The notes beneath the pieces were generated by a model, which worked only from the letters and a program-made list of their open reading frames with translations, was not told the origin of the DNA and made no database searches. A stretch of 39,575 nt of DNA from a virus: IMG/VR virus record IMGVR_UViG_3300035661_004723, positions 1 to 39,575 of that record; one strand, written 5' to 3'. Every line of letters starts with the position of its first letter. Position 1 is the first letter of the stretch. Below are positions 1 through 39,575 of the stretch, in pieces. The position numbers and the translations under genes are program-made.

Positions 1-1644
1 ATGAACGCTGAAACACCCAGCATCGCCACGCGCGCCGCTCTGTATCTCCGTGTCTCGACCGCGCGGCAGGCCGAGCATGACGTGTCCATCCCCGACCAGA
101 AGCGCCAAGGCGAGACCTACTGCCTGTCGCGCGGCTACCAGCTTATCGACACCTTCGTCGAGCCGGGCGCGACCGCCACCAACGATCGCCGTCCCGAGTT
201 CCAGCGCATGATCGAGGCAGGGACCACCAAGCCCGCGCCCTTCGATATCGTCGTCGTCCACTCGTTCAGCCGCTTCTTCCGCGATCACTTCGAGCTGGAG
301 TTCTACGTCCGCAAGCTGGCCAAGAATGGCGTGAAACTTGTCTCCATCACCCAGGAAATGGGCGACGATCCGATGCACGTCATGATGCGCCAAATCATGG
401 CGCTGTTCGACGAGTACCAGTCCAAGGAGAACGGCAAGCACGTCATGCGCGCCTTGAAGGAGAACGCGCGGCAGGGGTTCTGGAACGGCGCGCTGCCGCC
501 CATCGGCTACCGCATCGTCGCGGCCGAGCAGCGCGGGACGAAGACCAAGAAGAAGCTGGAGATCGATCCGCTGCACGCCGACACGGTGCGGCTGATCTAC
601 CGGCTGGCGCTGGAGGGGAACGGCACATCCGGCCCGATGGGCGTCAAGGCGATCGTGTCGCATCTGAACGCCCGTCGCATCTTCACCCGCGACGGCGGGC
701 GCTGGGGCATCGGCCAGCTTCACCGCATCCTGACGCGGCGCACCTATATCGGTGAGCATGAGTTCAACAAGCGCTCCAAGACCAAGGAACTGAAGCCGGT
801 CAGCGAAATCGTTACCGTCCCGGTGCCGCCGCTGATCGACCTTGAGACCTTCGACGCGGTTCAGGCCCATCTCAAGGCGCGCAATCCCAAGGTCACGCCG
901 CCGCGCGTCGTCAGCGGACCTACCTTGCTTACCGGCATCTGCTTCTGCGCCAAGTGCGGCGGGGCCATGACCATCCGCACCGGTAAGGGTGGGCGCTATC
1001 GCTACTACACCTGCTCGATCAAGGCGCGGCAGGGCGAGACCGGCTGCTCCGGCCGCTCGATCCCGATGGAGAAGCTCGACACCATCGTCGCCGGCCATAT
1101 CGAGGATCGGTTGCTCCAGCCCGACCGGCTGGAGGAGGTGCTGTCCTCCGTCCTCGACCGTCGGCACGAACGGGCCGGACGCCGACAGGAGCATATCGGC
1201 GAGTTGAACCGCCGGGCGGCCGAGACCGACCTTCGACTGAAGCGCCTCTATGACGCGATCGAATCAGGCGTTGCCGATCTCTCCGATCCAGCGCTGAAAA
1301 ACCGCATCGCCGGGTTGAAGGCGCTCCGCGACCAGGCGCAGGTGGATGCCGAGCGGGCGCAAGCCACGCTTGAAAGCTCCGGCAATCAGGCGGTCACGCC
1401 GGCCACCGTGCGCCGGTTCGCCGACGTGGCGCGCCAGCGCCTCCGCCTCGACGGGGGCGGTTATCGGCGGGATCACCTGCGCGCGTTCGCCCAGCGCGTC
1501 GAGGTCGCGGAGACCGAAGTTCGCATCATGGGATCGAAGTGTTGCGCGGCGCGCGATTTGGCAGGAATTTGGGTGCGCTTTGGCAGTAAAAAATCGCGAT
1601 TTTTGGGCATAAAAACGGCCGCAAAAGCGGCCGTTTTGGGCTGA
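1..1644 (+). CDS. Large serine recombinase (resolvase/integrase family)
   Basis: Site-specific DNA recombinase that cuts and rejoins DNA through a serine. The N-terminal resolvase domain (about residues 11-155) has R17-V-S19-T with S19 the likely nucleophile, plus HSFSRFFRD near 82-90. A recombinase domain follows (PPIGYRIV near 165 to about 290), then a zinc ribbon with C314, C316, C319 and two later cysteines near 337 and 347, then a charged coiled coil (about 390-455). The length of 547 aa is normal for the family. The last 40 or so residues look odd: instead of the usual basic tail the frame runs through AT-richer DNA and a terminator hairpin, so the C-terminus may have been replaced. Very high GC and the opposite orientation suggest it is not part of the phage transcription plan. 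Family call firm, role uncertain. Confidence 0.93.
   Translation: MNAETPSIATRAALYLRVSTARQAEHDVSIPDQKRQGETYCLSRGYQLIDTFVEPGATATNDRRPEFQRMIEAGTTKPAPFDIVVVHSFSRFFRDHFELEFYVRKLAKNGVKLVSITQEMGDDPMHVMMRQIMALFDEYQSKENGKHVMRALKENARQGFWNGALPPIGYRIVAAEQRGTKTKKKLEIDPLHADTVRLIYRLALEGNGTSGPMGVKAIVSHLNARRIFTRDGGRWGIGQLHRILTRRTYIGEHEFNKRSKTKELKPVSEIVTVPVPPLIDLETFDAVQAHLKARNPKVTPPRVVSGPTLLTGICFCAKCGGAMTIRTGKGGRYRYYTCSIKARQGETGCSGRSIPMEKLDTIVAGHIEDRLLQPDRLEEVLSSVLDRRHERAGRRQEHIGELNRRAAETDLRLKRLYDAIESGVADLSDPALKNRIAGLKALRDQAQVDAERAQATLESSGNQAVTPATVRRFADVARQRLRLDGGGYRRDHLRAFAQRVEVAETEVRIMGSKCCAARDLAGIWVRFGSKKSRFLGIKTAAKAAVLG
1612..1637 (+). terminator. Rho-independent terminator of the recombinase gene
   Basis: Perfect 11-bp inverted repeat AAAACGGCCGC / GCGGCCGTTTT with an AAAA loop, the second arm ending in TTTT. 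It overlaps the last codons of the recombinase gene. The A and T flanks make it a possible bidirectional terminator, which would also stop transcripts arriving from the minus-strand gene to its right. A weaker repeat, AACCGC / GCGGTT, follows at 1648-1665. Confidence 0.8.
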
Positions 1645-1695
1645 TTAAACCGCGAGAAAGCGGTTCGTTGAAATCCTTGTTAACTATTTCTCGCC

Positions 1696-2082
1696 CTAGT
1701 CGACCTTGAAGTCGACATTTGCCACAACTTCATCGATTACATCGATGACCAGTTTATTGGGCTCGGATCGACAATCCGCTAGGACTTTTTGGATCACCGG
1801 TCTTGCCATTTCATCGGTCATCACAGCCTTAGGCTGTTTGGCCTCTAATACCTTCTGCGAATAGCCAGCGGTGAAGGCAATAATCACGTTCAATTTCACC
1901 GCGCGGTCCATTGTTGAAAGGCCCAGTTTATCGGCCCCGATCGCGTCCACGTCGCTGGTAAACCAGGCGCAAGAGTAGTTCGTCCACTGTGGCAAGATCG
2001 GCTTCTGATCATCAGCCGCAGCAGTGAACGCGCAAGAGCACATGAGAGCGACCGCAAGGCCGCTGATTACCCTGATATTCAT
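1696..2082 (-). CDS. Small secreted protein, possibly HdeA-like
   Basis: 128-aa protein with a clear Sec signal peptide: basic start MNIR, hydrophobic VISGLAVALMCSCAFTAAA, cleavage likely before ADDQK. The mature part is about 105 residues with two cysteines (in NYSCAWF and ADCRSEP) that could form one disulfide, a layout reminiscent of periplasmic HdeA-type acid-stress proteins; this is inference only. The start has a good Shine-Dalgarno (GAGGGTGAG directly upstream). It sits between the recombinase and the phage methylase, separated from the methylase by about 85 nt, so it is either a host gene at the edge or a phage-borne accessory gene. Confidence 0.65.
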   Translation of the reverse strand: MNIRVISGLAVALMCSCAFTAAADDQKPILPQWTNYSCAWFTSDVDAIGADKLGLSTMDRAVKLNVIIAFTAGYSQKVLEAKQPKAVMTDEMARPVIQKVLADCRSEPNKLVIDVIDEVVANVDFKVD

Positions 2083-2167
2083 CTCACCCTCATAAGATAA
2101 CAGTCCCAGAAAACTGCCAAACCGGGGAGTGCTTTACAATGTCAAATAGCAGTGGCCGGTTGAACGA

Positions 2168-2980
2168 TCATCCCTTGGTGATGATCAGTTCCCTGGCCGG
2201 TTTGGTATAGCCGCCGCCATGGGCGGTGTAGGTGGTCGAGACGCGGTCCAGCTTGAAGCCCGCGAATATCTTGCGGATCTCGGGGACGTCGTTGATCGAT
2301 AGCAGGAACCGACCCTTGATGCCGTCGAGTATGGCCGCCAAGCGCTCAAAATCCGCCTTGGCAAACATGCCCTTGCCATAGACGTCTTCGGTGCCCCAAT
2401 AGGGCGGATCGAGATAGAACAGCGTCGATCTGCTGTCATAGCGGCTGATGAAATCGGCATAGGGCAAGCACTCGATGGTGACGCCCGATAGCCGGATGTG
2501 TAGATCCTCAAGCATGGGGATGACATTGAGTGGGTCGAAGCGAGAGCCGCGATCAGGTGAAACGCCGAATGTCCGGCCGGCGATCTTGCCGCCGAATGTT
2601 GTCCGCTGCAAATAGAGGAACCGCGCCGCGCGTTCGAGGTCGGTCAATGTATCGGCCGGCGTTTCCATCAGCCGGTCGAAGTCGACGCGTGTCGTCAGCT
2701 GAAAGCGGATCATCTCGACGAAGGCGGTGTAGTGGCGTTGCAGCACGCGAAAGAAGGTGGCGACATCGCGGTTATAGTCGTTGATGATCTCGCCGGCAGC
2801 GCGGGTCTGGCGGCGGAGGAATATGCCGCCCATGCCAATGAACGGTTCCGCATAGACCTTGTGTGGCATCTTCTCAATGCGGGCGATGATCGTCTTTGCA
2901 AGATTGCGCTTGCCGCCCATATAGGGCGCAACCGGACGAACCGCCACGCTAGACTCTTTACTCATTAATCGGTACTCCAT
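2168..2980 (-). CDS. DNA adenine N6-methyltransferase, D12 class (Dam-like)
   Basis: Transfers a methyl group from AdoMet to adenine N6 in DNA. It shows the D12-class signature: PYMGGKRN at residues 19-26, the AdoMet-binding EPFIGMGG at 45-52, and the catalytic DPPYWG at 191-196. The length of 270 aa matches Dam-like solitary enzymes. No restriction endonuclease is adjacent. It is the last recognisable phage gene at the right end of the Mu map, the position of mom in phage Mu, so it probably protects phage DNA from host restriction; that role is inferred. ATG at 2980 follows AGGGCGGGC; an alternative ATG at 2965 has GGAG nine bases upstream. Target site cannot be read from sequence alone. Confidence 0.92.
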   Translation of the reverse strand: MEYRLMSKESSVAVRPVAPYMGGKRNLAKTIIARIEKMPHKVYAEPFIGMGGIFLRRQTRAAGEIINDYNRDVATFFRVLQRHYTAFVEMIRFQLTTRVDFDRLMETPADTLTDLERAARFLYLQRTTFGGKIAGRTFGVSPDRGSRFDPLNVIPMLEDLHIRLSGVTIECLPYADFISRYDSRSTLFYLDPPYWGTEDVYGKGMFAKADFERLAAILDGIKGRFLLSINDVPEIRKIFAGFKLDRVSTTYTAHGGGYTKPARELIITKG

Positions 2981-3123
2981 GCCCGCCCTGCAGGGTGGCG
3001 GGACGGCCGTGATTCGGCCGGTTATGGTCGTGCGTGGTGCTACACGCGGCTTGGGCTGCTCTAACAGCCCAAGCCCCCGCCGGCTACCTGCCAGCGGAAG
3101 CAGTTCCGATATTCAGCAAATGA

Positions 3124-3141
3124 CCGGCGGTCTCCCGCCGG
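3124..3141 (-). terminator. GC-rich hairpin downstream of the fibre-region genes
   Basis: Perfect 7-bp inverted repeat CCGGCGG / CCGCCGG with a 4-nt loop, about 20 nt past the stop of the preceding minus-strand gene and before the methylase. There is no strong T-run, so factor-independent termination is uncertain. It may separate the methylase from the late operon. Confidence 0.35.
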
Positions 3142-3162
3142 CCATTCATCGTCTGGTCCAGG

Positions 3163-3513
3163 TTACTCGGCCGCAGTCGCCGCAGCCTCGCCACCATCGG
3201 TGGTCGCTGCCGGCGCAATTGCCGCCGCAAGGGCTTCGTTGTCCTTGCCCAGCTCGTCGGCAATCGACTGGATCTGATCTTCGCTGATGCCATTGGCCAG
3301 CGCATCGTCCAGCTTCTTTTTGTAGTCGCCCAACAGACCAAGCGCCTTGTTGAGATTGGTGCCCAACGTGGCAACCTGGCCAGTCAGGGCTTCGACGGAT
3401 TTGTTCATCAGTCCTACCTTAAGAGAGAGTTGAATGATCGCGAGTTCCGTTTTGGTGGTCGCCGCGCTGCGATCGGGACGCGGTTTGGTGAGAAGACTAA
3501 AAGGCCAGATCAT
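3163..3513 (-). CDS. Small phage protein, coiled-coil, unknown function
   Basis: Protein of about 116 aa from the ATG at 3513 (Shine-Dalgarno GAGG five bases upstream). The central part (MNKSVEALTGQVATLG onward) is helical with heptad-like spacing, and the C-terminus is Ala/Thr/Glu-rich. A second possible start is the ATG at 3408, with AAGG upstream, giving an 81-residue protein made only of the coiled-coil part. It closes the tail-fibre region, after the fibre-assembly-like gene. I do not recognise a function; small proteins of this shape are common downstream of phage fibre genes. Confidence 0.6.
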   Translation of the reverse strand: MIWPFSLLTKPRPDRSAATTKTELAIIQLSLKVGLMNKSVEALTGQVATLGTNLNKALGLLGDYKKKLDDALANGISEDQIQSIADELGKDNEALAAAIAPAATTDGGEAAATAAE

Positions 3514-3539
3514 CAGTACCTCGCTGATTGAGACGTCAC

Positions 3540-4064
3540 TTACTCGGGCGGCCATTCAATCGCTGGCAGCATCGCGATGAACGCAGGGATGGAAGGTGCG
3601 GCGATGCGGCCGGCCTGGACATCATCCAACAACTGATAGCAGGCGGCCCAAACAGCATCGCGCCAAGCAACGCAGGCGATGGCATCAGCCCGCCATTTGG
3701 CATTGGTCGATGCGGTATAGGTGCAGACCGACTCAATCGATTTGTAGTGATGTGACTGGACCGTCTCGTCGAGCCAGCCCTCAACCGCCTTTTGATAATC
3801 ATCGAGCAATGGGACCGCCTGATAGCCGGCGCCGTTCCATTTCTCTCGCAAGGCATCCATTGGCGCCGACGAAACGACAATCCCGCCGGATGGTGGCTCA
3901 TGTGGTCCAACCCATGTACCGATGAAGCGGCCGGCCGCATCCACATAGCAAACGACCGTTTCATCGATCGGCGCTTCAGCGGGAATATCCGCGACAAGTT
4001 CGGTCTGCCCCAAGTCGGGGACATCCACAACGACATCGACTGGCTGTTCGGATTGGTCCGTCAT
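3540..4064 (-). CDS. Probable tail fibre assembly or fibre-associated protein
   Basis: 174-aa protein starting at 4064 with MTDQSEQ, chosen because ATGA overlaps the stop of the upstream fibre gene at 4061. The N-terminal third is Val/Asp/Glu-rich; the C-terminal half has the KWRADAIACVAWRDAVWAACYQLL helix pattern and a Pro-rich end (IEWPPE), resembling C-terminal regions of tail fibre assembly chaperones. It directly follows the collagen-like fibre in the operon, where a chaperone is expected. Its first five residues, MTDQS, match those of the fibre itself, suggesting a small duplication of the start region. Function inferred from position and composition. Confidence 0.65.
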   Translation of the reverse strand: MTDQSEQPVDVVVDVPDLGQTELVADIPAEAPIDETVVCYVDAAGRFIGTWVGPHEPPSGGIVVSSAPMDALREKWNGAGYQAVPLLDDYQKAVEGWLDETVQSHHYKSIESVCTYTASTNAKWRADAIACVAWRDAVWAACYQLLDDVQAGRIAAPSIPAFIAMLPAIEWPPE

Positions 4065-5398
4065 TTCCATAACCTCACGCGGACGGTCCATTTCGACGGC
4101 GTCAGCGCAATAACGGCCGCGCCAGTCGCGTCAATGACGGTTGGTGCTGTCGCGCCGACGCGGATCGAAATGCTCGTTGTATCCGTGACGATGGTGGCGC
4201 CCATCGTCGATGGGCCGATCTGTGCGGCGAATAGAAGCTCTTGCCCGACCGTGCAGCCAGCATCTGCCGAGGTACAAACCAATGTCACCATGGCAAGGCG
4301 CACTGCAGCGCCAAGACCATGTGTCAGGGTGAGCGGCGCGCCTAAGGTAAATGTCTGGTCGGCCGGCTGATAGTTCGGGGCCGGCATGGTGGTTGGCAAT
4401 GCGTGTACATGATCGGACCGCGCCGCTTCGGCCGATGTTCCGCCGCTTGCCGTTCCAAGCGCAGCCGGCGTGTTGTTATTGAAGACGGCACTCTTGACCG
4501 TCCGATAGCTGCCGGCATTGGTCGAATAGAAGATGGTTGACGCCCGCGAGCCAACTGCCGCCGTTCCCTTGTTGACGGTGCTCGCCGCACCAGCGGTCAA
4601 GGCGTCGACCGCATCCGTGCCGGATGGAAACACCGATAGATCAAAGCCGGTCGAGGTATTGTTGACAAAGACGATCTCGGCTCCGGTAGCCGGCGGCAAC
4701 TTGACCGCATTGTTACCAGATGTCGGCGCGCAGGTATTGAACACGGCCGTCAGCGGCGCCGCAGCGGCCTGCGTCGTACCGGTCGGGGTAACAGCGGCGG
4801 ATGTGAATGTCATCGAGCCAGAGGCACCTGTCGCACCCGGTGCGCCGCGCACATCGACACCGGATGCGACATCCGCGACCAGACCCGCGACCCCGAGGTA
4901 AAGGCCGGTCGTTGGCTTGACGCCACTGCCGCCGGTCCAATCGACCACTTGAAGCACACGACGTGCGCTATCAGCCACCACTGCCAGCATGGGCGTCCAG
5001 GCATTAGCACCAGCTGCACCATCATTGCCGGGCAGACCTTGAATGCCTGGATTGCCTTGGATGCCGGGATTACCCTGCGCCCCCGGATTACCTTGGACGC
5101 CCTGTGGTCCTCGGATATCGGCAGCAGCGGCGATGTCACTGACAAAGCCATTGCCACCGATATAGACGTTGATGCCGGGTTTCGTACCTGCACCACCTGT
5201 CCAGTCAATCACCTTGACGACGAAGCGCGCGCCATCCGCAATCAAGCCCCAGACCGGCGACCAGCCGTTATCGCCTTTTGCCCCGGTATCACCTTTCGGG
5301 CCGGTGCCGCCATTGCCCTGCGGTGCCTCGCCCATCGAGATAGCGATTGGCAGCTGTTCCGCTATCTCGACAACGATGACCTGTGACTGATCGGTCAT
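4061..5398 (-). CDS. Collagen-like tail fibre with duplicated domain
   Basis: 445-aa fibre protein, probably host-binding. It has Gly-X-Y collagen-like runs at about residues 27-47 (GTGPKGDTGAKGDNG) and about 95-125 (QGNPGAQGNPGIQGNPG), and a short third run. Between them is a tandemly duplicated module of about 55 aa: one copy contains DWTGGAGTKPGINVYIGG, the other DWTGGSGVKPTTGLYLGV, each ending at a collagen segment. The C-terminal 200 residues are Ala/Thr/Gly-rich, beta-type, without a recognised receptor domain. The ATG at 5398 overlaps the stop of the upstream gene (ATGA). Such triple-helical segments normally form trimeric shafts. The repeats allow length changes by recombination. Confidence 0.88.
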   Translation of the reverse strand: MTDQSQVIVVEIAEQLPIAISMGEAPQGNGGTGPKGDTGAKGDNGWSPVWGLIADGARFVVKVIDWTGGAGTKPGINVYIGGNGFVSDIAAAADIRGPQGVQGNPGAQGNPGIQGNPGIQGLPGNDGAAGANAWTPMLAVVADSARRVLQVVDWTGGSGVKPTTGLYLGVAGLVADVASGVDVRGAPGATGASGSMTFTSAAVTPTGTTQAAAAPLTAVFNTCAPTSGNNAVKLPPATGAEIVFVNNTSTGFDLSVFPSGTDAVDALTAGAASTVNKGTAAVGSRASTIFYSTNAGSYRTVKSAVFNNNTPAALGTASGGTSAEAARSDHVHALPTTMPAPNYQPADQTFTLGAPLTLTHGLGAAVRLAMVTLVCTSADAGCTVGQELLFAAQIGPSTMGATIVTDTTSISIRVGATAPTVIDATGAAVIALTPSKWTVRVRLWK

Positions 5399-5775
5399 CT
5401 CGTCACCCGCGCGACGATCTCAAATCCGCCGCGCATGATGGGGAAGGTGTCACCATCCGAGGGTATCAAAAACAGGTCATAAACCTGCTTTGAACTATGC
5501 GGAAACCCGGCGCGGTCGCTCGGCACTTTCAGGTTGCCGGTCTCGGCGGCCGTCAAGCGCAAGGTGACCGTGCCAGTCACAGCATCAATCGAGATCCGGC
5601 CATTCTCTGTCGTGAGTTCGACCGTGACCGCGCTGTTGCTGATGCTCGGCCGAACCTGCATGCGGGCGGTGTAGCCCGTCAGTGGCATGGCGACACCGCC
5701 ACGCTTCAATTGAAGCGTGCGCACGAAAGCCGCACCTTGCTCGCATTGCAGATCCTGATAGGCCGCGATTGTCAT
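5395..5775 (-). CDS. Small fibre-region protein, beta-rich, unknown
   Basis: 126-aa protein, MTIAAYQDLQCEQGAAF onward, with alternating hydrophobic residues typical of beta structure (VTLRLTAAETGNL, GGFEIVARVTR). Comparable small beta proteins precede fibres in many phages and can act as receptor-binding-protein N-terminal or baseplate-attachment domains; this is weak family resemblance, not a clear domain hit. It is coupled to the collagen-like fibre by an ATGA overlap at 5398-5395, so the two products are probably made together and may interact. Confidence 0.7.
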   Translation of the reverse strand: MTIAAYQDLQCEQGAAFVRTLQLKRGGVAMPLTGYTARMQVRPSISNSAVTVELTTENGRISIDAVTGTVTLRLTAAETGNLKVPSDRAGFPHSSKQVYDLFLIPSDGDTFPIMRGGFEIVARVTR

Positions 5776-5847
5776 TTTCTCGCTCTGATCATTTGCATAG
5801 CAAATGCCACAAGTGCGGTGGCTGGGATAACCGGAACGAGTTCCGCC

Positions 5848-6399
5848 TCAAGCCGCCGCCCAATCGATTGCCGCCAGGATGACGTCGATCTCTGCCGCCG
5901 ATTGCGCGGCCGTGACATCCCTCTTGGCTTTCAACCGGGCACGCTCGATGCGGGCACCGATGACTTGCCACTGGCCAAAGGATTGCAGCACCGTTGCCGC
6001 GACCTCGGCAGCACTGGCAGCGGTTATGCCAACCTCGCCATAGATCATCGGGTACTTTGTTGCATCAGGAGCCACATCGGCCTGAAAGCCTTGTGCCTGG
6101 TGGACCTTCTCCTGATAGGTCATCTCCTGGCCAGCCGTGACCGTTATGTACTTCCCGCGCTCGGCACCGGCCGCATTGTCGATGGTCGTGATCGCGCGTT
6201 CTTTCAGGTAGTCGAGCGGCGGTGCGGCCGGCGTCGGCATTGAGAAGGAATTGGTCACCGCGATATAGGTCGCGCCAATGTTGGCGGTATCGGACTGCAT
6301 AAGGAATTCGCCCTCGGGCAATTCCAAGGTTTGCTCGGCGTCCAGCTCGATGGCGTTGAGGACCAGATGGCTGACGTCGGAAACGATTACGTATCTCAT
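5848..6399 (-). CDS. Probable tail fibre assembly protein
   Basis: 183-aa protein. The start is set at the ATG at 6399 (MRYVIVSDVSH), 11 nt after the upstream fibre gene, with AGAGG seven bases before it; the longer open frame upstream lies inside the fibre gene. The N-terminal part is short and beta-like (LELPEGEFLMQSD). From DYLKERAITTIDNAAGAERGKYIT on it is helical, with a YLKERAI...YQEKVHQAQGF pattern often seen in C-terminal parts of fibre assembly and fibre-tip proteins. It directly follows a Mu-type fibre gene, as fibre chaperones do. A 72-nt gap with no obvious signal follows it. Confidence 0.65.
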   Translation of the reverse strand: MRYVIVSDVSHLVLNAIELDAEQTLELPEGEFLMQSDTANIGATYIAVTNSFSMPTPAAPPLDYLKERAITTIDNAAGAERGKYITVTAGQEMTYQEKVHQAQGFQADVAPDATKYPMIYGEVGITAASAAEVAATVLQSFGQWQVIGARIERARLKAKRDVTAAQSAAEIDVILAAIDWAAA

Positions 6400-6409
6400 G
6401 ATTGACCTC

Positions 6410-7336
6410 TTAGCCGTCGTATTCTTCAAGGATGATGAAGCCGTCAGAGCCAGCGGCACCCGCAGCTGTCGATGACGCATTGTTGTAGGCAGCCTGACCA
6501 CCTGTCGCGCCTGCGGCCGAATTCGCATCTGGCGACTGTCCGTTGATGGCGGTCGCCTGTGGCGTCAAGCGGCTGGGTGGCCCGCCATAGCCGAAGGGGC
6601 CAACGCTGGCGGCACCGGGGGTCGTGGTAAGAATTGTCGGGGCACCGAATGTATAGGTGGCATTCATGCCGGGATTGCCTTTGAGATTGATGTCGCCATT
6701 GAGGCCTATGCCACCGTCACCCGTCGCGGTTCCCCAAGTCGATCCATCAACCCTGGCGCCACCCTTGCCACCGGTCGCACTCAGATACGGTGTCGTACCG
6801 AAGCTTGTATTGCCGCCGTCGCCGCCATCGGTTGGCATCGCGGTGCCCGCGATGCCCTTGGCACCAATGATGTAGCTCTCACTGGCCAGAAGTGCAGAGA
6901 CGAGAATGCTCTTCATTGCCGTGCCACCGGCACCAGAGTTGCCACCTTGTGGTGCCGCGCTTCCGATGCCCTTCGCGCCACCGGAGCCGCCGGACGCGCC
7001 ATAGCACCAGACGATGATGCGCTTCGCGTTTGCCAGCAGATCAGTTGCCTTGACCAATGTCCCGCTGGTGATCAGCTTGCGCCGACGCAGCAGCTTGCCT
7101 GTCGTGACGCCGCCTATCATTGACTGAATGGCGGTGAGCAGCTGGTCACGGTGCGATGGATCGAGAACCACGCCCGTTGACTCGATGACGTTTGCGATCT
7201 CTTCCTGCACGTTGTTGAACCAAAGAGCGTTCAACTGCGTTGATGGTGTTCCAGATACCGGGTCGCCGTCCTTGAAGCCGGGTTTCCCGGCGCCGAATAG
7301 GTCAACGGCCTTCGTTGTCGTATCGATGCGCTTCAT
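6410..7336 (-). CDS. Tail fibre / collar-type protein, glycine-rich
   Basis: 308-aa fibre. The N-terminal 80 residues (MKRIDTTTKAVDLFGAGKPGF ... LNALWFNNVQEEIANVIE) form the conserved baseplate-attachment region found in Mu-like and P2-like fibres. The C-terminal 200 residues are strongly Gly/Ala-rich (WCYGASGGSGGAKGIGSAAPQ), ending ADGFIILEEYDG-like in GSDGFIILEEYDG, a type of tip that forms glycine-rich trimeric bundles. It follows the gp48-like gene directly, the place of the fibre gene in Mu. Two unrelated fibre types in one phage suggest either two fibres or a fibre with separate shaft components. Confidence 0.85.
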   Translation of the reverse strand: MKRIDTTTKAVDLFGAGKPGFKDGDPVSGTPSTQLNALWFNNVQEEIANVIESTGVVLDPSHRDQLLTAIQSMIGGVTTGKLLRRRKLITSGTLVKATDLLANAKRIIVWCYGASGGSGGAKGIGSAAPQGGNSGAGGTAMKSILVSALLASESYIIGAKGIAGTAMPTDGGDGGNTSFGTTPYLSATGGKGGARVDGSTWGTATGDGGIGLNGDINLKGNPGMNATYTFGAPTILTTTPGAASVGPFGYGGPPSRLTPQATAINGQSPDANSAAGATGGQAAYNNASSTAAGAAGSDGFIILEEYDG

Positions 7337-7342
7337 GCCGTT

Positions 7343-7927
7343 CTAAACTCCATAAGCAAAAATGACGGTGGTATGTGCTGGCTTCAATTGGTTGATGACG
7401 CATTCAAGAACGGTGTCACCCCAAAATCGCAGGTACTCGGAGCAACCGGAATTCGCGGTGAAGTCGCGCTCTAGCGTCGTCTCATGAATGTTGAGGCGCC
7501 AGGCGTAGCACCATGGATCAGTGAACAAGATATCGGTGCAGGACGAGTCGGCCGTGTAAGGCGTGAACTCGGTAATGGTCGGATTGACATAGCCAAGGGC
7601 GGTCGCGATGCCGATGAAATAGGCGCGGCTCTGGTCACCAACCGATGTCAATTTCTGGACCAAGCGCGCGCGCCTGGCTGTGAAGCTGTCGAGTGGACCG
7701 GTGCAGGGGTCTGGCAGGCCGGCGACATTCTCCCAATCGGTGAGCATTTCACCGGTTGTGCGTGGGTCGGCTTCCTCAATCAGATCATCGCCACGGCCGT
7801 CGATCCGCGCCAACTCGGATGCCGGCATGTCCAGCGTCTGGGAAATCACCGTGTTGCTGTCACGCGGCCAGACATCCCCGGTCGGCAGCAGTGCCGTCAG
7901 CTGATCGAGATAGGCCGCCTGGTTCAT
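7343..7927 (-). CDS. Mu gp48-like tail/baseplate protein (DUF2313)
   Basis: 194-aa protein that closes the baseplate wedge genes. The start at 7927 (MNQAAYLDQLTALLPTGDVWPRD) overlaps the stop of the gp47-like gene by four bases. Family features seen are the N-terminal LTALLPTGDVW, the central DWENVAGLPDPCTG, and a C-terminal ECVINQLKPAHTTVIFAYG. In Mu, gp48 (YmfQ/DUF2313 family) acts with gp47 in the baseplate and precedes the fibres, as here. A longer open frame upstream exists but lies entirely inside the neighbouring gene. Confidence 0.9.
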   Translation of the reverse strand: MNQAAYLDQLTALLPTGDVWPRDSNTVISQTLDMPASELARIDGRGDDLIEEADPRTTGEMLTDWENVAGLPDPCTGPLDSFTARRARLVQKLTSVGDQSRAYFIGIATALGYVNPTITEFTPYTADSSCTDILFTDPWCYAWRLNIHETTLERDFTANSGCSEYLRFWGDTVLECVINQLKPAHTTVIFAYGV

Positions 7928-9006
7928 GGCGCGACGTCCCAGGTGATGACGCCCAGCTGCGGCAGTTGTGCGGCCGGTGGCACGATGGCGGTGGTCGGCG
8001 ACAGCAATTCGTGATGGTCTTCGCCAACCGCGACGCTGATCGCTGCCCTGAGACGGGACAGGTAAAGGACGCCGCCGGGTTCGGCTTCGCGGGTGAAGAA
8101 GTCGGTCAGTTCGGCTGTCACTGCGGTGCGCGTCGCTGTGGTATCCGGCGTCAGCCGGATTGTCAGGGCCACCGGATAGATGGTTGGGCCAAAGACATAG
8201 ACTTGTGCCGTGACCGGCCGCACCGCGTTGATATGTGCTTGGACCGCCGCAATGTCGGCCGCTGACGGAATGGCATAGCCGGTGCCGGCCTTGATCAGGA
8301 ACGCAAGGCCAACCGTACCCAATCCCATCCAGCCCGGATATACCCAGACCTTGCCCACGGCCACGCCAGCCACGTCCTGCGCCCAAGCGAGATAATCATA
8401 ATCGGCGCCACCCTGCGGCGGCTTTTGCATCCGGGTGATGACACGCGTCCGCAAATCGTCGTCGCTTTCGAGATCGGCGCCCGTCGTCAGGCCATTGCCT
8501 GAGACATCGGCGACAACCAGCGCCTGGCTTTGAATGCCGGCGATCGGCGCCACCAATGTCAATTTGCTGCCTGTCGGCGTATTGCCGGCGGCACCCGGCA
8601 CCGATGCAGTCACCGCGACGTCGATGGTTACGGCCGTCAGCGTGGCATCCGCGACAGTTACAAAGCGAACATCGTCGGAACGTCGCAAGAGCGACCCGGC
8701 TGGGATCAGCGTGCCGATAAGGCCGGTAAAGCGAATAGTGCCAATAGCCGGTGTCGCCGACCGGCGCTGAATACCCCACAAGCTGGCGTGCCGCTCCAAG
8801 ATTTCGGCTTCGGCCGTATCCGGCAGGATCTGGTTTGAAATCCAGTCCAGATGTTCATGCAGCGAATAACTGGCAACGCTCATGGCCCGCACAAGGACGC
8901 CCTCGACCGAGCGCCGTGTCCGCGCATCGGCACCCGGCAAGGCGGACTCGATCTCTGCCGCCAGCCGGTCTCTGATTTGCTGCGGTGTCGGCCGATTAAA
9001 TGGCAT
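7924..9006 (-). CDS. Mu gp47-like baseplate wedge protein (baseplate J family)
   Basis: 360-aa baseplate wedge component, homologous to P2 gpJ and Mu gp47. It begins MPFNRPTPQQIRDRLAAEIESALPGADAR, typical of the family, and contains the DLESDDDLRTRVITRMQKPPQGGADYDYLAWAQ region where these proteins are best conserved. Wedges join the tail tube/sheath to the fibres and drive sheath contraction. It lies between gp46-like and gp48-like genes in exact Mu order. Confidence 0.95.
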   Translation of the reverse strand: MPFNRPTPQQIRDRLAAEIESALPGADARTRRSVEGVLVRAMSVASYSLHEHLDWISNQILPDTAEAEILERHASLWGIQRRSATPAIGTIRFTGLIGTLIPAGSLLRRSDDVRFVTVADATLTAVTIDVAVTASVPGAAGNTPTGSKLTLVAPIAGIQSQALVVADVSGNGLTTGADLESDDDLRTRVITRMQKPPQGGADYDYLAWAQDVAGVAVGKVWVYPGWMGLGTVGLAFLIKAGTGYAIPSAADIAAVQAHINAVRPVTAQVYVFGPTIYPVALTIRLTPDTTATRTAVTAELTDFFTREAEPGGVLYLSRLRAAISVAVGEDHHELLSPTTAIVPPAAQLPQLGVITWDVAP

Positions 9007-9456
9007 TTAAACCCCACCCGTTGCGACGTTGACTTTCTGTGTGACGGCCGTGCCATCGGCCTGAAAGATGACGATCTCGACGCCGAGGATGCCCATCGCG
9101 ACCCATTCCGCGGTGACGTCGACCCGGACAGCCAGGCCGTCGTCGATCAGCCAGGCCAGCGCCTCGCGGCAGTATTCTTCGGCCCGCCGACGCGTCTCCT
9201 CGGTCTGTTTCTCGCGCTTGAGCAACCACAGGCGCGAGCCGATGCGATCGCCTTCCGTATCGGCCAGCGCATCGCCAAGCCAGCCACGACGGTCACCATC
9301 GGAATTATTCGGCAGTGGATCATCGGCCCGCGCCCGACGATCAGAGAACAGGCTGATTAGGACGCTGGTGGTGAGCGTGTCGTCTTGCGCCAGGCCTGAT
9401 GGACCAAGGTCGAGATCGCCGGACAGCGAAGCGGTATCAAAGGCAATTGCGATCAT
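9007..9456 (-). CDS. Mu gp46-like baseplate protein
   Basis: 149-aa baseplate wedge protein of the Mu gp46 family (equivalent to P2 gpW). The start is placed at 9456 (MIAIAFDTASLSGDLDL), overlapping the upstream PAAR gene by ATGA. The conserved features are SVLISLFSDRRARADD, RRGWLGDALAD and EYCREALAWLIDDGLA. These match the family pattern of a T4 gp25-like fold. The next gene starts right after its stop. Confidence 0.9.
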   Translation of the reverse strand: MIAIAFDTASLSGDLDLGPSGLAQDDTLTTSVLISLFSDRRARADDPLPNNSDGDRRGWLGDALADTEGDRIGSRLWLLKREKQTEETRRRAEEYCREALAWLIDDGLAVRVDVTAEWVAMGILGVEIVIFQADGTAVTQKVNVATGGV

Positions 9457-9728
9457 GGCGATATCCGAAACCAGGGGCGGCCGCTCGTGGCGTGACCGCA
9501 CACCGCGTGATGTCCTTGACGACAAACCGGGATGTTGCCGACCCGGAACCAGCCAGAGCCTTCAACCATCGGCGGTGGCGGCGAATGAGGCGGGTCGCCA
9601 TGTGCCTGCACCAGGTCGCCGATCACGACGATTGGCTGGTTCTCTACCCGAAACCAGGTGTTGACCTCGGTCATCTGCGGACCACCGCAGACATCGAGCG
9701 AATGAACCGCAACGCCAAGACCGGTCAT
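9453..9728 (-). CDS. PAAR-like tail spike tip protein
   Basis: 91-aa protein with the small Gly/Pro/His-rich layout of PAAR proteins. Two repeats, WFRVENQPIVVIGDLVQAHG and WFRVGNIPVCRQGHHAVCGH, carry the histidines and cysteines that could bind a metal ion at the tip. PAAR proteins sharpen the spike on contractile tails and type VI secretion needles. It lies between the gp45-like spike gene and the gp46-like wedge gene, coupled to both by four-base overlaps, so its place at the spike tip is well supported. In Mu itself the tip is built into gp45, so a separate gene is a difference from Mu. Confidence 0.8.
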   Translation of the reverse strand: MTGLGVAVHSLDVCGGPQMTEVNTWFRVENQPIVVIGDLVQAHGDPPHSPPPPMVEGSGWFRVGNIPVCRQGHHAVCGHATSGRPWFRISP

Positions 9729-10207
9729 GACTGCACCGCCAGGAAATCTGGCGTCACCAGTTTGGTGCCCGTTGGCGTCATGGTCAGCGTGCTGGCGCCA
9801 CTGCCGACATTGATGGTGAATTTCTGGCCGGCGTGGATCTCGATTTCCTGATTGCGCTTGAGCACAATCCGGTGGCCGCCGTCGCTTTGGTCTTCATCGG
9901 TATAGAGTGCCACTTCGCCTTCCGCCAGCGATTGCAGGCGATAGCGGCGATCATCAATCGCGATGACAATGGGATGGTCGCGGTTTCCCGCCAGGAACAT
10001 GACGGCCGCCTCTGCACCTGGATGTGGGTGAGAGGTGTAGCCGTATTGCTGGAAGCGCTCGACGCTGTCGCGGGTTTCCTTGGCCAGCAATGACACCTGG
10101 ACGCGCTGCAAGCCGGCGTCGTCGTTGATCACCTGCAGAACCGCGCGACCAAGCATCAGCATGACGCGCTGGCGAAGGGGTTCGAGGAGACGTTGCACCG
10201 CCTTCAT
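9725..10207 (-). CDS. Mu gp45-like baseplate spike protein
   Basis: 160-aa central spike of the baseplate (Mu gp45, P2 gpV type). The start at 10207 (MKAVQRLLEPLRQRVMLMLGRAVLQ) overlaps the upstream stop by ATGA. It has an OB-fold-like N-terminal region with GYTSHPHPGAEAAVMFLAGNRDHPIVI, a strong family signature, and a beta-helical C-terminus (EIHAGQKFTINVGSGASTLTMTPTG). It is somewhat shorter than Mu gp45 and lacks an obvious metal-binding tip, which fits with the separate PAAR gene next to it. Confidence 0.92.
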   Translation of the reverse strand: MKAVQRLLEPLRQRVMLMLGRAVLQVINDDAGLQRVQVSLLAKETRDSVERFQQYGYTSHPHPGAEAAVMFLAGNRDHPIVIAIDDRRYRLQSLAEGEVALYTDEDQSDGGHRIVLKRNQEIEIHAGQKFTINVGSGASTLTMTPTGTKLVTPDFLAVQS

Positions 10208-11280
10208 ATCCCCTCCCACAATCCCGTGCCCGCCGACGCCTCATCCGGTTCCGGCAGCAGGTCATAGGCATCTGGCAACGAAAGCTGCAATTCGGTCTGG
10301 CTTCCATCCAGTGTCAGCGCAAAGCTCACGGATACGACCAGCATGTCGAAATCGATATCGAGATAATCGTCCTTCACGCGCACCATCGTGTTTGGCCGCC
10401 AGAGGCTACCGCCATCATCCCGCCACCCAGCAACGCGATAGACGACGTTGCGCGACCGACCGCGCGCAACCCGGACTTCCCATTGCGCGCGCTCTTGCAG
10501 GCTGACACCATTGCCGGCCTGTTCCGCTAAGATCACGGTCGGTCGATAGCGGGTAATGGTCCCATCCTTGGCGCGACCTTCCGGTGACGTGATCTGCGTA
10601 CCGTCCAGCCAGTCGGCACCTTCCTGTTGACCTCGGACAACGGTGAGGCTGAAGCGATCGCGATAGCTGAAGGTGCCGCGCCCGCCCTTGATGTTTCGCC
10701 CCAGTTCCAACGATCCGCTGGCGCGGCCGCCTTTGCCCGCACGGGTAAGGACCAGACCGCCCTTGCCGTCGCCATTTGGCAGCAAGGCACGATGCCGGCA
10801 GGCGCGCTCAATCGCCGCCCAAGCGGTTTCGCCAGGCTGGACAGCAAACCGAGCAAACGGTGCGCCAATATCCGCTTCGGCGTTGACGCTGACGCCGTAG
10901 GGCGCACAAATCTGCTGCGCAAAATCCAGCAGCGTGAGATTGAGGAACTCAGCGGTGCCATCGACGGCCGCAGCACCATCGACCAGGTCGCCGACCTTAT
11001 CGCGGCCAACGACCGTAACCGTGTGCTGGTCAACGTCATAGTCGGTGGTTACGTCGTCTACGTAGCCAACGAGGATTGTATCGCCAGTTGCCGACAACGT
11101 GCAGGGAGCACCCGGCCGGATTACCCGTCGCGTCGGCTGATCCTTCCACTTTTCTGTGACCTTGAGCGTGAAAGCCAAGGCACCTTGCTCGATTGAGCGC
11201 ACCACCTGGACTTCCTTCCACCCGCCATAGAGGGCGCCATCAACGGCCAAGCGGATATCTTCGCGCTTGATTTCAGCCAT
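10204..11280 (-). CDS. Mu gp44-like baseplate hub protein
   Basis: 358-aa hub protein of the Mu gpP/gp44 family (P2 gpD related). It begins MAEIKREDIRLAVDGALYGGWKEVQVVRSIEQG and contains the family motif IRPGAPCTLSATGDTILVGYVDD and a middle region with GDKVGDLVDGAAAV-type sequence. The hub joins the tail tube to the spike. It overlaps the upstream gp43-like gene by eight bases and is coupled to gp45 by ATGA. Confidence 0.92.
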   Translation of the reverse strand: MAEIKREDIRLAVDGALYGGWKEVQVVRSIEQGALAFTLKVTEKWKDQPTRRVIRPGAPCTLSATGDTILVGYVDDVTTDYDVDQHTVTVVGRDKVGDLVDGAAAVDGTAEFLNLTLLDFAQQICAPYGVSVNAEADIGAPFARFAVQPGETAWAAIERACRHRALLPNGDGKGGLVLTRAGKGGRASGSLELGRNIKGGRGTFSYRDRFSLTVVRGQQEGADWLDGTQITSPEGRAKDGTITRYRPTVILAEQAGNGVSLQERAQWEVRVARGRSRNVVYRVAGWRDDGGSLWRPNTMVRVKDDYLDIDFDMLVVSVSFALTLDGSQTELQLSLPDAYDLLPEPDEASAGTGLWEGI

Positions 11281-12517
11281 TAATCAGGACCTCCAAGGGC
11301 CGGCCGCCTGAAACGAAGCCGGGATGGCGGACGCGGTTACGCCGACGCAGATCCTCTTGCCGGTCAAACAAGGTGGTCAGATTGTCGCCATCGATCCGGT
11401 AGGCAATGAGTGGTGCCGGCAGCGTGACGGGCGGCAAATAGGTTGCGAGTTTTGGCAGCGGCGCCGCGCGAATGCCGACATCCTTGACGGTCGCGGCGCG
11501 GAGATCCGTGGCCGTACGCCAGGTGTTGTCCCATTTGGCATTGCCGGCGGTGTCGGCCGCGTCGTCGAGGTCGCCGGCCACCTTGTCCCGCCAGGCGATG
11601 GCCTGGTCGCGACTGTCCCAGCCCGCGACTGATCCGGTGCGGGCCGCTTCGATCGCGGACGTCACCTGCGCCAGGGCAATCAAGCTTTGCTGATTGACGG
11701 CCGCGCGCTTCCATGACGGTGTGACACCGGCTGGTGGATCTTCCAGACTGCGCAAGCCGGACGGATCGGCCAACGAAATAAGGCTGTTGCTTGCTTGCAG
11801 CGTCGGCTTGGTCCGCACGCCTTTGAACGCGAACAAGTCGGCAATCTGAGTGCCCAGCGAAACCGTGTCTTGCAAGCCGGCTGGCCCGATGGTCGATAAG
11901 GCCGTGGCGGTCGATGCGAGGTTGCCTTGTGACAGATCGGACGTAAGGCCGGCGCCGCGCATGGTGCCGAGCGTCAAGCCCGTCATCGACTTGATGACGC
12001 GGATGGCGTGTTCAACGACGAAGTCCTGGACGTCATCAACCGTGAAATTCTGCGAGAAGTCCCTGATTGCCGCATCGCGCGCGGCCGTGGCACTGCGATC
12101 GACCGTGGCGGCCGTGTCGATCTGGGTGACGGGCGACTGTGGACCACCCGCCAGTTGGAAGGTGACAGAGATCCGCGCAACGCGGCCCTCGCGGCTGCTT
12201 GTCTTTGTATGGACCTCGCCGACCACCACAACGTCCAACTCGCCATACCATGGATGCACCAGGCGGCCGGTGCTGGTATCGTCGAGCGCCGTCTCAAAGC
12301 GCGTGACCTGGTCGTTGAGGTCATCGCCAATCAGGATGGCCTCTATGGCGAAGGTGCGTGGCAGCTTGCCGATGAACTCGTGGCTGACGTCATCGCGGAG
12401 CGGGAATTCATGCGTGATCGTTCGCGGGCCAAATGCCTTATCTGAACTGTCAACATCGAATGGCACGCCCCGGAAGCTGGCCGGTCGCAGGGTATCAAGC
12501 CATGACTTACCGGTCAT
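11273..12517 (-). CDS. Mu gpN/gp43-like tail protein (DNA circulation N-terminal domain)
   Basis: 414-aa protein. Residues about 7-95 (LDTLRPASFRGVPFDVDSSDK ... HEFPLRDD, VHPWYGELDVVV) match the so-called DNA circularization N-terminal domain of Mu gpN. In Mu this protein forms part of the tail/baseplate hub connection; the older circularization name is historical. The C-terminal part ends with a helix-rich region (LFDRQEDLRRRNRVRHPGFVSG), typical of the family. It overlaps the tape measure stop by 11 bases and follows it in Mu order. Confidence 0.9.
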   Translation of the reverse strand: MTGKSWLDTLRPASFRGVPFDVDSSDKAFGPRTITHEFPLRDDVSHEFIGKLPRTFAIEAILIGDDLNDQVTRFETALDDTSTGRLVHPWYGELDVVVVGEVHTKTSSREGRVARISVTFQLAGGPQSPVTQIDTAATVDRSATAARDAAIRDFSQNFTVDDVQDFVVEHAIRVIKSMTGLTLGTMRGAGLTSDLSQGNLASTATALSTIGPAGLQDTVSLGTQIADLFAFKGVRTKPTLQASNSLISLADPSGLRSLEDPPAGVTPSWKRAAVNQQSLIALAQVTSAIEAARTGSVAGWDSRDQAIAWRDKVAGDLDDAADTAGNAKWDNTWRTATDLRAATVKDVGIRAAPLPKLATYLPPVTLPAPLIAYRIDGDNLTTLFDRQEDLRRRNRVRHPGFVSGGRPLEVLING

Positions 12518-14177
12518 ACATCACCCGGCCGTTATCGACGCGATAGTCCATGCGGTTATCGTCGGATCGCGCCTTAACTTGGACACGATTATCCATGACA
12601 TCCACTCTGATGGTGCCACTGGCGTCGAGCCGCGCCACGCCTGATGCGGTACGGACGTTAGCGGCGCCAAGTGATCCGGCACCCCTTCCGTGCGCGACGG
12701 CCGGCGCGGCAGAACCTCCACCGGTGATCGAGCCGAATACTGACTTGCCAAGGTCAATCGCCGACTGGAGCTTGGTGATAATTGGTGTGATGAAATCAGA
12801 AATCGCCCGGAAGGCTTTCAAGATGCCATCGACGAATGACTTTTCCAGCCATTCAACGAAGCCGTTAAATGTGTCTTTAATCCCCGACCAAAGCTTGTCG
12901 AACCATGGACCAATCTTGTCCCAATTGGCATAGATGAGGTAGACGGCGGCCGCCAGGGCGGCAATGGCCGTGATCACCAGGCCAATAGGGTTGGCCGCGA
13001 GTGCGATGTTGAAAGCCTCAACGATGCCGATGCCAAAGCGCAAGGCGCTAAAGAATGCTGTGGCAGTCTCGATGAGTGGCGCCAGGGCAAAGGCGGCCAG
13101 TCGCACAGTCGTCGCGGCAATGGCCTTTCCAAAGCCACCAAAGGCCAAGGTCAATTGTGCCAAGGCGATCAGCAGCTTCCCGCCCGCGACGACAGCTATC
13201 GCCGCCAGCGCAGCATTGACCGGGCCGAGCCACTGCACCAGGCGTTGGAGGATGTTGATTAGCGGTGTGAGCTTCTGATAGAGATCCTGCACCGCGCTGG
13301 TGGCCCGATCGACAACGCCGGGTATTGCTTCGATAAAGTCACTGACGCGGGTGGCGATGAGTTCACGATTGGCCGAGATCCAATCCGTCATGCGGCCGAT
13401 GAGCGGTGTCAACACCGGCAGCAGTTTGGTCGCAATGGCATTCCGCACGCCATATGCCGAGGTGACTAGCCGATCGAGGCTGTCATTGAAATCGCCGGCC
13501 GCGCCAACTGCTTCGTCGGACAGGACGGCACCGAACCGGTGCGCCTCGTCCTTCCAAGCGGCGAGGCCCTTGGCGCCACCGTTCATCATCTGGATGAGTT
13601 TGACACCGGCATCACCAAAGATTGCCATTGCGAGCGCCGATTTCTTGGCACCGTCCGGCATCTTTGCAAACTTGTCGGCGATCTCCGCGAAGATTTGGTC
13701 GGTGGGCTTCAGCTTACCATTGGTGTCCTTGAGCGTCACGCCAAGGCGCCGGAAGTTGGTCGCCATGGTCTGGTTCCCGGTCGCGGCATCGACGACCTGC
13801 TTGTTGAGAACACGCAGGCCGTCCGCCAATTCTTCCGGGCTTGAGCCGTTCATCTTCGCGGCGTAACCCAGTTCCTGGAAAGACGTCGCCGATAGCCCGA
13901 TCTTTTGCGACATGTCATTGGCTGCGTCGCCTGCATCTGCCGCACTCTTGATCAATGCGAATAGGCCGCCGCCAATCACCCCGACGGCGGCGGTCACCCG
14001 CATGGCGGCCTCCCGAGCTTCCTTTGCGACGTTGCCAAAGGCGCTCCCCAGCTTCTGGCCGGCAGCGATGATCTTGCCAAATCCCATCTCGCTGTTGAGG
14101 CGACCAACTCGCCGTGCGATCTCATTCACCGGCTTGGTGAGACGATCAACAGCTTCGAGGATGACACTGAGTTTCAC
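12507..14177 (-). CDS. Tail tape measure protein (Mu gp42-like)
   Basis: 556-aa tape measure that sets tail length. Conserved N-terminal block KSAADAGDAANDMSQKIGLSATSFQELGYAAKMNG is diagnostic for the family. Several hydrophobic segments lie at about 330-430 (VAGGKLLIALAQLTLAF, GLVITAIAALAAAVYLIYA), as in other tape measures that cross the host membrane. It starts with GTG at 14177, three bases after the -1-frame stop of the chaperone fusion, so its translation is probably linked to the end of that frame. It is short for the family, implying a short tail. Confidence 0.93.
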   Translation of the reverse strand: MKLSVILEAVDRLTKPVNEIARRVGRLNSEMGFGKIIAAGQKLGSAFGNVAKEAREAAMRVTAAVGVIGGGLFALIKSAADAGDAANDMSQKIGLSATSFQELGYAAKMNGSSPEELADGLRVLNKQVVDAATGNQTMATNFRRLGVTLKDTNGKLKPTDQIFAEIADKFAKMPDGAKKSALAMAIFGDAGVKLIQMMNGGAKGLAAWKDEAHRFGAVLSDEAVGAAGDFNDSLDRLVTSAYGVRNAIATKLLPVLTPLIGRMTDWISANRELIATRVSDFIEAIPGVVDRATSAVQDLYQKLTPLINILQRLVQWLGPVNAALAAIAVVAGGKLLIALAQLTLAFGGFGKAIAATTVRLAAFALAPLIETATAFFSALRFGIGIVEAFNIALAANPIGLVITAIAALAAAVYLIYANWDKIGPWFDKLWSGIKDTFNGFVEWLEKSFVDGILKAFRAISDFITPIITKLQSAIDLGKSVFGSITGGGSAAPAVAHGRGAGSLGAANVRTASGVARLDASGTIRVDVMDNRVQVKARSDDNRMDYRVDNGRVMYDR

Positions 14178-14179
14178 GG

Positions 14180-14595
14180 CTACATGCTCTCTCTAAGGCG
14201 ACGCTGCCAGTTCCTTGCTCGATCGAACCAGAACGTCAGGCGCTCTGGTCCCCAGGTGTCGATGTCGGGGGGATATCCGAAGCTTCCTGCGATGACTTCA
14301 AGGCACTCGTCCCAGTCCGCAGGGAAGCTGGCAAAAAACTTTCGACGGCTTCCATGACTGCCATGCCGTCCTCAAGGCAAAGGTCATCGACTTCCTTGAG
14401 TGACAAGCGCGTCGCCCTTGACGTCAGGTGGCGAAGCAAGGTGCCGGGGTTATCCTTGCCGCCGGCACCATCGATCGCGTTGAGCAGATCGCCGGTCTTC
14501 AGCCGGCGAACCATCACCTTGTCGACTTTGTCCAGGACCTCGTCGCCGTCCTTGGCCTTGCGTTCCAACGGCTCGGTTAAGTTGACGATCTTCAT
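14180..14595 (-). CDS. Tail assembly chaperone, -1 frameshift fusion product
   Basis: Predicted 138-aa fusion: 88 residues in frame 0, then a -1 shift at T TTT TTG (14338-14332) and 50 more codons to TAG at 14182-14180. The extension reads ASFPADWDECLEVIAGSFG, then YPPDIDTWGPERLTFWFDRA, then RNWQRRLRESM. It has dense Trp, aromatic and charged residues and no start codon of its own near its beginning. This matches the lambda G/GT arrangement of a short and a long chaperone sharing an N-terminus. The shift itself is inferred; the slippery site and the open -1 frame are seen directly. Confidence 0.82.
14236..14595 (-). CDS. Tail assembly chaperone, zero-frame product (Mu gp41-like)
   Basis: 119-aa protein between the tail tube and tape measure genes, the invariant place of tail assembly chaperones. 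It begins MKIVNLTEPLERKAKDGDEVLDKVDKVMVRRL, a typical opening of the Mu-type gp41 family. These proteins coat the tape measure while the tail is built. Codons 86-88 (AGT TTT TTG) contain a slippery heptamer; the last 31 residues past it (PASLRTGTSALKSSQ ...) look like poorly conserved read-through, whereas the -1 frame encodes a well-formed Trp-rich domain. The start overlaps the tube gene stop by four bases. Confidence 0.88.
   Translation of the reverse strand: MKIVNLTEPLERKAKDGDEVLDKVDKVMVRRLKTGDLLNAIDGAGGKDNPGTLLRHLTSRATRLSLKEVDDLCLEDGMAVMEAVESFLPASLRTGTSALKSSQEASDIPPTSTPGDQSA
14332..14338 (-). other. Slippery heptamer for programmed -1 frameshift
   Basis: T TTT TTG in exact zero-frame phase within the tail chaperone gene, fitting the X XXY YYZ rule. 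Both tRNAs can re-pair after a one-base slip (TTT to TTT, TTG to TTT). The -1 frame is then open for 50 codons up to three bases before the tape measure start. Confidence 0.82.
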
Positions 14596-14966
14596 GCCGC
14601 CATCTCCTGCGCCGGATCGCCAGCAAAGTTGAGCGAGACGTTGCCGCCGGCACCGTCCTTCATCGTGGGCGGTTCGGTGATGAAGGCGTTAGAAATGACG
14701 AAGGATTGCCCGGTATCCGCTTCAAAGATGATGGTGGCACCAGTCACGTTGCGGAGATCCGCTAGCGACATGCCGGTCATCAAGGCTGTCTCGCAAGCCA
14801 AGGTTCCCGGCGCCGTCTCTTCCGCATAGCCGACCTTTTTGCCAACGATGACAGTGTTCCGCTTTACGCCGCCGACATCCAGGGTTGCCCCGGCTGCGGT
14901 CTCCCATACTTGCCCGTCAACGCGGATCGTCGCGCGGCCAAGGAACTTATTGCCCGTGATTGCCAT
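14592..14966 (-). CDS. Tail tube protein (Mu gpM-like)
   Basis: 124-aa tube subunit, forming the inner rigid tube of the contractile tail. The sequence MAITGNKFLGRATIRVDGQVWETAAGATLDVGGVKR, with a central MTGMSLADLRNVTGATIIFEADTGQSFVI and the C-terminal FAGDPAQEM, follows the Mu tail tube family closely in length and pattern. It follows the sheath gene after a 13-nt spacer holding GGAGA. It is coupled to the chaperone gene by a four-base overlap. Confidence 0.93.
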   Translation of the reverse strand: MAITGNKFLGRATIRVDGQVWETAAGATLDVGGVKRNTVIVGKKVGYAEETAPGTLACETALMTGMSLADLRNVTGATIIFEADTGQSFVISNAFITEPPTMKDGAGGNVSLNFAGDPAQEMAA

Positions 14967-14979
14967 TTAACGTTTCTCC

Positions 14980-16446
14980 TCAGAGACGGAACTGAATGCG
15001 ACCCGCGAAGATGCGGAGCTGGTTGACGATGTTCGGCGGCACCAGCGCGTTGACCCGGTTCGGGTCGTTGGGGTCTATCTCGACGATGATATCGTTCTTG
15101 AATTGGTCGATATCTTCGGCCAGCCCCTGATCTTCCCAGTTCTTGAACCGCGCGATGATTTCGGCCCGCAAGGTCTTCGGTGTCACCACCGCCTGGCCGC
15201 GTGAGAAGTTGGTCCCGTCGCGCGCCAGCTTGTGACGCGGATACTTCAAGGCAATGAAGTTGCGGAGGTCGTAGCGCAACAAGGCCAGCGTCCGCATGGT
15301 TTCGACATCAAGGAAGCTGGCATCGGCCGCCAGGAATGCATTGGTGCGGTACATGGTGATCGATCGCTCGATGACCACATTGCCGCCGCCATCCACACGC
15401 CAGGTGGCAATGCCGGAGGACAGAAGGATATTGCGCTCCTGCAAGGTGAAGCGATCGACCACGGCCGGCGGCAGCATGCCGGGCAGCGTCAACGTCTGGA
15501 TCGGCCGCGCCGGATCGATCGATAGATAATAGGCCGCGACGCCGGCAAGGCAGGCGGCCCATTCCCATGGCGGGGTTGGCGAGTTCTTGGCGCCGATCAT
15601 GGTCACATGCGACGAGTTGCGCGTCAGGCCAAGCGTCGTCAGGGTCGAAACGGTGCCAGTAGCAGCGGTCCAAACATGACCGTCGATCATCTTCAATGGA
15701 CCGAAATTCGTGTCCATCTTGGTTTCAATCGCGGTCAGGTTAGTGGCATCAGTATAAGGGTTGACGATGTCGGTGTACCAGGCATCGCCAATCAGATCGA
15801 GGACGGGCTGTACCAGCGGGTTGCCGGTGCCAGCGGACATGCCGACAATTGCCAAGGCCAGGCCTGCCGGTAGCGCTTCCCCGATATTGTAGGAATGCCG
15901 GAGGTCGATGTAGTTGCCGCATTCGCCCTTGTGACGCGCCGTGATGGTGACGACGCCGGCAGCGGCCGAAGCGGTCACCGGCAAGGATGTCAACGCGGTG
16001 ACGGCCGCCACGACGGCCGTCGCGATCTGCGCCACGGTCTGACCGGCGGTAATCGCCACTTGGACCAGGCGCCCGGCGATATAGAGGTTGAGCGTGCCAT
16101 TGGCAGTCGGCGCGCCGGTAAAGGTCAGTGTGCCGGTTGCAAACGCACCGGCCGCGTTGTCATCGAGCGCGATGGCCCACGTCTCGGTGTAGTTGTTGGC
16201 CTTGATCAGGGCAGCCAGCATATGGCTCAGCTGCGAACCGATACCGAAATAGGCGGTGGCCTGGTCGGCGCTGGTGATCAGCTGCGGCGTCAAAGCCTGC
16301 ACGGTGCCGGCGGCCAGACGCTGGCCAATGACCAGGATCTTGGTCGGCAGACCGCTGATACCGGAGATGGCGCGCGTGTTGTCGATTTCGACATAGACGC
16401 CGGGAACGCGGATCGAAACTGGAATTGAATTGAAGGACAATGCCAT
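14980..16446 (-). CDS. Tail sheath protein (Mu gpL-like)
   Basis: 488-aa contractile sheath subunit. The N-terminus MALSFNSIPVSIRVPGVYVEIDNTRA is the classic Mu sheath opening. The middle carries the variable outer domain with many Ala/Thr residues. The C-terminal third (YPRHKLARDGTNFSRGQAVVTP, near 415-435, and NRVNALVPPNIVNQLRIFAGRIQFRL) is the conserved polymerisation region. It identifies the phage as myovirus-like. The gene is preceded by the small DUF2635 gene and followed by the tube, exactly as in Mu. Confidence 0.96.
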   Translation of the reverse strand: MALSFNSIPVSIRVPGVYVEIDNTRAISGISGLPTKILVIGQRLAAGTVQALTPQLITSADQATAYFGIGSQLSHMLAALIKANNYTETWAIALDDNAAGAFATGTLTFTGAPTANGTLNLYIAGRLVQVAITAGQTVAQIATAVVAAVTALTSLPVTASAAAGVVTITARHKGECGNYIDLRHSYNIGEALPAGLALAIVGMSAGTGNPLVQPVLDLIGDAWYTDIVNPYTDATNLTAIETKMDTNFGPLKMIDGHVWTAATGTVSTLTTLGLTRNSSHVTMIGAKNSPTPPWEWAACLAGVAAYYLSIDPARPIQTLTLPGMLPPAVVDRFTLQERNILLSSGIATWRVDGGGNVVIERSITMYRTNAFLAADASFLDVETMRTLALLRYDLRNFIALKYPRHKLARDGTNFSRGQAVVTPKTLRAEIIARFKNWEDQGLAEDIDQFKNDIIVEIDPNDPNRVNALVPPNIVNQLRIFAGRIQFRL

Positions 16447-16452
16447 CGTCTA

Positions 16453-16623
16453 TTACTCCTGACCTTTGGCGGCGCGCGGTACCTTGGATGCAATGACGTC
16501 GCCATCGCTGAGACGGCGGCGCCAGTACTCGGTGTCTGGAACGTCGTCGCCATCTGCCGGCAGGCAGTTCTGGCGTTCGGGGTCTGGTACCATCAGGCCG
16601 GTGGTCGCTGGCTTTACAAACAT
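16453..16623 (-). CDS. DUF2635 family protein (Mu gp38-like)
   Basis: 56-aa protein starting MFVKPATTGLMVPDPERQNCLPADG and continuing DTEYWRRRLSDGDVI, the typical DUF2635 pattern. In Mu this gene also lies just upstream of the sheath. The start at 16623 is chosen over a longer open frame because that frame would run into the gp37-like gene and lacks the family sequence. Its role is unknown; it is too small to be structural in bulk and may assist sheath or tube assembly. Confidence 0.85.
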   Translation of the reverse strand: MFVKPATTGLMVPDPERQNCLPADGDDVPDTEYWRRRLSDGDVIASKVPRAAKGQE

Positions 16624-16637
16624 CAAGCTGTCTCCGT

Positions 16638-17258
16638 TCAAGAAATCGGTAGGGTGACGTTGTCGGTGGCGTCGGCCGTCGCATCCGCCGGCAGTGGCAC
16701 CAGGACGTTGCCGAATTTCGGGATGTCCCAATTCGCATGCCATGTGCGGAAGTCGCCGAGGACGGCCGGCTGATCAGGGATCAGGTCATCCGCATGGGTG
16801 GTTGTCAGTGTCAGGTTGACGCCATGGCACAGAATGCCGGCAAACATGACAGGGCCGCTCTCAGCCAATTGCACGCCGACCGGTTGGTTGGCATCCGTCG
16901 GTGCAACCGCAACACCACCCAGGGTTAAATCCTGTTTAAAGGCATAGCGGACCAGCTCGACCAGGCGGTCCATGACGATTTCGCTGGCGAGATCATCCTG
17001 CAAGGCCATGAAGCCACGAATCTGCCAGTCATATTGCAGGACCGTTTGCATCCCCAGATACAGCGTCTCACGATAGGTGACGCGGCGAATGAACCAGCCA
17101 CGGACCCGTGACTGCGGGCCATCCTTGCGCAGATAAAGATCGGCAAAGTCCTTCTCGGTCTTTGCATAGCGCTCATAGGGTTGGATGACACCAATATTGG
17201 GCACCGTCGCCAGACAATTGCCGATCGCCAAGCGGATATCTTCCATGGTGATCGTCAT
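16638..17258 (-). CDS. Mu gp37-like tail protein (DUF1834)
   Basis: 206-aa protein beginning MTITMEDIRLAIGNCLATVPNIGVIQPYERYAKTEK and with the motif RGWFIRRVTYRE in the middle. Mu gp37 (DUF1834) sits just before gp38 and the sheath, in the same place as here, and is thought to be a tail terminator or tail completion protein. Its start overlaps the stop of the upstream HK97 gp10-like gene by ATGA. Confidence 0.85.
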   Translation of the reverse strand: MTITMEDIRLAIGNCLATVPNIGVIQPYERYAKTEKDFADLYLRKDGPQSRVRGWFIRRVTYRETLYLGMQTVLQYDWQIRGFMALQDDLASEIVMDRLVELVRYAFKQDLTLGGVAVAPTDANQPVGVQLAESGPVMFAGILCHGVNLTLTTTHADDLIPDQPAVLGDFRTWHANWDIPKFGNVLVPLPADATADATDNVTLPIS

Positions 17259-17758
17259 GGCTGCGCCTCGATCTTCTCTTCGGCGCGGTCGAGCGCGCGG
17301 GCGATCATCGCGAAATACTGTGTCTTGATCGCCTCGCTGGCGTCGCGGAACATGAAGGCACCCTTGGTGCCCTTCTTGGCGATCTTCAACTGGATCATGC
17401 GGGCGACGCTCCGCGCCTCGGTACCGCGCTTGGCAAGCTTGCGCTCCACCCAGTCAACCAGCGGTTCCAATGGCGCCCAATGCGGCTTTGTGCCGAGTTC
17501 GACTGGAATGGCATAGTACAGGCTGGTTTCAGCACCACCCGAGACGCGGTGACCGGAAATCGTCACTGGAATTGCGCCGATGCTGTCGCGCAAGGTGCCC
17601 ATGCCGCTCGTCGGTGTACGTTCCTTCGCCTCACGTTCCAGCAGCGCCGACGCCTCAGTCATGGCCGGAACCAGTTCCTTCAAGACGATCTTTGGCGCCT
17701 TTTCAAAAAGGCGCGTGAAGCGATCGGCCAGCCAGGTGATCTTGATTTCGACGCTCAT
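17255..17758 (-). CDS. HK97 gp10-like neck / tail-completion protein
   Basis: 167-aa protein with the family pattern LEREAKERTPTSGMGTLRDSIG, then GGAETSLYYAIPVELGTKPHWAP, then a helical C-terminus. These proteins connect head and tail. The sequence KPHWAPLEPLVDWVERKL is close to that in many prophage gp10-type and virion-morphogenesis proteins. It is coupled to both neighbours by four-base overlaps. Neck function follows from family and position; the exact ring it forms cannot be told. Confidence 0.8.
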   Translation of the reverse strand: MSVEIKITWLADRFTRLFEKAPKIVLKELVPAMTEASALLEREAKERTPTSGMGTLRDSIGAIPVTISGHRVSGGAETSLYYAIPVELGTKPHWAPLEPLVDWVERKLAKRGTEARSVARMIQLKIAKKGTKGAFMFRDASEAIKTQYFAMIARALDRAEEKIEAQP

Positions 17759-18423
17759 AGCCAGGTCCTGCGGCGGTTATGCGTCAGGCGGCGGCCGCCA
17801 GTGCTGCTTGGAACGACCACGCGGACATTGGTGCTCGCCGACTTGACGCGCTTCGGGTCGATGCCAAGCAAGTCGTAGTAGCGTTGGCGCAAGGTGCGGG
17901 CGCGTGACGCGAAGTTGTCCGGCTTGTTGCCGGGATTGACCGTGTCGGCCGCGATCGTCGGCACGATATCGGAACTGGTCGCGGCCGACATCTGGTCAAG
18001 CAGGATGGCGGCAGCGTAACTCGCAACGGCTTCGTGCGCCGCCGGCGTGATGGTGTCGGTGCTGTCGTCTAGGACATGCGGAATATTCAACGTCATCCTG
18101 ACAACGCTATTGGCGGCCGTCTGATAGGCCAACTGCACTTGCGCGCCGGCTGGTGCTGCATAGATCGCCCAATCCTGTCGTGTCAGGATGGCTGGCGGGC
18201 TTCGGTTGATGGGATATTCGACGCCAATGACATTGTTGGCATCGGTCGGTACCGGCACCATGTAGCCGCCAGCCGAAACGACATCCCGAACCACCGAGCA
18301 TGGGCGGTCTTGATCAAGCTGGATGACAGCCAGTGCAATCGCGCGGTCGACCTGTTCAGCGTCAACGCGGTCGGCGTTGTCGCGGATCTGGTCGCGCACC
18401 AATGTCCTGACGTCATCCAGCAT
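17755..18423 (-). CDS. Probable head-tail connector protein
   Basis: 222-aa protein starting at 18423 (MLDDVRTLVRDQIRDNADRV); the longer frame upstream lacks a better ribosome site. Its N-terminal helices, the central YPINRSPPAILTRQDW and helical C-terminus (NFASRARTLRQRYYDLLGI) resemble head-completion/adaptor proteins that follow the capsid gene. It lies right after the capsid, with only a 31-nt gap, and before the gp10-like gene. The assignment is mainly by place. Its end overlaps the next start by ATGA. Confidence 0.65.
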   Translation of the reverse strand: MLDDVRTLVRDQIRDNADRVDAEQVDRAIALAVIQLDQDRPCSVVRDVVSAGGYMVPVPTDANNVIGVEYPINRSPPAILTRQDWAIYAAPAGAQVQLAYQTAANSVVRMTLNIPHVLDDSTDTITPAAHEAVASYAAAILLDQMSAATSSDIVPTIAADTVNPGNKPDNFASRARTLRQRYYDLLGIDPKRVKSASTNVRVVVPSSTGGRRLTHNRRRTWL

Positions 18424-18454
18424 GATCGAAACCTCACCCGGTGCCGATTGCGCC

Positions 18455-19891
18455 TTAAGGCACAACCGCCTTTTGCAGACCCCGGAAGTCGATCACGTTG
18501 CCGCCATAGATGTGACGAATCTTGTAAGTGATCACGTCATTGGTGAAGAACGAACCATTGTCAGGCTGGTCCTGGACAAAGATCGACGGCTCTTCCTCGC
18601 CATCCAGAAAGCCAATTTCAAGGCTGGGCAGATCCTTTGGATCGGCGCTGAGGACGAAATCGTTTGTGTCGGTCCAATAGAAGACCGGGACGATCGTCGG
18701 AACCAACGACTGGATGAATGTCTTATCCAGGTTGGTCGACCGAACGAACATGTTGCGGAAGGTTTCTTCGAGATCAAGCGGGCAATGGATGTATGCGGGG
18801 CCAATGCTCTGGACCTCGCCGCTGCTCTTCTGCGGCTGCTTGAGCATCGCCAGACGCATGGCGGCAAACGAAGTCGCGGAAGCGGCAGCGACGCTCAGAT
18901 TGTTATGAGTGGCGTGGAACAGAGCCACACCATCATAAATCACGGGGTTGGTGACGACGAGGTCGTAAACGAACTGACACAAGGTACGCTTGGCCGAGCG
19001 CGATAAGCCGGTCGGAATGCGACGGATAGCTCCGACATCATCGTTCTTGATCATTTCAAGTGTGACGGTTTCGGTGCCGCCACGCTTGCTAACGGCATAA
19101 GTCGCCTTTTCATCGGTCGGACTTGTCAACGCAGTGTATGGTGCTGACTGATTGACGATCGGCAGATTGCCGTAGCCGCCATAGCGGGTGCGCTCTTGAG
19201 TGCGGAAGTCGTTGATCGGCACAGGATCGCCAGCCAGCGTCCGCCAGGCGTCCAAGTTCGACTGGACATTGTAGTCAGCCAACATGCGCCGCGTTATCGA
19301 GTTGCCCAGCACATTGGGGAATGATGTCGTGTCGAGGGATTCGGTGAGGCGGGTTGAGCGATCAACACGGCCAGTCACCTGGCGGTCACCGGTCATCGTG
19401 ACATAGCACTCTCGGAACGAACGGGCGTGACGATGGTCCTTGTGCTGTGGATCAAAAAATGCGTCCAGCATGTCGTCGTGCTTTTCGCTCTGGTCCTTGA
19501 CACCTTCGATGAAGGTGCCTTCGCCAAGATCGGCGACAGAGCCCCCGAGACCGACCAAGGTCTGTGACAAGTAAGAGGCTTCCTGCTTGATCGCTTCGAC
19601 AACCGCCGCCTCGGTGAATTTGGCATTGCCGCTGAACTGCTGAATGATCTTCTGCTTGGCTGCATTCGGCAACTTCGAGCCGTTGACCAGGTCGCGCATG
19701 CGGAACTGGTTCCCCACGGCTTCCGTCAGGTTGGCATTCGTGGCAGTGGGGTCGACACTGTTGGTGGTTGCTTGGAGGGCGGTGGTCAACACAGTCTGCA
19801 ATTCAGCATCGGTGATCGTGGTTAGATCCTTGCCCTGCAACAGGGCTGGATTGGCAGTGTTGATCAGGTTGATCAGTTGAGCGCGGTCCAT
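18455..19891 (-). CDS. Nested in-frame scaffold-capsid product (internal start)
   Basis: Predicted 478-aa product from an internal ATG at 19891 (MDRAQLINLINTANPALLQ), in frame with the fusion gene. The ATG is preceded by a strong Shine-Dalgarno, AGGAG at 19901-19897 with a 5-nt spacer, in the middle of a coding region. It starts exactly where the protease domain ends and the scaffold-like segment begins. This would let the phage make many capsid-scaffold chains and few protease-bearing ones, like lambda C/Nu3. Translation from it is inferred. Confidence 0.72.
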   Translation of the reverse strand: MDRAQLINLINTANPALLQGKDLTTITDAELQTVLTTALQATTNSVDPTATNANLTEAVGNQFRMRDLVNGSKLPNAAKQKIIQQFSGNAKFTEAAVVEAIKQEASYLSQTLVGLGGSVADLGEGTFIEGVKDQSEKHDDMLDAFFDPQHKDHRHARSFRECYVTMTGDRQVTGRVDRSTRLTESLDTTSFPNVLGNSITRRMLADYNVQSNLDAWRTLAGDPVPINDFRTQERTRYGGYGNLPIVNQSAPYTALTSPTDEKATYAVSKRGGTETVTLEMIKNDDVGAIRRIPTGLSRSAKRTLCQFVYDLVVTNPVIYDGVALFHATHNNLSVAAASATSFAAMRLAMLKQPQKSSGEVQSIGPAYIHCPLDLEETFRNMFVRSTNLDKTFIQSLVPTIVPVFYWTDTNDFVLSADPKDLPSLEIGFLDGEEEPSIFVQDQPDNGSFFTNDVITYKIRHIYGGNVIDFRGLQKAVVP

Positions 19892-20755
19892 GAATTCTCC
19901 TGTAACAACGGCTTCAACGAATGAAATAATCCCGCCGCCGGCACCTGGCTCGACGATGAGATCGACGGAATTGACCTTGATGAAGGCCTCGGCAATGCGA
20001 TTGCCTTTCGTGCCGCTAGCAGTGCCGACGACATCGACCGAGAGGCCGAATAGGTGTGACATGTGCTTTCCGATGGCTTCCCGCAGACGGACGGCGATCG
20101 GATCGTCGTCGCCGCAGATCAAGGTCATCACGGCCTGGATCTCGCCGCTATCAGCCGTGGCACCCTCAACGAAGCGCGGCTTGGTGAGGCCGCCAATGAG
20201 GTTGCGGACATCCTTGCCTTGGCCAAGTGTGTGCTCGCTGTCTGACTTGCTGAAGACCCGCACGCCCTCGAACATGGGTGCGGCTTCGCGCAACAGGGCA
20301 TCGGGATAGTAGTTGCCGTTTAGTGAACGGCCGGCACGAATGACGCGGACCAGATAAGAATTGGTCGGCAGGCCGGTGGCATCAGCAACAGCCTCAATCA
20401 ACACGGATGTGCTGGCGACGGGTGTCGCTGCCACGGGGGCGGGATCAGCAACATCGACGGGAACGAAGGCGCGGACGACTTCGCTGGGTGTGCCGAACGA
20501 GATAGTGAGATCATCGGCCACCGCATAGGGATAGCGGTAGCTCTTGCCATCCATGTCGACAATGACGCTGTCGGCATAGAGTGCGGAAACATAGGGCCAT
20601 GGGTCGCAATCATCGCCCGTGAGCTTCAGCAGCTCGCGGAGAGCACCTTGCACCTGGTCACGCAAGGCGATCAGGTCGACCTCGACGGCTTCCAGCAAGC
20701 GGGCCGGCGTCAGACCGGCCGTGCCGAGCAATTGCAGACGCCGGCCAAGCTTCAT
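18455..20755 (-). CDS. Prohead protease-scaffold-major capsid fusion protein
   Basis: 766-aa polyprotein. Residues 1-110 form a small N-terminal domain with SVIVDMDGKSYRYPYAVADD; then an Ala/Pro linker (about 103-118); then a protease-like domain (about 128-285) with the pattern SYLVRVIRAGRSLNGNYYP, candidate catalytic H185 (SDSEHT) and S239 (FGLSVD). From M289 comes a helical, Asn/Gln/Thr-rich scaffold-like region to about 420, then the HK97-fold-like capsid part (about 440-766, with PNVLGNSITRRMLADYN and HATHNNLSVAAAS). Such fusions are annotated in other phages. The catalytic residues are my inference. ATG at 20755 overlaps the stop of the upstream small gene. Confidence 0.88.
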   Translation of the reverse strand: MKLGRRLQLLGTAGLTPARLLEAVEVDLIALRDQVQGALRELLKLTGDDCDPWPYVSALYADSVIVDMDGKSYRYPYAVADDLTISFGTPSEVVRAFVPVDVADPAPVAATPVASTSVLIEAVADATGLPTNSYLVRVIRAGRSLNGNYYPDALLREAAPMFEGVRVFSKSDSEHTLGQGKDVRNLIGGLTKPRFVEGATADSGEIQAVMTLICGDDDPIAVRLREAIGKHMSHLFGLSVDVVGTASGTKGNRIAEAFIKVNSVDLIVEPGAGGGIISFVEAVVTGEFMDRAQLINLINTANPALLQGKDLTTITDAELQTVLTTALQATTNSVDPTATNANLTEAVGNQFRMRDLVNGSKLPNAAKQKIIQQFSGNAKFTEAAVVEAIKQEASYLSQTLVGLGGSVADLGEGTFIEGVKDQSEKHDDMLDAFFDPQHKDHRHARSFRECYVTMTGDRQVTGRVDRSTRLTESLDTTSFPNVLGNSITRRMLADYNVQSNLDAWRTLAGDPVPINDFRTQERTRYGGYGNLPIVNQSAPYTALTSPTDEKATYAVSKRGGTETVTLEMIKNDDVGAIRRIPTGLSRSAKRTLCQFVYDLVVTNPVIYDGVALFHATHNNLSVAAASATSFAAMRLAMLKQPQKSSGEVQSIGPAYIHCPLDLEETFRNMFVRSTNLDKTFIQSLVPTIVPVFYWTDTNDFVLSADPKDLPSLEIGFLDGEEEPSIFVQDQPDNGSFFTNDVITYKIRHIYGGNVIDFRGLQKAVVP
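19897..19901 (-). promoter_or_regulatory. Internal Shine-Dalgarno (AGGAG) in the capsid fusion gene
   Basis: AGGAG lies five bases before the in-frame ATG at 19891, at the protease/scaffold border. It decides the second start in this gene. Confidence 0.75.
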
Positions 20756-20976
20756 GCCGGCACCGAAACCTTGCGGCCATCTTCCGTCACAATGACGGTA
20801 CCGTCATTGTTGACGCCGAAAATCGTCTCGGGGGCGATGCCAAGTTTCTTGGCGATTGCCGGGACCCGCTTATCGGTGGCGGCCGGGTGTGGCTCGCGCG
20901 GGGCCGCGTTGGGGGTCGGCGCCTGGTTGTCGGCGGCCTGTTCTGCGGTCGCCTGGTTAGCGTCTTCTTTGGCCAA
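20752..20976 (-). CDS. Small head-region protein, Mu gp35-like, TTG start
   Basis: 74-aa protein. The start is set at TTG 20976 because AGGAGG stands six bases upstream; the open frame further upstream lies in a structured leader and has no ribosome site. The N-terminal half is Ala/Pro/Gln-rich and disordered; the C-terminal half, RVPAIAKKLGIAPETIFG then VNNDGTVIVTEDGRKVSV, is a compact fold similar to the small FluMu gp35-type proteins. It overlaps the start of the capsid fusion by four bases. A lysine- and proline-containing linker may let it bind the capsid; unproven. Confidence 0.7.
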   Translation of the reverse strand: MAKEDANQATAEQAADNQAPTPNAAPREPHPAATDKRVPAIAKKLGIAPETIFGVNNDGTVIVTEDGRKVSVPA

Positions 20977-21259
20977 GGAATGCCTCCTAAAGTGTTGCCA
21001 AGTGGCGTTGACTTGGTCACCTTGGGGCATCGGCCGGGGCGGCATAAGCCGGCAGCACTGCCGGAAGCGCTTCGCGAAGACCGGGCGGCACCCCCAGATA
21101 GGGGGTGAAATGGGGTCGGAATGGCAATTTTGCCACAACCCCTAGCCGGACCCCCAATCCCTGCCGAAATTAAACACCGGTTAAACGGGTCTGTGGCGAT
21201 TTTGGGGCCTTGGGTGCTACCAGCCGCGCGCGCGCATGGCCTGAGGGCCGCCAGCGGCC
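20977..21259 (-). promoter_or_regulatory. 283-nt hairpin-rich non-coding leader before capsid operon
   Basis: The only long gap within the late genes. On the minus strand it holds a GC hairpin just after the gpF stop (GGCCGC/GCGGCC, 21245-21258), TGGCAA/TTGCCA arms at 21122-21135, and a perfect CACCCCC/GGGGGTG stem with 5-nt loop at 21089-21107. It ends in the AGGAGG before TTG 20976. I see no convincing -10/-35, and no ORF with a ribosome site. It may hold a late promoter, a processing site or a structured leader that raises capsid expression. Confidence 0.5.
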
Positions 21260-22150
21260 TTAAAAACCGGACGCCAAATCCCGCTTGGAACGGCTGGCGG
21301 CAATCTCCTCATCCGAAAACGCCTGGCGACCCGGCCGGATGACCTCCCAGGACGCCATATAGGGCAGGCTGGTACAGCCGCAATTGATGATCTCTTTGGC
21401 TGGCCCGTTCGGGTCGCGGGGAAACATCAACTTGACGCCACCTTCCAAATCGAAGGGCTTATCGACATCCCGGATCTGCCCGTCGATCGCGTCATGGCTG
21501 AACCGGCTATGCAGCTTGCCCGATCGTCGCCACTGTTTCTTCATGCCCGGCACGACCTGGACGGCTTGCTCATGCCGGTCCTGTGCTGCCGTCGAAAACG
21601 CGCGGCCCAACTCGGTCCGCACGATGGTATGTGCCCGCCCCATGCCGCCCTCGATTATCTGGCTAACTTTGGTCGCGGCCTCGAAGGGTGTCTGTGTGCC
21701 GATCGCGGTAGCGCCTAGTTCGGCATTGATGCGGTTGGCAAGCTGCGCCGTGATGTCGGTGACCCGGCCGGTCAAGAAAGACTTCATGGCCGTTAATTTC
21801 CTGACATCGATGCTGACCAGGTGCCCGGTCAGGTCGATGCCGGCAGCCGATAGCGGCGCATCGATCAGTGCCACGCCACCGGCCCAAGACTGATCGGCGC
21901 CGCTATGCAAGGCGTCGGTGGCACCTGGTTGAAACTGGCGAAGCGCCTTTTGCACCGCCTGGCGCAACGCCGTCAGATGAAATTGCTTGAAGTCGGTCGG
22001 CTCATTGGCCAGCGCGGTGTTGATATCGTTTTCGGCCTGTTTAAGCAGCCTTTGAACTTCCGCCGCCGTGTCGCGCTGGATGCGGATGCCGGCCCTGAGC
22101 TGGCTGCGCTTGGCTTTGTTAAAGGCCGCCGTCTTTTCGTCTTCCGTCAT
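21260..22150 (-). CDS. Head morphogenesis protein (Mu gpF / gp30-like, SPP1 gp7 type)
   Basis: 296-aa minor head protein from ATG 22150 (MTEDEKTAAFNKAKRSQL). The C-terminal half carries the family pattern: ARTELGRAFSTAAQDR-like TIVRTELGRAFSTAAQDRH, then KKQWRRSGKLHSRFSHDAIDGQ, and a GCTSLPYM cysteine motif near the end, as in the Mu gpF domain (xCRC-type end). These proteins occur in a few copies near the portal and help initiate prohead assembly or DNA delivery. The gene ends in TAA followed directly by a hairpin. It is separated from the portal by a small region with a reversed gene. Confidence 0.87.
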   Translation of the reverse strand: MTEDEKTAAFNKAKRSQLRAGIRIQRDTAAEVQRLLKQAENDINTALANEPTDFKQFHLTALRQAVQKALRQFQPGATDALHSGADQSWAGGVALIDAPLSAAGIDLTGHLVSIDVRKLTAMKSFLTGRVTDITAQLANRINAELGATAIGTQTPFEAATKVSQIIEGGMGRAHTIVRTELGRAFSTAAQDRHEQAVQVVPGMKKQWRRSGKLHSRFSHDAIDGQIRDVDKPFDLEGGVKLMFPRDPNGPAKEIINCGCTSLPYMASWEVIRPGRQAFSDEEIAASRSKRDLASGF

Positions 22151-22230
22151 GGCTCGTTGACTCTTTAGGCATTTTGGCGGATGCGTAGGCAATTAGTCGG
22201 TGCTGTGGGGCAAAATTGGAAAAGACGGTA

Positions 22231-22452
22231 ATGCATCGGCAAACCTTGGAGCGGTTCCTGATGGGCAAGCTGATTGCCTATGATCCGCTGCACCGCGTGA
22301 CCAGCATTCAAGTCAGCGTGTTTGCCGGCGACGATGCCGGGATAAATTGGAACCTGGTCGAGGTCACACCAGCCTTGCCGGCGGCAGCGATGGAAGCCTT
22401 CTTGCGCGATGTCGTTGCGCCGCTGCAAGTCAGTATCGAGGCGATGCAATAG
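22231..22452 (+). CDS. Small protein encoded against the late operon, unknown
   Basis: 73-aa protein from ATG 22231 (MHRQTLERFLMGKLIAYDP); a TTG at 22216 is possible. It is the only convincing + strand gene within the late block. The sequence MGKLIAYDPLHRVTSIQVSVFAGDDAGINWNLVEVTPALP looks like a folded alpha/beta protein with normal composition, whereas the opposite-strand frame is His/Gln/Arg-rich shadow. It sits between gpF and the small membrane protein, converging with the latter. Function unknown; an accessory gene with its own promoter (a moron) is the likeliest reading. Confidence 0.6.
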   Translation: MHRQTLERFLMGKLIAYDPLHRVTSIQVSVFAGDDAGINWNLVEVTPALPAAAMEAFLRDVVAPLQVSIEAMQ

Positions 22453-22469
22453 ATCATGGCGCCTGATGT

Positions 22470-22658
22470 CTATCTCTCCCCACAGCCCCAATCAGCTTTT
22501 ACCGCCTGGACGATGGCGGTCGGCAGGACCGCCAATACCAACAGCCAATTGGCCGGCCACCACCAAACGATCGAGTAAGTCGAGATCAGACGCGACCCGG
22601 CATAAAGCGGCAGCCCATCGTGCTTGATCAGGCAACCGAAACGGCGGAACTCGTACAT
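22470..22658 (-). CDS. Small single-pass membrane protein
   Basis: 62-aa protein with a strong Shine-Dalgarno (GGGAGG, seven bases before ATG 22658). One membrane segment, about residues 27-50: STYSIVWWWPANWLLVLAVLPTAIV. It lies 36 nt after the gp49-like gene and converges with the + strand gene, leaving 17 nt between stops. I do not recognise the family; superinfection exclusion or an accessory lysis role are possible for such phage membrane peptides, without evidence here. Confidence 0.6.
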   Translation of the reverse strand: MYEFRRFGCLIKHDGLPLYAGSRLISTYSIVWWWPANWLLVLAVLPTAIVQAVKADWGCGER

Positions 22659-22694
22659 GCTGTTCCCTCCCAGCTTTGAGCGTGTGACGCCGTT

Positions 22695-23255
22695 CTACTC
22701 TGCCGCTGCCAGCTTCGACCGCAGCCGATAGCCTTCCAGTGCCCAGATCTTCTGGCGCGCATTCTGGAACGCGATCCGCTCTCCCAACTCGGCGTCGAAG
22801 TTCTCGGGCGATGCACAGGCGCTCTCACCTGTCACCTGGAAGCCATTGCGCAGCGTCAAGCAACAGACCGTCAACGTGGTACCGGCAAAGACATGATATT
22901 GCGTCGTCAGGATCTGCGCCTCGATGTCATCTGGCGTGATGCGCGGTGCCGTCAGGCCCTTGCGCTTGATTTCCGCCTCGATATCAGCACCGCTCAAACT
23001 GGGCGACGCGGCCGGGTGATAACCTTCCTCGAAAGCCTTGCCTGGTGACAACGACTGGGAGCCATCCTGATATTCGACGACATACCAGCCAACGAGATCT
23101 CGAAAGTCGCCGTCGTGGCGAGCCAGCAGCGGATTGTTGACGAGGTGTTTACGGGTATTGCCGGTCTCTAATGTCAATTCAACCGCTTGCCCATCCTGAG
23201 ATACGGCAACAATCTTCGCGGCCTTAACCAGCTTGTGGCTTCGATATGTCTTCAT
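22695..23255 (-). CDS. Phage protein, N4 gp49 / Sf6 gene 66 family, with N-terminal extension
   Basis: 186-aa two-part protein. The C-terminal half (ITPDDIEAQILTTQYHVFAGTTL, then VCCLTLRNGFQVTGESACASPENFD, then QKIWALEGYRLRSKL) is the N4 gp49/Sf6 gene 66 family, a frequent phage protein of unknown role. The N-terminal 60 residues (MKTYRSHKLVKAAKIVAV ... GWYVVEYQDGSQSLSPGKAFEEGY) form a small second domain also found alone in phages. Fusing them here may point to a shared role. It overlaps the portal stop by ATGA, so it is made with the head genes. Confidence 0.82.
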   Translation of the reverse strand: MKTYRSHKLVKAAKIVAVSQDGQAVELTLETGNTRKHLVNNPLLARHDGDFRDLVGWYVVEYQDGSQSLSPGKAFEEGYHPAASPSLSGADIEAEIKRKGLTAPRITPDDIEAQILTTQYHVFAGTTLTVCCLTLRNGFQVTGESACASPENFDAELGERIAFQNARQKIWALEGYRLRSKLAAAE

Positions 23256-24742
23256 GAAAGTGCATCCTGATTTGGTTGAGATATTTGCTCGCCAGTGACA
23301 GCGGGCGGTTCGGTGTAGACATCGTTCTCCGCGCGCCTGGCGGCATCGGCGCGGGCAGCTTTCAATTCCTCGGCCGGATCAATCTCAAGCCCGAGCTGCC
23401 CGGCGACCATGGCAATCAGCTTGACGCCGGTCTCTTCCGACATCACGCCACCAGCGACCGCCTGCGTGACAGCAACGACCACCTGTTGCAGAGCAGCGGT
23501 GTACTTCGAGGTATCGCGTGCGGTCAGTTCGGGGAACACAGCCCTGGGTTTGAAACTCGGCATCTTGCGCAGCCCAACGACCTCGCTAGAGATCGCCAGC
23601 AAGCGTTGCTCGATGACATAGGAGGCGACGGCCTCAAGGATTGCCTTCCAGAGCCGCTGGCGCTGAGAAAACACCTTGAAGGTCGGCTCGCCCATGGAGC
23701 TGGCTGTCGCGAGATTGACGTCATCGGCACCGCCGAACCAATGGGTTGGCACCGTGTTGCCACCCAGCACATGCTTTCGGATGGCATCCAGAATGGTGGT
23801 GGCATCCAGCGAACTGAGATCCGGTGTCTGCGTCTCCCAGACCTCATTATCGTTATGCACGCGAACTGACATCGGCTCCGGCGGCGTGATCTCGGTCGCG
23901 CGCTGCTTGACCTCATCGGCCGTGGCGTTCTTCAACGTCACATCCCACGAGACCTGGCGCAGCAGATCGGCCCTGTCACCTTCGCCAAACAGCAGCTGCT
24001 CATACTGGTCTGCCGGATCGATCGCTGACAGAACATCCGACCGACCGCGCCGGCCGGTGCTCAGATCGTTGACGCGAAAAAAGAAGCAATCGCCGGCAGT
24101 CATGCCGCGTCGTTGATTGATGGCACCCTGTCCGAACAGATCTTCGTCACGGCCGTCATAGATGATGCGATAGACCTTTTTGTGACCAGACCGGTTTTCG
24201 ACGACGACGCCGATCGGCGTTTCAACATTGTCCGGGTCGGTGATGACATTGATGATGGCGGACGGGTCGACCTTGCCAAGGCGAACATGGCCCGTCAGCT
24301 CTTTGACGAAGACCGGAAGGCAGATTTCGCCGAAGAGCGACAACTCGCGGACATGCTTTTCCAGCTTGAGGTCAAGACGGTTGATCGGATCAAGCCAGAA
24401 CTCGTCAAGCCATTCCTGCGCCTGTGGATCATCAACAGCGAGCGTGACGCCCTCGCCAAGCAGGAACGCAACAGGCAGTTCGACCAGTCGATTGGTGAGA
24501 CGATTGGATTCCCATTGATAGGCGGCCAGCTCTTGCATGCGATGCTGAGAGATGGGCGTCAGATCGCGGCGGCGGCGACTTCCTGTTAATGGCCGCCAAT
24601 CGTCCTCGTCAGGGTCGATCGTTGTCCCGTAACTTTCGGTGATGCGAACCGGCGCTGTCTTCGCAATAGCTGGCTCCTGACGTTCCGGCACCTCTTCCCC
24701 TGACGAAAGCAGAGCATCCAAGACGCGGCGAAAGCGGGACAT
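23252..24742 (-). CDS. Portal protein
   Basis: 496-aa portal, the ring at one capsid vertex through which DNA enters and leaves. Visible features: the N-terminal LTPISQHRMQELAAYQWESNRLTNRLVELPVAF, the acidic WLDEFWLDPINRLDLKLEKHVRELSLFGEICLPVFV core, and the C-terminal GNTVPTHWFGGADDVNLATASSMGEPT stretch that is a hallmark of portal clips. It does not look like the Mu gp29 (DUF935) portal, so the head module seems to come from another phage type. It follows the terminase directly (TAATG overlap). Confidence 0.88.
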   Translation of the reverse strand: MSRFRRVLDALLSSGEEVPERQEPAIAKTAPVRITESYGTTIDPDEDDWRPLTGSRRRRDLTPISQHRMQELAAYQWESNRLTNRLVELPVAFLLGEGVTLAVDDPQAQEWLDEFWLDPINRLDLKLEKHVRELSLFGEICLPVFVKELTGHVRLGKVDPSAIINVITDPDNVETPIGVVVENRSGHKKVYRIIYDGRDEDLFGQGAINQRRGMTAGDCFFFRVNDLSTGRRGRSDVLSAIDPADQYEQLLFGEGDRADLLRQVSWDVTLKNATADEVKQRATEITPPEPMSVRVHNDNEVWETQTPDLSSLDATTILDAIRKHVLGGNTVPTHWFGGADDVNLATASSMGEPTFKVFSQRQRLWKAILEAVASYVIEQRLLAISSEVVGLRKMPSFKPRAVFPELTARDTSKYTAALQQVVVAVTQAVAGGVMSEETGVKLIAMVAGQLGLEIDPAEELKAARADAARRAENDVYTEPPAVTGEQISQPNQDALS

Positions 24743-26427
24743 TATCGTCTCCCATACATGCGGTTAGATTGGCGCCCATACATGGTGCCAGATGACGATC
24801 GGCGATTTGCAACGGTCGGCGCCACGGTAACCCCGGCCGCCATGGAGCCGCCTTGAGAAATGCTCCAGAGCATTTCGAGGCAGTCCAACCCGTCCTCGTG
24901 GCCGCCGATCAGCTCTGGGAAATGACGACGCTCGTCGAGCAGGGCTTTCAATGACGGGTGATAGCGGATTAGCCCGTTGCGATCATGTGGCTGGATGCTC
25001 TCGATGCGCAGGTTCTTGTCCGAGCTGGGGATGACCGGTATTGCCGGCACGGGGATATCGCGCGCGGCCGACTTCGCCACCAATTCCGTGCGAAAGAACT
25101 CCTGGAACTGCACGCTTTCAATCGCCCATTTAAGGCAGCGGTATTGCTCCTGGAATTTTATGATGTCTTCAATGATGAGGCTTGGCAGCCGCCGGCGAAT
25201 GGATGCCTCGATGACGTCAAGAATGCCTTTGTCGCGGATCTTGCCGCCAACCAGGATGGCGGAAGGATCACGCCCCTTGTTGAACTTCCCGAGACTTGGA
25301 TCACAAGCACCGTAAAACACCCATTCGTGACAGATCTCAACCCAGAATACCGGATCGGTCGAAAAGAGCGTGCCTTCGCTGCCTAGCGGATCGTTCTGCT
25401 GTTCTGCGTCGAACGCATCGCGGCCGATCTTGACCCGAAGTTTCATCAACAACAGCAGTGGCCTTACCTCTGGCCAACTGACCTTGGCGCCTTCTTCCAT
25501 CTCGGCGCAGTGCTCACGATAGAAATGATCCGCCGTATCAGGGCCGTCATTGCGGATGATCTCTTCCCAGCGGTCCCAGAGCGCCAAATTAACCGGCCAG
25601 TCGATGATCGAGGAAAGCCGCGTGTGCCGCCACATGGGGTTGCGCAGCTTTCGAGCCAGCACACTGTCATGATGTAGAATTGTCCCGACATAAATGATGT
25701 CGAGCGATCCATCTGCGGCGCCGACATTCATGACCGCCTTATCGACCCAGCCCTCGGTCTTGTCGCGCTGATCTGGCGACTTGACGTTTTCGTCGTTCTC
25801 GATGTCGTCAAGAATGAACAGGTCAGGTCGATGTGGCCCATGCCGGCGGCCACGCAATCGCTTGCCGCTACCGACACCCTCGACCTTGACGCCGGTCTTT
25901 GTGACGATCACGCCTTCTTTCCAGACCCGGCCCTGGCCACAGATCTCCGGGAAGTCGAGTGCCAGACGCGGATTGGCTTCAAGCTCTGCCTTGATCGCTT
26001 CGATCATCACAGCGGCCTGGTCAAAGGCGTCCATGCCGATGATGACATAATGCTTGCAGCGCCGGGCGACGGCCCAAAGCACGGCGAGTTGAGAGACGAA
26101 GGTTGACTTGGCTTCACCGCGCGGTGCGGCGATAGCGTCGTTCTGCCCCGAAGGCGCCGCAAAGATTTCCGGTATCCGCTTAAACAGGTGTCGATGCAGT
26201 GAGCTTGCCGATGGCGTCTTCAGGTAGTGTGGAAAATAGGTCTGGCAAAAGAACTCGTAGCCGGTAGCCGCATCCAGTGCCTTGGCGCGGCGCGCGGCAA
26301 TAGCGGTGGGGCTATCATCAAGGCCCGTGACCTCTGCCTCAATACGACGCCGCAGCTCTGCGGCCGTATCGGCCATGAGCTGTTTAAATTCACTCCTGGT
26401 GATCTTCCCTTTGATCTGGGTCGACAT
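24742..26427 (-). CDS. Terminase large subunit
   Basis: 561-aa packaging motor. The ATPase part has a Walker A-like PRGEAKST (102-109), the Walker B LFILDD followed by IEND (203-212), and a coupling motif in IIYVGTILHH. The C-terminal nuclease part begins near FYGACDPSLGKFNKGRDPSAILVGG, whose Asp residues would hold metal ions. It lies after the small subunit with a TGATG overlap and before the portal, the usual order. Mu-type replicative transposition implies headful packaging that starts near a phage end. Confidence 0.92.
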   Translation of the reverse strand: MSTQIKGKITRSEFKQLMADTAAELRRRIEAEVTGLDDSPTAIAARRAKALDAATGYEFFCQTYFPHYLKTPSASSLHRHLFKRIPEIFAAPSGQNDAIAAPRGEAKSTFVSQLAVLWAVARRCKHYVIIGMDAFDQAAVMIEAIKAELEANPRLALDFPEICGQGRVWKEGVIVTKTGVKVEGVGSGKRLRGRRHGPHRPDLFILDDIENDENVKSPDQRDKTEGWVDKAVMNVGAADGSLDIIYVGTILHHDSVLARKLRNPMWRHTRLSSIIDWPVNLALWDRWEEIIRNDGPDTADHFYREHCAEMEEGAKVSWPEVRPLLLLMKLRVKIGRDAFDAEQQNDPLGSEGTLFSTDPVFWVEICHEWVFYGACDPSLGKFNKGRDPSAILVGGKIRDKGILDVIEASIRRRLPSLIIEDIIKFQEQYRCLKWAIESVQFQEFFRTELVAKSAARDIPVPAIPVIPSSDKNLRIESIQPHDRNGLIRYHPSLKALLDERRHFPELIGGHEDGLDCLEMLWSISQGGSMAAGVTVAPTVANRRSSSGTMYGRQSNRMYGRR

Positions 26428-26927
26428 CAGCCGTAATCCCTGGCGAGTTCGGCCGCGAACGGCTCGATCACCTCAAGCAATGGTTCAGCAAGGTGCGGAT
26501 GCGACTGCGTCACGAACTTGGCGAAACGCTGCATCACGTCTGTGGCAATCGACAGGCGCGACAGTTCGGGGCTCGCCTTGCCAACAGCCGCCATGGTCTT
26601 GGTGAAAGCATCGGCCAGCCGCGACAAGATTTCAGCCTTGGCGAGCGGCTTAATCGCGGCATCCGCCTTGACGCCTTCGACGGTTGCCTGATGCAAGGCC
26701 AGATAATCTTCCAGGATCATCTGGGCAATCAGCTGGGTGCCATCACCGGACATGCGCGCGGCCGACCTTGCGCGCTCCCAGTCATCGCCATCGGCTTCCG
26801 CCTTGGACTTCCAGCGCCGCACCGTGGCGATGCCGATCTCGAAGCGATCGGCAATCGTGTCCAGGCCTTGCCGGTCGTAGACATAGGCCGCGCGGACTTT
26901 GGCAACGATTTCTTGAGCGTGCGCCAT
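26427..26927 (-). CDS. DUF1804 protein, probable terminase small subunit (Mu gp27-like)
   Basis: 166-aa protein. The N-terminal helix-turn-helix (AYVYDRQGLDTIADRFEIGIATVRRWKSKAEADGDDW, residues about 14-50) is the DUF1804 hallmark, with the rest helical. In Mu-like phages DUF1804 proteins sit just before the large terminase and are thought to recognise the packaging start; the HTH fits DNA binding. The next gene start overlaps its stop. Confidence 0.88.
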   Translation of the reverse strand: MAHAQEIVAKVRAAYVYDRQGLDTIADRFEIGIATVRRWKSKAEADGDDWERARSAARMSGDGTQLIAQMILEDYLALHQATVEGVKADAAIKPLAKAEILSRLADAFTKTMAAVGKASPELSRLSIATDVMQRFAKFVTQSHPHLAEPLLEVIEPFAAELARDYG

Positions 26928-26929
26928 GG

Positions 26930-27289
26930 TCAGCGCTTCAGTTCTTCAAGCGCTATTGAGAGTGCCTGACGCGCGACGCCGGCAGTGATGTTCGGTCGCT
27001 TCACGCCAGGATGATCGCGTTTGCCTTCGGCCACCCAGCCGCCGGCCTCTGTCAGAACGCCGACGATCGAACCGCTCTTCACCTCGCCGACAATCAGCTC
27101 TTGCTCATTGAGCCAGATCAATTCGGAGCGGACCTGCTGCCGATCCGCCATGATGTGAACGGCATTGACCAGGTCAACGATCAGGCTTTCATGCGCGCAC
27201 CGGCCGGGACAATCGAGAAGTGCTCGCAAGATAGCAATGCGCAGGTGCTGAACCCAGGCGTCCGCGACGGCGGCAGTTGTTCCGTTCAT
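26930..27289 (-). CDS. Mu gp26-like protein (VpaChn25_0724 family)
   Basis: 119-aa protein with a winged-helix-like core: LRIAILRALLDCPGRCAHESLIVDLVNAV, then VRSELIWLNEQELIVGEVKSGSIVGVLTEAGGWVAEG, ending AVGVARQAL-type helix. This pattern is found in Mu-like phages between the DUF2730 and DUF1804 genes, as here. The function is unknown; the winged helix suggests DNA binding, perhaps in packaging or late control. It is coupled to its upstream neighbour by an ATGA overlap. Confidence 0.82.
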   Translation of the reverse strand: MNGTTAAVADAWVQHLRIAILRALLDCPGRCAHESLIVDLVNAVHIMADRQQVRSELIWLNEQELIVGEVKSGSIVGVLTEAGGWVAEGKRDHPGVKRPNITAGVARQALSIALEELKR

Positions 27290-27705
27290 CGCGACCTCGC
27301 TGCATCAACGAAAATCTGCTCGTGCCGCGTCACGACGGACTCCATCCTGGTCATCAGGCCCATGATGCTGCCGTACTCGGCACGGGCCAGCTTGATTTCC
27401 CCGACAGCTTCCGCGAGTTCGAGTTGAAGGCCATGAAGCTCGTCCTTGGTCGGCATCTGCTGAATGGCAAATTTCGCCGCACTCAATTCTTCCTGTAGCG
27501 AATGGAAGTCGTCTTTCTTGGGCATGTGCTCGATGACGAGTTCGAGCTTTTGCACGCGACTGGCGATGGCGGTCATTTCTTTGCCCCGGCTCTCATGATC
27601 AGCCTTGGTCGCAAAAGCCTTGCGCATCGACCAGGAAACCCAAAATACAAAGGCATTGACGATCAGTAGAAAGATCGTCGGACCGTAATCCTTTATGACC
27701 TCCAT
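27286..27705 (-). CDS. DUF2730 protein (Mu gp25-like), membrane-anchored coiled coil
   Basis: 139-aa protein from ATG 27705 (MEVIKDYGPTIFLLIVNAFVFWVSW). One N-terminal membrane segment (about 8-27) is followed by a long coiled coil (SRVQKLELVIEHMPKKDDFHSLQEELSAAK ... LHGLQLELAEAVGEI) with a repeated MPKKD/MPTKD motif. DUF2730 proteins are common in Mu-like phages between TraR and gp26 genes; their job is not known. The N-terminal membrane anchor and coiled coil recall spanin-like or lysis-control proteins. Confidence 0.83.
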   Translation of the reverse strand: MEVIKDYGPTIFLLIVNAFVFWVSWSMRKAFATKADHESRGKEMTAIASRVQKLELVIEHMPKKDDFHSLQEELSAAKFAIQQMPTKDELHGLQLELAEAVGEIKLARAEYGSIMGLMTRMESVVTRHEQIFVDAARSR

Positions 27706-27708
27706 CAA

Positions 27709-27915
27709 TCACGGCACCTTCTTTTCAAGCCGCCGCTGGCAGTCGATGCAGCGACGTGCCGCCGGATATGCCAAGCGGCGCTGTTGATCAATCGGCCCAC
27801 CACAACCGAGGCAATCGGTACGACCTTCTTCCTTGACGTGGGATACGACGTCGGCAATGGCGATTTCGGTCTGCTGGATCTGCAGCTGCTGTGCGTCGTC
27901 GATCTCGTCACTCAT
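27709..27915 (-). CDS. TraR/DksA-type C4 zinc finger protein
   Basis: 68-aa protein starting at 27915 (MSDEIDDAQQLQIQQTEIAIADVV), coupled by ATGA to the Rz1-like gene. The motif CLGCG ... CIDCQ is the C4 zinc finger of the TraR/DksA family. DksA relatives bind the secondary channel of RNA polymerase and alter promoter choice; short TraR forms do so without ppGpp. A TraR-like protein in this place is usual in Mu-like phages. It may shift host transcription in the lytic phase. Confidence 0.88.
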   Translation of the reverse strand: MSDEIDDAQQLQIQQTEIAIADVVSHVKEEGRTDCLGCGGPIDQQRRLAYPAARRCIDCQRRLEKKVP

Positions 27916-28139
27916 GAAACGCCTATTTGGTCCGCATAGTTGGTGATGCGCTTGAGCCAGTCCCAAAGAGCCGGATACTTGTCTTCGGGCAGCGTCTCCA
28001 ATTCCTTGCCAACGGCGGGGCCAGCCTTGGGAAATGGTGGCGCGTCGTATTGAACAGGGTCAGAGGCTGTTGTTGCGCATCCGCTGCAACACAGCATCCC
28101 GATCAGCGCGAGGCGCCGCAGCGACTTCAAGCTGCTCAT
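27912..28139 (-). CDS. Rz1-like outer-membrane spanin lipoprotein
   Basis: 75-aa lipoprotein. Signal LKSLRRLALIGMLCCSGC has a basic n-region, hydrophobic core and a lipobox-like end at C21 or nearby. The mature part is Pro-rich (VQYDAPPFPKAGPAVGK), as in o-spanins, which anchor in the outer membrane and join the inner-membrane Rz to fuse the two membranes during lysis. Its start lies inside the Rz-like gene in another frame, the classic overlapping pair. Lipobox is slightly unusual (Cys at -3). Confidence 0.78.
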   Translation of the reverse strand: MSSLKSLRRLALIGMLCCSGCATTASDPVQYDAPPFPKAGPAVGKELETLPEDKYPALWDWLKRITNYADQIGVS

Positions 28140-28266
28140 CCTTCACCTTCACCTCTGCTTGGAGTTGATCGATCTTGGCATCCTGCCGGCCGGCTTCTCT
28201 CGCCGCCGTCGGACCGGCCAGGGTTTGGACGATCCACAGGAGGATCTTGAGAAGCCAGGCCGGCAT
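28060..28266 (-). CDS. Rz-like inner-membrane spanin
   Basis: 68-aa protein with an N-terminal membrane segment (MPAWLLKILLWIVQTLAG) and then a charged coiled coil (REAGRQDAKIDQLQAEVKVKDEQLEVAA). It matches the i-spanin layout. It overlaps the Rz1-like gene by 80 nt in a different frame and follows the holin-like gene. It is much shorter than lambda Rz (153 aa), but short i-spanins are common in Mu-like phages. Confidence 0.75.
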   Translation of the reverse strand: MPAWLLKILLWIVQTLAGPTAAREAGRQDAKIDQLQAEVKVKDEQLEVAAAPRADRDAVLQRMRNNSL

Positions 28267-28271
28267 GATCC

Positions 28272-28916
28272 TCAGGCTCCGACCGACGAAGTCGCGGCCG
28301 ACGTTGCGGCGGTCCCGGTGCCGGTGGCGGTGGCCTGAACGCCAAGGAACTTGCCAAGACGCGCCTCGATCAATTGCTCAAGGTGCTCCTGGTCCAACCC
28401 GAAATGCGCCAGCGCGTCGGGCACGCGATCAATCAGGTAGTTGGTCGCATGGGCGATTGTCTCATTATGGACGTCGATTTTGAGGTTATTGGCGGCAGCC
28501 TTCTGGACCTGCACGGTCGCATAGGAAATCGCCTTGTCGATCGCCGGATCGAGATAACTCCGGGTGACATTGTCGAGATCGATGCCGGTCTTGGCCGTCA
28601 GAAATTTGGTCAGTGCCCTGACGCCGAAATGAGCAGCCGATGCCAGCACGGCCGCAGCGATGCCAGACAACGTCAGGATGATGTTGCCGAGATTGATGTC
28701 AGTCGAAGGCAGGGCGGCGGTGATTCCGTCATCGGCAAAGGCGACCATTGGGAACAGCAAGCTGGCCGTTACAGCGGCGGCCGCAAATAGGATGTTGGCA
28801 ACCAGGCCACGGCGACGCGGCGACAGGAAACCAAAAAGGCGATCAGTGATGGGTGTCGCCAGAATGGCGATCCCGAATAACCCGGCCAGCGTCAGGACGC
28901 TTAAAAGCTTGTACAT
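28272..28916 (-). CDS. Holin-like membrane protein
   Basis: 214-aa protein from ATG 28916 (MYKLLSVLTLAGLFGIAILATPI). About three membrane segments: 4-21, about 34-57 (LVANILFAAAAVTASLLFPMVAFA) and about 75-97 (IILTLSGIAAAVLASAAHFG). The C-terminal part (KFLTAKTGIDLDNVTRSYLDPAIDKAISYA ...) is soluble, with a pattern seen in LL-H-type phage holins. It lies between endolysin and spanins, so holin function is likely. It would form the membrane hole that releases the lysin. Confidence 0.75.
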   Translation of the reverse strand: MYKLLSVLTLAGLFGIAILATPITDRLFGFLSPRRRGLVANILFAAAAVTASLLFPMVAFADDGITAALPSTDINLGNIILTLSGIAAAVLASAAHFGVRALTKFLTAKTGIDLDNVTRSYLDPAIDKAISYATVQVQKAAANNLKIDVHNETIAHATNYLIDRVPDALAHFGLDQEHLEQLIEARLGKFLGVQATATGTGTAATSAATSSVGA

Positions 28917-28924
28917 GGTGTCTC

Positions 28925-29452
28925 CTAGAGATACGGCGCCACCAGGCGCTTGTAGTTGGCAATGAAATCTTCCTCGCGGCCGGCGCCTTGAGGTGTGTTG
29001 TAAACCCGCTTCCAAACGCGGGCATGGCCGGCAATGTCACCGGGTGTGGCCATCGGCACTGAGGAACGCCAATACTTGATACGGGCCATCGCGGTCGCGA
29101 ATGCCCAGTTGCTGGCAAGCTGCTCTTTCATCGCAGGGCGCGCGGCGAGCAACGTCATCACGCGATCGCAGAGCGCGCGGTTGTCAGCGAAGTGCAGGTA
29201 GTTGTCAAAATTGTCCTTGAGGCTCGGCTCTTCCATCTGGTAGGGGCCGATGCCTGGACCAAGCGTGTCATCGTTCGGACCGGTCACCTGGTCCAGATAC
29301 TCGAACTGGCTTTCTTGGGCGATGGTCCCAAGCAGCAGTTCGATGGATGCCGGGCTATTGAAGCCCGGCAATCCTTGGCCGACATAGTTGAGTGTCGGGA
29401 CGATGACAAAGTTCTTGAGTTGACGTATTTTCATCCAGCGATGATGTTTCAT
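28925..29452 (-). CDS. Endolysin-like muralytic enzyme (lysozyme-like)
   Basis: 175-aa protein from ATG 29452 (AGGG five bases upstream; ATG 29434 and GTG 29470 are alternatives). It has the transglycosylase/lysozyme layout: LLLGTIAQESQF with E47 as the likely catalytic acid, then PGIGPYQMEEPSLKD, typical of the substrate-binding loop. No signal peptide is seen, so it should depend on the holin. It leads the lysis cassette directly behind the Mor-type regulator. Confidence 0.82.
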   Translation of the reverse strand: MKHHRWMKIRQLKNFVIVPTLNYVGQGLPGFNSPASIELLLGTIAQESQFEYLDQVTGPNDDTLGPGIGPYQMEEPSLKDNFDNYLHFADNRALCDRVMTLLAARPAMKEQLASNWAFATAMARIKYWRSSVPMATPGDIAGHARVWKRVYNTPQGAGREEDFIANYKRLVAPYL

Positions 29453-29468
29453 CGCAGCCCTGACGGGC

Positions 29469-29488
29469 ACCCGGCACTTGTTCCGGGT
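29469..29488 (-). other. Inverted repeat between Mor-type gene and lysis cassette
   Basis: ACCCGG / CCGGGT arms of six bases with an 8-nt loop, overlapping the beginning of the endolysin region. This is where a Mor/C-activated late promoter would be expected. Could be an operator, a weak terminator or chance. Confidence 0.3.
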
Positions 29489-29494
29489 AGATAG

Positions 29495-29896
29495 TTAGTC
29501 CGCAGTCGTCTCGTTTGGCTTGGGGCTGAACATATCTATCTGTCGGCTGTCAGGTCTAGCGCCTTGTCTCACTTGCCGAACCCAGCGCGCCGAGACGCCA
29601 AAGAGTGCGGCCACTTCACTTGTCTTGCCATCGGCGCCGACGATCAGGCGCTTGCGATGGCGTGCCGACGCCAGGGTCGGCAGGAAGAGTTTGTCGCCGC
29701 CATAGCGCGCGCTGAGTTTGGATGCGGCGTCCATACCGACGATCTGCACTAGACGCGTCGCCGCATTTGGCTCCTTGGGCACATAGCAATAATCATGGCC
29801 GCGATAGGCATCGACCAAATTGAGTGTTGGACCGGTACCTATCAATTCGGCGATCTCGACCAGGCTGGCAGGCCAGCCACGCATGATGTCTGTCAT
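29495..29896 (-). CDS. mor: Mor/C family transcription activator
   Basis: 133-aa protein of the Mor family that activates middle or late phage promoters. Visible features: WPASLVEIAELIGTGPTLNLVDAYRGHDYCYVPKE (dimerisation part, residues 8-42) and a C-terminal helix-turn-helix TSEVAALFGVSARWVRQVRQG. Mu has two such proteins, Mor and C; I find only this one. It lies immediately upstream of the lysis and structural genes, coupled by ATGA to GemA, with GAGGG before its start. So it is probably the single switch to late transcription. Confidence 0.88.
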   Translation of the reverse strand: MTDIMRGWPASLVEIAELIGTGPTLNLVDAYRGHDYCYVPKEPNAATRLVQIVGMDAASKLSARYGGDKLFLPTLASARHRKRLIVGADGKTSEVAALFGVSARWVRQVRQGARPDSRQIDMFSPKPNETTAD

Positions 29897-30315
29897 GATG
29901 AAACCCTCTTTAACCAGGCTTTTAACGCTTCAATGACAACGGTCGATTGGTCGATATCCAGGAAGTCGGGATCGACCTCGACATTCTCTTGATTGGGATG
30001 GATCAGCCGTCCGCAGAAAGCCCGCAAGGCTTGCTTGCTGGGGTTCCGCAGGGCGCCGGCAGTCTCAAGGTTCTTCCAGAGCGCATGAATCAGCCGCGCC
30101 GTCTTTGACCTGGCGCGTTTCGGCTGATCCTTGAAGGCGCCAAGCGATTTCATGTGTTCCAAGACCGCCCGGCGCTGTGCCGAATTCAGGTCAGCGGCCG
30201 ATTGCTTGCCGGTGCGCGTCGATAACATCGCGCGATAGGTGGCATCATCTAGACCGAGTTCCTTCTGACCAATCTTGATCTTGGCAATTTCCTGATTGCG
30301 GTGCTGGTCGGTCAT
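29893..30315 (-). CDS. gemA: GemA-like regulatory protein (Mu gp16 / DUF1018)
   Basis: 140-aa protein from ATG 30315 with GAGG six bases upstream. The pattern IAKIKIGQKELGLDDATYRAMLSTRTGKQSAADLN, then RRAVLEHMKSLGAF, is the DUF1018 signature of Mu GemA. GemA alters host gene expression and DNA topology during Mu growth. It lies before the Mor gene, as in Mu. A helical C-terminus (RLIHALWKNLETAGALRNPSKQALRAF) follows the family. Confidence 0.9.
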   Translation of the reverse strand: MTDQHRNQEIAKIKIGQKELGLDDATYRAMLSTRTGKQSAADLNSAQRRAVLEHMKSLGAFKDQPKRARSKTARLIHALWKNLETAGALRNPSKQALRAFCGRLIHPNQENVEVDPDFLDIDQSTVVIEALKAWLKRVSS

Positions 30316-30323
30316 GTCTGGCC

Positions 30324-30611
30324 TCAATGAGTGCGGCTGATGGCCGTCTGGTTAAAATGTGCTGCCAGCTCGGCATTGCTGATGCCCAGATCGACGATGG
30401 CCGCACACACCGCGTCGAAGGCGGCCATGGCGGTATCGCTGTCGATCGCTTCGCCAGCCGGCAGCGGGTTGCCGACTAGCGCGGCCAGGCCGCGAATGAC
30501 ATAAGCGCGTGCCTTTTCGCGCTCTGTCGTCGTCAGGGCCGATCGGCGAGCCATGACGACTTGGAGGAAGCAGGCAAGGTCAAGTGATGCAACGATCGTG
30601 GGGGCGGTCAT
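30324..30611 (-). CDS. Small helical phage protein, unknown
   Basis: 95-aa protein, mostly alpha-helical, MTAPTIVASLDLACFLQVVMARRSALTTTEREKARAYVIRGL. No known domain that I can identify. It is coupled to the upstream 68-aa gene by a four-base overlap and precedes GemA by eight bases, so it is part of the middle operon. Coding potential is good because the sequence has normal composition and tight spacing. Confidence 0.65.
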   Translation of the reverse strand: MTAPTIVASLDLACFLQVVMARRSALTTTEREKARAYVIRGLAALVGNPLPAGEAIDSDTAMAAFDAVCAAIVDLGISNAELAAHFNQTAISRTH

Positions 30612-30814
30612 GGTTGGCTCACCTCATACTCAGCGAAATTGCGGTTCCAGTCGTAATAGGTGATGGCGAATGCGAACAGCTTCGGCGTTAGAAGCGTCAC
30701 CATCCAGTTGTCGACAATCACGATCTTGCATACGACGCCATTGATATTGATTGTCGACCCTGGCTTTGGATCTAGCGCGTACCTTCGGCCAGGCTGGATA
30801 TCGCAGTTAATCAC
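30608..30814 (-). CDS. Small beta-rich phage protein, unknown
   Basis: 68-aa protein starting with GTG at 30814 (MINCDIQPGRRYALDPKPG). The pattern GRRYALDPKPGSTININGVVCKIVIVDNWMVTLLT suggests a compact beta fold of the SH3 or OB type. No family recognised. The Shine-Dalgarno is weak. It ends four bases into the next gene (ATGA). Confidence 0.6.
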   Translation of the reverse strand: MINCDIQPGRRYALDPKPGSTININGVVCKIVIVDNWMVTLLTPKLFAFAITYYDWNRNFAEYEVSQP

Positions 30815-30823
30815 GGCCGCCGC

Positions 30824-31093
30824 TTATGCCGGCTGCATTGCCCCGAGGAGCGCGCTGCGTTCCTTGGGACCATCGGCCAGCTTCACGCGATCGACGACGC
30901 GGCCGGTCAGCATCTCGAAGGCCGCAGCTGCACCCTCGATCGCGAAATATGCCAATCGATTGTTCGCGTCATAAGTTGGTGCGCCGCGCGGGAAGTCAGC
31001 AACGCTGATCAGTTTAATCCGGCCTTCGGCAACCATCTTCCGGGCTTCGGATGCGGTCACGGGGCAAAAGACGCTGCGGATGATTGTCGTCAT
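30824..31093 (-). CDS. Small phage protein, unknown
   Basis: 89-aa protein from ATG 31093 (MTTIIRSVFCPVTASEARKMV), four bases overlapping the stop of the DUF550 gene. The rest is YDANNRLAYFAIEGAAAAFEMLTGRVVDRVKLADGPKER. It contains no known motif I can name. Co-expression with the nucleotide pyrophosphohydrolase is suggested by the overlap. Confidence 0.65.
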   Translation of the reverse strand: MTTIIRSVFCPVTASEARKMVAEGRIKLISVADFPRGAPTYDANNRLAYFAIEGAAAAFEMLTGRVVDRVKLADGPKERSALLGAMQPA

Positions 31094-31446
31094 GATGTCC
31101 GCCCCTGATTGCTGGTTCCCTTGACATGCTCGATAGCTCTGTCGGTGGGCAACGTCCGCCAATCCGGCCACCGGCGAGCTTCATTCTTTGCCTGCTTTTC
31201 TGCGATTGCCTGCGCAATTTCCTCGGGTATGAAACCCTGACGCCATGCCCCATCGAGTGCCAGCAGTACCACGTCAACCCATTCGCTCAAATCATCCGGT
31301 TTGGCCTCAATCTCATTCAGCTCCTTACGTATGTGATCGACCACGCCAGCAACCCGCGAGCCGGGACCAAAGGTGCGGACGGAAAACGCTCGCTGCCGAT
31401 ACAGATGTTTAACGAGATCAAATGAGCTATATGTCGGATCAATCAT
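31090..31446 (-). CDS. DUF550 dATP/dGTP pyrophosphohydrolase-like protein
   Basis: 118-aa protein from ATG 31446 (GAGG six bases upstream; GTG 31458 is possible). It carries the DUF550 pattern: FSVRTFGPGSRVAGVVDHIRKELNEIE, then DLSEWVDVVLLALDGAWRQG, and a C-terminal WPDWRTLPTDRAIEHV. The ELNE and EWVD groups fit the metal-binding ExxE...ExxD of MazG-like all-alpha NTP pyrophosphatases. The family includes MazZ, which cleaves dATP and dGTP in phages with 2-aminoadenine DNA, but partners PurZ, DatZ and a DpoZ-type polymerase are absent. It probably manages nucleotide pools or counters host defence. Confidence 0.86.
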   Translation of the reverse strand: MIDPTYSSFDLVKHLYRQRAFSVRTFGPGSRVAGVVDHIRKELNEIEAKPDDLSEWVDVVLLALDGAWRQGFIPEEIAQAIAEKQAKNEARRWPDWRTLPTDRAIEHVKGTSNQGRTS

Positions 31447-31454
31447 GGCAAACC

Positions 31455-32078
31455 TCACGCGGCCGCGAGATCGATCGTCACCGGCACCCAGGGTGATTGG
31501 GGTGTCTCGCGGCGATAGAACCGGATGTAGGTTTTCGAGCCAACGACGCGGATGCTGTCGCTGATGGCTTCCATGGCGCTCTGCCAGCGCGGGTCTTGGA
31601 TGTTGACGCGCCGCAGCGCAAAGATGGCTTCGCGGCTGACCTGGCCTTCGCGATCGGTACGGAAAGCATGTTCAACCAGGACGCGGATCTCCGACCGGGC
31701 ATCTTCCGCCCATTCGGCAATGCATTCATCCACCAGTGTCTTGGCGACCTGCAATTGCGGCCCGAAGCTCAGATGGTCGGCAACGGCAATCTGTACCTTG
31801 AGGCAACCGTCATAGGTGCTGAAGGTGACGTTGCCCTTGGCGCCGCCACGGCCGGCGCGGTACTTCTCCGCGATCAGCGACATAAAGGCGCCGACATCGT
31901 CAAAGCAATGGCCCTTGAAGCGCGCGATTTGTGCCGACAGCTCATCCGCATAGGCGGACATCTTTTTAACCAGCTGATCTTCCAGCTTGTCGACCTCGTT
32001 GACCATGGCTTCCGGGACCATGCGGCCCTTGCTATCCATCCAGAAGCCGGCGGGAATATCTTGCTTGATCTGGTCCAT
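31455..32078 (-). CDS. DUF3164 family phage protein
   Basis: 207-aa protein beginning MDQIKQDIPAGFWMDSKGRMVPEAMVNEVDKLEDQL, which with TFSTYDGCLKVQIAVADHLSFGPQLQVAK and the QVSREAIFALRRVNI segment is the DUF3164 family of Mu-like phages. It acts in the early or middle phase, with no known activity. Strong Shine-Dalgarno (AGAGG) overlaps the end of the preceding 36-codon ORF. Confidence 0.88.
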   Translation of the reverse strand: MDQIKQDIPAGFWMDSKGRMVPEAMVNEVDKLEDQLVKKMSAYADELSAQIARFKGHCFDDVGAFMSLIAEKYRAGRGGAKGNVTFSTYDGCLKVQIAVADHLSFGPQLQVAKTLVDECIAEWAEDARSEIRVLVEHAFRTDREGQVSREAIFALRRVNIQDPRWQSAMEAISDSIRVVGSKTYIRFYRRETPQSPWVPVTIDLAAA

Positions 32079-32081
32079 GAT

Positions 32082-32192
32082 TTACCTCTTTGAAAGTGTG
32101 ATGGCGCGGCTGAGTGCTAGCCGCTCGAAGTGGGGAACCGGTTCCGCTTTGCGGCGGCGACCGAACAAGAAACCGAATAGGCGGGCGATCAT
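32082..32192 (-). CDS. Basic 36-aa peptide
   Basis: Short ORF between the DnaA-domain gene and DUF3164: MIARLFGFLFGRRRKAEPVP and so on to the stop at 32082. The ATG at 32192 overlaps the DnaA-like gene stop (ATGA) and has GAGG nine bases upstream. It is amphipathic and highly basic (RRRK) with an N-terminal hydrophobic helix. Its stop lies within the Shine-Dalgarno of the next gene, suggesting coupling. It may be a real peptide or a coupling leader. Confidence 0.5.
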   Translation of the reverse strand: MIARLFGFLFGRRRKAEPVPHFERLALSRAITLSKR

Positions 32193-32674
32193 CGGCTGTT
32201 ACCTCTCGATTGATATGGCTTGAGACTTGCTGACAGCCGGCGAAATGCCTTGGCCGCCAGTTCTGGGTTGGCCCTGGCCAAGGCATCGGCGACCTGGGTA
32301 AAGGCCTTTCCCAGGTCGCGCGCCTGGTGTTCGATCGGCACCTGGTTGGCCGGCTCCGCTGTCGTCTCGTCAATGATCCGGTCACGGATTGCGGTCAGGG
32401 TTTCCAGGAAAGCCGGGTCCTGATCGGACAGGAAATCCACCCGGCGGATGCCGTGCATAATGGTGGTATGGTCACGATTGCCGAATGCGCGGCCGATCTG
32501 CGGCAATGAATGGCCGGGCAACAACTTAGCGCAAAGCCACATTGCCACCTGGCGCGGCCGTGCAATCTTGCGAGCGCGGCGTGGCGATGTCAGCAAGCGG
32601 ACATCCACTCCATAGGCAACGGCCACCCGTTGCAGAATGAAGCCAACCGACAGGCGCGCTGGCTCGCCGGTCAT
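32189..32674 (-). CDS. DnaA domain IV-like DNA-binding protein
   Basis: 161-aa protein. Residues about 10-80 match the C-terminal DNA-binding domain of DnaA: LQRVAVAYGVDVRLLTSPRR, then RPRQVAMWLCAKLLPG, and the signature GNRDHTTIMHGIRRV (66-80). There is no AAA+ ATPase domain. The C-terminal 80 residues are helical and unknown. DnaA domain IV binds DnaA boxes. In this early operon it may guide host replication proteins or regulate promoters carrying such boxes. Confidence 0.85.
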   Translation of the reverse strand: MTGEPARLSVGFILQRVAVAYGVDVRLLTSPRRARKIARPRQVAMWLCAKLLPGHSLPQIGRAFGNRDHTTIMHGIRRVDFLSDQDPAFLETLTAIRDRIIDETTAEPANQVPIEHQARDLGKAFTQVADALARANPELAAKAFRRLSASLKPYQSRGNSR

Positions 32675-33000
32675 GCGGCACCGCCGGTCAGTGCGACAAC
32701 CGCCGCAGCCAGCATGTTGGCCTCTGCCGTGACTGGCAGGCGCGTGCTGTGGCCGGCAAGCATCGTCAGTGCCACAGTGCGGGCCATGCCGATATTTGCC
32801 GGTGCAACAACAATGGGCGCGTCGCCGCCCTCGGCGATCGGCAGTTTGACCACCAGCGTGATGGCTTGGCCGTCATGATCGCGGACGGTCATGATCTGGC
32901 GATCACCGGCAATGCGGTAGGTTTCGACCTTGGCTTGGCGGGTTGCGCCATCAATCTCGACATCGACCGATTGGCCAACGCAGAAGGGAATGGTTGTCAT
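32671..33000 (-). CDS. Small phage protein, unknown (early operon)
   Basis: 109-aa protein: MTTIPFCVGQSVDVEIDGATRQAKVETYRIAGDRQIMTVRDHDGQ, then an Ala/Val-rich helical C-terminus (ANMLAAAVVALTGGAA). The N-terminal half looks like a small beta barrel. It ends like the next gene's product (LNYLATAVIALHGAKQ), so the two may be distant paralogues. Coupled to both neighbours by ATGA overlaps. Confidence 0.65.
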   Translation of the reverse strand: MTTIPFCVGQSVDVEIDGATRQAKVETYRIAGDRQIMTVRDHDGQAITLVVKLPIAEGGDAPIVVAPANIGMARTVALTMLAGHSTRLPVTAEANMLAAAVVALTGGAA

Positions 33001-33332
33001 TGCTTGGCTCCATGTAATGCGATGACCGCTGTGGCTAGGTAGTTCAAGATGCGTTGCGTTTCCGCGCCGGGAAGGCTTCTGCGATCAGTCAGGATCGACG
33101 TCGCGATGGTCTTGGCGGCATCGACATTGACAGGCGGTACGATGACCTTCGGCTCGATGGCGGGATCTTCAGATCGCTCGATCACCATGAACGTCCAGTG
33201 GTCGACGTCGATCATCACCTTGAGGATCGCGCGGCCGCAACAATAGCTGTTCTGATGAATGCAGGCGGCAAGGCGCTGGGCATCATCCATTGAGAAATGT
33301 TCGCCGTCTGCCGAAAGTACCGCGCGCATCAT
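32997..33332 (-). CDS. Small phage protein, unknown (early operon)
   Basis: 111-aa protein starting at 33332 (MMRAVLSADGEHFSMDDAQRL) with a very strong AAGGAGG six bases upstream; the longer open frame is only its shadow in the upstream gene. The NSYCCGRAILKVMIDVDHWTFMVIERSEDPAIEP region is beta-rich. The C-terminus DAAKTIATSILTDRRSLPGAETQRILNYLATAVIALHG resembles the C-terminus of its downstream neighbour. Function unknown. Confidence 0.7.
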   Translation of the reverse strand: MMRAVLSADGEHFSMDDAQRLAACIHQNSYCCGRAILKVMIDVDHWTFMVIERSEDPAIEPKVIVPPVNVDAAKTIATSILTDRRSLPGAETQRILNYLATAVIALHGAKQ

Positions 33333-33601
33333 GCGGCACCTCCTTTCGGTGGTTCGAAGCTCGGCTTTGGCAACGGGTTGATGCGAACGACGTTGCCTTC
33401 GTGGACAACAGCGCCTCGTGCAAACAGCTCTTCCCGCGCGCGCACCTCGTGTGGCACCACACAAAGCTCAAATTGCATGACTTGTCGGCGGATCGAGGCC
33501 AATTCGCGGATAAGTCCCCTGACATCATCCCAGGACATGCCGCGCTCCTTGGCGTCAATCAGCGAAGCCATGAAGTTTTCAAGCTCACTTGATGGCAGCA
33601 T
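33329..33601 (-). CDS. Small phage protein, unknown (early operon)
   Basis: 90-aa protein from ATG 33601 (MLPSSELENFMASLIDAKERG), just after the stop of the HTH gene. It is helical in the first half (SWDDVRGLIRELASIRRQVMQFELCV) and ends in a Pro-rich tail (NPLPKPSFEPPKGGAA). The long frame upstream of 33601 overlaps the HTH gene and is rejected. No domain recognised. Confidence 0.6.
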   Translation of the reverse strand: MLPSSELENFMASLIDAKERGMSWDDVRGLIRELASIRRQVMQFELCVVPHEVRAREELFARGAVVHEGNVVRINPLPKPSFEPPKGGAA

Positions 33602-33602
33602 C

Positions 33603-33971
33603 TTAATTGCCCCTCCGATGGCGGCAGGTCCGGCAATTGGGCTCAAACAACTTACGTTCGAGACCGTGGCCGGTGGTGTTGCGCTGGTTGCGGTGGCATT
33701 GATCAAGTGCAATCTCACCGACGACTGGGCACTCGACACTGGCTTCCATCAAGACGCCGCGCACGGCCTGTTCGATGGCGTTTAAACCTGCGTTATACTG
33801 ATTGCCAATGACCAGGCTGACGGTGGCTTTTGACTTGCCGATCTTGTTGGCGACCTGTGCTTGACTTGACTGATCGCAGGCAAGGGCCAGGGTCTCTATC
33901 CAATCCGGCAGGACATCCCCCCACGCGCGCCGCGCCTTGGTGATGCAACTGGCCTTAGCTGCGGCGCTCAT
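33603..33971 (-). CDS. HTH regulator with Cys-rich C-terminus
   Basis: 122-aa protein. A helix-turn-helix lies at about 35-60 (SQAQVANKIGKSKATVSLVIGNQYN). The C-terminal part has C81 (VECPVVGE), QCHR and NCRTCRHRRGN, giving several Cys/His groups that could form a small zinc site. HTH proteins of this size are common in Mu-like early operons. It may regulate early or replication functions. It is coupled by ATGA to the upstream gene. Confidence 0.78.
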   Translation of the reverse strand: MSAAAKASCITKARRAWGDVLPDWIETLALACDQSSQAQVANKIGKSKATVSLVIGNQYNAGLNAIEQAVRGVLMEASVECPVVGEIALDQCHRNQRNTTGHGLERKLFEPNCRTCRHRRGN

Positions 33972-34525
33972 GCGTCCACCTCATGATGAACGATTTCGCC
34001 CAGGTTCTGGTCAAACACCACCTTGGTCCGCTGCACCATCGGCGGCAGTGGTCCCGTTCTCTTGATCAGGCGGTAGCAGGCCTGTGTCCTCTTAGTGGCT
34101 TCCCTGACCACTTGCAGATATCCGGCCGCCTTCAGCGCCTTCAGATACGCCTTGGCGTCGACTTCAGAGACCGGAATTAGATCGGTGCTGGCGGTGCCAG
34201 CCAGGTCACGGGGAGAAAAGCTGACGAGTTCCTGCATGGTGCGCCACATTTGCTCGCGCGCGAGGCCTTGCCGGCACGGTGTGCCGTCCCGCTTCAGACG
34301 GGGAGCCTCAAGCCCAACGTCGCGCACCAAACGATAGACCTGCGACAGATTACTCGCTGTCGGCTTGACGCCGAAGACGCCGGTTGGCGCCGGCACCTTG
34401 TCGTGATGTGCGATGATGCCGCCCTTTAGCAAGCTATGGACGTATGTCCGCACCGCGTCGCGATCAGCGCTGATCGCATCGGCCAGCTGGGACATCGTGA
34501 AGGTTTTCATCTTGCGGCCAGCCAT
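33968..34525 (-). CDS. Winged-helix DNA-binding protein, unknown
   Basis: 185-aa protein with N-terminal helix-turn-helix (MSQLADAISADRDAVRTYVHSLLKGGIIAHHDKV, about residues 11-44) and a second possible wing (VDAKAYLKALKAAGYLQVVREATKRTQACYRLIKRTGP). It lies right after the MuB-like gene (stop/start contact at 34525). The two winged-helix-like parts suggest a regulator or a replication accessory. No exact family recognised. Confidence 0.72.
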   Translation of the reverse strand: MAGRKMKTFTMSQLADAISADRDAVRTYVHSLLKGGIIAHHDKVPAPTGVFGVKPTASNLSQVYRLVRDVGLEAPRLKRDGTPCRQGLAREQMWRTMQELVSFSPRDLAGTASTDLIPVSEVDAKAYLKALKAAGYLQVVREATKRTQACYRLIKRTGPLPPMVQRTKVVFDQNLGEIVHHEVDA

Positions 34526-35253
34526 TACCGGCCGCCTTTCCGGTCGTGCGGGAAGAAGTCGCCTTTGAAGTCGGCGGCGCTGATCTGCTTGACGTTTAAA
34601 CCCTGGGCTTGATTGCGGATAACGCTCAGACCGCTGACGACGCGGCGGGCAGATCCATGAGCCTTGTCAAACAGTGCCTTCAATAGATCGTCCGCAATAT
34701 CGAGTTCCTTGCAGTAGACCTTGGCCAACTGGCGCGCATCACTGAGGGTCGCCGGCTCTGCTTGCGTCCAGGTCAAGACCCGGCTGTAAACGCGTTCCCA
34801 ACGTTCGAGAGCTTTTGGCAGATCGGCTTCCCCGATCAACACAATTGGCGTCAAGCTGCGCTCGTAAATAGCGCGCAAGCATTCGATCATCGACTTTTTG
34901 ACCAGAAAATCGGCCTCATCAATAATCAGCGGCCGGCGCGAGAGTGTCAGTTGTTCTGCAATCTGCTTGACCATCTCGGGGATGGTGCCGGCGGGCGCGA
35001 CCGACATCGTCAGCAATACTTCCTGGCACAAGACCTTGCGGGTCCAGGTATCGTCAACCTGGACGTGATAGGCGCGGAACTTGTTGGCGGCATAGATCTT
35101 CGCGAAGCTCTTTCCATAGCCGGCCGGGCCATAGAAGCAGCCAAGACCTGGTGCGCCGTCCATGCGGTTCATCAGGACATCGACCTGGGTCGATAGGAGC
35201 GCAACATTGCGCAGGGGCGCGATCGTATTGACGGTCTGTGGTGCTTGTGTCAT
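34525..35253 (-). CDS. MuB-like transposition ATPase
   Basis: 242-aa AAA+ ATPase that probably delivers target DNA to the transposase and protects the phage from self-insertion. It has Walker A GPAGYGKS (42-49), Walker B LIIDEAD (109-115) and an arginine-rich C-terminal helical part (SARRVVSGLSVIRNQAQGLN). The start at 35253 (MTQAPQ) has GGAG nine bases upstream. It follows the transposase gene after 68 nt, in the A-B order of Mu. Confidence 0.92.
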   Translation of the reverse strand: MTQAPQTVNTIAPLRNVALLSTQVDVLMNRMDGAPGLGCFYGPAGYGKSFAKIYAANKFRAYHVQVDDTWTRKVLCQEVLLTMSVAPAGTIPEMVKQIAEQLTLSRRPLIIDEADFLVKKSMIECLRAIYERSLTPIVLIGEADLPKALERWERVYSRVLTWTQAEPATLSDARQLAKVYCKELDIADDLLKALFDKAHGSARRVVSGLSVIRNQAQGLNVKQISAADFKGDFFPHDRKGGR

Positions 35254-35321
35254 TTGTAGATACTCCAGGTTTGCGGTACTCAAAATCAGCGGCTCCGTTT
35301 TCCAGAACGGGGCCGCCGCCT

Positions 35322-37436
35322 TTAGGAGAACATTTCGTCTCCGTAGGTTTCGTAGAGGGCAAACATCCCTCGAAATTCGCTGCTTTGCCGATAGCCGTTG
35401 AACCAGCCGCTATCCGCGTCGGGGACCGTCAGGCCGGCATTGAGAGCGCGGTGAATGCCGATGGCTCGGCGGAAGCGCTTCATATCCTCGGACTCATCAT
35501 CATGCTGTGACGCTGCCGGCGTGGCGGCATAGCCGAGGCTGGCTTCAAACTGCGCTTCCAATACAGCCATGGTCGCCGCCAGTTCGGGCGTCATCGGCCG
35601 GTCGGCTTGCAGCTCGATCGGGCTCTGGCCCAATTCGGCCAAGGCCTCTTCGCGATGCTGATCCAAGAGGGAGACACGCGATTGCGCGCGGCGCTGCAAG
35701 GCATGCTCGATCTTCGAGGCCGGTTGTTCCGCGATGACGTTGGCATCGCGACGGGCCTTGCAGATCAGGCGACCGGCTTCCAGTGTCCGCGCCCAAACAT
35801 ATTCACCGTTCTTGATCTCGTAGCCGACGCGGACCTTTTCACCGCCAAAGGGCACAAGCGCCTGGTCGAAGTAGCGGCCCCAAGGCAATTTGACCTCGCC
35901 ACGCACCGTGGTGCGGATCTCGTAAGGCCGCGCCAGATCATCGATTGTCGATGCCGGCAGCAAGGCCGGCTCCCAGCCATTGGCGCGGAATTCCGCAAGC
36001 GCTTCGGCCGGCGACATGTGGCGCATTGTACCAGTCTGCGGGTCGCGGATTTTCTTTAGCGACCGATGCGGCTGGTTGTTATAGGCATCGACCTTGTCCT
36101 GGACCCAACCAAGGAAGTCGGACCAGGACATCATCAATAGCGATCCGCCACGCTCCCGGAGATCGGCCGCCACGCGCTTGGTGACGCGGCGGCGGGCCTC
36201 GTTGTCCATATCCCGGCCGTTATAGGTGGGGAGTTCGCGAGCGGATGACTTGAAAAGGTGCTGCAACCGCTCGATCTTGCCGCGCGCCTGTGCCCGGCCC
36301 GGCATCGAGTTGGTGATGGTGGCGCCGGCACGGGCCAGCATGCCCATATCAGCGTCCGTCATGACGGACGAATTGAGGCCGCTGCCGTTATCCATGTAGA
36401 TCAGGCCGAACTGGCCAAGGTTCTGCAGCGTATCGCGCACCGCATCGGAAAACACGGTCGAGCTTTCAGCGAGGCCGGCGGCCCAACCGGGGATGTAGCG
36501 GGTGACAACATCCATCACCGAGCAAAGCTCGGGACGGAAGGGACGGCCGTGGATCGGGTGCGCGACATCGGCCTTGAAGGTGTGGCCATCGGCGGTCACC
36601 ACGTGAAGCGGTTCCAGGCCATCGGTTGAGCGTCGTTTAAACGCCTTGAATTTCAGCAGGCCATTTGGCCCATGGCGGCCGCGCTCGCGATCGACGACTG
36701 ACATCGATGCCAGGAATCGACGCGCCTGGTCATAGGATGGCGGAGCAACTTCCGCCGGCAATTGGCGCTGTAACTCATCGAGAACGGCGGCCAGCGACCG
36801 CTTGGTAGGGACGCGGTAGAGTTTCAAAAGATCGGCGGCCCATGCCGGCACCGGCTTTGGCCTGGTGGCATCCAGTGGCACCAGCCCATTCCAGCCGTCG
36901 CCCGCGTAGTCGGTGCGCCAGCGATAAAGCGTCCGATAGGAAAGCTGCCTGCTACCATCCTTGCCGGCTCGCGCATTGGCAACCGGCACCAAGGCCAGCA
37001 ATTCGGGCCGCATCTCGCGGCTATCCGCAAGCTGGATCATGCGGCGGACAGCGCGGTCGACACCAATCAAGTCGGCGATGGTCGCCAGTTCGTTGATGAT
37101 CGCGGCGCGTGCGTTGGCGCAGTTGCGCTGCCAGTCAGCAAGTAGGGTTGGATCGGTTGGCTTGTTCTGGTTGGAAGCGGTGGGCGTCGCGGCCATTTCG
37201 ACGACGGCGGGAAGCGCTGCCGTCTCTGCCGATATGCACTTTAACAGGGCTTCCTTGGCCGGTTCCGGCAACACCTTCATGAGCAGTTGTGCCGGATATT
37301 CTGTGCCGCCGCCGCGCGCGGATCTGCGTTGGCCTTCCCACTGTTCGCGCTTTGCCCGCTTCACCATCGCACTGACGTCGGCTGGCATCTCCGGCAGCGC
37401 TAACGCGGCTAGCTCTGATGCGGTAAAAGCCTTCAT
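35322..37436 (-). CDS. Mu-type DDE transposase (MuA-like)
   Basis: 704-aa transposase that integrates the phage and drives replicative transposition. The start at 37436 (MKAFTASELAALALPEMP) touches the upstream stop (TGATG). The N-terminal MuA-type HTH (VSAMVKRAKREQWEGQRR) is at about 20-45. The catalytic core holds D283 (TADGHTFK), D349 (YMDNGSG) and E389 (ARGKIERLQ), the expected DDE triad by position and motif. The Mu transposase C-terminal beta barrel follows (about 515-600), and the last part would contact MuB and ClpX. The 40-residue D-to-E spacing is shorter than in MuA (D336, E392). Confidence 0.95.
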   Translation of the reverse strand: MKAFTASELAALALPEMPADVSAMVKRAKREQWEGQRRSARGGGTEYPAQLLMKVLPEPAKEALLKCISAETAALPAVVEMAATPTASNQNKPTDPTLLADWQRNCANARAAIINELATIADLIGVDRAVRRMIQLADSREMRPELLALVPVANARAGKDGSRQLSYRTLYRWRTDYAGDGWNGLVPLDATRPKPVPAWAADLLKLYRVPTKRSLAAVLDELQRQLPAEVAPPSYDQARRFLASMSVVDRERGRHGPNGLLKFKAFKRRSTDGLEPLHVVTADGHTFKADVAHPIHGRPFRPELCSVMDVVTRYIPGWAAGLAESSTVFSDAVRDTLQNLGQFGLIYMDNGSGLNSSVMTDADMGMLARAGATITNSMPGRAQARGKIERLQHLFKSSARELPTYNGRDMDNEARRRVTKRVAADLRERGGSLLMMSWSDFLGWVQDKVDAYNNQPHRSLKKIRDPQTGTMRHMSPAEALAEFRANGWEPALLPASTIDDLARPYEIRTTVRGEVKLPWGRYFDQALVPFGGEKVRVGYEIKNGEYVWARTLEAGRLICKARRDANVIAEQPASKIEHALQRRAQSRVSLLDQHREEALAELGQSPIELQADRPMTPELAATMAVLEAQFEASLGYAATPAASQHDDESEDMKRFRRAIGIHRALNAGLTVPDADSGWFNGYRQSSEFRGMFALYETYGDEMFS

Positions 37437-37948
37437 CAATTCCCACCAACTCGCTTTTGCGCGCGCGCCATCAGCTCGTCGGCCATGCCAGTCGGCAGCA
37501 CGTCCTTGTATTTGGCGAGCCGCTGCTTGATCTCTTGCTGTGCCGCCATCAATGCGCCGACTTCCGCAATCCAGGCATTCTCGCCGCGCAAGACGCGGCA
37601 CCCGCAAGCTTCGGCGATGACGTCGAGAAGGCGGTAATCGTTCGTGGCCTGCACCAGCGCGGGCAGTGCCTCAAGAGGAAAGCGCCAATCTTCGGCCGAC
37701 GAGGCGCAATAGCGGTCGAGCATGTTCTTGGATATTTCGCGGCCCGATGTGCGGCTCATCTGCGCCGCTATAGTGTAGCGATCGATCGTGCCGACGCCGC
37801 CGGCCTTGGCATTGGCGAGAGTGTCGGTTAAGGCTTCACGGACGCGCTGGCTAAGATCGAGGCATCCGGCATCTTGGCGCACCTCTGGTGCGGGCGCCAT
37901 GAACATGGCATCAAGCGTCAACTGACGCGTGTCAGGAGTGCGCGACAT
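37436..37948 (-). CDS. Early protein upstream of transposase, unknown
   Basis: 170-aa protein from ATG 37948 (MSRTPDTRQLTLDAMF); TTG 37969 is another option. The middle (IDRYTIAAQMSRTSGREISKNMLDRYCASSAEDWRFPLEALPALVQATNDYRLLDVIAEACGC) has a helix-turn-helix-like pattern and matches a protein often encoded just before the transposase in Mu-like phages of the D3112/B3 kind. The role is unknown; DNA binding is likely. TGATG contact with the transposase suggests linked translation. Confidence 0.75.
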   Translation of the reverse strand: MSRTPDTRQLTLDAMFMAPAPEVRQDAGCLDLSQRVREALTDTLANAKAGGVGTIDRYTIAAQMSRTSGREISKNMLDRYCASSAEDWRFPLEALPALVQATNDYRLLDVIAEACGCRVLRGENAWIAEVGALMAAQQEIKQRLAKYKDVLPTGMADELMARAQKRVGGN

Positions 37949-38153
37949 GGTCGGTTTCCCATTGCTCAATTGCTTCGATCGCCGCGCGGGCGAGATCTTT
38001 GACCGTGCCGTAAAAGACGCGCGCTATGGCGTCTTCGACGAGGGCCTGTTTAGATGCCTGCCGGACGCCTTGGGGGTGTCGTCCGGCAGGCTGCTCCCGC
38101 TTGCTGGTCGACGAGGGCGATCGACCGGGGAGATGGCTTGAGGCGTGGGCCAT
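37932..38153 (-). CDS. Small early protein, unknown
   Basis: 73-aa protein from ATG 38153, two bases after the stop of the Ner-like gene. The first 30 residues are basic and low-complexity; the last 40 (QALVEDAIARVFYGTVKDLARAAIEAIEQWETD) form a normal helical domain. GAGG lies ten bases upstream of the ATG. It overlaps the start of the next gene by 17 bases. The N-terminal half might be miscalled, a later start being possible. Confidence 0.5.
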   Translation of the reverse strand: MAHASSHLPGRSPSSTSKREQPAGRHPQGVRQASKQALVEDAIARVFYGTVKDLARAAIEAIEQWETDHVAHS

Positions 38154-38155
38154 GT

Positions 38156-38461
38156 TCAGGCCGCCTCTTGATTTTCACGATGACGGTCGTCCGGCCGGCG
38201 CGTACATTTCCAAGCGCGGCGAGATTGATGCCGGCGAGTCCCATCGGGGTTGTAGCGGTGCGGCCAGATATCGGCCGCAGCAATTCCCAGGAAGCCGGCA
38301 ATAAGAGCCTCACCGTGCGAGTTGGGTTCGTGCAATGCGTGTTGACAGACGTGCCGGGGAAAGCCGGCGTTGAGGGCTAGCTTGGCCAGCGAGATGCCTC
38401 GCTTGCGGATGGCTGCCTTGATGTCCTCTGGATGCCAGATACGAGGTGCGGCCCGACGCAT
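38156..38461 (-). CDS. ner: Ner-like DNA-binding regulator
   Basis: 101-aa HTH protein, first gene of the early operon. The pattern HPEDIKAAIRKRGISLAKLALNAGFPRHVCQHALHEPNSHGEALIAGFLGIAAADIWPHRYNPDG is the Ner/Nlp family. In Mu, Ner turns down both the early promoter and the repressor promoter. The C-terminal 25 residues after the domain are basic (SRRAWKCTRRPDDRHREN), an extension past Mu Ner (75 aa). It diverges from the repressor region, as Ner should. Confidence 0.88.
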   Translation of the reverse strand: MRRAAPRIWHPEDIKAAIRKRGISLAKLALNAGFPRHVCQHALHEPNSHGEALIAGFLGIAAADIWPHRYNPDGTRRHQSRRAWKCTRRPDDRHRENQEAA

Positions 38462-38474
38462 TTAATCTCCGTTT

Positions 38475-38498
38475 AAACCGGCCTGGCAGGGCCGGTTT
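38475..38498. promoter_or_regulatory. Perfect 9-bp inverted repeat in the divergent switch region
   Basis: AAACCGGCC / GGCCGGTTT arms with a 6-nt loop, 14 bp before the Ner start. On the + strand it ends in TTTTC. It could be an operator for Ner or the repressor, or a weak terminator for + strand read-through. It overlaps a GTTTAAAC motif at 38471-38478. The 71-nt spacer 38462-38532 must hold the early promoter, but I see no convincing -35/-10 pair. Confidence 0.55.
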
Positions 38499-38532
38499 TC
38501 AAAGGGTGTGAAAGTTGCTTACTGAGATAAAC

Positions 38533-38694
38533 ATGACACAGAAAAATGAGACTGTGAACATAGAAAATGATGCCAAACATATTTTGTCGCGGCATAAACA
38601 GTGCAGAGAGGCAAATACGTTTTATTTCAATATGTTAAGTGAAGTGTGGCACGCGCTAGCTGTGCCAGGGTTTGATGCCAGTGTTGGGAGATAG
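38533..38694 (+). CDS. Small 53-aa ORF upstream of the repressor
   Basis: ATG 38533 to TAG 38694 gives 53 residues: MTQKNETVNIENDAKHILSR then HKQCREANTFYFNMLSEVWH and a short tail. Composition is that of a real soluble helical peptide. Shine-Dalgarno is weak (TGAG six bases before). Its stop lies between the GGGAG and the TTG of the repressor, suggesting coupled translation. The region is much more AT-rich than the rest of the phage, so it could also be operator DNA that is open by chance. Confidence 0.45.
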   Translation: MTQKNETVNIENDAKHILSRHKQCREANTFYFNMLSEVWHALAVPGFDASVGR

Positions 38695-38698
38695 AACA

Positions 38699-39136
38699 TT
38701 GGCAAACCAAGACCTTGCAGAAAGAATGAAGCTCATCCGCGATAGCTTGGGCATGTCTCAGAAAATGCTGTCATCCCGCCTCGAACTTGGCGCAACGACC
38801 TGGCAGAATTATGAGCGCGGGCTCAACTATCCGAGCGGGGAGACGCTTCTAAAACTGCGCCAGGAAGGCTTCAACCCAACCTGGATTTTGACCGGTGAGG
38901 GGCCAATGCGAATGGCCGCGAGCGGGACGCAACACACTGATTTTGATAGGGAATTATTCGCCGACTGTTTTACGGCCGTGTATGAATTACTTGAGGAATT
39001 AGGCAAGGAACGGAAAGCCGAAACCCTCATGAATTTAGCGTTTCAGGTGTACGAGATGCAGGTTGAGCAGGCGGCCAAAGGCAGCACGAAAATGAGCATG
39101 GCGGCGGTGCTGCGACTCGTGAAAAGTGCGGCATAG
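38699..39136 (+). CDS. XRE-family phage repressor (c-like)
   Basis: 145-aa repressor candidate. The start is set at TTG 38699, with GGGAG eight bases upstream, just after the stop of the 53-aa ORF; ATG 38675 and TTG 38672 are alternatives. N-terminal XRE helix-turn-helix: LAERMKLIRDSLGMSQKMLS then SRLELGATTWQNYERG, followed by the NPTWILTGEGPM segment common to many phage repressors. The C-terminal helical part (ELFADCFTAVYELLEELGKERKAETL) probably serves oligomerisation. No protease fold is visible, so it is not LexA-type cleavable. It diverges from Ner and should keep the lysogen silent. Confidence 0.85.
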   Translation: MANQDLAERMKLIRDSLGMSQKMLSSRLELGATTWQNYERGLNYPSGETLLKLRQEGFNPTWILTGEGPMRMAASGTQHTDFDRELFADCFTAVYELLEELGKERKAETLMNLAFQVYEMQVEQAAKGSTKMSMAAVLRLVKSAA

Positions 39137-39275
39137 CCAAAACAGACATAACCAGATGTGTGCTTCGGAAAATATTTGAACACATTATGTCAATTTTGAT
39201 GCTGATCGTATGCGCCTTTGGTCCTAGGCTAGCCGTCCTTTCTGGCAGCTTACAGACGACCTAAGCGAGTATATC

Positions 39276-39575
39276 GTGACCGACCGATCAGAAGAAATTA
39301 AGAGTCAGATCAGAGAGTTACCAGACAACGACAACGTGGATAATCGCGGGGAAAAGCGGGATAGGGGCAACCAGCCTGCGACCACAATCAACATCGACGA
39401 ATTCAGCGGCTCGATGGTCATCAACATCAATCTATCCGCGCTGCTGGCGGCAACCGGCAATTGCCAGCGCTGCCCGGCCATAGACAAGGCCATCGCGGCA
39501 CTCAGGCGAGGTCTGGCGATCAAGCGGGACCGGAAAACAGCCATTGTCTGCCAAAGCGAGCGCCAAAAAGGATAG
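39276..39575 (+). CDS. Small hypothetical protein at the window edge
   Basis: 99-aa protein starting with GTG 39276 (MTDRSEEIKSQIRELPDNDN), ending with a stop at the last bases of the window. The N-terminus is very charged; the middle TTINIDEFSGSMVININLSALLA is a small beta unit; CQRCPAIDKAIAALRRG contains a CxxC. The 139-nt spacer before it is AT-rich with no clear signal. It lies between the repressor and the expected left phage end, an unusual place for a gene in Mu. Function unknown. Confidence 0.55.
   Translation: MTDRSEEIKSQIRELPDNDNVDNRGEKRDRGNQPATTINIDEFSGSMVININLSALLAATGNCQRCPAIDKAIAALRRGLAIKRDRKTAIVCQSERQKG

Follow-up and report, generated by a model that had tools for sequence, protein, structure and literature searches.

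The question raised by this locus is whether a short gene just upstream of a tape measure gene yields a second, longer product by a programmed -1 ribosomal frameshift, and whether such a shift would be unusual in a Mu-type tail. The window, that is, the whole stretch of 39,575 nucleotides that was analysed (IMG/VR record IMGVR_UViG_3300035661_004723), carries a Mu-type contractile tail module on its minus strand, in the order sheath, tail tube, chaperone, tape measure, DNA circularisation protein N, gpP, gp45 and Baseplate J. The tail sheath protein (14980..16446, minus strand) is of the Mu gpL type (phrog_165, E 4e-196; 42% identity to Mu gpL), and the tail tube protein (14592..14966, minus strand) is of the Mu gpM type (PF10618, E 2.3e-30). 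The tape measure protein (12507..14177, minus strand), which has a GTG start, matches PHROG tape measure families with a best E of 4e-67. The chaperone gene is placed between the tail tube and tape measure genes.

The chaperone, assigned to the gp41/E type by Pfam and gene position, is encoded in the zero frame (14236..14595, minus strand) from an ATG at 14595 to a TGA at 14238-14236, giving a protein of 119 aa. Residues 5-88 match Pfam PF10109 Phage_TAC_7 (E, 41 or 14) with 21 bits and an E of 3.5e-4, against a cut-off of 25 that is passed by the chaperones of the relatives L009 and L024. The chaperones of these two relatives are about twice as long, at 204 aa (L009:7870-8484) and 191 aa (L024:5887-6462), and each has two Phage_TAC_7 stretches, a tandem-duplicated domain upstream of the shift site.

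Towards its 3' end, the chaperone zero frame contains an in-phase X XXY YYZ heptamer, TTTTTTG (14332..14338, minus strand), the first T of which is codon position 3, such that codons 86-88 read AGT TTT TTG (phase 2). A -1 slip at this site would generate a product of 138 aa (88 + 50), predicted to be MKIVNL...VESFL followed by ASFPADWDECLEVIAGSFGYPPDIDTWGPERLTFWFDRARNWQRRLRESM. The extension, 50 codons and a TAG (14180..14332, minus strand), would be the C-terminal domain of the fusion and is recognised by a profile of relatives' extensions. Its open frame passes the zero-frame stop and runs to the tape measure start, with 2 bases (14179-14178) between the TAG at 14182-14180 and the GTG at 14177. 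The zero frame itself continues for 31 codons past the slip site (14239..14331, minus strand) as a dual-coded tail that overlaps the extension. Between its upstream stop and its end, the -1 frame has no ATG, GTG or TTG except an ATG as its final codon, so the extension cannot start alone and reinitiation is unlikely. The preliminary description had located the phase-correct heptamer and both frames correctly, and had recognised that the extension lacks a start of its own, but had set the gap before the tape measure GTG at 3 bases.

Judged from the sequence, this tail assembly chaperone gene almost certainly undergoes programmed -1 ribosomal frameshifting of the standard kind. The majority of ribosomes would make the 119-aa chaperone, and a minority would slip back by one base on U UUU UUG, with the Phe-tRNA on UUU in the P site and the Leu-tRNA on UUG in the A site, to produce the 138-aa fusion with a C-terminal domain of the P2 E' type. 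If the lambda gpG/gpGT tail chaperone mechanism (PMC5009743) is a guide, the tape measure protein may be coated by the short form, with the long form recruiting the tail tube protein; we infer these assembly roles, and likewise the slip rate.

Searches with the chaperone itself retrieved few relatives. With the 119-aa protein as query, a search for related loci was empty for genomes and, in IMG/VR, retrieved nothing beyond the same virus or one near it, and tblastn and blastn searches of phages with the chaperone gene gave no match. The sheath protein was therefore used to collect a wider set of loci from annotated phages, IMG/VR contigs and prokaryotic genomes. This set is made up of the 80 top-scoring loci from each collection together with selected phages and is not a random sample; the counts are of loci, some of them closely related (the near relative was entered under two handles, L001 and L006). 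The chaperone region could be read in 177 loci with a sheath of the Mu gpL type, and 105 of these carry a -1 heptamer in phase, followed by an open -1 frame. The open -1 frame of these 105 loci reaches near the tape measure start, usually with 145-200 nt from heptamer to stop. T6N or A6N sites, nearly all T6N, are present in 80 of them; by type, the -1 heptamers are TTTTTTG at 38 loci, TTTTTTC at 27, TTTTTTT at 9 and TTTTTTA at 6, and the remainder are GGGTTTN, CCCTTTN, GGGAAAN, AAAAAAG and AAATTTT. A Mu-type -2 site is found in 49 of the 177 loci (GGGGGCG in 39 and AGGGGCG in 10), and 23 fit neither rule. Eight loci outside both rules (L070, L078, L079, L153, L158, L162, L164 and L184) share CTG, TTG or GTG followed by GGG GAA, hence G GGG GAA, directly before a conserved -1 frame that reads ...GWSRAEILxLPxxEF...; G GGG GAA is a candidate non-canonical -1 site in these eight. 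In a further IMG/VR relative, L007, the frame of the sheath gene (6001-7476) is interrupted by one in-frame stop at about 6268-6270.

The T runs of the relatives bear on how a fusion would be made. If RNA polymerase slipped on the T6 run, then edited mRNAs would encode the fusion, and a homopolymer run does exist at the site, but the phase of the run would be indifferent. Among the non-redundant chaperone genes of the relatives, however, 75 of 75 runs of at least six T lie in the T TTT TTN phase, starting at codon position 3, as expected for tandem tRNA slippage; the run is six long in 67 and seven in 8, and none is longer. In addition, the GGGTTTN, CCCTTTN and GGGAAAN sites of other relatives are slippery for ribosomes yet contain no long run. 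Restriction to one phase and to a length of at most seven favours ribosomal over polymerase slippage, and the latter is very improbable at this site.

An error of sequencing or assembly that split a single-frame gene in the T run, a region type prone to such errors, is harder still to credit. The same T6G is repeated in L003, which is identical to the window over the chaperone stretch, and in L001, an IMG/VR relative from another sample with 81% DNA identity over the region, where heptamer and -1 frame are kept and the zero-frame stop stands in the same position. Moreover, the two-frame layout recurs in the 105 loci, isolate genomes among them. Substitutions between the window and L001 in the overlap, which are few, favour neither frame in a codon-position test.

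Chance expectation was estimated by synonymous codon resampling of the chaperone gene with 20,000 draws. The -1 frame is open across the overlap codons in 42% of draws, which makes an open frame weak evidence when taken alone, and any in-phase X XXY YYZ heptamer arises within the overlap in 36%. An in-phase T6/A6 arises there in 0.9%, and the 12 structural genes of the window, with 3,934 in-phase positions, contain three X XXY YYZ heptamers, of which a single one, the chaperone site, is T6/A6. The layout of site and frame in a single genome is suggestive rather than proof; the T6 site is not weak evidence, and the evidence from homologues is decisive. A profile was built from 98 non-redundant -1 extensions of relatives, with the window and L001 left out. 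The profile matches the -1 extension of the window with 38.3 bits (E 6.8e-14 at Z=1, one sequence), compared with 6.1 bits for the best of 200 shuffles; it gave no match to the zero-frame tail of the window and -1.6 bits with its -2 frame. Pfam Phage_P2_GpE (PF06528) is above cut-off in the extensions of L132 (E 2.9e-14), L130 (8.8e-10) and L061 (2.3e-7). The extensions of the window and L001 by themselves gave no Phage_P2_GpE match in the Pfam search, where that of the window matched no family at all, and are linked to that family only through the 98-extension profile. A fortuitously open -1 frame, with the 119-aa product alone of importance, would be compatible with the 42% of resamplings, but has a negligible probability given homology to 98 independent extensions, with a score that no shuffle approached, and a T6/A6 site expected so rarely.

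Strong support for the programmed -1 shift comes from the conservation in L001, the 38.3-bit profile match, the single-phase T6+ runs and the P2-type extensions. The preliminary description had proposed this shift, had suggested that homologues be aligned for a conserved heptamer and -1 frame, and had held that a -1 frame not conserved in homologues would speak against it. Site, phase, frame, conservation and homology of the extension all agree with the proposal: the heptamer and frame are kept in L001, -1 sites are common in the wider set, and the match of independent -1 extensions to that of the window means that the frame is conserved.

The layout had been likened to lambda G/GT, and the likeness holds for gene layout and presumed role; lambda is a siphophage, and the window encodes a contractile tail module. 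The E/E+E' system of phage P2 is the more exact parallel. In P2, a -1 shift at TTTTTTG makes E+E' (PMC3091744). The window and P2 have the identical heptamer, the -1 direction and a Phage_TAC_7-type chaperone ahead of the tape measure in common, and the extensions of relatives match Phage_P2_GpE, the E' part of the P2 -1 product. In contrast to P2, the site of the window belongs to a tail module of the Mu gpL type and its zero frame extends 31 codons beyond. The same module order and kind of site as in the window are found, with a homologous extension, in Bordetella PBb001 (TTTTTTG), SfV (TTTTTTC), ST64B (TTTTTTT) and YPCBV-1 (TTTTTTG); the PBb001 extension, for example, reads ARFPADWPDAL... 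and that of the window ASFPADWDECL.... These -1 phages with Mu-type sheaths differ from the window in their diverged sequence and in the last base of the heptamer, which varies; the dual-coded tail of PBb001 is also shorter, as its zero frame stops about 10 codons past the site.

Mu gp41/gp41' occupies an equivalent gene position, and the -1 and -2 extension profiles are related to each other (hhalign 92.7%, E 4e-7), but the shift seen in the Mu data is -2 at GGGGGCG, whereas that predicted for the window is -1 at TTTTTTG. No GGGGCG is present in the overlap of the window, and the -2 extension profile does not match its -2 frame. The expectation that a Mu-type tail with a -1 site would represent a notable variant fails, with 105 of the 177 loci in the -1 class and 49 in the -2 class. 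Therefore, the -2 shift of Mu is the minority mode among the sampled loci with a Mu-type sheath, which corrects a likely misconception; -1 sites are present in SfV, ST64B, EPP-1, AH07, YeP1, BZS1, PG1, BgVeeders33, YPCBV-1 and Bordetella PBb001. The KS10 paper, in summarising earlier literature, gives -1 as the general shift and -2 as that of Mu, and it describes no shift site in KS10 itself (PMC2628397). The arrangement in the window is real and conserved, yet ordinary, because most relatives and phage P2 have an equal arrangement. It is one more well-supported instance of a rule that is widespread in tail assembly, and annotation of these phages should include the fusion product beside the short chaperone.

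On a sheath tree of 173 proteins (FastTree, with local supports only), the -1/-2 label requires at least 9 changes. The clade of the window is mostly -1, with one -2 member, L115 (Roseospirillum), and sister pairs of opposite mode are L132 (-1) with L150 (-2) and L094 (-1) with L090 (-2). The odds lean slightly towards repeated switching between -1 and -2 ((G/A)GGGGCG) in the chaperone of phages with gpL-type sheaths, with the delivered extension staying homologous. The mixed pattern on the tree could also have arisen through swapping of modules between the sheath gene and the chaperone gene.

Candidate stimulatory elements were also considered. RNA structure downstream of the site is not beyond chance when compared to shuffles in the window (z -0.95), L001 (-0.74) or PBb001 (+0.59), and a downstream stem-loop was rejected as stimulator. 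The P2 site is likewise reported to lack downstream structure (PMC3091744). SD-like 4-mers in the chaperone genes of relatives peak 15-14 nt upstream of the heptamer, and one lies at -18 to -5 in 32 of 100 non-redundant -1 loci, compared with 22.3 +/- 2.8 expected from synonymous resampling; this is suggestive of an internal Shine-Dalgarno as stimulator across the group. Stimulators of the Shine-Dalgarno type are known at further -1 sites in bacteria, that of dnaX among them. For the window itself, an internal Shine-Dalgarno was rejected as stimulator, as it has only a partial GGAAG at the SD-like position and L001 lacks it.

Outside the tail module, the capsid gene of the window (18455-20755, minus strand) is long, encoding 766 aa. 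The Phage_capsid_4 match is limited to residues 473-762, and the N-terminal part may therefore represent a protease or scaffold fused to the capsid protein, a possibility also suggested by the head protein of 668 aa in Bordetella PBb001.
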